Shown here piece by piece: positions 1-45,538 of a stretch of DNA of 45,538 nt. Source of the stretch: Bacteroidota bacterium (lineage in GTDB: Bacteria; Bacteroidota; Bacteroidia; B-17B0; Aurantibacillaceae). Positions within the stretch are counted from its first letter, which is position 1; each line of letters starts with the position of its first letter. The stretch is from the NCBI GenBank assembly GCA_013697245.1, contig JACCXH010000046.1, positions 1-45,538 on the forward strand, read 5' to 3'. The position numbers and the translations under genes were made by a program. Below the pieces are notes generated by a model. It saw nothing but the letters and a program-made list of their open reading frames with translations. It was not told the DNA's origin and searched no databases.

Positions 1-770
1 TTGTATTGCCTCGTCTTTCCTTGTTATACAAACTGACTTCAAAACTTACTACTCGTTTGGGCGGTGGATTAGGATATAAAGCGCCGACAATTTTTTCAGA
101 GGAAGCTGAAACAGAGGGTTTTCAAAAGGTGCAACCTGTGAACATACAAAACAGTAAACCCGAAACTTCTATCGGTGGTAATTTGGATTTTAATTACCGA
201 ACTGCATTATCTGAAAACCTTACCTTCAGTATGAACGAGATGCTTTTTTATACTCAGCTTAACAGCCCATTTGTTTTGAATTACAACGCTACGAATAACA
301 CAAGTGAGTTTATTAATGCTGAAGGATACCTGAGTTCACAAGGTAGCGAAACTAATGTGAAACTAAAGTATAAGGATGTTGCTTTTTATGCAGGTTACAC
401 ATACATAGATGCCCAAAGGCATTATGGCGGATTAGATGTGGTAAATCCATTAACCGCCAAGCACAGGATAAATTTAATTTTGATGTATGAAGTTGAAAAG
501 AAAATACGAATTGCTTACGAAGCGTTTTATGTGTCTTCTCAAAAATTGAGTAATGGAGGCGCAACAAAGGATTATTGGGTAATGGGCGTGTCGGCAGAAA
601 AAAAATTTAAACATTTCAGCATTTTTATAAATGCCGAAAACTACTTGGATACACGGCAATCGAGATACCAACCGATGTATTCAGGCACAATGCAAAATCC
701 ACAATTTGTTGAAATATGGTCGCCAACGGATGGTTTTATTTTTAACGGTGGATTTAAAATAAGTTTATAA
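1..770 (+). CDS. TonB-dependent receptor, C-terminal part (5' end outside window)
   Basis: The reading frame is open from the window edge, so this is the 3' end of a longer gene; the TTG at position 6 is only the first possible start and is not believed to be real. The roughly 255 visible residues alternate polar and hydrophobic residues in amphipathic strands rich in Tyr and Phe, with typical phrases of the outer-membrane barrel of TonB-dependent receptors (GYKAPTIFSEEAE, TAKHRINLILMYE, NAENYLDTRQSRY) and a C-terminal strand ending in FKISL. Such receptors import siderophores, metal chelates, vitamins or glycans. The plug and TonB box are outside the window, so the substrate cannot be read. 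The MFS gene begins 2 nt after the stop, so the two are probably co-transcribed and may handle the same solute. Confidence 0.8.
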   Translation, partial: VLPRLSLLYKLTSKLTTRLGGGLGYKAPTIFSEEAETEGFQKVQPVNIQNSKPETSIGGNLDFNYRTALSENLTFSMNEMLFYTQLNSPFVLNYNATNNTSEFINAEGYLSSQGSETNVKLKYKDVAFYAGYTYIDAQRHYGGLDVVNPLTAKHRINLILMYEVEKKIRIAYEAFYVSSQKLSNGGATKDYWVMGVSAEKKFKHFSIFINAENYLDTRQSRYQPMYSGTMQNPQFVEIWSPTDGFIFNGGFKISL

Positions 771-772
771 AT

Positions 773-1945
773 ATGAAGGCAATTACAAGAACGGTTTGGA
801 TATTATCATTGGTAAGTCTGTTTACTGATACAGCAAGTGAAATGCTGTATCCAATAATGCCCATCTATTTAAAGAGTATTGGTTTTTCAATTATATTGAT
901 TGGAGTTTTAGAGGGCTTTGCTGAAGCAACGGCAGGTTTGAGCAAAGGTTATTTTGGCAAACTTTCCGACCATTCAGGAAAGCGAGTTCCATTTGTTCAG
1001 TTAGGATATGCCCTAAGTTCCCTTTCAAAACCATTAATGGCAATTTTTGTTGCACCACTTTGGGTTTTCTTTGCAAGAACGATTGATAGATTAGGTAAAG
1101 GAATACGCACAGGAGCAAGAGATGCAATTTTGTCGGATGAAGCAACTCCTGAAACCAAAGGAAAAGTTTTTGGCTTCCATCGTTCAATGGATACATTGGG
1201 TGCAGTTATTGGCCCAGCTTTAGCATTACTGTATTTACAATTTCATCCGGAAGATTATAAAACACTTTTTGTGATTGCTCTCGCACCGGGATTATTAGCG
1301 GTGTTGAGTTCCTTTTTATTAAAAGATAAAAATGTACCTGCGAAAGAAAGCGTTAAAAAAATATCTTTTTTCTCTTTCCTTTCTTATTGGAAGACAAGCC
1401 CAACAACCTACCGTAAATTAGTAATAGGATTACTTCTGTTTACATTGTTTAATAGTTCAGATATATTTCTATTACTTAAAGCTAAACAATCAGGATTAGA
1501 TGACGCATCGGTTATTGGCGTTTATATTTTTTACAATTTAGTATATGCCATTTTTGCTTTCCCTTTAGGAATTTTAGCGGATAAAATTGGGCTTAAACGA
1601 ATGTTTATTTTTGGTCTTGTGATATTTGCAGTTGTTTATTTCGGAATGGCTCACTGTGAAAATAAAACAATATTCTATGGTATATTTTTGCTTTATGGGA
1701 TTTATGCAGCAGCCACCGAAGGGATCTCTAAAGCATGGATTAGTAATATTTCGGATAAAAAAGACACAGCGACAGCCATTGGTGCTTTTTCAGCCTTGCA
1801 AAGTATTTGTACAATGTTTGCGAGCGCATTGGCAGGGGTTATTTGGTTTCAGTTTGGAGCAATGGTTACTTTTACTCTTAGTGCATTTATGACATTATTA
1901 GTTGTTTCGTATCTACTTTTGATTAAAATAAAAGATATAAAGTAG
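773..1945 (+). CDS. MFS family transporter
   Basis: A 390-residue polytopic inner-membrane protein with about 12 hydrophobic segments, the standard size of the major facilitator superfamily. The loop between helices 2 and 3 carries an MFS motif A variant (GKLSDHSGKR), and the second half repeats it (GILADKIGLKRMF). The N-terminus reads SLFTDTASEMLYPIMPIYL, a pattern seen in a prokaryotic MFS clade of poorly known substrate. The ATG is 2 nt after the TonB receptor stop, which suggests translational coupling and a two-step route: receptor across the outer membrane, MFS across the inner membrane, or export in the reverse direction. The gene ends in TAG and converges on the alpha-CTD-like gene. 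Confidence 0.85.
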   Translation: MKAITRTVWILSLVSLFTDTASEMLYPIMPIYLKSIGFSIILIGVLEGFAEATAGLSKGYFGKLSDHSGKRVPFVQLGYALSSLSKPLMAIFVAPLWVFFARTIDRLGKGIRTGARDAILSDEATPETKGKVFGFHRSMDTLGAVIGPALALLYLQFHPEDYKTLFVIALAPGLLAVLSSFLLKDKNVPAKESVKKISFFSFLSYWKTSPTTYRKLVIGLLLFTLFNSSDIFLLLKAKQSGLDDASVIGVYIFYNLVYAIFAFPLGILADKIGLKRMFIFGLVIFAVVYFGMAHCENKTIFYGIFLLYGIYAAATEGISKAWISNISDKKDTATAIGAFSALQSICTMFASALAGVIWFQFGAMVTFTLSAFMTLLVVSYLLLIKIKDIK

Positions 1946-2004
1946 TCAACGAACATCTTATTTTTTACCTAAATTTAGATAAATCAATACGTTTTTAAAT
2001 GTTA

Positions 2005-2571
2005 TTAAAATTGCATATCCCATATTAAACCGATATTCTTCAAATAAACTTCTACTTCATCTGCGCTTTTTTCACCGCAATTTCTGAATTTGACAAATGC
2101 ACTTCTTCTCATAGTAACTAATTCGCCAATCGTTCTAATATCTTCGTGTTCACACACTGAAAGAACCCTTTTGGTAAATCCTGCATCATAAACAGAAACA
2201 TCAAATTTTGGCTTTAATTCAGCAGGAATACTCGCACGAGCATTTAATACCTTTTCTAAATCGTCAATTTTCTGTAATGCTTTTTTATGTTCAGCCAGTA
2301 ATAAAGTTACTGCTTCAAATTTAGGTTCTACTTGTGATAAATCTTTTTTTAGCTGTTTTACAGCATCTTCAAAAACTTTGGTAAATCTTTTCGTAGTTAG
2401 TTGTAAATTAACGGATGCCTCGTTTATCGTACTACCTTTTATTAAAATCTCAACCAATGCCTTATTGTAAACTTCAAATTGTTTTCCAAAGCGGACATTT
2501 AATAAAGCAGATAGCAAATCAAAAGTGCCTGTTTCTTTTAGGATTTGAGAATTATTCTTTTTTGTCGTCAT
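2005..2571 (-). CDS. Small protein with RNA polymerase alpha-CTD-like helix-hairpin-helix domain
   Basis: A 188-residue protein. The C-terminal part (about residues 122-188, from KFDVSVYDAGF to IGLIWDMQF) matches the pattern of the RNA polymerase alpha subunit C-terminal domain: an opening helix, an IRTIGELV segment, and a helix-hairpin-helix with FRNCGEKSADEVEVYL, comparable to the RNLGRKSLEEV loop of true alpha. The N-terminal half (residues 15-75) is helical and could hold a helix-turn-helix; residues 75-110 look like coiled coil. It is not the housekeeping rpoA: there is no alpha-NTD and no ribosomal-protein context. Free-standing alpha-CTD-like proteins may bind DNA or RNA polymerase; the role here is unknown. 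Its position next to a possible attachment site fits mobile-element cargo. Confidence 0.6.
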   Translation of the reverse strand: MTTKKNNSQILKETGTFDLLSALLNVRFGKQFEVYNKALVEILIKGSTINEASVNLQLTTKRFTKVFEDAVKQLKKDLSQVEPKFEAVTLLLAEHKKALQKIDDLEKVLNARASIPAELKPKFDVSVYDAGFTKRVLSVCEHEDIRTIGELVTMRRSAFVKFRNCGEKSADEVEVYLKNIGLIWDMQF

Positions 2572-2596
2572 CGGAAATAAAAGTAAATAAAATCTA

Positions 2597-2730
2597 GTGT
2601 AAAATTGAATTATTTTCCACCAATTTTTGGGTTACTTTACGTTAAAATTCATAATATTTAAAAGGATAATGGCCGATTTTACGTAAAATTTTATAGCTCT
2701 AACAAGGCTGTTTTTATAGTGTAAAAATCA
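2597..2730. repeat. Four degenerate copies of a GTnTAAAAWT-like motif
   Basis: The AT-rich stretch between the alpha-CTD-like gene and the T-loop-like sequence holds four related short motifs: GTGTAAAATT (2597-2606), ACGTTAAAATTC (2639-2650), TTTTACGTAAAATTTTAT (2677-2694, itself nearly palindromic) and GTGTAAAAAT (2719-2728). They could be arm-type sites of a recombinase, operators for the neighbouring gene, or simply AT-rich coincidence. Confidence 0.3.
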
Positions 2731-2740
2731 TCCATAAATT

Positions 2741-2770
2741 GGTTCGACCCATTTCTCGCTAGTTCCACTG
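2741..2770 (+). other. tRNA T-loop-like remnant, possible attachment site
   Basis: GGTTCGACCC at 2741-2750 fits the T-loop consensus of a tRNA 3' end and is followed after a short gap by a terminator, as after a tRNA gene. No complete tRNA folds here: the expected T-stem does not pair and no D or anticodon arm lies upstream. This is what remains when an element integrates into a tRNA and leaves a duplicated 3' end, but no second copy exists in the window to prove it. Confidence 0.25.
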
Positions 2771-2778
2771 ATAAATGC

Positions 2779-2816
2779 AAAAGTCCCTCCTCGGTTTAAC
2801 CGAGGAGGGACTTTTT
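2779..2816. terminator. Strong, probably bidirectional intrinsic terminator
   Basis: A near-perfect inverted repeat with arms AAGTCCCTCCTCGG and CCGAGGAGGGACTT around TTTAA, with A-runs on the left and T-runs on the right. It could end the minus-strand hydrolase gene, whose stop is at 2973, and any plus-strand transcript ending at the T-loop-like sequence. Confidence 0.85.
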
Positions 2817-2913
2817 GTTTTTATATAAATGAGCAAAAACTTGCTTTCAGCGAAATGAATTGAAAAACAAAAAGCATTTTGAATAGCAAAATGACCATTG
2901 CATTTTGACTCAC

Positions 2914-2950
2914 GGAAAGGAGCGATCAACGAGCAGCGATAATCCTTTCC
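2914..2950. repeat. Inverted repeat GGAAAGGA / TCCTTTCC
   Basis: Eight-base arms at 2914-2921 and 2943-2950 flank a 21-nt loop just after the stop of the minus-strand hydrolase gene. A second inverted repeat (CATTTTG / CAAAATG) lies near 2874-2893. No T-run follows; they may help stabilise the mRNA end. The rest of 2572-2972 shows no gene. Confidence 0.4.
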
Positions 2951-2972
2951 TTCTGCCCCAATTGATCATTAA

Positions 2973-4217
2973 CTAGTCCTTTACAATCTTTTTAATGATC
3001 GTTTGCTCATTATTATGGATATGGACAAAATACATTCCTTTTTCCAGAGTTTTTAAATCTATGTAATTTTCATGTTCGCTAGTTTCAAATATTTTCTCTA
3101 TAACTGTTCTTCCCGATTCATCTAAAAGTGTAATAAAAAACGGGTTTTTAAAAAGACTCTGATCAAATACAAATTTTAATTTATCGTTTGTCGGATTTGG
3201 AAATAACTCAATATTTAAATAAACATTCTCTTTTTGTATGTTGGTACTAACACATGCAATTGTACCCTGAATTTTTCTTCCAACCCTAATCGTTGAATTA
3301 GCGTTAATGCTATCCATAAATCGTTGACCTTCGGCGCAGTTACTTTTTAGCTGATTATTTAAAAATGGAACAAGGTAATTCATATAACGTGCAAATGCCG
3401 TTGAATTGCTTAAAGTATTTCCACAGCCTGAAGAGTTTTGACCGAAAGTACAATTAAAACTTGTTCCGTTTCCAAAATCGCAGTGTGTTATATTTTTTAT
3501 GATAACATGGAATTTTTTTGAGGCCGCCAAAGATCCAAAATGACTATTTTGCACAGACGAATCTGCAACGCAATCTTTTTCGCCTGAAAACATTAGCGTT
3601 GGAATTGTAACCAAACTCGCTCCGGCAATAGAAGATACTCCTGCCGTATTTGATGTAGCTGCTGCCATATTAAACAAACACGTAATGGTAGTGTTGTTTT
3701 GTGCACCAATAAAGGAACAGCCTCCACCCATTGAATGACCGCCAACTGCAGATTTTTGCAACACTTTTGAATTAAAATATGTTACAATTGTTGGAGAAGC
3801 AGCAGTATTTAAATTTAAAACTGCGCTTGCTAAAAAAGATAAGTCTTTTCCGAAGTCGAGATGGTTCGGAGAAAAACTTCCTTCAGTTCTAGGCAGGGCT
3901 ACAATATATCCTTTACTCGCAAGATCATTGAAGATGTTATCATAATTATCATAAGTCATAACAAATCCGTGTCCGAAAATTACTACCGGAAATTGGCCAC
4001 TTGCCAAAGCCACATTGGTTCCTGCAACGGCTGCAGGGTAATAAACCTCTGTTCCAACATCTCTTCCTGTTCCGGGCATTTGTATTCCACCGGAAATAAG
4101 ATAACCGCCGGTTCTTGAAGCATCTTTAAAATTAATGCTCATACGACCAATTGGAAATGTTTGCGAAAATGAATTGCATACTAATGCAACAAAAAGAATA
4201 ATTAGATTTTTTTTCAT
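2973..4217 (-). CDS. Secreted alpha/beta hydrolase (cutinase/PAF-acetylhydrolase-like) with T9SS sorting domain
   Basis: A 414-residue exported esterase-like enzyme. Residues 1-19 form a Sec signal peptide. The catalytic part (about 30-320) has an oxyanion segment VVIFGHGF, the nucleophile elbow GHSMGGG with Ser162, a probable acid Asp215 in SGEKDCVAD, and His245 in NITHCDF; Cys256 and Cys265 may pair. Order and spacing resemble polyesterases and cutinase-like enzymes of the dienelactone hydrolase group. The last 80 residues are a type A T9SS sorting domain (ELFPNPTNDKLKF, then GMYFVHI and a basic end), so the enzyme is predicted to cross the outer membrane and stay surface-bound or be released. 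The Trp that follows the catalytic region in well-known PET hydrolases is not evident. Substrate unknown. The gene stands alone. Confidence 0.85.
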   Translation of the reverse strand: MKKNLIILFVALVCNSFSQTFPIGRMSINFKDASRTGGYLISGGIQMPGTGRDVGTEVYYPAAVAGTNVALASGQFPVVIFGHGFVMTYDNYDNIFNDLASKGYIVALPRTEGSFSPNHLDFGKDLSFLASAVLNLNTAASPTIVTYFNSKVLQKSAVGGHSMGGGCSFIGAQNNTTITCLFNMAAATSNTAGVSSIAGASLVTIPTLMFSGEKDCVADSSVQNSHFGSLAASKKFHVIIKNITHCDFGNGTSFNCTFGQNSSGCGNTLSNSTAFARYMNYLVPFLNNQLKSNCAEGQRFMDSINANSTIRVGRKIQGTIACVSTNIQKENVYLNIELFPNPTNDKLKFVFDQSLFKNPFFITLLDESGRTVIEKIFETSEHENYIDLKTLEKGMYFVHIHNNEQTIIKKIVKD

Positions 4218-4357
4218 AATCTAATATAATCGGAAATTTTCAAATTTGAATTTATATTTGATGAACGGCAATTTTCCACTTATATAAATTTAAGCAGTGC
4301 TCAATTTACGCAGTTTCAGGCAAGGTAAAAGGCTTGCGGTTGGCGAAAACGACTATA

Positions 4358-4387
4358 AATAAAGCCATAAACTAACACGGCTTTATT
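4358..4387 (-). terminator. Intrinsic terminator after the NmrA-like gene
   Basis: Nine-base arms AATAAAGCC (4358-4366) and GGCTTTATT (4379-4387) with a 12-nt loop, directly after the stop codon at 4391. This probably ends the whole minus-strand carotenoid transcript if the NmrA-like gene belongs to it. Confidence 0.6.
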
Positions 4388-4390
4388 AGA

Positions 4391-5287
4391 TCATTTCACA
4401 TTTTCAGAAACAAGATATTCTTTTATCTTAGTCCATTTCATCAAATAACGGTCATTATCATGGTTTGTTATAACTGCTCTTCCTTCCATCATATCCCGCA
4501 TGTATTGCATGCCTTGCCAGGCGGGATATAATTCTGTTTTACTTCTGTCAAAAAATTTTGCAACGCCGATTATTGAATTTAGTAAACCAATTCCTCCGGG
4601 CCTAAAAAGTTTATATTTTGTTCCGGAGAGCTCTGACATTAAATTTTTTATATCATTTGCGCTCATAGTATCTCCCGCAATTTTTAAATATCTCGGCGAT
4701 GAATTATCTAAAGCAACATTTGCAGTATATTCGGCAACATTGTAAGTACTTGTGAAATCCATTTTTATATCTGGATTTCCCCAGCATAATATTTTCTTCT
4801 TTTTAAATAATATCAAAGGCATATCTGTAGTTAGTAAATCCATAAATGGACCATTAAATATGGTAGTAGCTTTGATAGGCTTTGTATCTAAATAAGTATG
4901 AAATTCGCGCCTAAGATCAAGATTTCTATTTTTTCCGGGCACCAAATTGGTGAAATCCGACGAGTAATCACTTGGTATAAAACGGGAAACACCCGCTTTC
5001 ACTACCGCATCTAAAAGCAATTTTTGAGAATCCACTATTGTTTCCCTCAATCCCGAAAATGCTGAAATAACGCAATTAACGTCTCGGCAAGCTTTAGCAA
5101 TCTCATCGCTATTTGTCATGTCAATTTGTAAAACCTTTATTCCTTTCTTCGTAAGATTTTCAATTTTTGTATGATTGGTTTCTTTTCTCACAATGGCAAT
5201 TACATTTGCTTTTTTTGAAATAAGCATATCCGCAATTTTACCACCTAAATTTCCTGTTGCTCCCGCAAGTAATATATTATCTTTCAT
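4391..5287 (-). CDS. NmrA-like NAD(P)-binding protein (atypical SDR)
   Basis: A 298-residue protein starting with the dinucleotide-binding motif GATGNLGGKIA (residues 9-19) and a basic stretch after strand 2 (IVRKET), which suggests NADP(H). The phrases RFIPSDYSSDF and TTIFNGPFMDLL match the NmrA/isoflavone-reductase-like branch of extended SDRs, which includes redox sensors and reductases. The gene starts 44 nt after the glycosyltransferase stop on the same strand and is followed by a terminator, so it may be the last gene of the carotenoid operon. No carotenoid function is known for this family; the link is by position only. Confidence 0.75.
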   Translation of the reverse strand: MKDNILLAGATGNLGGKIADMLISKKANVIAIVRKETNHTKIENLTKKGIKVLQIDMTNSDEIAKACRDVNCVISAFSGLRETIVDSQKLLLDAVVKAGVSRFIPSDYSSDFTNLVPGKNRNLDLRREFHTYLDTKPIKATTIFNGPFMDLLTTDMPLILFKKKKILCWGNPDIKMDFTSTYNVAEYTANVALDNSSPRYLKIAGDTMSANDIKNLMSELSGTKYKLFRPGGIGLLNSIIGVAKFFDRSKTELYPAWQGMQYMRDMMEGRAVITNHDNDRYLMKWTKIKEYLVSENVK

Positions 5288-5331
5288 GCTTTAATTCAAT
5301 TTTTTCATTATTTCAATTTGTATAAAGTGTT

Positions 5332-6426
5332 TTATATTGTTTTAAATATTTCTTCTAGTTTCTCGCTAATTATCTTCTCGGGATTATCATTTAAGCAGAT
5401 ACCATATCCAAGTTGACTTAACCTTTCTGCATTCCATTCCTGTTCAAAGTGGTTGGTTAAAAAAAGCATTTGTTTTTTATGCCTTAAGCCTTCGTATATA
5501 GTACCGTTGCCACCGTGGCATATTAAAAGCGAACAATGAGGGAGTATTTTATCAAGATTAACAAAATCTCTGTGAAAAAAATGTGAACCTTTTAACTCTC
5601 TTTTAAGGTCTCCGGCAACTATAAAGTTTACCTTTTTGTATTTCTCGTCAGATAAAAAATTTAAAGAAGTCCAGTTGCCACTGCTCCCAAGACAAATACA
5701 GATGTTTATTTTATTCGGAGGCAAGGAGCTCATCAAATCTAACTCTTCGCTAGTTTGTTGATATAATAATGGCCCAATAACCTTATAGTTGAAAGGAGGT
5801 TTTTTAAGAGAGAATAATTCTTCAGAATCACAAACAAGATTTTCATCACCTTCTAGTTCGTCAAGGTAAAACAGCTTTTTACTTAAACCGTATTTTTTTC
5901 TAAGCTGTTTAAATGGTTTGTGCACTTGCGTGAAAGCTGCTTTTTCGGCAAATCTTGTAATTATTTTTGCGAGTGAAGAAGGGAGTTTTTTTAAGTATTC
6001 GTAACTATAATGTGTTCTTGATACACCACGTACACCATCATAATATTTTGACATATATGCATTCATTAATGAAATGCAATTTACATTTGTTTTTTCTGCT
6101 GCCATTTTTAATGTTGGAGATGTGTCTGAAATAACAAAATCCGGGTTCAGCGCATTAATCGCTTTTACCTGTGACAAGTAAACTCTTTCAAGATCCTTAT
6201 AATTTAACCACGAAAAATTAAACTCCGCCGCCTGTCTCATCACTTCTAATGCATCAAATTTTTCCACAACGAAAGAAGAATAGCCCGCTTTTTTTACGAA
6301 TACATCATATTTTTCAGAGTATGCGAAATGAATTTCATGATCACTATAAATTTCTGCAAGTTTAATACAACGCAAATAGTGCGACATCAGGTCGAAGGGA
6401 AATATGAGGATCCTCTTTTTAGGCAT
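5332..6426 (-). CDS. GT-B glycosyltransferase, probable carotenoid (zeaxanthin) glycosyltransferase
   Basis: A 364-residue UDP-glycosyltransferase-like protein (GT1 fold). The chosen start (MPKKRILIFPFD) overlaps the crtYcd stop by 8 nt; a longer frame to 6498 would run deep into crtYcd. The N-terminal half is a Rossmann-like acceptor domain with ALNPDFVISDTSPT. The C-terminal half carries a UDP-sugar-binding signature: CHGGNGTIYEGL, then NHFEQEWNAERLSQLGYG. Its place after the genes making hydroxylated beta-carotene points to glycosylation of zeaxanthin hydroxyls, like CrtX. Acceptor specificity is inferred from context; the sugar cannot be predicted. Confidence 0.75.
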   Translation of the reverse strand: MPKKRILIFPFDLMSHYLRCIKLAEIYSDHEIHFAYSEKYDVFVKKAGYSSFVVEKFDALEVMRQAAEFNFSWLNYKDLERVYLSQVKAINALNPDFVISDTSPTLKMAAEKTNVNCISLMNAYMSKYYDGVRGVSRTHYSYEYLKKLPSSLAKIITRFAEKAAFTQVHKPFKQLRKKYGLSKKLFYLDELEGDENLVCDSEELFSLKKPPFNYKVIGPLLYQQTSEELDLMSSLPPNKINICICLGSSGNWTSLNFLSDEKYKKVNFIVAGDLKRELKGSHFFHRDFVNLDKILPHCSLLICHGGNGTIYEGLRHKKQMLFLTNHFEQEWNAERLSQLGYGICLNDNPEKIISEKLEEIFKTI

Positions 6427-7108
6427 TTTTTGTTCTGAACCTTTCAAAAAAAGCTGTGTTAAGCAAAAGCAGTAACATTCCGTAAAAAATATCTTCAATA
6501 GGAATTGTCAAAATGCGAATACCTATATTTTCATCATCGTTATACCAAACTATAGGTTGATCAATCCCTGTTCCTGTTAAAGTTCCATTTACAATAAAAA
6601 AAGGCAATAATATAACCAGATACATTAGGTAAAATGTATTGAGCCAATGTTGTTTTTTAAAAAAGGAAAAGGTAAAAATCAAAGATGCTAATGCTATAAA
6701 AGTTACGCCAGTATAAAGTCGAGTAATATTTAAAACGCCCAAAATAGCTAAAAATATAATAAGCGTAACCGAAATAGGCTTTTGAAGTTTTTTTAATGAC
6801 GAAGGAAAGAATTGTGTAAAGCAGTAATAGGTAAAAATACTTGAATAGGGGATGCATGTAAAAAACAATATCTCTTCTAAAGGCAAACCTAATAATCGGT
6901 AACCAATGATGTATCTATCATTAAATCCCCAAACACCTAATTTAGTATATACAGCATCCCATATAAGAAAAATAAGTGTGGTTAAAAGATTAGCCGGCCA
7001 GAAGGCATGCCATTGTTTATGAAAATTTATTTTTGGATGAAAGCTAAATAAAAAGGGAACTATTATTGCCCCAATATCTATAACTAGATAAATATATTTA
7101 TCTGGCAT
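6419..7108 (-). CDS. crtYcd: Lycopene beta-cyclase, fused CrtYc-CrtYd type
   Basis: A 229-residue integral membrane protein with about seven hydrophobic helices. It consists of two tandem lycopene-cyclase domains, each with the hallmark acidic motif: PLEEILFF at 76-83 and PIEDIFYG at 203-210. In actinobacteria these are separate CrtYc and CrtYd subunits; fused forms occur in Bacteroidota, archaea and fungi. The enzyme closes both ends of lycopene to beta-carotene in the membrane without an FAD-binding fold. The gene overlaps crtZ upstream by 11 nt and the glycosyltransferase downstream by 8 nt, indicating tight translational coupling. Confidence 0.9.
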   Translation of the reverse strand: MPDKYIYLVIDIGAIIVPFLFSFHPKINFHKQWHAFWPANLLTTLIFLIWDAVYTKLGVWGFNDRYIIGYRLLGLPLEEILFFTCIPYSSIFTYYCFTQFFPSSLKKLQKPISVTLIIFLAILGVLNITRLYTGVTFIALASLIFTFSFFKKQHWLNTFYLMYLVILLPFFIVNGTLTGTGIDQPIVWYNDDENIGIRILTIPIEDIFYGMLLLLLNTAFFERFRTKNA

Positions 7109-7565
7109 TTTTCCTCGCTTCCTTAAAATACTTTAGTGACGGCAATAACATGCCAAAGCACTCTCCATCTTCTTTTCCGAGGTGCTTGTGATGTGTTTTG
7201 TGCGCCCGTCTTACAGCTCTAAAATATAAAGAATTTGCGTTCCGTAAAATTTTAATACGCTGGTGAATAAAAAGATCATGTATAAAAAAATAGGCGATTC
7301 CATACATGGTTATACCAACGGCAATCCAGAAAGGAAGCGAAAAATCATCAAATCCTATGTAAAAACAAACTATAGCGGGAGTTGCAAAAATTAAAAAGAA
7401 AGAATCATTGTGCTCAATGGCCTTGTTAGTATTTGGCTCATGATGATCTTTATGAAGACGCCACAACCAGCCGTGCATAATATACTTATGCGCGAGCCAT
7501 GCTACTGCTTCCATAAAAATAAAAGCTAAAATAACAAGCAATGTATTTAAGATCCAATTAGGCAT
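7098..7565 (-). CDS. crtZ: Beta-carotene hydroxylase
   Basis: A 155-residue non-heme di-iron membrane hydroxylase of the fatty-acid hydroxylase superfamily. All four histidine clusters are present: HKYIMH (26-31), HKDHH (38-42), HDLFIH (96-101) and HKTHH (122-126), set between hydrophobic helices. It adds 3- and 3'-hydroxyl groups to beta-carotene rings to give zeaxanthin. Length is typical for bacterial CrtZ. It precedes crtYcd with an 11-nt overlap and follows the conserved secreted protein after 38 nt. Confidence 0.95.
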   Translation of the reverse strand: MPNWILNTLLVILAFIFMEAVAWLAHKYIMHGWLWRLHKDHHEPNTNKAIEHNDSFFLIFATPAIVCFYIGFDDFSLPFWIAVGITMYGIAYFFIHDLFIHQRIKILRNANSLYFRAVRRAHKTHHKHLGKEDGECFGMLLPSLKYFKEARKNAR

Positions 7566-7603
7566 TTAATTGTAAATGTAAAAATTAAATTGTCCATATT
7601 ATT

Positions 7604-8104
7604 CTATTGCAAAATTTTCTTCTCGGAGGCAGTACAATATTTAGAACTTAATAAATAGTCCTTTATCCTTTTTTTTAGATCAAGATCTAAAATAGTTGAA
7701 TAATTAATCAATATAACACTTTTATCGGATGAAATATTACCACTATAAGCTAAAAAACTCGGCGCATTTGTTTGCACACAATATCGCAGAAACCTAAGTT
7801 CAACATTTTTCTCATCGGATTTGATCGCACCGTCTAAAAGCCCTTTTCCTTTAAAAAAATAGGATAATTTATTGTACGGATTAAACGCATGATTTGCCTT
7901 TATCATCCACGACATGCCGGAATAGCCCGTAAGGGTTATTTTATCGATACCTGTGGCGACAGCAGTTGCTTGCGCAAATTTTTCTGAAGCTTCTTTGCTA
8001 ATTGAGGCTTGATAGTATAAATTTCTTAATTTAACAATATCCATATCTGAGGCCCATTGTAAAAATGGTGTAACAAATAGAATTAATAAAAGAAGCTTTT
8101 TCAT
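7604..8104 (-). CDS. Conserved secreted protein of the carotenoid operon, function unknown
   Basis: A 166-residue protein with a signal peptide at residues 1-18 (MKKLLLLILFVTPFLQWA). The mature part is helical and contains an AFNPYNKLSYF segment, then KNVELRFLRYCVQTNAPSFL, a pattern I recall from similar uncharacterised proteins beside crtB in other Bacteroidota. It resembles one or two TPR-like helices but has no catalytic motif that I recognise. It lies between crtB (16 nt) and crtZ (38 nt), so it is co-expressed with pigment enzymes. A periplasmic role linked to pigment placement is a guess. Confidence 0.75.
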   Translation of the reverse strand: MKKLLLLILFVTPFLQWASDMDIVKLRNLYYQASISKEASEKFAQATAVATGIDKITLTGYSGMSWMIKANHAFNPYNKLSYFFKGKGLLDGAIKSDEKNVELRFLRYCVQTNAPSFLAYSGNISSDKSVILINYSTILDLDLKKRIKDYLLSSKYCTASEKKILQ

Positions 8105-8120
8105 TTTGTAATTATTTTAT

Positions 8121-8957
8121 TTATAAAATATTTAACTGGTGCCTTATAACACATTGAAACATTAATCCAAATTTTTGCGCATTTGGAATTCGGATACGCC
8201 TGTTTAATATCTCATTAGGGGGAACCGACTTTATCTTTTTAAATAAACGTCTATAATAATAGTATGCCAGATAAACACCCAACCTCGAATCAGCAGGAAG
8301 TTGTTTGATCCCTAAGAGTGCGTGCTTAAAATCCTTCTCTATATCTGATTCTATATCTTTTTTATTATAATTATCGAAGTGGTTTAAATCAACTCCCGGA
8401 AAATAAACCCTTCCAAGAATCTCGAAATCGGATTTCGCATCACGAAGGAAATTTACTTTTTGAAACGCGGCACCAAGGCTCATGGCAAATGGTTTTAGCT
8501 GTTCAAATAATTTTTCGTCGCCATTAACAAATACTTTAAGGCACATAAGACCTACAACCTCTGCAGAACCCAAGATATAAGATTCGTAATTTATTGTATC
8601 ATAATTTTTTTTATCGAGATCCATTTCCATACTCTTTAGAAATGTATCAATGTGGCTCCATGAGATATTGTATTCGTGAACAACCTTTTGGAATGAATTT
8701 AATATTGGATTTAGACTGATCTTATTATTCAAGGCTTCAACAGTATCTTCCCTAAATTTCCCTAAAAGCATATTTTTGTCGTATCCATGAAATGAATCCA
8801 CAATTTCATCAGCAAAACGTACAAAACCATAAATGCTATAAATGGGGTTATGGATATTTTTACTAAGAAATTTTATACCCAACGAAAAACTTGTGCTGTA
8901 TTGTTTAGTGACCAATTTACTGCATTCTGTTGAAACGTTATCAAATAAATCCTTCAT
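8121..8957 (-). CDS. crtB: Phytoene synthase
   Basis: A 278-residue trans-isoprenyl diphosphate synthase (squalene/phytoene synthase family) that condenses two geranylgeranyl diphosphates to phytoene. The first Asp-rich motif is ADEIVD (49-54), preceded by YGFVRF; the second is NFLRDAKSDFEILGRVYFP with Asp172 and Asp176. YILGSAEVVGLM (126-137) is also typical. The start overlaps the crtI stop by 4 nt. No geranylgeranyl diphosphate synthase gene lies in the window, so the precursor must come from elsewhere in the genome. Confidence 0.95.
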   Translation of the reverse strand: MKDLFDNVSTECSKLVTKQYSTSFSLGIKFLSKNIHNPIYSIYGFVRFADEIVDSFHGYDKNMLLGKFREDTVEALNNKISLNPILNSFQKVVHEYNISWSHIDTFLKSMEMDLDKKNYDTINYESYILGSAEVVGLMCLKVFVNGDEKLFEQLKPFAMSLGAAFQKVNFLRDAKSDFEILGRVYFPGVDLNHFDNYNKKDIESDIEKDFKHALLGIKQLPADSRLGVYLAYYYYRRLFKKIKSVPPNEILNRRIRIPNAQKFGLMFQCVIRHQLNIL

Positions 8958-10429
8958 AGTTGTGCGCGAAATTTTTTTATTAATTCATTAGCGGCTACCT
9001 GACCAGAAATAATTGCCGGAGGTACACCGGGCCCCGGAACGGTTAATTGCCCCGTGTAATAAAAATTATTAATGTGTTTGTTTTTTATTTTTGGCTTTAA
9101 ATTAGCGGTTTGTGCCAGTATATTTGCAAGGCCGTATGCATTTCCTTTATATGAGTTATAATCCTTTTCAAAATCACTCACACAATAACTTTTTTGAAAT
9201 TCAATATTATTTCTGATATCAGTTTGAGTAAATTTTTCAAGCCTTTGCATTAATTTTTCAAAGTATTCAAAGCGTGCCTCGCCACTATCTTCTAAACCTG
9301 CAGCAATTGGCATCAGGATAAAAAGATTTTCCTTTCCTTCGGGTGCAACCGATGAGTCGGTTTTAGAAGGACAGCAAACATAGAACAAAGGCTTTGAAGG
9401 CCATTTTGGATCTGTATAAATTTCGTTTGAGTGCATGTCGAAATCTTCATCAAAAAAAAGATTATGATGTTCGAGATTATTAATTTTTTTATTTACACCA
9501 AGGTAAAACAAAAGGCAGGAAGGAGCAAACGTTCTACTTTCCCAATATTCATTTTTATAATTGCGAAATTGAGTTGGCAATAATTTCGTCTCTACATGAT
9601 TGTAATCGGCCCCGGCGATTAAACCATCTACTTTTAGATGGCGTTTTTCTGTTTGGATTTTAATTAAATTATCATCATAATTAATGGATGTAACAGGTTC
9701 AGAAGGGAAGAATTCAACGCCATTTTCAGTGGCAATTTTTACAACGCCATCAATCACCTTTTTGAAACCACCCATGGGGTAAAATGTACCTTGCTTAAGC
9801 CCCGAATAATTCATTAAGCTATAAAGCGCCGGAGTATCTTTTGGCATAGCGCCCAAAAAAAGAATGGGAAATTCCATTAAAGAGATAAGCCGTTCATCTT
9901 TAAAGTATTTTCTTACGTGATGACTAAACGATGAAAACAGTTGGAGTTTAAAGAAGCCTTTGATAGTTTCGGGTGTAATGAGTTCTCTTAATGAAAGGCC
10001 GGGTTTGTACACAAGATTATTTATGCCAACCATGTACTTATACTCGGCTCCGCTCATAAATTTTTTAAGATTATCAGCAGCACCGGTTTCTATACTTTCA
10101 AATAGATCCAATAATTTATCCCAACTATAAGGGATTTTAATTGACTCGGAGTTTTTATAAATCACCTGAAAGCCGGGATCGAGTGTAACCAAATGATAAA
10201 GATCAGAAGTTGTATAATTAAAATTATTAAAAAATTTTTCGAATACATCAGGCATCCAATACCAACTTGGCCCCATGTCAAATGTAAAACCTGACTCTGT
10301 GAATTGCCGCATTCTGCCACCAAGCTGTTCGTTCTTTTCAAAAACGTTAACCTTATAGCCTGCTTTTGCTACAATAGCCGCAGCGCTTAAGCTACTAATG
10401 CCAGATCCTATAACGCCAACTGTTTTCAA
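8954..10429 (-). CDS. crtI: Phytoene desaturase (CrtI type)
   Basis: A 491-residue FAD-dependent desaturase that converts phytoene to lycopene. The N-terminus has the FAD-binding motif VIGSGISSLSAA and the acidic strand VNVFEKNEQLGGRM; the C-terminus holds the CrtI-family signature GQLTVPGPGVPPAIISGQ. The start codon is TTG at 10427-10429: an in-frame TAA lies two codons upstream, and the protein begins correctly at MKTVGVIGSG. It is the first gene of the carotenoid operon and is preceded by the operator at 10475-10512. No second desaturase or saturase (crtD, crtN) is seen. Confidence 0.95.
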   Translation of the reverse strand: MKTVGVIGSGISSLSAAAIVAKAGYKVNVFEKNEQLGGRMRQFTESGFTFDMGPSWYWMPDVFEKFFNNFNYTTSDLYHLVTLDPGFQVIYKNSESIKIPYSWDKLLDLFESIETGAADNLKKFMSGAEYKYMVGINNLVYKPGLSLRELITPETIKGFFKLQLFSSFSHHVRKYFKDERLISLMEFPILFLGAMPKDTPALYSLMNYSGLKQGTFYPMGGFKKVIDGVVKIATENGVEFFPSEPVTSINYDDNLIKIQTEKRHLKVDGLIAGADYNHVETKLLPTQFRNYKNEYWESRTFAPSCLLFYLGVNKKINNLEHHNLFFDEDFDMHSNEIYTDPKWPSKPLFYVCCPSKTDSSVAPEGKENLFILMPIAAGLEDSGEARFEYFEKLMQRLEKFTQTDIRNNIEFQKSYCVSDFEKDYNSYKGNAYGLANILAQTANLKPKIKNKHINNFYYTGQLTVPGPGVPPAIISGQVAANELIKKFRAQL

Positions 10430-10460
10430 TAATTAAGTTTATTTATGGTAATTTATTGTA

Positions 10461-10468
10461 CAAATATG
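10461..10468 (-). promoter_or_regulatory. Candidate -7 element of the crtI promoter
   Basis: Read on the minus strand this is CATATTTG, one mismatch from the Bacteroidota TAnnTTTG element, 32 nt before the crtI TTG start. The proximal operator arm begins 6 nt upstream. The -33 element is less clear. The remainder of 10515-10681 shows no gene. Confidence 0.5.
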
Positions 10469-10474
10469 CAAAAT

Positions 10475-10512
10475 ATTTTGTTTAACAAATAATAATTATT
10501 GTTAAACAAAAC
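10475..10512. promoter_or_regulatory. Bipartite operator upstream of crtI
   Basis: Arms ATTTTGTTTAACAA (10475-10488) and TTGTTAAACAAAAC (10499-10512) are reverse complements at 13 of 14 positions with a 10-nt spacer. Each arm also contains an 11-bp palindrome of the form TTGTTWAACAA. The same architecture recurs at 13125-13162. The proximal arm falls in the -33/-7 spacer of the crtI promoter, where binding should repress. Likely ligand: the MerR-family protein encoded at 10682-11560 (inference). Confidence 0.75.
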
Positions 10513-10681
10513 AAAAATACCAAAAAATGACCTTTGCTGTAAATTATGTGTTAAAATGAGCGGTTTTAAGGTTGATGATTAAAAAACAGAAACAAGCCTG
10601 GCATAAGAACTGCACTTAAATAAATAAAATTAAAAAGGTGGTAAAAATGAGTCAGTATATAATCCTAAAAAATGGAGTTAT

Positions 10682-11560
10682 TTATAAAAAGGTCAAGAGG
10701 TCCTTAGGATGGCTAATTATGTGCGCGCCTAATTTGTCTTTTAAATACTGTGTAGTAACCGAGCTGCCGCTAACAAGTAATTTTATACTTTCGCCCAGAT
10801 GCAAATTTTTCTTGATATCGCTATAAATAGCTTTTTCATCTTTTGGGGTTGTAAAGAATGTAAGTATGAAATTTGGCTTTATTTGCTTTAACACAACCGA
10901 TATGTTTTCATAAGGTACATCTTGACCTAAATAAATTGTTTCGCAGCCCTTAGACCGAATAATATAATTGGCGAAAAGAAGACTAATTTCGTGGAGTTCT
11001 CCCGGAACTAATAATAAAAGAAATTTCTTTTTTTTGTTTTTTGCTAAAGGTAAACCATCTGTAGCCGACATTATTTTTCGTTTAAGTAAGCAAGAGGCAA
11101 AATGTTCCTGAGCCGGGCTAACATTATTGATAGACCATAAGAGTCCAATATTATTTAAAAGCGGATAAAATACATTTAACATGGCATCAAATAATCCAAA
11201 CCTGTTTATTACTGCAGAATATGTTTTTTCAAAAGCAGGTTCGTCAAAAGATATCATGGCTTTAACAAGATCATTAATGAAGTTTTTGCATATTATATCT
11301 TCATTGTTACTTGAATTTAGTTCAAAAACCTTTCCATGAATGTCTTTTTCGGTTAAGGCAGCAATTTTAGAGATTTTGTAGCCATTAGATAAGAGAGTAG
11401 ATACATTTAAAAGTTTTTTTACCTGTTCATCATTATAACGCCTGTAATTGGTAGATGTTCTATCCGGCTCAATAAGATTATATCTTTTCTCCCAAATTCT
11501 TATAGTATGGGCTTTAATGCCGGTTAATTGTTCTAATTCTGTTATTTGATATAGCCTCAT
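10682..11560 (-). CDS. MerR-family regulator with B12-binding domain (CarH/LitR-like)
   Basis: A 292-residue regulator. Residues 1-72 are a MerR winged-helix DNA-binding domain (YQITELEQLTGIKAHTIRIWEKRY, with RRYNDEQVKKLL). Residues 85-165 form the helical cap and carry the Wx9EH motif as Trp142, Glu152 and His153. Residues 178-292 are a cobalamin-binding Rossmann domain with GELHEISL, whose His190 matches the lower axial ligand of CarH. CarH proteins hold adenosylcobalamin, repress in the dark and release DNA when light breaks the Co-C bond. Here the residue after Trp142 is Ser, where Thermus CarH has the His that caps cobalt in the light state, so the photochemistry may differ. It is the last gene of the pterin operon, so it is probably autoregulated through 13125-13162. 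Confidence 0.88.
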   Translation of the reverse strand: MRLYQITELEQLTGIKAHTIRIWEKRYNLIEPDRTSTNYRRYNDEQVKKLLNVSTLLSNGYKISKIAALTEKDIHGKVFELNSSNNEDIICKNFINDLVKAMISFDEPAFEKTYSAVINRFGLFDAMLNVFYPLLNNIGLLWSINNVSPAQEHFASCLLKRKIMSATDGLPLAKNKKKKFLLLLVPGELHEISLLFANYIIRSKGCETIYLGQDVPYENISVVLKQIKPNFILTFFTTPKDEKAIYSDIKKNLHLGESIKLLVSGSSVTTQYLKDKLGAHIISHPKDLLTFL

Positions 11561-11591
11561 TTTAATGATAAATTTAATATAAATTATACAG

Positions 11592-12008
11592 CTAAACTAC
11601 TTCCCAAGTATGATCGCTTAATAAACGTACGGTGCTAACAAATTCTAATGAGTTGGGAGCAGAACGTCCCCATTCTTCCGGCCCAATCATCATTAGTTTA
11701 TATTCGCCATTTTTTTTATATAAATGATAACTATTGCCAATAAAAGGTTCAAAAGATATTGTAGCCATATATATATATTCGCTCACATCTACTCTTTTTT
11801 TTATTTCATTTGCTTGATCTATAAGTAATTCAACTTGCTTTTGAATTTGAAATAATTGCATTTGGGTTTGCTCGTGCATTGCTGAAAGAGCCCTTGACTT
11901 TAATTTGCCAACATCTTCGGGTTTTACAACTATACTTCCAATAGTATGAGGATAGGGTATTAAACCAGGGTTTTCAGCAACTTTATCTTTGTCAATCGGG
12001 TTAACCAT
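11592..12008 (-). CDS. DUF2452 family protein
   Basis: A 138-residue soluble protein with no signal peptide. The pattern NPGLIPYPHTIGSIVVKPED, a central helix (MHEQTQMQLFQIQKQVELLI) and a C-terminal beta-rich part with PFIGNSYHLYKKNGEYKLMMIGPEEWG matches DUF2452, a family of unknown function common in Bacteroidota. Its ATG shares one base with the folE stop (TAATG), so translation is coupled. The MerR gene follows after 31 nt. Membership in this operon suggests a role in the same response; nothing in the sequence defines a reaction. Confidence 0.8.
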   Translation of the reverse strand: MVNPIDKDKVAENPGLIPYPHTIGSIVVKPEDVGKLKSRALSAMHEQTQMQLFQIQKQVELLIDQANEIKKRVDVSEYIYMATISFEPFIGNSYHLYKKNGEYKLMMIGPEEWGRSAPNSLEFVSTVRLLSDHTWEVV

Positions 12009-12724
12009 TAATTGCCAGTTTTAATATTTAAATAACTCAAAAACTCTTTTTTGGTATGTTCATCTGCAAATTTACCACCATAAAAAGAAGTTATTGTGGA
12101 TGAACTATCATCTTTTATCCCTCTTGAAGAAACACATAAATGTTTTGCGTTAATTATTACTGCAATGTCTTCGGTTTTAAGTATTTCTTTTAACTCTCTT
12201 GCAATTTGCATGGTAAGTCGTTCTTGAACCTGTGGTCGCTTTGCATAATAGTTTACAATACGATTAAGTTTTGACAAACCAATAACGCTGCCATTTGAAA
12301 TATATGCTACATGGGCTTTTCCAAAAAAAGGAACAAAATGATGCTCGCAATTACTATAAAACGTTATGTCTTTTTCAACTAACATTTGATTGTAATGATA
12401 TTTATTCTCAAACAACTTTATTGATGGCTTATTTGAGGGATCTAATCCATTAAATATCTCCTTTACGTACATTTTTGCAACGCGGTTGGGTGTTCCCTTA
12501 AGACTGTCATCATTAAGATCTAAACCCAAAGTTTCCATTATCTCCTTAAAACAAAGTTCTATTTTTGCTATTTTTTCTTCTTCTGTGATGCTAAAAGCAT
12601 TCGCTGTCATAGGCGTATCAATTCCTGAAGAGATGTGATCATTTCCAATTTCCTCGCTTGTTAATTCACCAATAAATGAATTTTCTTTAAGAAGGGTATT
12701 CAACATAATTTCTTTCTGTTTCAT
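12008..12724 (-). CDS. folE: GTP cyclohydrolase I
   Basis: A 238-residue enzyme converting GTP to 7,8-dihydroneopterin triphosphate. The signature segments are present: SNCEHHFVPFFGKAHVAY (zinc Cys126, His128 and His129), GLSKLNRIV, RPQVQERLT and AKHLCVSSRGIKD (zinc Cys197). About 45 N-terminal residues precede the usual core. The ATG overlaps the upstream PTPS frame by 38 nt; a second Met at residue 7 would still overlap. Pairing with PTPS suggests a dedicated pterin branch rather than general folate synthesis, though a separate housekeeping copy elsewhere cannot be checked here. Confidence 0.95.
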   Translation of the reverse strand: MKQKEIMLNTLLKENSFIGELTSEEIGNDHISSGIDTPMTANAFSITEEEKIAKIELCFKEIMETLGLDLNDDSLKGTPNRVAKMYVKEIFNGLDPSNKPSIKLFENKYHYNQMLVEKDITFYSNCEHHFVPFFGKAHVAYISNGSVIGLSKLNRIVNYYAKRPQVQERLTMQIARELKEILKTEDIAVIINAKHLCVSSRGIKDDSSSTITSFYGGKFADEHTKKEFLSYLNIKTGN

Positions 12725-13103
12725 ATAAAATAATTTTTAATTCATACTTAATTTCAATCTTTGGCCTTAAAATCGTGTATATCACCCATGCAATATTTTC
12801 CGCAGTAGGATTTATGTGCTTAAATTCCTCAATATCAAGATTTAGGTTTTTATGATCAAATCGTTCAATAATTTCTGTTTTTATTAAATCACTTAAAATT
12901 TTCATGTCAATAACATAACCTGTAACTGCATCAATTTCTCCAGCTACTTTAATGATCAATTCATAATTATGACCATGGTAGTTAATGTTATTGCACTTGC
13001 CAAAGATGGCTTTGTTTTCTTCTATGCTTAACAGATCGTTATGAAGCCTATGCGCAGCGTTAAAATGCTCTTTCCTATATACCGAAACTTTAAAACTTTC
13101 CAT
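12687..13103 (-). CDS. 6-pyruvoyl-tetrahydropterin synthase family protein (PTPS/QueD)
   Basis: A 138-residue homologue of PTPS/6-carboxytetrahydropterin synthase. Zinc ligands are visible: His18 in EHFNAAHRL and the pair in NYHGHNYEL (43 and 45); the GKCNN segment before it carries the candidate catalytic Cys. A C-terminal Glu in LYETERNYVEY could anchor the pterin. The family acts on dihydroneopterin triphosphate, the FolE product, giving 6-pyruvoyl-tetrahydropterin or, in queuosine synthesis, carboxytetrahydropterin. No other queuosine gene is nearby, which favours a tetrahydropterin product. It is the first gene of the operon; the -7 element lies so close that the mRNA may be nearly leaderless. 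Confidence 0.88.
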   Translation of the reverse strand: MESFKVSVYRKEHFNAAHRLHNDLLSIEENKAIFGKCNNINYHGHNYELIIKVAGEIDAVTGYVIDMKILSDLIKTEIIERFDHKNLNLDIEEFKHINPTAENIAWVIYTILRPKIEIKYELKIILYETERNYVEYPS

Positions 13104-13111
13104 TTACGGTA

Positions 13112-13119
13112 CAAATTTA
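13112..13119 (-). promoter_or_regulatory. Candidate -7 element of the PTPS-folE-DUF2452-merR operon
   Basis: On the minus strand this is TAAATTTG, an exact match to TAnnTTTG. It sits 5 nt downstream of the proximal operator arm and only 8 nt before the ATG, so transcription would start almost at the start codon. Confidence 0.55.
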
Positions 13120-13124
13120 AGATT

Positions 13125-13162
13125 ATTTTGTTTAATAATTAAATAAATTTGTTAAACAAAAT
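13125..13162. promoter_or_regulatory. Bipartite operator between the PTPS and SRPBCC operons
   Basis: Arms ATTTTGTTTAATAA (13125-13138) and TTGTTAAACAAAAT (13149-13162) are reverse complements at 13 of 14 positions, again with a 10-nt spacer, matching the crtI site in arm sequence and geometry. It lies in the shared 94-nt region between divergent genes and could control both. The left arm overlaps the PTPS core promoter; the right arm ends 9 nt before the SRPBCC -7-like element. Confidence 0.75.
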
Positions 13163-13171
13163 AAAATAGAT

Positions 13172-13179
13172 GAAATTTG
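13172..13179 (+). promoter_or_regulatory. Candidate -7 element of the SRPBCC operon
   Basis: GAAATTTG differs by one base from TAnnTTTG and lies 18 nt before the SRPBCC ATG. The distal arm of the operator is 9 nt upstream. Confidence 0.4.
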
Positions 13180-13197
13180 TATCAAAACTAATCTATT

Positions 13198-13659
13198 ATG
13201 TTACATGTAATTAAAACTAAACAATTCATTAATAGCGATATAAATACTGTATGGGATTTTATGAGTTCGCCATCTAATCTTAAAGTAATAACACCCGAAT
13301 ACATGAATTTTACAATTATTGATGAAAATGCGAAAAGCGAGAAAATGTTTCAAGGTCAAATTATTGAATATACTGTTTCACCTGTTTTAGGAATCGCTCT
13401 AAATTGGGTAACGGAAATAACGCACGTTGAAGATAAAAATTACTTTGTAGATGAGCAACGCTTTGGTCCTTATTCATTTTGGCATCACAAACATTTTATT
13501 AAACAGGTAACTGGCGGAGTTGAAATGATTGATATAGTGCATTACAAATTGCCATTTGGTTTTATAGGTAAATTATTAAACGGATTATTTGTAAAAAAAC
13601 AGTTAAAAAAAATATTTGATTATCGCCATAAAAAAATCGAAGAATTATTTAATAAATAG
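13198..13659 (+). CDS. SRPBCC (START-like) ligand-binding protein
   Basis: A 153-residue protein with the helix-grip pattern of the SRPBCC superfamily: an opening strand (VIKTKQFINSDINTVWDFMSSPSNLKVITP), a central sheet with FGPYSFWHHKHFI, and a long C-terminal helix (RHKKIEELFNK). Members bind hydrophobic ligands in a deep cavity; this subgroup is often found beside photolyase, SDR and TIGR03643 genes in light-responsive clusters. The ligand is unknown. First gene of the plus-strand operon; the next gene starts 3 nt after its TAG stop. Confidence 0.8.
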   Translation: MLHVIKTKQFINSDINTVWDFMSSPSNLKVITPEYMNFTIIDENAKSEKMFQGQIIEYTVSPVLGIALNWVTEITHVEDKNYFVDEQRFGPYSFWHHKHFIKQVTGGVEMIDIVHYKLPFGFIGKLLNGLFVKKQLKKIFDYRHKKIEELFNK

Positions 13660-13662
13660 ATA

Positions 13663-14031
13663 ATGAAGCAAAACGATAATACATACTGCTACTATAGTGA
13701 TCTGCCATCACCTATGGCTTACGTGGAAATAGAAGATTTAAAACTGACAAGTAAATTATCAGAAATAGATATCAACCGTATTATAGAAATGGCTTGGGAA
13801 GATCGCACCACGTTCGACGCAATAAAATTTCAATTTGGATTAAAAGAGAGTGACGTTAAAACTCTAATGAAAAACAAATTAAAATTTAGCAGCTATAAAT
13901 TGTGGCGAAAACGTGTAGAAACCTCCAAAACCAAACATGCAAAAACACGCGTAAATGGCATCCATCGTTTTAAGAGCAATTTGCAGCGTAGTATTACATT
14001 TAATAAGATATCAAAACAACGAACGAAATGA
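13663..14031 (+). CDS. TIGR03643 family protein
   Basis: A 122-residue basic protein. The core LSEIDINRIIEMAWEDRTTF followed by IKFQFGLKESDVKTLM and SSYKLWRKRV matches TIGR03643, a small family with a helix-turn-helix-like helical pattern that is usually under 100 residues and linked to cryptochrome/photolyase clusters. Here about 30 extra N-terminal residues and a basic tail are present. A downstream Met at residue 18 is an alternative start. It overlaps the SDR gene by 4 nt (ATGA). Nucleic-acid binding is plausible but unproved. Confidence 0.8.
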   Translation: MKQNDNTYCYYSDLPSPMAYVEIEDLKLTSKLSEIDINRIIEMAWEDRTTFDAIKFQFGLKESDVKTLMKNKLKFSSYKLWRKRVETSKTKHAKTRVNGIHRFKSNLQRSITFNKISKQRTK

Positions 14032-14717
14032 ATAAAACCTATTTATTTGCAGGCGCATCAAGCTTAATGGCCATTAAAACTGCAGAACTGATGCAAACTC
14101 AAGGCCATCATATTATTGGGCTTTCAACTAAAGAAAAAAGTTATGATTATGACACTTTTTTTAAAGTAGAGAATTATGAAACTATTAATTTGCCTGCAAT
14201 AACAGACAATATAGATGGTTTGGTTTATTTTCCGGGTACTATCAATTTAAAACCTTTTCATCGGTTAACTACTCCGGAATTTAGAATTGACTACGAGACA
14301 AATTCCTTAGGCGCTGTTAATTGTATTCAAACATATTTACCTAATCTTAAAAAGAGCACTAAGGCATCTATCGTTTTAATTAGTTCTGTTGCCGTACAAA
14401 TGGGCATGCCTTTCCATGCTTCTATAGCGATGTCAAAAGGCGCCTTAGAAGGATTAACAAAGGCATTGGCAGCAGAATTAGCGCCAATTATTCGCGTAAA
14501 CGCTGTAGCACCTTCCTTAACATCTACACCTCTTGCTGAAAGGTTTACAAACACACCTGATAAGTTAGAAGCTTCCGAAAAAAGAAATCCACTAAAAAAA
14601 GTAGGCAAAGCTGAAGAGATAGCACAATCAATTTCATTTTTATTAACCGATCAGTCGGCTTGGATAACAGGACAAATTTTAGCTGTTGACGGTGGAATGG
14701 GAACTTTAAAACTATGA
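14028..14717 (+). CDS. SDR-fold protein lacking the catalytic Tyr
   Basis: A 229-residue protein with the classical SDR length and C-terminal landmarks (RVNAVAPSLTSTPLA, then ITGQILAVDGG). Two key sites differ. The cofactor loop reads GASSLMAIK rather than TGxxxGIG, and the YxxxK motif is I133-A-M-S-K137, so the catalytic Tyr is Ile while Ser120 and Lys137 remain. It therefore looks like a binding protein or an unusual reductase. In a pterin-linked operon a sepiapterin-reductase-like role was considered, but the missing Tyr argues against normal carbonyl reduction. It overlaps both neighbours by 4 nt. Confidence 0.8.
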   Translation: MNKTYLFAGASSLMAIKTAELMQTQGHHIIGLSTKEKSYDYDTFFKVENYETINLPAITDNIDGLVYFPGTINLKPFHRLTTPEFRIDYETNSLGAVNCIQTYLPNLKKSTKASIVLISSVAVQMGMPFHASIAMSKGALEGLTKALAAELAPIIRVNAVAPSLTSTPLAERFTNTPDKLEASEKRNPLKKVGKAEEIAQSISFLLTDQSAWITGQILAVDGGMGTLKL

Positions 14718-15367
14718 TCATGCAACAAGAATTTAAATTAAGTGACATCCTTGCTTTTGAACAACGCTATCGCGCAACGCTGATCAACTCATTGGGAGGT
14801 TTTAAAAGTTTAGTCTTAATTGGTACTGTAAATCCAACTGGAAAAACTAATTTAGCTGTTTTCAATTCTTTGTTTCATTTAGGGGCTAATCCTCCGCTAT
14901 TCGGTTTTATTGTACGTCCCGATTCATCAGATAGACACACATTAAGCAATATTTTATCTACCCTTGAATTTACGGTAAACCATGTGCATGAAAATTTTTA
15001 TAAACAAGCACATCAAACATCAGCTCGATACAACGCTTCAACCAGCGAGTTTGACTCTACTGGTTTAACGCCTGAGTATAGAGGTGGACATACAGCACCT
15101 TTTGTTAAAGAAAGTAAAATACAAATTGCTGCCGATTTTGTAAGGAAAGTAGATCTGATTGAGAATGGAACCTCGCTAATAATTGCACAAATAAAAAGTA
15201 TTTCGGTGCCGCAGGATTGTTTGTTGACCGATGGATTTGTTGATCTGGAAAAAGCCGGATCGCTTACTTGTAGTGGCTTAGATAGCTATCACAGCACAAA
15301 AAAAATCGCCCGTTTAACCTACGCAAAACCGAATACGCCTTTAAGTGAAATTCATAAACCAAAATAA
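14714..15367 (+). CDS. Flavin reductase-like FMN-binding split-barrel protein
   Basis: A 217-residue protein of the flavin reductase/flavoredoxin-like group. The pattern KSLVLIGTVNPTGKTNLAVFNSLFHLGANPPLFGFIVR, a DRHTLSNI segment and EFTVNHV resembles FMN-binding split barrels. It probably binds FMN and may reduce free flavin with NAD(P)H. The start ATG overlaps the SDR stop by 4 nt; a second ATG 6 nt later is equally possible. In this regulon it may supply reduced flavin for a light-linked flavoprotein, but no such photolyase or cryptochrome is present in the window. Confidence 0.85.
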   Translation: MIMQQEFKLSDILAFEQRYRATLINSLGGFKSLVLIGTVNPTGKTNLAVFNSLFHLGANPPLFGFIVRPDSSDRHTLSNILSTLEFTVNHVHENFYKQAHQTSARYNASTSEFDSTGLTPEYRGGHTAPFVKESKIQIAADFVRKVDLIENGTSLIIAQIKSISVPQDCLLTDGFVDLEKAGSLTCSGLDSYHSTKKIARLTYAKPNTPLSEIHKPK

Positions 15368-15370
15368 AGC

Positions 15371-15838
15371 ATGAATAAATATTTAAAATTGGCACTTTGT
15401 ATCTTAACACCGTTACTAATAGGTGCAGTTGCCGATATTGCAACAGCCACAAGTATTGACGGCTGGTTTGTTGAATTAAACAAGCCGATTTTTAATCCTC
15501 CAAATTATTTATTTGGGCCTGTTTGGACGTTTCTATATATTTTAATGGGAATATCACTATTCTTAATCATGCAAACACCAAAAGTTTATGCCAGAAGGAG
15601 AGCAATCGTAATTTTTGTCATCCAATTATTTTTAAATTTTTGCTGGAGTTTTCTGTTTTTTAAATTTCACTTATTATGCTTAGCATTTATAGAAATTATT
15701 GTAATTTGGTTAAGTATAATAACGATGATCTATGCTTTTAAAAAAATAAATAAAACTGCTGCCTACTTACAAATACCCTATTTGCTATGGGTTAGTTTTG
15801 CAAGTGTTTTAAACGGTACAATTTGTTATTTAAATTAA
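15371..15838 (+). CDS. tspO: TspO/MBR family membrane protein
   Basis: A 155-residue protein with five hydrophobic helices and the family pattern: LNKPIFNPPNYLFGPVWTFLYILMG, NFCWSFLFF and PYLLWVSFASVLN. TspO proteins bind porphyrins and cholesterol-like ligands and influence tetrapyrrole breakdown and photo-oxidative stress; in Rhodobacter TspO affects expression of photosynthesis and carotenoid genes. The ATG lies 3 nt after the flavin reductase stop, so it closes the operon. Its co-regulation with carotenoids suggests handling of photosensitising porphyrins. Confidence 0.92.
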   Translation: MNKYLKLALCILTPLLIGAVADIATATSIDGWFVELNKPIFNPPNYLFGPVWTFLYILMGISLFLIMQTPKVYARRRAIVIFVIQLFLNFCWSFLFFKFHLLCLAFIEIIVIWLSIITMIYAFKKINKTAAYLQIPYLLWVSFASVLNGTICYLN

Positions 15839-15902
15839 ATTCTTATCGCGCATAAAAAGTAGAACTAAAAATAGTATATATCTAACTTAATAAAAAAGGC
15901 GT

Positions 15903-16421
15903 ATGAAATTATTTAAAACTTCGTTGATCTTACTCCTAAGTATTTTAGGTTTAAGTTTTTCATTCCAAAAAAATAATTTAAAAATTACTACGAAAGATTT
16001 TAAGCAATTAATCGGAAATTGGGAAGGATCTTTAACATATCTCGACTATTCAACGGCTAAACCATATACTATGCCGGCGAACATTGAGGTGATCCGAATT
16101 AAAAAAACAAATAGCTATATATTTGCCAGTAAATACCCCAACGAGGCAAACGCTAATTCCTCCGACACGATTACGATTTCAAAAGCAGGGAATTTTTTTG
16201 GCAAAGAAGCAGTAAAGGCAAAGAAAAAGCTTGCAAACGGAGATACTGAAATAATAACAGAAGAATTAGGGAAAGATGGAAACGACGATATGCCGGCGAT
16301 AATTAGACATACATATACATTTGGAGAATTATCTTTTTGCAATAAAAAAGAAGTTCAGTTTATTGGAAAAGCGGAATGGATTAAAAGGCATGAATATTCA
16401 TATAAAAGAAAAAAAGCATAA
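15903..16421 (+). CDS. Secreted lipocalin-like protein of unknown function
   Basis: A 172-residue protein with a signal peptide at residues 1-21 and a beta-rich mature part starting FKQLIGNWEGSLTYLDYS, a pattern seen in small lipocalin/DUF1579-like secreted proteins. No cysteine pair or catalytic motif is evident. It starts 64 nt after tspO on the same strand and could be read through from that operon, although no operator-like arm is present before it. Function unknown. Confidence 0.65.
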   Translation: MKLFKTSLILLLSILGLSFSFQKNNLKITTKDFKQLIGNWEGSLTYLDYSTAKPYTMPANIEVIRIKKTNSYIFASKYPNEANANSSDTITISKAGNFFGKEAVKAKKKLANGDTEIITEELGKDGNDDMPAIIRHTYTFGELSFCNKKEVQFIGKAEWIKRHEYSYKRKKA

Positions 16422-16492
16422 CTCTATAATCTAAGGCAACAAAATATTTTACTTGTAATATATAAAAAAAGTGCCCGTTAATCTATAAAATT

Positions 16493-17254
16493 ATGTTAGA
16501 AATTCTTGAAACAATTAAGCAGCGAAACGAAATTTTATTTTATTTCGGCTTGTTGGCATTTATTGGAACAATAATTACAGCAATATTAACCCAAACAACA
16601 TCTATTCAGATTATGGGTATAAACGCTTATTACAAGCCTATGAAATTCTTTCTTTCCACAGCCATATTTGCCTGGACATTGGCATTTTACATGCAGTACC
16701 TCCAAAATCAGCAACATGTGAGTATTGTAAGTTGGATAACGGCCATTGGATTGGCTTATGAATTAGTTGCTATTACCATGCAAGCTGCCAGAAATAAAAT
16801 ATCGCATTACAATAACCAAACCCCTTTTGATACGTTGATCTACGCCCTGATGGGACTTGTTATTACCATTGTTATTTTAAGTGTTTTATATATTGGGATT
16901 TTATTTTTTACTCAAAAAATTTTTAGTACCACCTCTATTGTTATTTGGAGTATACGATTAAGTATTATAGTTACAGTTATATTCTCGTTTGAAGGATTTT
17001 TAATGGGCTCGTATTTAAAACATACGATTGGTGCTGAAGATGGAACAAAAGGCTTGCCGGTTTTAAACTGGAGCAGAACAAACGGAGATTTAAGAGTTGC
17101 CCATTTTTTAGGCCTTCACGCAATACAAGTTATTCCTATAATTTCTTATTACATTGCAAAAAATACAACCCATGTATTTATTATTGCCACACTTTATTTG
17201 GTAATAGTTACAGCGACTTTAATACAGGCTTTACTTGGTAAACCTTTGTTTTAA
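16493..17254 (+). CDS. Seven-helix integral membrane protein of unknown function
   Basis: A 253-residue protein with about seven hydrophobic segments and conserved-looking polar phrases between them: NAYYKPMKFFLSTAIFAWT, ELVAITMQAARNKISHYN and LPVLNWSRTNGDLRVAHFLG, followed by HAIQVIP. The buried His residues (SHYN, AHFLGLHA) could bind heme or metal, but this is a guess. It resembles uncharacterised proteins I recall from Bacteroidota. It lies 71 nt after the lipocalin-like gene and may share its transcript. Confidence 0.65.
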   Translation: MLEILETIKQRNEILFYFGLLAFIGTIITAILTQTTSIQIMGINAYYKPMKFFLSTAIFAWTLAFYMQYLQNQQHVSIVSWITAIGLAYELVAITMQAARNKISHYNNQTPFDTLIYALMGLVITIVILSVLYIGILFFTQKIFSTTSIVIWSIRLSIIVTVIFSFEGFLMGSYLKHTIGAEDGTKGLPVLNWSRTNGDLRVAHFLGLHAIQVIPIISYYIAKNTTHVFIIATLYLVIVTATLIQALLGKPLF

Positions 17255-17433
17255 CCTATTATTCTCTTAAACAAACCGATTTTAACGGGCCGAAGAAAAA
17301 TCTTAATTTAGTTTTCGTAAGTTGTAATCACGCTTAATTTAAGGAAACAGGACCGTTTAATTTTTAAAGCCAAATTTACTTAAAGAAGAATGTTTTGGTA
17401 GAAAATGTTTTACCTTTACCTTAGGAAAATATA

Positions 17434-17760
17434 ATGAAAAAAACAATCACCATAGCTATAAGTTTAAGTGTTGTTTTATTCTTTATAATCGCTTCCTGCC
17501 AAAAGAAAAATAAAACCCCCGCTTTGTATACACCAACTTGCAATGGCATAAAATCTTTTAAGACGGATGTCTTGCCTTTAATTCAAAGTAAATGCGTTAG
17601 TTGTCATAATGAGTATAGCAATTATTCTCAAATCAGTTCTGCCGCTTCATCCATAAGAAGTGCTATTGTTAATAGAAGCATGCCGAAAGGCGGTTCGCTT
17701 ACCGATGGACAAAAAGATGTGATAGTTTGTTGGATCGACGCCGGTGTTACAAATAATTAA
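17434..17760 (+). CDS. Small c-type cytochrome lipoprotein
   Basis: A 108-residue protein with a lipoprotein signal (IIASC, Cys22) and one heme c attachment site CVSCH at 54-58. A Met at 83 in SMPKGG is a candidate sixth ligand. The spacing and DGQKDVIVCWIDAG end match the mono-heme domains found in Bacteroidota lipoproteins. It should be anchored in the periplasm and carry electrons; the partner is unknown. The preceding 180 nt hold no gene. Confidence 0.8.
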   Translation: MKKTITIAISLSVVLFFIIASCQKKNKTPALYTPTCNGIKSFKTDVLPLIQSKCVSCHNEYSNYSQISSAASSIRSAIVNRSMPKGGSLTDGQKDVIVCWIDAGVTNN

Positions 17761-17945
17761 AACTGGTGCCACGGTTTTGTATGTTAGTTATAAAACAATA
17801 ACCCAAATATTTAAACAGCGGTAATCAATCACAAAATTGCTTTTTTAGACAAAATAACTATTGGAAGCTGCATTTGAATGAGTGAGTGATTTAACTTTAT
17901 TTATTTTATATTACGATGTTTGTTGAACATCATAAATTAAAAAAC

Positions 17946-19235
17946 ATGAAAAAAAATTACAAAAGAATTCGGTCTTTCGCAAAAGCATTTGTTTTACTTG
18001 GATTTATCCTAACAGGTTTCAGTACTAGTGCACAAGTTGCTTCCTTTACAAGCCCTACAGGAACAACTGTGTCAGGTCCGCTAAGCAACCCGGTATCAAC
18101 CGGTACTATGTGCGCTGGTGTTTATACTTTTACAAATGCAAGTACTGCGGCAACCAACTACACCTGGTTCACCACCCCTTCTACAAGCGTTACAATTAGT
18201 AATGCTTTTGCAGCTAGTCCAACCTTTACATTCAGTAATACAACTTTAGTTACTTATACAATTTCATTAATAGCAAGCGGATCCGGACCCAATGCATTTA
18301 CCGGGCAGGTAATTAAAGTGGTTGCTAAACCAAACCCTGTTCTAACATCAAGTTCAAATACCATATGCTCCGGAGCATCGGTTACGCTTGCTGCTGGCCC
18401 GGCATTACCAAATTACTTATGGAGTAACAGTGCAACAACTGCAACAACTGCAGTTTCACCGATAGTTTCAACGATGTATTCGTTCACAACAACTTTAGGA
18501 GGCATAGCAAATTTTCCTTTATGTACTTCAACAAGCACCATAAATATTGGTGTAACTACAACACCTACGGTTTTAGTTTCCGGTCAAACCACTATTTGCG
18601 CAGGTCAATCTACTACATTAATTGCGCAGGGCGCGTCAAATTATATTTGGAGCAATGGCCCGGTAGTTGCTCAAAATATTATTACACCAACTACCACTAC
18701 AAACTATACAGTTAATGGTTCTAATGGTTCTTGTTCAGGCACTAAAACCTTGGCAGTAGTGGTTAATCCGCTTCCTTTTATTTTTGCTTTCAGTACTTCT
18801 ACTCTAAGTTGTGCCGGCCAACCGGTTGTGTTAACTAGCAGCAGTTCTGCAACCAGCTATACTTGGAGCAATGGTTCAAACAGCTTTTCAACTACTGTTA
18901 ACCCAACTGTTACAACAACCTATACCCTAAGCGGAACAAGCTCGCAAGGTTGTGTAGGAACAACAACAATTAGTCAAAGTGTATCGCCTTGCACGGGTAT
19001 TGCACAAGCAGAATTAAAGAACAATGCTGTTAACGTTTATCCAAACCCATTCAGCAATAAACTAACTATTGTTTCTGAAGAAAAAGAATCTACTGAAATT
19101 TATAACTCTTTAGGCTCTCTTATTTATAAGAGTGATACTAAGGAAAATAAAATTGAGGTTGATCTAAGCACTCAACCAAATGGTATTTACTTTGTAAGAA
19201 TTGGTTCAATTACCAAAAAGATCATTAAAAAATAA
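17946..19235 (+). CDS. Secreted Ig-like/PKD-like repeat protein with T9SS sorting domain
   Basis: A 429-residue Ser/Thr/Asn-rich surface protein. The start chosen gives MKKNYKRIRSFAKAF and a signal peptide ending near STSAQ; the frame opens 10 codons earlier, but those codons do not improve the signal. The body has three or four tandem beta-sandwich repeats, visible as CSGASVTLAAGPALPNYLWS, CAGQSTTLIAQGASNYIWSN and CAGQPVVLTSSSSATSYTWS, each with one Cys and one Trp. The C-terminal 80 residues form a type A T9SS domain (NVYPNPFSNKLTI, then GIYFVRIG and KKIIKK). Likely an adhesin or surface-layer component. Confidence 0.85.
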   Translation: MKKNYKRIRSFAKAFVLLGFILTGFSTSAQVASFTSPTGTTVSGPLSNPVSTGTMCAGVYTFTNASTAATNYTWFTTPSTSVTISNAFAASPTFTFSNTTLVTYTISLIASGSGPNAFTGQVIKVVAKPNPVLTSSSNTICSGASVTLAAGPALPNYLWSNSATTATTAVSPIVSTMYSFTTTLGGIANFPLCTSTSTINIGVTTTPTVLVSGQTTICAGQSTTLIAQGASNYIWSNGPVVAQNIITPTTTTNYTVNGSNGSCSGTKTLAVVVNPLPFIFAFSTSTLSCAGQPVVLTSSSSATSYTWSNGSNSFSTTVNPTVTTTYTLSGTSSQGCVGTTTISQSVSPCTGIAQAELKNNAVNVYPNPFSNKLTIVSEEKESTEIYNSLGSLIYKSDTKENKIEVDLSTQPNGIYFVRIGSITKKIIKK

Positions 19236-19263
19236 CCTTTTTTCGATTAGTTTTAATTGTTAG

Positions 19264-19292
19264 AAAGTCCCCGTTTTTACGGGGATTTTTTT
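19264..19292 (+). terminator. Intrinsic terminator after the T9SS repeat protein
   Basis: Arms TCCCCGT and ACGGGGA with a TTTT loop, followed by seven T. It lies inside the upstream extension of the next reading frame, which argues for that gene starting later, at 19338. Confidence 0.85.
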
Positions 19293-19337
19293 ATTGGAAC
19301 CAATTTGCCAAGGCACAACTTTTGCGTTAAAATAAAT

Positions 19338-19931
19338 ATGTTTTATAAATATCTACTTGTTTTTTTGGGTGCGCTGGTTTTTGATGTTACTCCTTTTCCT
19401 TTACCACCGGCTTTTACAATTATGATCTTTTTACAAATAAAATTCGATCTTGCTATTTGGCCGGTAATAATAATCGGAGTTATGGGTTCAATTCTAGGGC
19501 GACTTATCCTTACACTTTATATTCCTAAACTTTCTGACAAAATTTTTAGTAAACAAAAAAATGAAGATATTCAATTACTCGGAAAAAAATTAAAGGAAGA
19601 TGGCTGGAAAGGCCAACTTTTTGTATTGCTGTATTCTTTAATGCCTTTGCCAACTACACCGCTGTTTGTGGCGGCAGGCATAGCTAAAACAAAACCTATT
19701 TATATTATTCCGGCTTTCTTTGTAGGAAAATTTACAAGCGATACGATTGCTGTACTTACAGGCAAATATGCGTCTGAAAACGCTGATCATATCCTGAGTG
19801 GTGCCGCATCCTGGCAATCAATTACTGGCCTTGTTTTGGCAGTGATCTTGATCTTAGGGTTATTTTTTATCGATTGGCGAAAACTGTTAGAAGAACACAA
19901 GCTTAGGCTAAAACTCAAAACAAGAAAATAA
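19338..19931 (+). CDS. VTT/DedA-like small integral membrane protein
   Basis: A 197-residue protein with five or six hydrophobic segments, start set at MFYKYLLVFLG because the longer frame from 19257 contains the terminator. The segments FDVTPFPLPPAFTIMIFLQ and LYSLMPLPTTPLFVAAGIAKT, followed by FFVGKFTSDTIAVLTGKYA, resemble the VTT (SNARE-associated/DedA) membrane domain, with proline-rich re-entrant loops and internal pseudo-symmetry. DedA proteins act in lipid scrambling or proton-linked transport. Assignment is moderate; the substrate is unknown. Confidence 0.6.
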   Translation: MFYKYLLVFLGALVFDVTPFPLPPAFTIMIFLQIKFDLAIWPVIIIGVMGSILGRLILTLYIPKLSDKIFSKQKNEDIQLLGKKLKEDGWKGQLFVLLYSLMPLPTTPLFVAAGIAKTKPIYIIPAFFVGKFTSDTIAVLTGKYASENADHILSGAASWQSITGLVLAVILILGLFFIDWRKLLEEHKLRLKLKTRK

Positions 19932-20134
19932 TTCCCCCGCTAAGAAATCTAGTTTTTGCGAAAAAGACATTATAAAAGTGCATTCTTAATGTTTTAACTT
20001 ATTTCCGACAGTAATATCAAAACATTTTATTTGATCGGCTCAATTAAAATAAATGTTCTTTAGCTAAGCAAAATATTCACCACATTTTCGGCCTTGTGTT
20101 TTAGTACACATAATTTTTTCTATATTTATATAAC

Positions 20135-21184
20135 ATGGAAAGGTCCGTTATTTTATTTATTTTATTCTTTTCTTTTTTAAATACCAGATCGCAAGATGGC
20201 GAGGATGTTTTATTAACACTGAGTCTTGATTCTGTTTTTTCTAAAATAAAAGAGAATGAGCCCGGCGCAAACATCTATATTCAAAAGGGTCATCGATTGA
20301 TGTATTCAAAGTCGTTTGGCCTTACAAATTTAAAAACAAAAGCAAAATTCGACGAGAATACATTAATAAACATCTCTTCAATTACCAAAACCTTTATTGC
20401 TTATAGTATCCTAATTCTTCAAAAGCAAGGACAGCTTTCTATTGAAGATTCAATTTCAAAGTTTTTTCCGGGTATTAACAACAAAGAAGAGTTGAACAAA
20501 CTTAAAATTAAACATTTATTATCCCACACCTCTGGCCTTCCTGTAGTGAGAACGAGTAAACTTTCTTTTACAGATTTTATTGATAAACCTGAATTTGAAC
20601 CCGGAAGTAATTACAGAGATTCAGAACAGGATTATAATATCCTGGCTGTAATTATTGAATATGTTGGCAAAGGCGATTGGCAAACATTTATACAACAAAA
20701 TATTTTTAGTCCTACCGGAATGTTGAACGCCAAATTTGTGAACGAAAATAATACAGATGATGAAATAACCGGGGCATACAGAAAAGAAAAAAATATTTAT
20801 AAAATAGTAAAACATCATATTTGTAACGAGAAACTTCCCGCTTGTAATAGCATTTGGACATCGATAGGTAATTTACGAAAGTATGCCTACGCTATAAAAG
20901 AATGTGTGTTTTTAGATTGTGAAACGCTAAAACCTGCTATGAAAATATACAAACCCGAAAATTGGCGAGCGCTAAGAATTCCAACACAAGGATTTGCATG
21001 GACGATACATGAAGAAAAAAATAAAGATACTTTTATGGAATGTGAAGGCCTTAGCCCTGGCTACAAATGCCAAATAGTCATGTACCCAAAGCAGGATATA
21101 TTGGTTATTTGGTTGAGTAATAATGATGTTTCTTACTCTAATGTAATACTGCAAAAACTTATTCAACGTAAATATATAAAATAA
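20135..21184 (+). CDS. Serine hydrolase, beta-lactamase class C fold, with altered catalytic motifs
   Basis: A 349-residue protein with a short signal peptide (residues 1-19). The SxxK motif is intact as Ser82-I-T-Lys85, followed by HLLSHTSGLP, typical of class C/DD-peptidase-like esterases. The second motif, normally YSN in the Y-x-YSN-x-GY context, reads D162-S-E164, so the catalytic Tyr and Asn are Asp and Glu. The third motif (HxG before PGF) reads CEGLSPGY with Glu in place of His. The enzyme may be inactive or use other chemistry. It stands alone and is followed by a terminator. Confidence 0.8.
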   Translation: MERSVILFILFFSFLNTRSQDGEDVLLTLSLDSVFSKIKENEPGANIYIQKGHRLMYSKSFGLTNLKTKAKFDENTLINISSITKTFIAYSILILQKQGQLSIEDSISKFFPGINNKEELNKLKIKHLLSHTSGLPVVRTSKLSFTDFIDKPEFEPGSNYRDSEQDYNILAVIIEYVGKGDWQTFIQQNIFSPTGMLNAKFVNENNTDDEITGAYRKEKNIYKIVKHHICNEKLPACNSIWTSIGNLRKYAYAIKECVFLDCETLKPAMKIYKPENWRALRIPTQGFAWTIHEEKNKDTFMECEGLSPGYKCQIVMYPKQDILVIWLSNNDVSYSNVILQKLIQRKYIK

Positions 21185-21185
21185 C

Positions 21186-21211
21186 AAAAGCCGCTCCTAA
21201 AAGCGGCTTTT
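21186..21211. terminator. Bidirectional terminator between convergent genes
   Basis: Arms AAAAGCCGCT (21186-21195) and AGCGGCTTTT (21202-21211) with a 6-nt loop, located between the serine hydrolase and the coiled-coil lipoprotein. Confidence 0.9.
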
Positions 21212-21262
21212 GTTTTTGAATTTAAGCTTAAACTAAAATTAAAACATAAGCTTAAGATCAAA

Positions 21263-22117
21263 TTAATTAGTAATAACCAAATATTTTGATGCGCTCCAGA
21301 ATTTTTCAGGATCAGTGATCATTAAACTGTTGATCATTTTACCGGTCTTATCCCAGGTGTATGAATCAGATGGATGGGTAGTGATTAATTTAGCATCTTT
21401 GCTATTAACAGGAATGCTTGTAGTTTCTGTATAATCAATTTTCGTAAATTGACTGTTATCAACATTTGGACTTAACTCTGCAGTTCTTCCAATCCCCAAC
21501 AAGCCACCTTTTTTATCAATTAAATTTGATTTTTGAAGATCTTTTGAATGACCAACAACATAATAGGCGGTATGCAATTGCGTTGTTTTTTCATTAATGG
21601 TTTGCGATTGCGCCATGTTTTGGTTTGAAAGCGTATCAACAGATGTTTGTAACTGTGCTACCTGAGCATTAAGCTCATTTAGTCTTTGGTTTAACTCATT
21701 TAGCTCAGCATATTTTTGATTTAACTGATCGTTTAATAATTGAATTGTCTTTTCAAGGCCTGCATTTTTTTTATCTGCACGGTTTAGTTTGCGATTCAAC
21801 ATTTTTAATTTTTTGTTGTTTGCATCCATAAGCTCATTAATAGCCCTGATCTCTGAGTTGATACGGGCTTTTTGATCTGCTTTCATATCACCCTTACTTG
21901 AATTCATTAAGATAATATGTTGTTTTCTGCTAACAGAATCAAGGTTTCGTTCTACTTCATTAAACGAACCAATAAAGTCATTTACAGAAGATTCTCTTTC
22001 GTCTATTACCGCCATAAGTGAATCTCTTTGACGAACTACTGTTTCATCCTTTTGGGGATCTTTACATGCTGTCATCATAATTAACGAAGCGGCTGCAATA
22101 AAAATTGAATTTTTCAT
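21263..22117 (-). CDS. Coiled-coil lipoprotein of unknown function
   Basis: A 284-residue lipoprotein: signal with lipobox MMTAC (Cys18), then a long coiled coil at about residues 30-180 with heptads such as LNQRLNELNAQVAQLQTSVDTL. The C-terminal globular part starts at YYVVGHSKDLQKSNLI and includes KKGGLLGIGRTAEL, TTHPSDSY and DPEKFWSASKYLVI, a layout I recall from other Bacteroidota lipoproteins of unknown role. Probably an envelope spacer or scaffold. It is transcribed divergently from cphA across 263 nt that contain a weak inverted repeat (TATACTTATAC / GTGTAAGTATAG, about 22168-22227) and no other gene. Confidence 0.75.
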   Translation of the reverse strand: MKNSIFIAAASLIMMTACKDPQKDETVVRQRDSLMAVIDERESSVNDFIGSFNEVERNLDSVSRKQHIILMNSSKGDMKADQKARINSEIRAINELMDANNKKLKMLNRKLNRADKKNAGLEKTIQLLNDQLNQKYAELNELNQRLNELNAQVAQLQTSVDTLSNQNMAQSQTINEKTTQLHTAYYVVGHSKDLQKSNLIDKKGGLLGIGRTAELSPNVDNSQFTKIDYTETTSIPVNSKDAKLITTHPSDSYTWDKTGKMINSLMITDPEKFWSASKYLVITN

Positions 22118-22380
22118 AATCGTTATTTTTTTGTTTTAAGTTTATTTAATGGCAAATGATACCATATGTATACTTATACTGAAAACTTAATGCCAATTGC
22201 TCATTCTGTGTAAGTATAGGCAATCAGGGAGAATCAGCTAAATCAAAAAGGGGAAACAATTCTACAAAGCAATAAGATAGATATACATTATCTCCACACT
22301 TTTTAATTTGATAGCTCCTAAAATTAAGGTATAAAAAATGGCACGAAATTTTCACTTTTAATTACATAAAAGAAAAAACC

Positions 22381-25044
22381 ATGACCGTTTTGGAGATTAA
22401 AACCATGAAAGGACCAAACTACTGGTCAAACTATCGACATAATCTTATTGTATTAAAATTAGATCTTGGCGATCTTGAAAATTATCCAACCAATAAGATC
22501 GAAGGATTTTCTGATCGTATTGAAAAAATGATGCCTTCACTATTTAGCCACCGCTGTTCACAAAATTACGAAGGCGGTTTTTTTGAGCGTGTAAAAGAAG
22601 GCACCTGGATGGGTCATGTGATAGAACACATTGCTTTAGAGATCCAATCCCTTGCCGGAATGGATTGCGGATTTGGTAGGACTCGTTCTACCGGTGAAGA
22701 AGGCGTTTATCATGTGGTGTTCTCATATGAGATAGAATCTGCGGGAACATATGCAGCGGAAGCGGCGGTAAAGATCGCGGAAAAATTGGTGGCAGGTGAA
22801 GAATATGATATTAATGAAGATATCGTAGCATTACGTAAAATTAAATTGAGAAAGGGTTTTGGCCCAAGCACCATGTCTATTATTAATGAAGCGACAAAAA
22901 GAAATATCCCTTTCCGAAGCATGGAAAATGGATCGCTTATATTACTTGGTCAGGGAAGTAACCAAAAAATGATTAGAGCATCGATGACATCTAATACGAG
23001 CAGTTGGGGCGTGGATACAGCAGGCGATAAAGAAGAGACCAAAAAGATCCTTGGTAAAGCCTATATCCCTGTTCCATCCGGCGATGTTACTACCACAGAG
23101 GAAGGTTTAAAAGAAATTATTGAGAAAATGGGTTTTCCTATTGTTATAAAACCAATTAATGGCAATCATGGCCGGGGTATTACCACAAACATACAAACAC
23201 TGGAACATGCTTTAAAAGCATTTCAAATAGCAAAAACTATTTCGGATGAAATAATCATCGAAAAATATATTGAAGGAGACGATTACCGCTTTTTATTGAT
23301 CAATTATAAATTAGTAGCTGTAGCAAAACGAACACCGGCAAGTATTATGGGCGATGGAATTTCTACCATACAACAATTGATCGATCAGACCAATGCCGAT
23401 CCAAAACGCGGTGACGGACATGAAAAAACATTAACTGCCATTAAAATAGATAAGGTAACAACCGAGATATTAAGTAAGAAAAAATTAACGCTTGAACATA
23501 TTTTACCAATTGGCGAGATATTGTTTTTAAAAGACACGGCTAATTTAAGTACCGGCGGAACTTCTACGGACTATACAGATAAAGTTCATCCCGCTAACAT
23601 ATTTATTGCAGAAAGGGTTGCGAAAATAATGAATCTTGATATTTGCGGTATTGATATAGTTGCAAAAAACGTGAGCGAACCAATAAACGTAAATAATAAC
23701 GGAAGTGTGATAGAAGTAAATGCTTGCCCGGGTTTTAGAATGCATTTAAGTCCTTCAAAAGGTCTTGCAAGAAATGTTGCAGAGCCGGTAATTGATATGC
23801 TCTTTCCAAACAATAAGCTGTCGCGCATTCCAATAATTGCTATAACAGGCACAAATGGAAAAACAACTACAACGCGTTTAACAGCGCATATTGCAAAAGT
23901 GGCAGGACATAAAGTGGGTTATACAACTACTGATGGAATTTATATTCAAGATCAAGTAATTCATTTTGGAGATTGCACTGGTTACCAGAGTGCAAACACT
24001 ATTTTAACCGATCCAACTATTGATTTTGCAGTTTTAGAATGCGCACGTGGAGGTCTTTTAAGATCCGGTTTAGGATTTGATCATTGTGATATTAGTATTA
24101 TTACAAATATTTCTGAAGACCATTTAGGTTTAAAAGGTATTAAAACACTTTCTGAAATGGCCAAGGTAAAGGCTATTGTTGCTAAAAGCACATTTGATAG
24201 CGGTTATTCGATCTTAAATGCCGATGATGATCTTGTATATGAAATGGCCGAAGAGTTAGATTGTAACATTGCATTATTTAGCATGGATATTAATAACGCA
24301 CGTATAAAAAAGCATTGTGAAGATGGAGGATTAGCGGCAGTTATTGAAAAAGGCTATTTAACTGTTTGCAAAGGCGAGTGGAAAATAAGAATAAGTAAAA
24401 TTGAAAGTATTCCTTTAGCGTTTGGAGGAAAAGCAGAATGTATGATAAAAAATATTTTAGCTTCTGTGCTTGCAGCAATAATTCAGAATTTTAAAATTGA
24501 AGACATTCGCAATGCACTGCAAACATTTATACCTTCGCCGGAAATCACTCCCGGTCGCATGAACGTTTTTAAATTCAGGAACTTTGATTTTATGATCGAC
24601 TATGCGCACAATACTGGTGGCTTTATGGAGCTAAAAATATTTCTGGATAAAACAGAAGCTACCTCAAAGATCGGTATAATAACAGGAGTGGGGGATAGAA
24701 GGGATGAGGACATTAAAAATCTTGGTATTTTCTCTGGTAAAATGTTTGATGAAATTATAATTCGTCATGATAAAGATATGCGGGGCAGACCAAAAAGCGA
24801 GGTCACCGATCTTTTGGCAGAAGGTATAAAACAAGAAAATAAAAATGCTTCCATCATAGTTATTTCAGACGAATTAGAAGCTATACAATATGCTATTGAT
24901 CATGCAAAAAAAGGAGCATTTATTGTTCTTTGTACCGACTTGATCATGGACAGCATAGAATACGTAAAGAAAAGGATGCGGGAAGAAAAAGAAGAGCATA
25001 CAACCATGGACCTTATTTTAAATAAAGATCGCGGCACCCATTAA
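22381..25044 (+). CDS. cphA: Cyanophycin synthetase
   Basis: An 887-residue enzyme that builds the Asp-Arg storage polymer cyanophycin. Three parts are visible in order: an N-terminal domain (1-160), an ATP-grasp domain (about 215-475, with VIKPINGNHGRGI and IEVNACPGFRMHL) and a Mur-ligase-like domain with P-loop GTNGKTTTT at 490-498, then FAVLECARGGLLRSGLGFD and a substrate-side IDYAHNTGG. Length is typical for CphA. No cyanophycinase or isoaspartyl dipeptidase gene lies on either side, unlike many cphA loci. The stop overlaps the stop of the convergent outer-membrane protein gene. Confidence 0.95.
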   Translation: MTVLEIKTMKGPNYWSNYRHNLIVLKLDLGDLENYPTNKIEGFSDRIEKMMPSLFSHRCSQNYEGGFFERVKEGTWMGHVIEHIALEIQSLAGMDCGFGRTRSTGEEGVYHVVFSYEIESAGTYAAEAAVKIAEKLVAGEEYDINEDIVALRKIKLRKGFGPSTMSIINEATKRNIPFRSMENGSLILLGQGSNQKMIRASMTSNTSSWGVDTAGDKEETKKILGKAYIPVPSGDVTTTEEGLKEIIEKMGFPIVIKPINGNHGRGITTNIQTLEHALKAFQIAKTISDEIIIEKYIEGDDYRFLLINYKLVAVAKRTPASIMGDGISTIQQLIDQTNADPKRGDGHEKTLTAIKIDKVTTEILSKKKLTLEHILPIGEILFLKDTANLSTGGTSTDYTDKVHPANIFIAERVAKIMNLDICGIDIVAKNVSEPINVNNNGSVIEVNACPGFRMHLSPSKGLARNVAEPVIDMLFPNNKLSRIPIIAITGTNGKTTTTRLTAHIAKVAGHKVGYTTTDGIYIQDQVIHFGDCTGYQSANTILTDPTIDFAVLECARGGLLRSGLGFDHCDISIITNISEDHLGLKGIKTLSEMAKVKAIVAKSTFDSGYSILNADDDLVYEMAEELDCNIALFSMDINNARIKKHCEDGGLAAVIEKGYLTVCKGEWKIRISKIESIPLAFGGKAECMIKNILASVLAAIIQNFKIEDIRNALQTFIPSPEITPGRMNVFKFRNFDFMIDYAHNTGGFMELKIFLDKTEATSKIGIITGVGDRRDEDIKNLGIFSGKMFDEIIIRHDKDMRGRPKSEVTDLLAEGIKQENKNASIIVISDELEAIQYAIDHAKKGAFIVLCTDLIMDSIEYVKKRMREEKEEHTTMDLILNKDRGTH

Positions 25045-26888
25045 TAACTTACAAAGGCTGGTTGAGAAACCGAAAAAGCTCTTACTCTTAATGTAAAACT
25101 GGTTACAGGGTTGTATTTTAAAACATAATTTCCGCCCTCCGGTAAAAAAGGATAGAGTCCTACGGATATTTGAAACGTGCTGCTTAATAGATTTTCGTTC
25201 CGAACCATAACGCCTAACGAATAAGATTGATACAATCTGCTTTGTATTAAAGGATTTTTAGGGTCGCCGATCATTCCAAAACCTGCCATTACTATTGGTG
25301 CAAATCTGAAGCCGATCAGGTTGTAAGGCATGTATGCAACGGTCTCTGAGTTAAGGATCATTTTAGTGTTGCCTGAAAGACTTGTGCCTGTGAAGCCATA
25401 CATTTCTTCTGGTAAAATAGTAAGGGTTTCTTTAGAGATCTTATTTTCGCCGTGCACTAAATTATAATTAAAAAATTGTCTGAAGAACCATTTACCGCTT
25501 CGTACAAGATCGCTAAAATAATAAAGCTTAAGATTTGTTGTAATATCATTGGATACATATTTATTGAAGAAAATACCATGAGCCAAAGTGGCTGACAAAT
25601 AACCAAAATTAAAATGTTTTGCCCTTGCTATTTCTATCCCCGTATAATAGCGCAATTTTTCAAATTCTTTTTTATAGCCACCGTAAATAAACTGAACAAT
25701 TAATCCTTCCGGCACATCTTCAGTTGCGCCAAACCTATACACAAATTTTTCTTTATAATATTGTTGCACAGCAAAGCCAACATTACCAACAATGGCATGT
25801 GAATTTTGATTACCCATTTCTTTATCTATTGTAAAAGGCGGTCGCTCAATAAATTTTGTAGTATAAAATCTTAAGCCGGTAATAATATTTGTGCTTTGAT
25901 TGAATAGATTTTTTTCGTTACTTAGCTTAAAGCTTCTACCGGCCCAAACATCGTAGTTAATGATATTAAGCTCAAGTCGTTTTGGTAGTGAATCCAAACT
26001 ATCTGTGTATGTAAAATACCTCCAGTCTCTTGTTACATTTACTCCGCCTGCCCAGGTTGACAACGGTGAAAAAAAACCTCTGTCAAAACTGATGGATGCT
26101 TTTGTTCCGCTGGCATCCCAATGATAAGCAAATAATGAAGAAATATAAGTGTTGTCAATATTTGCAATATTATAAAAACCATTAAACTCAAACACATTGG
26201 GTTTTTTGTAGCCCACATATTGTTCAAATTGCTGTCCCACACCAAAAAGGTTTTGATTCCTGAATCTGGTATTACCCGATACATCTGTTATCAGTATAGG
26301 AATGGTTATCGGCCATTTATCTTGTACAATAACATTAACATCTACGCTATCTTTATTTTTTCCTTCGCTGATGGTTATTCTTGCGTCGTTAATAAAAACC
26401 GATTGCCGCAAGATCCTTTCCGTTTCACTAAGGGACAAAGCGTTAAGAGAATCATTCTTTTCAAATAATAAACGGTTAATAATTATCCAATGACGTGTAG
26501 TGACATGCAAACGGTTACCTGCTTTTTGCATGCTATTTATGTTCCGTGGCATAGTATCCATTACTGAATGCCCAAACGGATCATAAACAGTTATCTTAAT
26601 TTCACGGATTATGCGGCCTTGGTATTTTAAATACGGATTAACATTTTTCTTTTCTTTGGAAGCGGGTTGGGTTGGATATTCGTTTGGCTCGGGGTCAATA
26701 AAAACAGCATCATACATCCAAGTGGTTAATTTATTTTTGTACGCAAAATGCTTTATCTTTTTATAAAATCTTAAGGAATCTTTTTGTGTACTGTCTTTTT
26801 GCGCAAAACTACCGGCAGAAAGCATAAATAATAAAACGCAGTATATAATACTGCGTTTTAAAATAATATCTGGATTAATCTTAGACAT
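25041..26888 (-). CDS. Outer-membrane beta-barrel protein with POTRA-like N-terminus
   Basis: A 615-residue protein with a signal peptide (cleavage near SAGSFAQ). Residues about 90-205 contain a POTRA-like unit: GRIIREIKITVYDPFG, a helix, then LSETERILRQSVFINDARITI and VDVNVIVQDKWPI. The remainder is a barrel of alternating strands ending LRVRAFSVSQPAFVSY. The design resembles the Omp85 superfamily (BamA/TamA), although the usual VRGF motif is not obvious. It may insert or move surface proteins. It converges on cphA with a 4-nt overlap and no terminator between. Confidence 0.7.
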   Translation of the reverse strand: MSKINPDIILKRSIIYCVLLFMLSAGSFAQKDSTQKDSLRFYKKIKHFAYKNKLTTWMYDAVFIDPEPNEYPTQPASKEKKNVNPYLKYQGRIIREIKITVYDPFGHSVMDTMPRNINSMQKAGNRLHVTTRHWIIINRLLFEKNDSLNALSLSETERILRQSVFINDARITISEGKNKDSVDVNVIVQDKWPITIPILITDVSGNTRFRNQNLFGVGQQFEQYVGYKKPNVFEFNGFYNIANIDNTYISSLFAYHWDASGTKASISFDRGFFSPLSTWAGGVNVTRDWRYFTYTDSLDSLPKRLELNIINYDVWAGRSFKLSNEKNLFNQSTNIITGLRFYTTKFIERPPFTIDKEMGNQNSHAIVGNVGFAVQQYYKEKFVYRFGATEDVPEGLIVQFIYGGYKKEFEKLRYYTGIEIARAKHFNFGYLSATLAHGIFFNKYVSNDITTNLKLYYFSDLVRSGKWFFRQFFNYNLVHGENKISKETLTILPEEMYGFTGTSLSGNTKMILNSETVAYMPYNLIGFRFAPIVMAGFGMIGDPKNPLIQSRLYQSYSLGVMVRNENLLSSTFQISVGLYPFLPEGGNYVLKYNPVTSFTLRVRAFSVSQPAFVSY

Positions 26889-26993
26889 AATGTGTAAATG
26901 TTTATTTACACGTAAAGCAATTAGATAATCAACAAACTCTTTATTGTAATTAGAGTTTTATTTTCTCATCGAAAAAATAATGTAATCTTTTGG

Positions 26994-27536
26994 TTAGAAG
27001 TGAAATCCTAAACCTAAAGTGGATAAACCGGTTGAAAGATCAAGAAATAAACCAACTTTTTGTGTTAAATGGCATTCAGTTCCGATATGCAGATCGCCAT
27101 ACAATGGAGTAGCATATTGCCTTACAACTCTATCGCCATAATATCCGTCTTCCCAAGTGGTTGTTCTAAACGCAACACCTAATGAAGCCGCTGCGTAAAA
27201 ATCCCAACGATCGCTGGCATCTAATAAATCATCAAAATAATAAGTGCCTTTTACACCAATAGGTACAATTGTTTCGCGGTAATAATAATCTCTGTAAGGA
27301 TAATGCTTATTATCATCTCCCCAATACCGATAGCTTTTGTAAGTTAAAACTGACACAAAAGGAGCAAGAGTAAAATTTTTAAACACATCAAATTCGTAAT
27401 TTAATGTAATTGCAGGCGCATAACCATAATAGCCAATACCGGCCCCAATGTTTAATGTTTTACCGTATTTTTCCTGAGACCTGTATGCTCCGGAAAATAG
27501 TGTTACTAAAATCAACGATAGGATAATTTTTTTCAT
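26994..27536 (-). CDS. Small outer-membrane beta-barrel protein
   Basis: A 180-residue protein with a signal peptide (MKKIILSLILVTLFSG) and eight to ten amphipathic strands rich in Tyr, ending in TGLSTLGLGFHF, a C-terminal Phe as in many barrels. A central acidic, Tyr-rich loop (KHYPYRDYYYRE) is notable. It resembles opacity/OmpW-sized porin-like proteins of Bacteroidota. No specific function can be given. Confidence 0.7.
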   Translation of the reverse strand: MKKIILSLILVTLFSGAYRSQEKYGKTLNIGAGIGYYGYAPAITLNYEFDVFKNFTLAPFVSVLTYKSYRYWGDDNKHYPYRDYYYRETIVPIGVKGTYYFDDLLDASDRWDFYAAASLGVAFRTTTWEDGYYGDRVVRQYATPLYGDLHIGTECHLTQKVGLFLDLSTGLSTLGLGFHF

Positions 27537-27773
27537 CTTTTTATTTTTTTAAATTGTTTAAATACTTAAGCATATATTTGTTAAATACTTTACAATAATA
27601 TATAACAATATTATGCCAAAAGGTTTGGATGATATTTTTGGGGAAAGTGTGTAAAATATTTAAAAGTGGGGTGTAAGGGTGTATTAATTTCCCCACTTTC
27701 TCAAGATCATTGCTTTAAAAGCATGTTATTTATTGGAACAAAAATTTCATAGTATTAATATTAATTTATAGCG

Positions 27774-28514
27774 ATGAACACCTTTCTAGTTAAGCATACC
27801 GGATATATACTTATTTTAATTACTTTATTTTTTTGTGTTTCATTCTCTTTTGGTCAAAAGAAAATGACTAGAAAAACATTTATTAATGATTCTACTTACA
27901 TTGTGCGCGTAAAACTTGTAAGGCCTCAGGTAAAAATTGATAATAGAACCATATTTTTTAAGGGTCAACGAGTATCATTAAGTGGTATTGATGCCGGAGT
28001 ACTGCTAAAAGAGAAATTAAGAATAACACTTGGATATTACTGGTTGAATAATAATTTGAGTGCTTATCAAAAAACAATTGAGGGTGTGGATTATGATCGG
28101 CAATTAAAAATGAATTACGGAAGTATAAATACTGAATTCATTTATAAAAATACACGATATTTTTCGCTCGGAATGCCACTCGATTTTGGTTTCGGTAACA
28201 ATGAGCTTCGTTATAAAAATTCAATAACCGGAGAGGTTCAGTCAAAAGAATCGGGATTTGTTTTTTTAACGGACTTTGGATTATCCTTAGCCTTTAAACC
28301 TATCAGGTGGATTGGTATAAAAGGTATTGTGGGCTATAGAAAAACAATTTTTAATCAGGTTAAAGATTTTCACTTCGATGGGCCTTTTACTTCAATAGGT
28401 ATTTATATTGACGTTAGGGAAATAATAAAAGATGTAAAAATGTTTAAGCTTAAAAAGAGATATAGAAAAAACACGAATCAACTTGGCACCGCAGTAGATC
28501 TGATTACCGATTGA
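27774..28514 (+). CDS. Secreted, probable outer-membrane protein of unknown function
   Basis: A 246-residue protein with a signal peptide ending near SFSFGQ. The mature part alternates in beta strands (GVLLKEKLRITLGYYWL, SINTEFIYKN, SLAFKPIRWIGIKGIVGYRK), consistent with a small barrel or beta-sandwich. A basic C-terminal tail (KLKKRYRKNT) follows. The 237-nt region before it holds AT-rich DNA without a clear gene. Not recognised further. Confidence 0.6.
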   Translation: MNTFLVKHTGYILILITLFFCVSFSFGQKKMTRKTFINDSTYIVRVKLVRPQVKIDNRTIFFKGQRVSLSGIDAGVLLKEKLRITLGYYWLNNNLSAYQKTIEGVDYDRQLKMNYGSINTEFIYKNTRYFSLGMPLDFGFGNNELRYKNSITGEVQSKESGFVFLTDFGLSLAFKPIRWIGIKGIVGYRKTIFNQVKDFHFDGPFTSIGIYIDVREIIKDVKMFKLKKRYRKNTNQLGTAVDLITD

Positions 28515-28517
28515 TAG

Positions 28518-29774
28518 TTAATTATCATTTTTAAAGATCAATCGCAACGATGAGTCTTTTGCGATAAAATTCCAGGTCCAGTTCATAAAGGTTAAAAATT
28601 TATTTCTAACACTTAATATCAACATTAAATGCAAGAACATCCAAACAAACCAAGCCAGGAGACCTTGAAATTTAAAATTTGGAAGATCAACAACGGCTTT
28701 AAATTTACCAATAGTTGCCATCGATCCAAGATCTTTGTATTCGTATTCTTTTAAGGGCTTATCTTTTATTTTCGATATAAAATTATCAGCCAGGTTTTTG
28801 CCTTGATTAATGGCAACATTTGCTAACTGTGGGTGGGCATTGGTATATTTTGGTGTTACCATATAAGCAATGTCGCCAATGGCATAAATATTTGAATAAT
28901 TTTTCTATTTATTATACCTGTCAACAACAAACCTGTTCTTTATTACCGAGTCTTCCGTTAAACCTTTAATAATATTTCCTGTAACACCCGCGGCCCATAT
29001 CACGTTTTTACTTTTTATAGTTTCAGTGTTATTTAAGGTTACTTGCTTTCCATCATAATCTGTTACAAAAACCTCTGTTTTCAGTTTAACGCCCATGCCT
29101 TCCAAATATTTTTTGGAGGCTTTTTGTGATTCGTGGCTCATACTATTTAAAGTATTTTTGCTGCCCTCTAAAATTGTTATAGTTAAACCTGAAAAATCGA
29201 TAGTTGGGTAGTCTTTTGGTAAAATGTATTTTTTCATTTCCGCAAACGATCCGGCTAATTCAACTCCGGTAGGCCCTGCTCCAACTATAATAATATTTAA
29301 AAGCGCTTCCTTTTCTTCTTCAGTGGCACAAATAAATTTTTCAAAACTCAGCAGGATCTCATTTCTAATGGTAATAGCTTCCTGTGTGGTTTTCATTGAA
29401 TAAGCGTATCTGCTTATTTGTTCATTGCCAAAAAAATTTGTTTTACAACCTGTAGCAATTACCAAATGATCATAATTAAAATATCCTTCGGTAGTTTTTA
29501 TTTGGTTGGATTCAGGAAGTATCTCTATGGCTTCTGCCAAACGTACTTGAACGTTTTTTGATCGTTGAAATATTTTGCGAAATGGAAAAGAAATATTTGC
29601 CGGCTCTAAACGGGCGGTTGCTACCTGATAAAATAAAGGTTGAAACTGATGATAATTTAATTTATCAATTAATATAACATCAAAGAATTTATTGTGTAAT
29701 TTTTGCGCAACGTTTAAGCCGGCAAACCCGCCTCCTAATATGATGATCTTTTGTTTTTTCATACGTTGATCCAA
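28518..29774 (-). pseudogene. ndh: Type II NADH dehydrogenase gene interrupted by an in-frame TAG
   Basis: The whole frame spans 418 codon positions, the normal size of a type II NADH:quinone oxidoreductase. The first 289 residues hold the FAD motif IILGGGFAGLNVA and the NADH motif IIIVGAGPTGVELAG, ending VDRYNK. A TAG at 28905-28907 follows, then the same frame continues with KNYSNIYAIGDIAYMVTP, the conserved FAD-contacting Asp motif, and a C-terminal amphipathic membrane anchor. There is no frame change, so one base substitution (for example CAG, GAG or AAG to TAG) explains it. The first product would lack the AIGD motif and anchor and be inactive. MDQR before MKKQK suggests residue 5 may be the start. 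It may be a pseudogene, a sequencing error, or readthrough. Confidence 0.85.
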
Positions 29775-29850
29775 TGTGAATAGACCCGACTATAAATATC
29801 TTAAAAAAAACAATATAAGAAGTGATTTATTCTTAAACAAGCTTTATTCT

Positions 29851-31326
29851 CTATGCTGCAGCGGCTTTCCTGAAGTTTTTGCTTGGAATGTTTAGTTCTT
29901 CCCTGTATTTTGCAACTGTTCTTCTAGCAATAGAATAAGTTTTTTGCATTAAAAGATTCGCTATTTGTTCATCGCTTAATGGATTATTTTTATCTTCAGT
30001 ATTTACACACTCTAATAAAACTTTCTTCACTTCTTTTGTACTTACAATTTCACCATTGGTTGTACTTAAACCTTCAGTAAATAAATGCTTCATCAATAAA
30101 GTACCATAAGCTGTTTGAATATATTTGCTTATAACAATTCGTGAAACGGTAGAAATATCTGAATCGATCTCTTCTGCAATTGTTTTTAGGATCAAAGGTT
30201 TTAGATCGGCTTCGTCGCCGGTAATAAAGAATTTTTTTTGATGTTTAACAATCGCTTTTGCAACGGTGATCATCACTTTTTCGCGTTGTTGCAGCGCTTC
30301 AATAAACCATTTGGCACCTTCTACTTTGCTTTTTATAAAATTAGAGGCTTCGCGTAAACTTTTATCTTTCGATTTTGAATAGGAGTTTAGCATTTCAGTA
30401 TAATCATCGCTTATTTTTAGCGGAGGATGTTTTGAAGAGTTTAAAAATAACTCAACTTTATCTCCTTCTACCATTACAGTAAAATCAGGCTCAATAGTAA
30501 TTGCTTTTCCACCACTTTCTTTTGAACTGCCACCCGGAGCCGGGTTCAATTTTTTGATCTCAGATAATGCATCTTGTAATTCCTCATTATCAATCTTTAA
30601 TGTTTTTTTTATGATGTCAAAATTCTTAACCGATAATTCATCCATGTGTTTTTCGAGGATGTAAATAGCATTATAAGTATCTTTTGTTTTTTCTTTTTTT
30701 GCATTTAACTGCAGCAATAAACATTCTTTTAAATTTTTTGCACCAATACCAATTGGATCAAGTGTTTTAATTTTATTTAAAACTGATTCTACTTCTTCCT
30801 CCGTTACAAAATCCGTTACAAACGAAAACTCGTCAGCAATATCACCTATTGATCTTCTTAAATAACCATCATTATCTAAGGTATTTATTATATAAGCACC
30901 TATTTCTTTTTCTTTATCAGTAATTGGTAGTAAACCTAATTGGGATATCAAAGGCGCAGTAAAATCATGGCTTTCTAAAAAAACCTGTTCTCTTTTTTCA
31001 TCATCTTTCACATGATTATTGGCTTCGTATTTATAATCGTCTAAAGAATCTCTGTCCATATAATCTTTGTAATCATAATCCTCACCCAATTTTCCTTCTG
31101 AAATAAAATCTTCATTTGTAATTTCGGGCTCGTTGTTTTCCTGAGGATCTTCTTCCGAATTTTCCTTTTCAACAGTGTCAAATTCCAAGGCCGGGTTAAT
31201 GGCCATTTCGTTCGCAATGTGCTGTTCAAGTGCTATTGTAGGTAAACCTAAAATATTAATTAATTGGATCTGCTGATGCGTTAACTTTTGTGTAAGTTTC
31301 TGCGTTTGTGATTGGATAATAGCCAT
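29851..31326 (-). CDS. rpoN: RNA polymerase sigma-54 factor
   Basis: A 491-residue sigma factor. Region I is Gln/Leu-rich (QSQTQKLTQKLTHQQIQLINILGL), followed by the acidic region II (EEDPQENNEPEITNE), the core-binding domain, and the RpoN box ARRTVAKYRE at 467-476 near the C-terminus, which reads the -24 element. It needs an enhancer-binding AAA+ activator, none of which is in the window. It lies 76 nt upstream of the ndh pseudogene on the same strand. Confidence 0.95.
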   Translation of the reverse strand: MAIIQSQTQKLTQKLTHQQIQLINILGLPTIALEQHIANEMAINPALEFDTVEKENSEEDPQENNEPEITNEDFISEGKLGEDYDYKDYMDRDSLDDYKYEANNHVKDDEKREQVFLESHDFTAPLISQLGLLPITDKEKEIGAYIINTLDNDGYLRRSIGDIADEFSFVTDFVTEEEVESVLNKIKTLDPIGIGAKNLKECLLLQLNAKKEKTKDTYNAIYILEKHMDELSVKNFDIIKKTLKIDNEELQDALSEIKKLNPAPGGSSKESGGKAITIEPDFTVMVEGDKVELFLNSSKHPPLKISDDYTEMLNSYSKSKDKSLREASNFIKSKVEGAKWFIEALQQREKVMITVAKAIVKHQKKFFITGDEADLKPLILKTIAEEIDSDISTVSRIVISKYIQTAYGTLLMKHLFTEGLSTTNGEIVSTKEVKKVLLECVNTEDKNNPLSDEQIANLLMQKTYSIARRTVAKYREELNIPSKNFRKAAAA

Positions 31327-31553
31327 AATTTTTTATTTTTTTAGGTTAAACAACCTGCATTCGTACCTAGGTTTTGTTTGTTTACTATACTACAATAGAA
31401 ATAATAGTGCCGAATTTTTTAGGGCTGGCAAATAAATGAGAACCAGTACCTTATAAAATATGTTAATAAGCATATTTATGGGATATTGAGCAACATCTTC
31501 CCCAATATGAATAAATATGGGAAAAAAAAGCGGGAATTCACGATAATACGGCG

Positions 31554-31988
31554 CTAAACGATCTTGAAATTGTTTACAGGGATTAATGTACTCTTATCGT
31601 AACTTTTTATTACATCTAAAAGGTTTTGTCTTAAGGGCAATTTAGCAATCTCTACATAAGTAAACCATTTAACCTCTAATGAATGTTTATCGGCTATTTG
31701 TTTTAATATCTCTTCACCAACAATTGTGGCAGCAAAAAAGATTGATAAATAGTTATCAAGAAAACTGTGATCATACCTGAAGTAAAATATCCCATTAATA
31801 GTTATATCACAACCTGCTTCCTCCTTGGTTTCTCGATGTGCGGCATTTTCGGGTGTTTCGTTCAATTCAACTTTACCGCCCGGTAAAAACCATTTCCCGC
31901 CCCATTTTTTGGCAGCCTCTTTAATAAGCAAAAACCGACCCTCTTTTTCAATTAGAACAAAACTTTTTAAAATCATTAATATATACAA
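31554..31988 (-). CDS. NUDIX hydrolase
   Basis: A 144-residue protein with a complete Nudix box: Gly38, Glu44, Arg52-Glu53, Glu56-Glu57 and Gly59 in the pattern Gx5Ex7REUxEExGU. The size fits nucleoside diphosphate-X pyrophosphohydrolases such as MutT-like or NADH-type enzymes. The start could also be the second Met, at residue 5. Substrate not predictable. It is a single gene; 227 nt of AT-rich sequence separate it from rpoN. Confidence 0.88.
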   Translation of the reverse strand: MYILMILKSFVLIEKEGRFLLIKEAAKKWGGKWFLPGGKVELNETPENAAHRETKEEAGCDITINGIFYFRYDHSFLDNYLSIFFAATIVGEEILKQIADKHSLEVKWFTYVEIAKLPLRQNLLDVIKSYDKSTLIPVNNFKIV

Positions 31989-32179
31989 TCAAATATGCGT
32001 GCCAGCAATAAATTATAGTGATTGCTGCGTTAACTATCACAAAACGGGATAACAGGGAGCGATCTGCGAAATAAATTTTCTTAAATGTAAAATTATAAAT
32101 AGATTTTTTTAAAATAATGGGCAGGAACTGTTTTTGTATGTTTTTACAAATCGAGGACAAATATTAAAAAATTAAAAAG

Positions 32180-32398
32180 ATGATCTTATTTTCAAAACGC
32201 TCAGTTATTCATCCCGAGGATAAAACCGACTTAATTTATTGGACAAAAAAATGGCGTGTAAATGTGCGCCAGATCAATGATGCTATTCTTGAAACAGGAA
32301 GTGTTAAACTTAAAGACATTAAAAATGTCCTAAGAAGAAAGGGCGAACTAGGAAGTTTTTCTTTGTGGTTATACAAGATCTTTAAAGTGTCAAAATAG
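32180..32398 (+). CDS. DUF3606 family small protein
   Basis: A 72-residue protein with the DUF3606 pattern: IHPEDKTDLIYWTKKW, then QINDAILETGSVKLKDIKNVLRRK. The family is small, soluble and of unknown function, common in Proteobacteria and Bacteroidota. It starts 20 nt after a clear A-rich leader. A short hydrophobic C-terminal stretch (SFSLWLYKIFKV) is unusual for the family. Confidence 0.8.
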   Translation: MILFSKRSVIHPEDKTDLIYWTKKWRVNVRQINDAILETGSVKLKDIKNVLRRKGELGSFSLWLYKIFKVSK

Positions 32399-32527
32399 CA
32401 AGGATATGTGAAAAAAATCCCCATAAATTTGATGATTGTAGATTTAATACCACTCTATTAAAACGTAGAACCCTTTAATGATGAGGGTTTCGGGTTGGTA
32501 CAATTTTAGCTGTAGCTTACATAGGAA

Positions 32528-32617
32528 TTGGGGTAATTTGTCACTGCCTATATAAAACACAACTTATACATATATACATATTCCAAACTAACCTCCTTAA
32601 ACGGACCAATTACCCAA
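32528..32617 (+). other. Possible structured RNA or long inverted repeat before a terminator
   Basis: Arms TTGGGGTAATTTGTC (32528-32542) and GGACCAATTACCCAA (32604-32618) are imperfect reverse complements enclosing about 60 nt, and an intrinsic terminator follows within 5 nt. The nearest plus-strand gene ends 220 nt earlier, so the terminator may serve a small RNA. No known RNA family is recognised. The rest of 32399-32527 holds a small hairpin (AACCCT / AGGGTT) only. Confidence 0.25.
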
Positions 32618-32620
32618 ATA

Positions 32621-32650
32621 AAAAAATCCTTCTCACAGAAGGATTTTTTT
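32621..32650 (+). terminator. Intrinsic terminator
   Basis: Arms AATCCTTCT and AGAAGGATT with a CAC loop, followed by a run of T. Ends a plus-strand transcript, either the DUF3606 mRNA or a small RNA. Confidence 0.85.
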
Positions 32651-32676
32651 TGCCTCAAATCTAAGTTCTAAGAATT

Positions 32677-32707
32677 AAAAAAGGCAAACATTATGTTTGC
32701 CTTTTTT
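32677..32707. terminator. Terminator after the DUF5670-like lipoprotein gene
   Basis: Arms AAAAAAGGCAAACA and TGTTTGCCTTTTTT with a TTA loop; works in both directions. It lies 23 nt after the minus-strand stop at 32730. Confidence 0.85.
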
Positions 32708-32729
32708 AATTTCTTTCTTTTAGAGTTCT

Positions 32730-33320
32730 TTAAATGACCCTTAATAACCATAAGATCAATAGTACAAGGAATATTACCGCAAGTAAGTGAAATGCTCCAC
32801 CTAAACCATAACCATCAAATAAAAAGCCGATCAGGTAAAGTATTAACACTACTAAAATAATAATCCATATTAAACTTAAAGCTTCACTGTCAGAGCTAGC
32901 ACTTAATCTCTTTTTTACTTCCTGAGTAAATAATTTGGAAGGAGTTACCTGTTCTAATTTTTTTAACATGAACTTTTTTGCTAAAACATTTGAGCTGGTT
33001 TTTTCTTTACGCACATCTGTACTATTTATACCAGAAGCTACAGGTTTTGAAGCTTCTGCCGTAACAACAGATGCATCCTGTTTTTTTAAGTTTATATTTT
33101 CACCTTCTGTTTTTTTAGCCGCGGCTTGTAATTGTTCAGTACTGTTATTTTTAACTGACGCTGTGGCCGGTTGACTTTTTACATCTCCTCTTTTATGGGA
33201 ATGACTTACATAGTACCCTTTATTGTATTTACGTTTGGTGATTGACATTTGTTTTCCGCATGAGGAAAAGATAAAAGAAGTGATAATGGTAAGAATAATA
33301 ATTCGTAATAGATTTTTCAT
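32730..33320 (-). CDS. Lipoprotein with C-terminal two-helix membrane domain (lmo0937/DUF5670-like)
   Basis: A 196-residue protein with a lipoprotein signal (FIFSSC, Cys21), a basic segment KRKYNKGYYVSHSHKRG, a low-complexity Ala/Lys/Ser linker, and two closely spaced hydrophobic segments at the C-terminus (IWIIILVVLILYLIGFLF and AFHLLAVIFLVLLILWLL) that resemble lmo0937/DUF5670 membrane proteins. A protein with both a lipid anchor and transmembrane helices is unusual. Likely envelope-stress related, but this is not shown. Confidence 0.7.
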   Translation of the reverse strand: MKNLLRIIILTIITSFIFSSCGKQMSITKRKYNKGYYVSHSHKRGDVKSQPATASVKNNSTEQLQAAAKKTEGENINLKKQDASVVTAEASKPVASGINSTDVRKEKTSSNVLAKKFMLKKLEQVTPSKLFTQEVKKRLSASSDSEALSLIWIIILVVLILYLIGFLFDGYGLGGAFHLLAVIFLVLLILWLLRVI

Positions 33321-33356
33321 ATTTTTTGTTTTTTTATTGTTTATATTTTTTATTGT

Positions 33357-33548
33357 TTATTTTTTTTCGAAAAGCAACTGACAATTTGCGCAAAACACAC
33401 AGGCGTCTTTTGTTTTGCTTGTGTGATTAAGAAAGATTAAAGTTCTGCATCGGGGACATTTTACTTTTTTGCTTAATAAAATGTGTTGTTTGATGGTGAA
33501 GATCTGTTGTTCTTGTTTTTTAATGAGTATGGATAATGCAGTTGACAT
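33357..33548 (-). CDS. Small putative zinc-ribbon protein
   Basis: A 63-residue frame with four regularly placed cysteines, CPRC and CVFCANC, in a typical zinc-ribbon layout, preceded by a helical N-terminus with IKKQEQQIFTIKQHI. The cysteine pattern makes it more than a random frame. It lies 36 nt upstream of the DUF5670-like lipoprotein on the same strand and may be co-transcribed. Confidence 0.45.
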   Translation of the reverse strand: MSTALSILIKKQEQQIFTIKQHILLSKKVKCPRCRTLIFLNHTSKTKDACVFCANCQLLFEKK

Positions 33549-33931
33549 AAACTATTTTGTAAATTTTTAATTAGGGTATTTAATGGGGTCTAACATAAAT
33601 GCTCAAATACTGTGCCAGTAATTTTTTCGTCTATGGTTGCATCATATCCATTGTTTTTAAAAGGAAGGAGGAGATGGATCTATTAAAATTGTTGCATTAT
33701 CCCGAGCAAGTCCTTTTTATAAATTCCGTCCCCTCCCTATATGATGAGTGAAAGATACTTTAATATAGGAAACGTTGTGCCAACCAAATAACCGCATTTT
33801 TTTATTTAATTCTAATAAAATTGAGAAATAAGCTTCCCCGTTTTGTGGTTATAAATGCCCAGTAGATAATTATAGCACGCTTTTTTTTTAATGGCAGTCG
33901 CTTTGCGGTTATACGATTAAAAAATTGAAAT
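33549..33931. other. Intergenic region without a recognised gene
   Basis: About 380 nt of AT-rich DNA between divergent genes. No convincing frame, tRNA or terminator is seen; it should hold the promoters for the zinc-ribbon/lipoprotein pair and for the PorE-like gene. Confidence 0.5.
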
Positions 33932-35998
33932 ATGAAAAAAATAATCCATCTATCAATAGCACTTTCGGCTCTTGTATTATTTTCCTGCTCTGAAGAAAAA
34001 AAACTGATCCGGAAAGCAAGCAGTGCGGTAGAAGTTTATGATTACGATAAAGCAATATCCTATTACGATCAGATACTTGCCAAAGACAGTAATAATTTTT
34101 ATGCGAACGCCGGCAAAGGTGTTGTGCTTTCAGAATACGTTGGAAAATACGACAAAGCTATTCCTTATCTTGAAAAAGCAATAAAGAAAAGCCCGGATAA
34201 AACTTCGATTAAAATAAATAACGATTTGGGGAAAAGTTATCACTATATCGGGAATTATCCTCGCGCATTATATTTTTATGCGAAAGCAACTAAAAATAAT
34301 AATGAAGATAATCCTGATTACGATATTTTTCTGGCTAAACGTATTTCAGACTGTAAATATGCTTTAGATCATCCGGAAGTGGCTTCGGCAGAATACCAAT
34401 CTGTAAAAAATGTTGGTTCGGTAATCAATACAGATATGCCTGAATACGGACCTGTTTATACTCACGGTGATCTGATATTTACTTCAAAAAGAAAAGATAC
34501 ACCAAAAGAGAAAAAAAATGGATTAGACAGAAGGTATTTTGAAAGCATGTATATGTCTGCCTATAATAATGGTACTTTTTCAACACCAAGAAGATTTACT
34601 ATTCCTGATCTTGGCGAAAAATCAAAATTCCGGAAAGGTGGAGAATCAGTTGTTTCTGCTTCGGCTGATGGCAACACCTTATATATATTCAGAGGTGGAA
34701 AATTATATGAAGCCAACATGAAGGATTCAACTAATGGTGAACATATTTTACCTAAAACAATTAACTTTTCATATTTACAAGGACACGCTTTTGTTTCGAA
34801 CGATGGAAGTATACTTTTATTTACCAGCGAATCGGAAAAAGGTAGGGGTGGAACAGATATTTATAAATCCGTTAAAGATAATAATGGAAAATGGTCGGAT
34901 CCACAATTATTGCCGTATTTTATTAATACAGACTATAATGAAGATGCACCCTTTTTAACAGAAGATGGTACCTTGTTCTTTGCATCAAATGGACTTCCGG
35001 GATATGGTGGCTATGATGTTTATAAAACTCATTTTGTAAATGGTCAGTGGACAGAACCTGAAAATTTAGGACAACCTATTAATACACCTGGCGATGATAT
35101 TTATTTCGCACTTAATCCTAACAGTTCAAAAGGATTTTATTCTTCCAGTAGAAAAGGTGGTTATGGCGATATGGATATTTACCATGTGCATTATGTTTCA
35201 AACGAAAGTCCAAATTGTAAATCAATAGATCCTTTACTGGTAATTAGCGCTACACAAAACCCTGCAAGTGAACTTGCTTATACTTTTTCAGTAAATATAC
35301 CTGAACAATATAAAAATAATGTTAGATCAATTAGTTGGAAAGTGAATGATGAGTTAATACCTCAAACTTCGCAAGAAGTTGAATATGCTTTTAATTCTAC
35401 AAATACCTATAAAGTATTTTCTAAAGTAATAGTTTACTGCGATACTTGTCCTGCATTAGTGGCTATGTGCGCTGAAAAAGAAATTATAGTTGGCCAACCT
35501 TTATTGGTAAATAATATTGAACCTGTAATAGAAGATAAGGAAGTTAAAAAGAATAAAATTGAAAACAATACACCTGCCGGTGAATTAAATAACGCACAGT
35601 TAAACGCAATTGGATGGAATACAACGCCTGATTACTTTGATTTTGGTAAATCTGAAATAAGAGGAGAGGGCAAGTCCATATTGGATCAAAACATTAATGT
35701 TTTAAAAAATAACAGAGAACTTACAGTAATAATAAACGGATATGCTGATTCTAGAGGCCCTGAATCGCTTAATATGACATTATCAGAAAAACGGGCCAAT
35801 TCTGTAAGGCAATACCTGATCAAAAATGGTATTTCAAAACGTAGAATAACAGGCGTAAATGCCTACGGCGAAAGTAAAATCGAGAACGGATGCACAGATA
35901 ATGTTACATGCAGCGAAGAACAGCATCAGGAAAACAGGAAAGTAACAGTTAAAGTCACCAATAACAGTAAATTAATAACAAGCGTTTCAATAGAATAA
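33932..35998 (+). CDS. PorE-like OmpA-family lipoprotein (TPR, beta-propeller, OmpA domain)
   Basis: A 688-residue lipoprotein (LFSC, Cys19). Order of domains: TPR repeats at about 30-140 (YDYDKAISYYDQILAKDSNN, GNYPRALYFYAKAT); a PD40-type propeller at about 165-430 with repeated phrases such as GRGGTDIYKS, GYGGYDVYKTHF and GYGDMDIYHVHY; a Cys-containing beta domain at 430-525; and an OmpA/MotB peptidoglycan-binding domain at 570-685 (NGYADSRGPESLNMTLSEKRA). This order matches PorE, a T9SS component that ties the secretion ring to peptidoglycan, and related OmpA proteins. Paralogues are common, so the PorE role is probable, not certain. Confidence 0.8.
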   Translation: MKKIIHLSIALSALVLFSCSEEKKLIRKASSAVEVYDYDKAISYYDQILAKDSNNFYANAGKGVVLSEYVGKYDKAIPYLEKAIKKSPDKTSIKINNDLGKSYHYIGNYPRALYFYAKATKNNNEDNPDYDIFLAKRISDCKYALDHPEVASAEYQSVKNVGSVINTDMPEYGPVYTHGDLIFTSKRKDTPKEKKNGLDRRYFESMYMSAYNNGTFSTPRRFTIPDLGEKSKFRKGGESVVSASADGNTLYIFRGGKLYEANMKDSTNGEHILPKTINFSYLQGHAFVSNDGSILLFTSESEKGRGGTDIYKSVKDNNGKWSDPQLLPYFINTDYNEDAPFLTEDGTLFFASNGLPGYGGYDVYKTHFVNGQWTEPENLGQPINTPGDDIYFALNPNSSKGFYSSSRKGGYGDMDIYHVHYVSNESPNCKSIDPLLVISATQNPASELAYTFSVNIPEQYKNNVRSISWKVNDELIPQTSQEVEYAFNSTNTYKVFSKVIVYCDTCPALVAMCAEKEIIVGQPLLVNNIEPVIEDKEVKKNKIENNTPAGELNNAQLNAIGWNTTPDYFDFGKSEIRGEGKSILDQNINVLKNNRELTVIINGYADSRGPESLNMTLSEKRANSVRQYLIKNGISKRRITGVNAYGESKIENGCTDNVTCSEEQHQENRKVTVKVTNNSKLITSVSIE

Positions 35999-36060
35999 CG
36001 ACTGGTATCAAATTTGATGTATTAATACGAATAAAATAATTAAACAAAAAAAAAGAAATT

Positions 36061-37209
36061 ATGAAAATTAAAGTTGATAAGAATAAAATAATTTATACCC
36101 TTGCTTTTTTTGTATGTGGTTTAGGCTCTACGTTCTCGCAAAACCTGGTGTCTAATACAACAATGGATGCTAAGTGTATTCCAACCGGATATGGCGAGAT
36201 CATTAAAACCGAATCATGGACAAATGCCAATGGTGGTACAGTTGATTTGTTTGATAAGAAAAAATCAAACAAATGTCATAAAGTAAACGCCATCCCTTCT
36301 AATTATATGGGATACCAACCGGCTACAGCAAGCGGAGAGAATTATGCAGGTATTATTGCATATTATGATGATGGGAGTAATAATAGCACTGATAGCGCAA
36401 ACAATGCAGTTTTACATTTAAAAGATGGGTATAAAAAATATTCAGAATATCTTCAAGGTGAATTAGCTGAACCATTAATTGCAGGTAAAACTTACCAGGT
36501 GTCTTTTAAAGTAAACTTAGCCGATAAAAGCGGAAGAGCAGTTTCTTGTTTAGGTGCTTTATTAACATCAACGAAAGTTGAGCAACAATCTAATTCATTT
36601 ATATCACAAAAGCCACAGTTTATCTCTCACAGGATCATTTCAGATTCATTGAATTGGGTAACTATGTATGGCGCATATATTGCAGCGGGTGGTGAAAAAT
36701 TTATAACCATTGGTTGCTTTAAAGATGAGAATTTTCAAGCCATAAAAACAGTAAAGCCATTGCAAAACGATTCAAGAAAAGCATATTATTATATTGCTGA
36801 TGTTTCTGTTGGGCCGTATGTAGCTAAACCTGATATGGACGCTGTTGTATTTGGAGTGGATTACGTTGAGTTAATGGATCTCCATTTTGATAACGCAAGC
36901 GCTACAATTGATCCAAAATTTTATAATGAATTAGATGAAGTTGCTTCGTGGATGGTTAAAAATCCGGGTTTAAGCTTTTTTATTGCCGGATATACTGATA
37001 AAACAGGATCAGACGTTATCAACGATCCGCTTTCAGTAGATCGCGCCAAAGCAGTAAAAAAATATTTAATAAGTAAAGGTGTGAAAGAAAGTAATCTTGT
37101 TACTGAAGGTTTTGGAAGTAGTAATCCATTGGTATACAAAACAAAAAGTCGTCGTAACAGACGGGTTGAAATATATTTATATACTTTAGATACTGTATCG
37201 AAACTATAA
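36061..37209 (+). CDS. OmpA-family protein with N-terminal jelly-roll-like domain
   Basis: A 382-residue exported protein. A signal peptide (to about residue 27, FSQNLVSN) precedes a beta-sandwich-like domain (30-260) with NLVSNTTMDAKCIPTGYGEI and YLQGELAEPLIAGKTYQVSF, a pattern of carbohydrate-binding-like jelly rolls. The C-terminal OmpA domain (about 275-378) has GYTDKTGSDVINDPLSVDRA and the peptidoglycan-binding Arg in RRNRRVEIYLY. It follows the PorE-like gene by 62 nt and is probably co-transcribed, giving two different peptidoglycan-anchored surface proteins. Confidence 0.8.
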   Translation: MKIKVDKNKIIYTLAFFVCGLGSTFSQNLVSNTTMDAKCIPTGYGEIIKTESWTNANGGTVDLFDKKKSNKCHKVNAIPSNYMGYQPATASGENYAGIIAYYDDGSNNSTDSANNAVLHLKDGYKKYSEYLQGELAEPLIAGKTYQVSFKVNLADKSGRAVSCLGALLTSTKVEQQSNSFISQKPQFISHRIISDSLNWVTMYGAYIAAGGEKFITIGCFKDENFQAIKTVKPLQNDSRKAYYYIADVSVGPYVAKPDMDAVVFGVDYVELMDLHFDNASATIDPKFYNELDEVASWMVKNPGLSFFIAGYTDKTGSDVINDPLSVDRAKAVKKYLISKGVKESNLVTEGFGSSNPLVYKTKSRRNRRVEIYLYTLDTVSKL

Positions 37210-37230
37210 TAACAAATTATTAATGTATCA

Positions 37231-37260
37231 GGCACATAAGTTTTACTTATGTGCCTTTTT
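37231..37260. terminator. Bidirectional terminator between OmpA and kinase genes
   Basis: Arms GGCACATAAGT (37231-37241) and ACTTATGTGCC (37245-37255) with a TTT loop and a T-run after it. Confidence 0.9.
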
Positions 37261-37266
37261 TGTTGA

Positions 37267-38520
37267 TTAATTAATTTGTATCGGCTTATTAACTATTGGT
37301 AACGAAACAATAAATGTAGATCCTTCGTCTAGCTTGCTGCGGGCTGAAATAAAACCATTATGCTGTTCTATTATTTTTTTGCAGATGGCAAGGCCAATGC
37401 CGGTACCTTCAAATTCGTTGTTAAAGTGTAAACGTTTAAAAATACTAAATATCTTTTCAGAATCTTTTTGATCGAACCCGATACCATTATCGGTAACATG
37501 GATCCGGCAATATTTTTCCTTTATATTGTTTTCGTTCTTATTTCTTTCAAAACTAATTTCCGAACTGATCCTGATAATTGGCTTTGCATTCTTTTTAGAA
37601 TATTTTAAAGAGTTGCTAATGAGATTATGAAAGAGCGAACGCATTAAACCGGGATTAATGATTAAAGAAGGTAATTTTTCTACTAATATTTTTGCTTCTT
37701 TCTCTTTTATGCTGATGTCCATCTCAGCAATAACTTCGTTTACAAGCGTATTTAAATTCGTTTCAACAAAAGAATCTTTATCAGCCACAATTTTAGATAA
37801 AGCAAGGATATCTTTTATAAGCATCCTCATGCGCTCGGCTGCGCTTTGTATACGGTTAATATACATATCCGCTTCTTCATCTAATTTGCTGGTGTATTTT
37901 GATGAAAGGCGATCGCTAAAAGTAATGATCTTGCGCAAAGGTTCTTGCAGATCATGCGAAGCCATAAAAGCAAAACGGTCTAATTCTTTATTGGCCGATT
38001 CGAGCCGCTCTATGTTTTGTAAAAGCTGGTGATTAAGTTCTTGTATCTTTTCTTCAGAAGCTTTTCTTTCACTTATCTCGGACTCAAGACTTTTATTAAT
38101 TGATTTTAAAGTTTGTTCTTGCATTAATAATTTATGGTTCTTTTTATAGAGATCAATGAACACGCCAACTTTCGCTCTTAAAAGATCTGAATTAATAGGC
38201 TTATAAATATAATCCACCGCGCCACTTCTATAGCCTTTAAAGATATTCTCATCGCCAAAATTATTGGCTGTGATAAAGATGATAGGAATATGTTTTAGTT
38301 TTTCGCGTTCATAGATCAGGCCAGCAGTCTCAAAACCATTCAGGTTGGGCATTTTAACATCCATTAATATTAAAGCAAAATCAAATTCTGTCAATAATAT
38401 TTTAAGCGCCTGCCTTCCGGAATTTGCTTTTACGAAATGGTAACCGTCGGTACCCAGAATCGCTTCTATTGACATTAAATTGTCTTCGCGATCGTCGACA
38501 AGTAATATTTTAGGAGGCAT
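37267..38520 (-). CDS. REC-histidine kinase (receiver at the N-terminus)
   Basis: A 417-residue soluble sensor-type protein. Residues 1-120 are a receiver domain with Asp54 in ILMDVKMPN and the conserved Lys in YKPIN. A coiled coil (125-180) leads to a HisKA domain with His189 in ASHDLQEPLRK and an HATPase domain with N box (HNLISNSLKYS), G1 (DNGIGFD) and G2 (GTGIGLAI). It has no transmembrane segment. The gene starts 27 nt after the poly-HAMP kinase stop, so its receiver may take phosphate from that protein. Confidence 0.9.
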   Translation of the reverse strand: MPPKILLVDDREDNLMSIEAILGTDGYHFVKANSGRQALKILLTEFDFALILMDVKMPNLNGFETAGLIYEREKLKHIPIIFITANNFGDENIFKGYRSGAVDYIYKPINSDLLRAKVGVFIDLYKKNHKLLMQEQTLKSINKSLESEISERKASEEKIQELNHQLLQNIERLESANKELDRFAFMASHDLQEPLRKIITFSDRLSSKYTSKLDEEADMYINRIQSAAERMRMLIKDILALSKIVADKDSFVETNLNTLVNEVIAEMDISIKEKEAKILVEKLPSLIINPGLMRSLFHNLISNSLKYSKKNAKPIIRISSEISFERNKNENNIKEKYCRIHVTDNGIGFDQKDSEKIFSIFKRLHFNNEFEGTGIGLAICKKIIEQHNGFISARSKLDEGSTFIVSLPIVNKPIQIN

Positions 38521-38547
38521 AATTTTTATTTAACGTTTTTACAAATA

Positions 38548-41500
38548 CTATTTATAGAACCAAATACGCATTAATGATAACAACTGATCAATTTTTAAAG
38601 GCTTTGTAATATAGTCAGATGCGCCTGCTTCAATACATTTTTGTCTATCACCTTTCATCGCTTTTGCTGTTACAGCTATAATAGGTAAGGTGCTGTTTTT
38701 ATGTTCACGACGGATCTTCTGTGTAGTTTCATATCCATCCATCTCTGGCATCATAATATCCATTAACACCATATCGATCTTTGGATTTTCGTTGAGAATG
38801 TTAATTGCTTCTTTACCGGATTCAGCAGTAATGGCGTTAATATTCAAACGTTCAAATACAGTTGTTAAGGCAAATAGATTTCTAACATCATCATCCACTA
38901 CCAAAATATTTTTACCGGTAAGAATATCTTCTTTCATTCGGATATTCTCAATTATTTTCTTTTTCTCCGGGGCTAATTCTTTGTGGTTGACATGCAAATG
39001 CAGAACGGTTTCTTCTAATAAGTATTCGATAGAATTTACACCTTTTGCAACAACCGTATTTGAATTATTGTTTATCTGTTGCATTTCCGGCTGTGTAAAA
39101 TCTTTAGCAGAATAAACAATTAGTGGAGTTATTTTTTTCTTTATCTCCGTTACCTTCGAAAGTAATTCTTTACCGGATATATCCGGTAAAGTATAGTCAA
39201 GGATGATACAATCATAATCTGTGCTGCCAATTAATTTTAGAGCTTTTTTACCGGTAGAAGCAATTGTGACTTCCAGCTTATCTCCTTGTAAAACTTTTAC
39301 TATCTGGGATGAATCTATTTCATTATCCTCTACTACTAAAACATGTTTTGTTTCTTTTTCATTAAACGTAATAATGTCTTTGAACAAATCGTTAAGAGCT
39401 TCATTCTCTAAGGGTTTTAATAAGAAACTTCTTGCGCCTCGTTTTAAAGCAAGATTTTTATTTTCTTCACCGGAGATCAGATGAATTGGAATGTGTCGGT
39501 AACTCAGATCATTCCTTAAAAGATCTAAAACTTTCCAACCGCTTGTATCAGGCAGTTTAACATCAAGCGTAATAGCAATAGGCATAAAGCGGTTAATAAA
39601 ATCAAAAACTTCAATGTAACTTACAGCTACGATCGCTTTCATGCCATTAGCATGCGCTTTTTCGATCAATATTTTTCCAAAGCGAAGATCATCTTCTACA
39701 ACCAAAATAACTTTATCGCTTGGTTGAATATTTGATCGGTCATCACCGGTTTCATTGATCATCTCATTAATGTTCAATTTTTTTGATTCCTCTGTTGTGA
39801 TATTTAATGAGTTTAATAATTTATCAAGGTTTTGATTCTCATCTGCCATCTGCAATTGCTTGTAAGCCGGGTTGCCCGCAGTTTCAATGGTTACAAGGCC
39901 ATGAACATTTTCAATTGGAAGGAATAATGTAAATGTACTTCCTCTGCCCGGTAAACTTTCCAGTTCAATTGTTCCGCCTAATAGTTCTGCCAAACCACGG
40001 CTAATGGAAAGACCTAAACCTGTTCCACCATATTTACGACTGGTTGATCCCTCTGCCTGCTGAAAGGCTTCAAAAATAATATTTTGTTTTTCTTGTGGAA
40101 TTCCTATACCGGTATCAATGATCGAAAATGCAACCACTCTTTTAGCATTGTCCAAACTGGCCATCATGCCTTGCTTCCAGCTTTTTCCTTCAGAGATCCT
40201 AAGTTTAACTTCTCCTTTTTCGGTAAATTTAAACGAGTTAGATAATAAGTTTTTTAAGATCTGGTTCAAACGCTGAAGATCGGTTTCCATCATATCAGGA
40301 AGCGCATTTTCTGTTTCGATAGAGAACTTAAGTTGTTTTGCTTCTGAAATTGGTTTGAAAGTAGTTTCTACAAACGAAGCGATCTCGGTAAAGCGCACTG
40401 TTGAAAAGTTCGCGGAAATAAATCCTGATTCGATCTTCGATAAATCAAGAATATCATTGATCAATTGAATTAAGTCATCACCGCAAGAGTGAATTGTTTT
40501 TGCATAACGCACTTGTTTATCATTCAGGTTTCCTTCTGCATTTTCATATAATTGCTGCGCCAGAATTAATAATGAGTTTAATGGTGTACGTAACTCATGC
40601 GACATATTTGCAAGGAACTCTGATTTGTATTTTGAAGTAAGTGTTAATTGTTCTGCTTTTTCTTCTAACGAACGACGGGCTTCTTCCACCTCTTTATTTT
40701 TTGCTTCCACTTCGTCTTTTTGTTTTACAAGTAATAACGCTTTATCCTGTAATTCGTCATTGGTCCTTCTTAACTCTTCTTGTTGAATTTTTAATTCACC
40801 TGCTAACGATTGTGATTGTGCCAATAATTCTTCTGTTCTTGAGTTGGTCTCGATCGTATTTAACACGATACCGATACTTTCTGTTAACTGACTTAAAAAA
40901 TCCAAATGAGTAATACTAAATGTATCCAACGATGCTAATTCAATAACGGCTTTCACATCGTTCTCAAATAACACAGGTAAAATAATAAGGTTTAATGGTT
41001 GTGTTTTTCCAAGCGATGAATTAATTTTAATATAATCGCCCGGTACGTTATTTAATAAGATCCTTTCTTTCTCAAATGCACATTGTCCTACTAATCCTTC
41101 ACCAATGGCAAATTCTGTTGGAATTCCTTTTGTAGTTTTATAGGCATAAGAAGCAAATAATTTTAGTTTAGTGCTTTGAGTTTCATCATCTTGTTTTAAA
41201 ATATAGAATGAACCGTAGTGAGCCGTTACCACTTGTGCTAACTCAGAAAGTATACGTTGTGTTACTGTATTAAGATCTTTTTGACCTTGTAACATTTGCG
41301 TGAACTTGGCAAGATTTGATTTTAACCAATCTTGTTCTTGGTTACGTAAAGTTGTTTCGCGTAAGTTAGCGATCATTTGATTGATCGTATCTTTTAAGGC
41401 TTCCACTTCACCTTTTGCATCAACACGAATGTTACGGGTTAAGTCACCTTTAGTTACCGCAGATGCCACTTCAGAAATAGAACGTACTTGTGTAGTTAAG

Positions 41501-44500
41501 TTCTCTGCTAATTGATTTACATTCTCTGTTAAGTTCTTCCAGATACCGGAAGCGCCCGGTACAGATGCTTGCCCGCCCAAGCGGCCTTCAACGCCCACCT
41601 CACGTGCAACGTTAGTTACCTGGTCAGCAAACACAGCTAATGTATCGATCATTTCGTTGATCGTTTCTGTTAATTGTGCCACTTCACCTTTTGCATCGAT
41701 CGATAATTTTTGACGTAAGTTTCCGGTTGCAACAGATGTTACCACTTTTGCAATACCACGTACTTGTGATGTTAAGTTAGAACCCATCATGTTCACAGAA
41801 TCGGTAAGATCTTTCCATGTTCCGGCAACACCTTTTACTTCAGCTTGCCCGCCCAGTTTTCCTTCTGTTCCTACTTCTCTTGCTACACGCGTTACTTCGA
41901 ATGCAAAAGAATTTAATTGTTCTACCATGGTGTTGATGGTATTTTTAAGATCAAGAATTTCTCCCTTCACATCAATTGCAACTGTTTTAGATAAGTTACC
42001 CGATGCTACTGCTTTTGTTACCTCTGCAATGTTACGCACTTGTGCAGTTAAATTACTTGTCATTTGATTTACAGAATCGGTCAAATCTTTCCATGTTCCT
42101 GCAACGCCCGGTACAAAGGCTTGTCCGCCAAGTTTACCATCTGTTCCAACTTCACGGGCCACGCGCGTTACTTCAGAAGCAAAGGCACGTAACTGATCCA
42201 CCATGGTATTTAATGTTTCTTTTAATTGTAAGATCTCTCCGCGAACGTCAACCGTAATTTTTTTAGACATGTCGCCATTTGCCACGGCAATTGCCACTTC
42301 GGCAATGTTACGTACTTGCGATGTTAAGTTACCTGCCATTTGATTTACCGAATCGGTTAGATCTTTCCAAGTTCCGGCAACCCCTGGTACGTTTGCTTGT
42401 CCGCCTAATTTTCCTTCAGTACCAACTTCACGGGCCACACGCGTTACTTCTGATGCGAAGCCACGTAACTGATCCACCATGGTGTTGATCGTATTCTTTA
42501 ATTCAAGGATCTCACCTTTAACGTCAACGCCGATCTTACGACTTAAGTCACCGTTTGCCACTGCAGTTGTTACCTCTGCAATATTACGCACTTGTGATGT
42601 TAAGTTAGAGGCCATTTTATTTACAGAGTCTGTTAAGTCTTTCCATGTTCCACCAACACCCGGTACATCGGCTTGCCCGCCTAATTTTCCTTCGCTACCA
42701 ACTTCACGGGCTACACGTGTTACTTCTGAACCGAATGAGTTCAACTGATCCACCATGGTATTAATTGTATTTTTTAATTCTAATATTTCTCCTTTCACAT
42801 CCACCGTAATTTTACGAGACAAATCACCTTTGGCAACAGCCGTTGTTACCTCTGCAATGTTACGCACCTGGCCGGTTAAGTTAGAGGCCATTTGATTTAC
42901 AGAATCTGTTAAGTCTTTCCACACACCTCCCACACCTTCAACCGTAGCTTGTCCGCCTAATTTTCCTTCACTACCAACTTCCCTTGCAACACGAGTTACT
43001 TCTGAACCAAAAGAGTTCAGCTGATCCACCATGGTATTAATTGTATTTTTTAATTCTAAAATTTCTCCTTTAACGTCCACCGTAATTTTACGACTTAAGT
43101 CACCATTAGCAACCGCAGTTGTTACCTCTGCAATGTTACGTACCTGCGATGTTAAGTTAGAACCCATTTGATTTACCGAATCAGTCAAATCTTTCCATGT
43201 TCCGCCAACACCGGTTACTTTCGCTTGTCCACCTAATTTTCCTTCTGTTCCTACTTCGAGTGCCACACGTGTTACTTCAGATGCGAATGAATTTAATTGA
43301 TCCACCATGGTATTAATGGTTTTTTTTAATTCTAAAATTTCACCTTTCACATCCACTGTAATTTTACGTGATAAGTCGCCACGGGCAACCGCAGTTGTTA
43401 CCTCTGCAATGTTACGCACCTGTGCAGTTAAGTTAGAACCCATTTGATTTACCGAATCAGTCAAATCTTTCCATACTCCACCAACACCTTTTACAGTTGC
43501 TTGTCCTCCTAATTTTCCTTCGCTACCAACTTCGCGGGCCACGCGTGTTACTTCAGATGCAAATGAATTTAATTGATCCACCATGGTATTGATGGTATTT
43601 TTTAATTCTAAGATCTCTCCTTTAACGTCCACCGTAATTTTACGAGATAAGTCACCTTTAGCAACCGCAGTTGTTACTTCTGCAATATTTCTTACTTGTC
43701 CGGTTAAGTTAGATCCCATTTGATTTACTGAATCTGTAAGATCTTTCCAAACACCACCAACACCTTCAACGGTTGCCTGTCCTCCTAATTTTCCTTCGCT
43801 ACCAACTTCACGTGCCACACGCGTTACTTCTGAACCAAATGAGTTCAGCTGATCCACCATCGTATTAATTGTATTTTTTAATTCTAAGATCTCTCCTTTA
43901 ACGTCCACCGTAATTTTACGACTTAAGTCACCTTTCGCCACTGCCGTTGTTACTTCTGCAATATTACGTACCTGTGCGGTTAAGTTAGAACCCATTTGAT
44001 TTACAGAGTCAGTCAAATCTTTCCATGTTCCTGCAACGCCTTTTACTTGTGCTTGTCCGCCCAATTTACCCTCTGTTCCTACCTCCAAAGCAACACGGGT
44101 TACTTCAGATGAGAAAGAGTTCAATTGATCCACCATGGTATTGATGGTGTTTTTTAATTCAAGAATTTCACCTTTAACGTCAACTGTAATTTTTTTAGAT
44201 AAATCTCCTTTTGCCACCGCGGTTGTTACCTCTGCAATGTTACGCACCTGTGCTGTTAAGTTAGAACCCATTTGATTTACAGAGTCGGTCAAATCTTTCC
44301 ATACACCGGCAACACCTTTTACTTTTGCCTGTCCTCCTAATTTACCTTCAGAACCTACCTCACGGGCCACACGCGTAACCTCCATTGAGAAGAGGTTTAG
44401 CTGTTTCACCATGTCGTTTACTTCTTTGGCAATACGCGCGAACTCGCCTTGTAAAGCATGATCACCTATTTTTTCTGACATCTGTTGCGACAAATTCCCT

Positions 44501-45006
44501 TTTGCCACAGAGCTAATTACGTGAGCGATCTCAATTGTTGGATGCACCAAATCGGAGATCAAAGTATTTAATGAATCAATGCCTGTATGCCACGATCCAC
44601 GAGCTACAGGCACTTCGATACGTTGTGTTAATTTACCTTGTTTGCCAATGGTGTTTCCGGCCTTGGTAAATTCAAGCATCATTTTTTCGTTTAATGAAAT
44701 AATATCGTTGAGCGTGTCGCAAATTTTTCCACTTAAACCCACATGGTCTATTGGCATGCGAGCAGTAAAATTTCCGTTCTTTACTTCGGTTAAAACTCTT
44801 AGGAATTCTTTTTTATCAAGAGTTCCTGCTAATTGATCAATAGGATCAATTTTAATATTAACAACTTTAGTCTTGGTTTTTGACCTAATTGGTTTTTCAA
44901 CTTCCTGTAGATTTTTTTCGTGGTATCCAATACCGTTTGCCGAACCATTTTGAGCAGTAGATTTTCCGTTAGAGGACTTTACCACCTTTTCTTTTTTGTT
45001 ACCCAT
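38548..45006 (-). CDS. Soluble poly-HAMP hybrid histidine kinase with three receivers (Nik1-like)
   Basis: A 2152-residue cytoplasmic protein without transmembrane helices. Residues 1-60 are basic and low complexity; 65-238 are diverged HAMP-like units; 239-1158 are ten tandem 92-residue repeats, with a partial eleventh to 1217. Each repeat contains a HAMP signature ([18 protein letters not shown]) and a second diverged HAMP (EGKLGGQA...[11 protein letters not shown]). Then come a GAF domain (about 1238-1385), a coiled coil, HisKA with His1470 in [11 protein letters not shown], an HATPase ([16 protein letters not shown]) and receivers with Asp1815, Asp1937 and Asp2083. The plan matches group III Nik1-type kinases of fungi, known for osmotic and fungicide responses, but with about twice as many repeats. 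It is transcribed with the REC-kinase. Confidence 0.93.
41533..44292 (-). repeat. Ten 276-bp tandem repeats encoding HAMP pairs
   Basis: Each 276-bp unit encodes 92 residues beginning LTDSVNQM and ending GTWKD or GVWKD. Units are highly similar; units 2 and 5, and 3 and 6, share nearly the same residues over most of their length, while units 8-10 are more diverged. Such repeats can change number by recombination and are a risk for misassembly from short reads. Confidence 0.9.
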
Positions 45007-45538
45007 AATTATAAAAAATTAAAAGTTCTGAATAATATATTTTGAATTAAATTTTGTTGAATTTGTTGCCCGAAATAAAGAACTATAATTATTTTTTATT
45101 TCACAAATAAAAACATCGGAAAATTACATCATACTCGAAAATTGTGGAACATATTACTCATAAAAACGTGGCTTAATTTTTGTGTAATACATATTTTCTA
45201 AAAAAGGGCAGCACTTGCGAGCGCTTACTTAATAGGCGATTTTGGGGAATTTTTCCCTTCATCAGGGGCATTAAATTAAAATAAAACAATAAAATCAGGT
45301 CTTAAATAGGTGGCATGATTCTTTCATTTAATAACCAGAAACAAACTTAAATAAAAAATCATGGAACCATTTAAAAAATCTGAAATGACCACAATGACAG
45401 GGTGCATGAATAAATAATATCAACTTGATTTATTAAATAGTCCAAATTTCTTCTACAAAAGCGTATTGATAGTTACAAGTATTAATAATTTGTATCTCAG
45501 TAATTGCCTTTATAGTTTTTTCAATATAGTCACTGATT
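45007..45538. other. Upstream region without a recognised gene
   Basis: About 530 nt of AT-rich sequence containing no convincing gene, RNA or terminator. It should contain the promoter of the poly-HAMP kinase operon near 45007-45120; a specific element is not identified. Confidence 0.5.

Follow-up and report, generated by a model that had tools for sequence, protein, structure and literature searches.

The window, which is the whole 45,538-nt stretch of DNA analysed here, contains a carotenoid (crt) gene run, a pterin run that begins with the PTPS gene and ends with the gene of a MerR-B12 regulator, and a divergent run that leads from an SRPBCC-like gene to a TspO/MBR gene (Table 1). The gene order agrees with the initial annotation, which had placed merR within an operon controlled by a repeated operator: it is the last gene of the pterin run, upstream of which one of two paired sequence elements is located.

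Table 1. Genes, operator cores and promoter boxes in the window
Feature	Position	Strand	Basis or remark
NmrA-like protein, possible last gene of the crt operon	4391..5287	-	suggested by the 44-bp gap
Glycosyltransferase	5332..6498	-	
Lycopene cyclase	6419..7108	-	
Putative crtZ hydroxylase	7098..7565	-	by eye; no significant Pfam match
crt-cluster 166-aa protein	7604..8104	-	no Pfam match
crtB, squalene/phytoene synthase family	8121..8957	-	
crtI, phytoene desaturase-type (amine oxidoreductase fold)	8954..10429	-	name from context
CATATTTG, possible -7 box of crtI	10461..10468	-	sequence; one change from TAnnTTTG
Operator core TTGTTTAA-N16-TTAAACAA upstream of crtI	10478..10509	.	10475-10512 in the initial annotation
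MerR-B12 regulator, CarH/LitR-like, 292 aa	10682..11560	-	Pfam, alignment, structure model
DUF2452 protein	11592..12008	-	Pfam
folE, GTP cyclohydrolase I	12008..12724	-	
PTPS, 6-pyruvoyl tetrahydropterin synthase, first gene of the pterin-merR run	12687..13103	-	
TAAATTTG, -7 box just downstream of the operator, towards PTPS	13112..13119	-	sequence; offset-40 class
Operator core between the divergent PTPS and SRPBCC genes	13128..13159	.	motif search
TAAATTTG, -7 box consensus inside the operator, towards SRPBCC	13144..13151	+	sequence, consensus
SRPBCC-like protein (label of the initial annotation)	13198..13659	+	sub-threshold Pfam match only: Polyketide_cyc, E 0.041
DUF2805 protein	13663..14031	+	
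Short-chain dehydrogenase	14028..14717	+	
Flavin reductase-like protein	14714..15367	+	
TspO/MBR protein	15371..15838	+	

The elements had been described as pairs of arms separated by 10 nt. Exact matches to TTTTGTTTAAYAA-N10-TTGTTAAACAAAA indeed occur at 10476-10511 (on both strands) and 13126-13161, and a motif search agreed that the window holds no third copy. The single arm TTTGTTWAACAAA, searched with up to 2 mismatches, was found 15 times against 12.4 expected, with no excess over chance; the signal is the pair of arms at a fixed spacing, not the single arm. A reading of both sites as chance repeats in an AT-rich genome could draw on this ordinary frequency of single arms, and on a reversed control that is nearly as frequent as the motif at 3 mismatches. 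Its probability is nevertheless negligible: no paired site appeared in 100 dinucleotide shuffles, exact cores are present in 45 of the 65 family genomes, while the reversed control occurs in 2 of 65, and the spacing is specific, which together rule chance out. Instead, the paired sequence, located before genes of pigment, cofactor and DNA-repair functions, is very probably a binding site of the vitamin-B12-linked, light-sensing type of repressor, and this combination of regulator and site recurs across many Bacteroidota.

As a conserved unit, the arms with N10 were rejected, since the inner part of the arm (CAA/TTG) is only weakly kept in relatives, with C or T at position 9 and mixed letters at positions 10-11. 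The core conserved across relatives is the outer inverted repeat TTGTTTAA-N16-TTAAACAA, with a further T or A outside it. With up to one mismatch, the gap of 16 yields 57 sites in the family loci versus 1 for the reversed control, and 71 versus 0 in the loci of named Bacteroidota, while all other gaps from 8 to 24 give 0-6 sites each in these two sets. The N16 spacing is thus specific. The half-sites of the core contain TnnACA, and the operator holds no tandem 11-bp repeats of the CarH kind: counted from the right half, TnnACA occurs at -11 and +11 in 3 and 2 of 254 cases and at -22 and +22 in 1 and 8, the mean being 2.4 per offset. The excess at 21 bp (49 of 254) is given little weight because the core fixes most of the letters involved, leaving only the C and A of positions 9-10 free; the excesses at offsets -20 and -19 (8 and 19) may reflect neighbouring operators.

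The sites recur at the same promoters in relatives. In 21 loci (L063-L083) with MerR proteins of 43-80% identity, crtI has a site upstream of it in 13 of 15 cases, PTPS in 4 of 5 and the SRPBCC gene in 12 of 13; 28 of the 33 sites were assigned to listed genes and 5 were not. At up to one mismatch, L075 and L081 have no site upstream of crtI and carry 2-mismatch sites upstream of merR instead, and L067 has none upstream of PTPS and SRPBCC, the shared gap holding a 2-mismatch site. Relatives that carry both merR and an operator include Pontibacter, Marivirga and Algoriphagus type strains (L120-L122, L140, L148, L149, L151). Sites are absent from 26 of the 80 named loci, from L205, and from the stretches examined of L221 and L222. 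Several relatives' sites precede genes without an assigned identity or fall inside called open reading frames (ORFs).

The position of the operator relative to promoter boxes bears on how it may act. The -7 box consensus described as TAnnTTTG (PMC9723704) falls within 47 of 127 operators, where shuffling by two methods gives 4.7 and 5.5; this overlap suggests repression by occlusion. The distance between operator and -7 box takes several values. Some MerR-family proteins activate transcription by re-aligning promoter boxes, and together with the varied distances this makes an activator at the operator promoters conceivable. Such a role is quite unlikely, as a -7 box lying within so many operators favours blocking, and the characterised LitR and CarH proteins are described as negative regulators (PMC9758184, PMC6739363).

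Moreover, the motif accompanies the MerR-B12 gene. It is present in 44 of 47 family genomes with MerR-B12 versus 1 of 18 without it (Fisher 1e-11) and, for the window's own class in a phylum-wide sample, in 36 of 56 with MerR versus 0 of 17 without (Fisher 1.4e-6), both values overstating independence because the genomes are related. The sole MerR-negative family genome with the motif (G019) has it inside an ORF. In the phylum sample as a whole, the counts are 37 of 63 MerR-bearing genomes versus 0 of 233 without MerR; the exact motif is thus missing from 26 of 63 MerR-bearing genomes there, and 3 of 47 lack it in the family. Of the 7 MerR-bearing genomes that fall outside the window's class, just 1 carries the motif, and because 36 of the 37 motif-bearing sample genomes belong to that class, the operator is described for the class, or for many Bacteroidota, and not as phylum-wide.

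The repeat could also be read by another co-travelling factor, such as the ECF sigma factor encoded beside photolyase, or by an unlinked repressor. In relatives, the ECF sigma gene is itself preceded by the motif in 9 of 10 regions inspected, these being mostly chosen for an already-known site; the MerR and ECF sigma factors therefore appear linked, and in relatives the regulon probably takes in the sigma gene as well. As the reader of the repeat, such a factor is very improbable. Of 9 genomes that have MerR and no clear ECF sigma ortholog (an author-chosen cut-off of E 1e-35), 8 carry the motif, and a symmetric inverted repeat is unlike a sigma promoter. The presence of the motif tracks MerR rather than crtB: it occurs in 4 of 4 genomes with MerR and without crtB, and in 1 of 3 with crtB and without MerR, that one within an ORF. 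ECF sigma and crt genes are thereby disfavoured as its true partners. Additionally, the TnnACA of the half-sites is the described CarH half-site (PMC9304148).

Rather than occurring at many unrelated genes, exact cores number four in the 4.44-Mb genome, every one in a putative promoter region: one at crtI, one between PTPS and SRPBCC, a third ahead of a photolyase/cryptochrome cluster and the fourth at a SpoIIE-type phosphatase gene, the two beyond the window being located on contigs C3 and C41. On C41, 284 bp separate the operator from the called start of the first photolyase gene, a distance that counts against the explanation preferred here. At the SpoIIE gene, the called ORF start places the operator within the gene; since the alignment with relatives begins only at residue 27-28 and the operator is followed by a TAAATTTG box, the site is read as probably upstream of the gene. 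When as many as 3 mismatches are allowed across 34 bp, the genome search loses its specificity, with 4 forward and 5 reverse matches where the reversed control gives 3 and 1; the one further match (on C23) falls inside an ORF. The promoter of the genome's own ECF sigma gene (C6) has only a degenerate site. The regulon of about 16 genes envisaged initially is too small, as gene order at five promoters predicts about 22 once the photolyases and the SpoIIE phosphatase are added. Comparative evidence strongly supports the central proposal of a single operator that unites the three operons and is that of the MerR-B12 protein: the core is rare in the genome, is conserved at the same promoters in relatives and co-occurs with the regulator gene both in the family and in the phylum sample.

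The regulator itself has a MerR-type DNA-binding domain at its N-terminus (PF13411, E 1.8e-17, residues 4-70) and a B12-binding_2 domain in its C-terminal part (PF02607, E 1.2e-08); PF02310 was not listed at E 0.001. Thermus thermophilus CarH matches it with E 1.7e-20, and CarH cobalamin domains superpose on its predicted structure (pLDDT 89.2, pTM 0.67) with Z 21-22 and 2.2-2.4 A over ~195 residues. The motif names follow those used for MerR-B12 proteins (PMC8156234, PMC11796333). The adenosyl-capping motif Wx9EH spans residues 142-153 (W142, E152, H153) and is found in 29 of 30 sequences, the exception being L080. The light-response signature described as GxxW, EH, GxxH and GxxxP (PMC11796333) is complete, with GLLW at 139-142, EH at 152-153, GELH at 187-190 and GQDVP at 212-216; ExH occupies 188-190, its E and H being invariant in 30 of 30 sequences, and the G of GxxH is not conserved in every relative. 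In its predicted fold and key residues, the protein thus resembles CarH/LitR.

It is probable that the MerR-B12 protein, whose gene lies between the two sites, uses both as its operators and works like CarH/LitR. An alternative holds that MerR binds the operators and the signal is not photolysis of adenosylcobalamin (AdoCbl), but a partner protein, redox state or another ligand, in the manner of CarA or class II LitR. The His132 of CarH is absent from 30 of 30 sequences, which have S, T, V, I, A, Q or L at this position (Ser143 in the window protein). For T. thermophilus CarH H132A, one study finds that the protein mostly stays tetrameric in light, while citing an earlier report of disassembly (PMC10442372). 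The strict motif ExHx2Gx41SxV/Tx22-27GG is only partly kept in the window protein, with positions counted by eye: E188, H190 and T237 are kept, G193 is replaced by S and the S of position 235 by F, and GG reads S264 G265. Myxococcus xanthus CarA, a MerR-like repressor with a large operator at a crt promoter, is described as B12-independent, and the class II LitR PmlR2 of Pseudomonas as answering to a LOV partner (PMC8156234, PMC9758184). This alternative is unlikely. Unlike CarA, which shares its place at a crt promoter and has no Wx9EH, the window protein retains this motif, together with the E and H of ExH, GxxW and GxxxP, and the predicted regulon has a light-protection content. CtMerR, with Arg at the His132 position, is described in dark and light-exposed forms (PMC11796333). 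The genome also encodes a cobalamin adenosyltransferase, which adds little because the gene is common (9 of 14 control genomes).

According to the CarH/LitR-like reading, AdoCbl-bound MerR-B12 would occupy the inverted repeat in the dark, covering the -7 box and the region upstream of it and blocking transcription. Light would break the Co-C bond, and the protein would release the DNA, allowing expression of the carotenoid, tetrahydropterin, SRPBCC-TspO and photolyase genes. A response to light or cobalamin is suggested by the protein signatures and the gene content, while the gene order, with merR last in the pterin run, suggests that the regulator may limit its own supply.

A wider proposal is tentative, and we hold it slightly more likely to be wrong than right: that Bacteroidota possess a separate branch of B12 photoreceptor-repressors with a DNA geometry of their own. 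A dimer or tetramer, assembled unlike known CarH and switching without His132 ligand exchange, would bind TnnACA half-sites that face outward at a distance of 24 bp. Throughout much of the class, one operator would directly command the genes for pigment, pterins, photolyases and a phosphatase, joined in many relatives by ECF sigma genes. Among the matches listed from the open-licence full-text literature, no operator for B12 light control in Bacteroidota is reported. If the CarH/LitR-like reading of the operator holds, light control by vitamin B12 would gain a defined, searchable operator in a group with many carotenoid-bearing water and soil bacteria, one that permits regulon prediction from sequence, and pterin synthesis, photolyases and a SpoIIE phosphatase would be tied to one signal. 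This reading also raises the structural question of the means by which a CarH-like protein would recognise an inverted repeat with an N16 spacer and switch in the absence of His132.

Parallels with known systems are partial. With the CarH proteins of Thermus thermophilus and Bacillus megaterium, the system shares the MerR DNA-binding and B12 domains, Wx9EH, the lower-ligand His, an operator overlapping the promoter, carotenoid targets and TnnACA in the half-sites. The CarH operator, in contrast, consists of tandem 11-bp direct repeats, whereas here an inverted repeat has a 16-bp spacer and offsets of 11 are not enriched; T. thermophilus CarH also has the His132 and strict B12 motif that the window protein does not keep. 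The class II LitR proteins of Pseudomonas (PplR1, PmlR2) are described as controlling photolyase, cryptochrome-like and folE genes, others and the regulator itself (PMC9758184), and these named targets are shared by the predicted regulon; their site T(G/A)TACA-N12-TGTA(C/T)A has no occurrence in the window at up to one mismatch, and PmlR2 answers to a LOV partner. In Streptomyces, LitR acts with an ECF sigma factor. Some of the wider Bacteroidota share this arrangement, with an ECF sigma gene between merR and the crt or folE genes in 7 of 9 loci inspected, whereas in the lineage of the window the crtI, pterin and SRPBCC operons bear the operator directly.

Motif search of the whole window recovered the two paired operators claimed by the initial annotation, upstream of crtI and between the divergent PTPS and SRPBCC genes, and found no third copy, as it had stated; 100 shuffles gave 0 matches. 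The signal is the arm pair at constant spacing and not the individual arm, which is not enriched in the window (15 found vs. 12.4 expected by chance). The paired form held, but the proposed arms with N10 are not the conserved unit: common to 40 same-family loci (L063-L102) is an outer inverted repeat, TTGTTTAA-N16-TTAAACAA. All gaps of 8 to 24 bp were counted, with the reversed motif as a control. At a gap of 16, family loci (652 kb) contained 43 exact sites and 57 at ≤1 mismatch, where the control had 0 and 1; for loci of named Bacteroidota (1.43 Mb) the figures were 29 and 71 vs. 0 and 0. Other gaps never exceeded 6 sites. Since these loci were selected for a MerR relative or, in part of the family loci, a previously found motif, the evidence lies in the contrast with the control and other gaps rather than in site density.

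Among 46 and 29 distinct exact sites, T is also preferred at flanking positions -1 and 0, mirrored by A beyond the other half, and position 9 tends to be C or T. Both half-sites contain TnnACA, described as the CarH half-site (PMC9304148), oriented outward. Their centres lie 24 bp apart, in contrast to 18 bp computed from the Pseudomonas LitR consensus given in PMC9758184. Direct repeats spaced 11 bp apart show no excess around operators. In twelve loci (L079, L089, L094, L095, L122, L125, L128, L141, L144, L151, L165 and L181), two operators lie 41-45 or 62-63 bp apart, about 4 or 6 helical turns; where examined (L095, L122, L128, L151 and L165), such pairs precede ECF sigma genes.

The genome-wide search proposed earlier, at ≤1 mismatch over the 34-bp pattern, found four places in the host genome (4.44 Mb, 74 contigs, the window being contig C7): the window sites and one each on contigs C3 and C41. 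Allowing ≤3 mismatches adds one place, within an ORF on contig C23; because the reversed control then gives 3 and 1, near-exact sites alone were counted. The C41 site lies 284 bp from the first called start of its photolyase run. In relatives, the gene pair found at the C3 site either ends a same-strand run (cryptochrome, photolyase-related and others) starting at an operator (L085) or adjoins the crt-merR region (L070). The suggested multi-operon regulon was supported, although its size was revised from about 16 genes to an inferred 22 (7 + 4 + 5 + 4 + 2) by gene order, under five operator-bearing promoters.

Coordinates of operators and associated features (window positions unless a contig or locus is named)
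Feature	Position	Strand	Remark
crtI operator	10476-10511		
PTPS/SRPBCC operator	13126-13161		
TAAATTTG	13144-13151		inside PTPS/SRPBCC operator
TAAATTTG	13112-13119		just downstream of that operator, PTPS side
C41 site	C41:83741		upstream of photolyase, DUF2071 protein, photolyase-related DPRP protein, second photolyase/cryptochrome
C3 site	C3:46846 (genes L009:4995-6394)		start of SpoIIE-type phosphatase gene, then 147-aa protein without Pfam match
ECF sigma gene, then photolyase gene (contig C6)	L194:4523-6452		degenerate upstream site
MerR relative whose Wx9EH motif ends ERF	L080:1368-2243	+	
166-aa protein	7604-8104	-	no Pfam match
188-aa protein	2005-2571	-	RNA polymerase alpha C-terminal-like domain

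The motif tracks the merR gene. Among 65 family genomes, each at least 90% complete, the exact motif occurs in 44/47 with the gene vs. 1/18 without, where the copy falls within an ORF; the reversed control matches in 2/65. It is present in 4/4 genomes with MerR but no crtB, in 1/3 with crtB but no MerR, and in 8/9 that have MerR yet lack a clear ECF sigma ortholog (our own cut, E 1e-35). Across the phylum, 296 sampled genomes (MerR called at profile E up to 1e-30) give counts of 37/63 vs. 0/233 (reversed control 4/63 and 2/233). This association is almost wholly confined to the window's own class (36/56 vs. 0/17; Fisher 1.4e-6, too strong a value because related genomes are not independent), with 1/7 vs. 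0/216 outside it. Its direction is clear despite kinship. The exact motif is absent from 26 of the 63 MerR-bearing genomes, which may use diverged sites.

The 292-aa regulator has MerR HTH and B12-binding_2 domains, and among solved structures T. thermophilus CarH/LitR match it best (E about 1e-20). Its predicted structure (30 aligned sequences; pLDDT 89.2, pTM 0.67) matches CarH cobalamin domains at Z 21-22. Wx9EH is kept in 29/30 sequences, and ExH retains both its E and its H in 30/30; the locus of the one relative lacking the His of Wx9EH still carries operators. The canonical B12 motif is partly altered, and the His132-equivalent residue is His in 0/30 sequences; the name CarH, by the strict motif definition in PMC8156234, was therefore withheld in favour of a predicted "CarH/LitR-like" function. 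According to a crystal study, T. thermophilus H132A mostly remains tetrameric in light, although an earlier report of disassembly is also cited there (PMC10442372). For CtMerR, which has Arg at this position, both a dark and a light-exposed form have been studied (PMC11796333). The genome also encodes a cobalamin adenosyltransferase; since the gene is common, this is weak evidence.

Targets were counted in 21 loci (L063-L083; MerR 43-80% identical), taking sites ≤350 bp upstream of a gene. Sites precede crtI in 13/15 usable cases, PTPS in 4/5, SRPBCC in 12/13, folE in 6/13, DUF2452 in 2/15 and TspO in 1/6, and none lies directly upstream of crtB (0/15), crtZ (0/13), phrA (0/2) or cryD (0/3); these genes account for 28/33 sites. 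The seven folE genes without one follow PTPS (L063-L067), lie farther from a site (L068) or follow crtB (L070). A 166-aa protein follows crtB in many of the crt clusters inspected. Sites (gap 16 or 17) occur in 54/80 named loci. An ECF sigma gene lies between merR and crtI, crtB or folE in seven of nine inspected (L095, L118, L122, L128, L137, L151 and L165; L118 without a site), and not in L109 or L147. In 19 stretches from other phylum-sample members, two without a site, operators precede merR-adjacent crtI, merR itself, folE, an ECF sigma gene, an SDR gene, an SRPBCC-SDR-photolyase run and a cryptochrome/DPRP pair; the rest precede other genes or fall within called ORFs. On contig C6, the site upstream of an ECF sigma gene has 5 mismatches by eye; the related gene has an intact operator in 9/10 relatives inspected, mostly chosen for a known site.

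TAnnTTTG, which a flavobacterial primary sigma factor reportedly uses as its -7 box (PMC9723704), lies inside 47/127 operators, vs. 4.7 ± 2.2 with shuffled spacers and 5.5 ± 2.2 with column shuffles; it is also common some 8 bp downstream (13 cases at offset 40). This placement fits repression through promoter coverage. As the initial annotation proposed, merR belongs to a putatively controlled operon; as the final member of PTPS-folE-DUF2452-merR, set 31 bp behind its neighbour, it is likely autoregulated.

CarH/LitR control is described for carotenoid genes and, in Pseudomonas, for photolyase and folE genes (PMC8156234, PMC9758184, PMC6739363). For Bacteroidota, the open-licence literature matches listed mention neither this operator nor any CarH-type regulon that has been mapped; one paper on light-induced carotenoids in Chryseobacterium goes no further than speculating about a CarA/LitR-like gene (PMC7064467). 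The regulatory unit is judged real and occurs widely across the Bacteroidota class to which the window belongs. Elsewhere in the window, a 188-aa protein carries an RNA polymerase alpha C-terminal-like domain.
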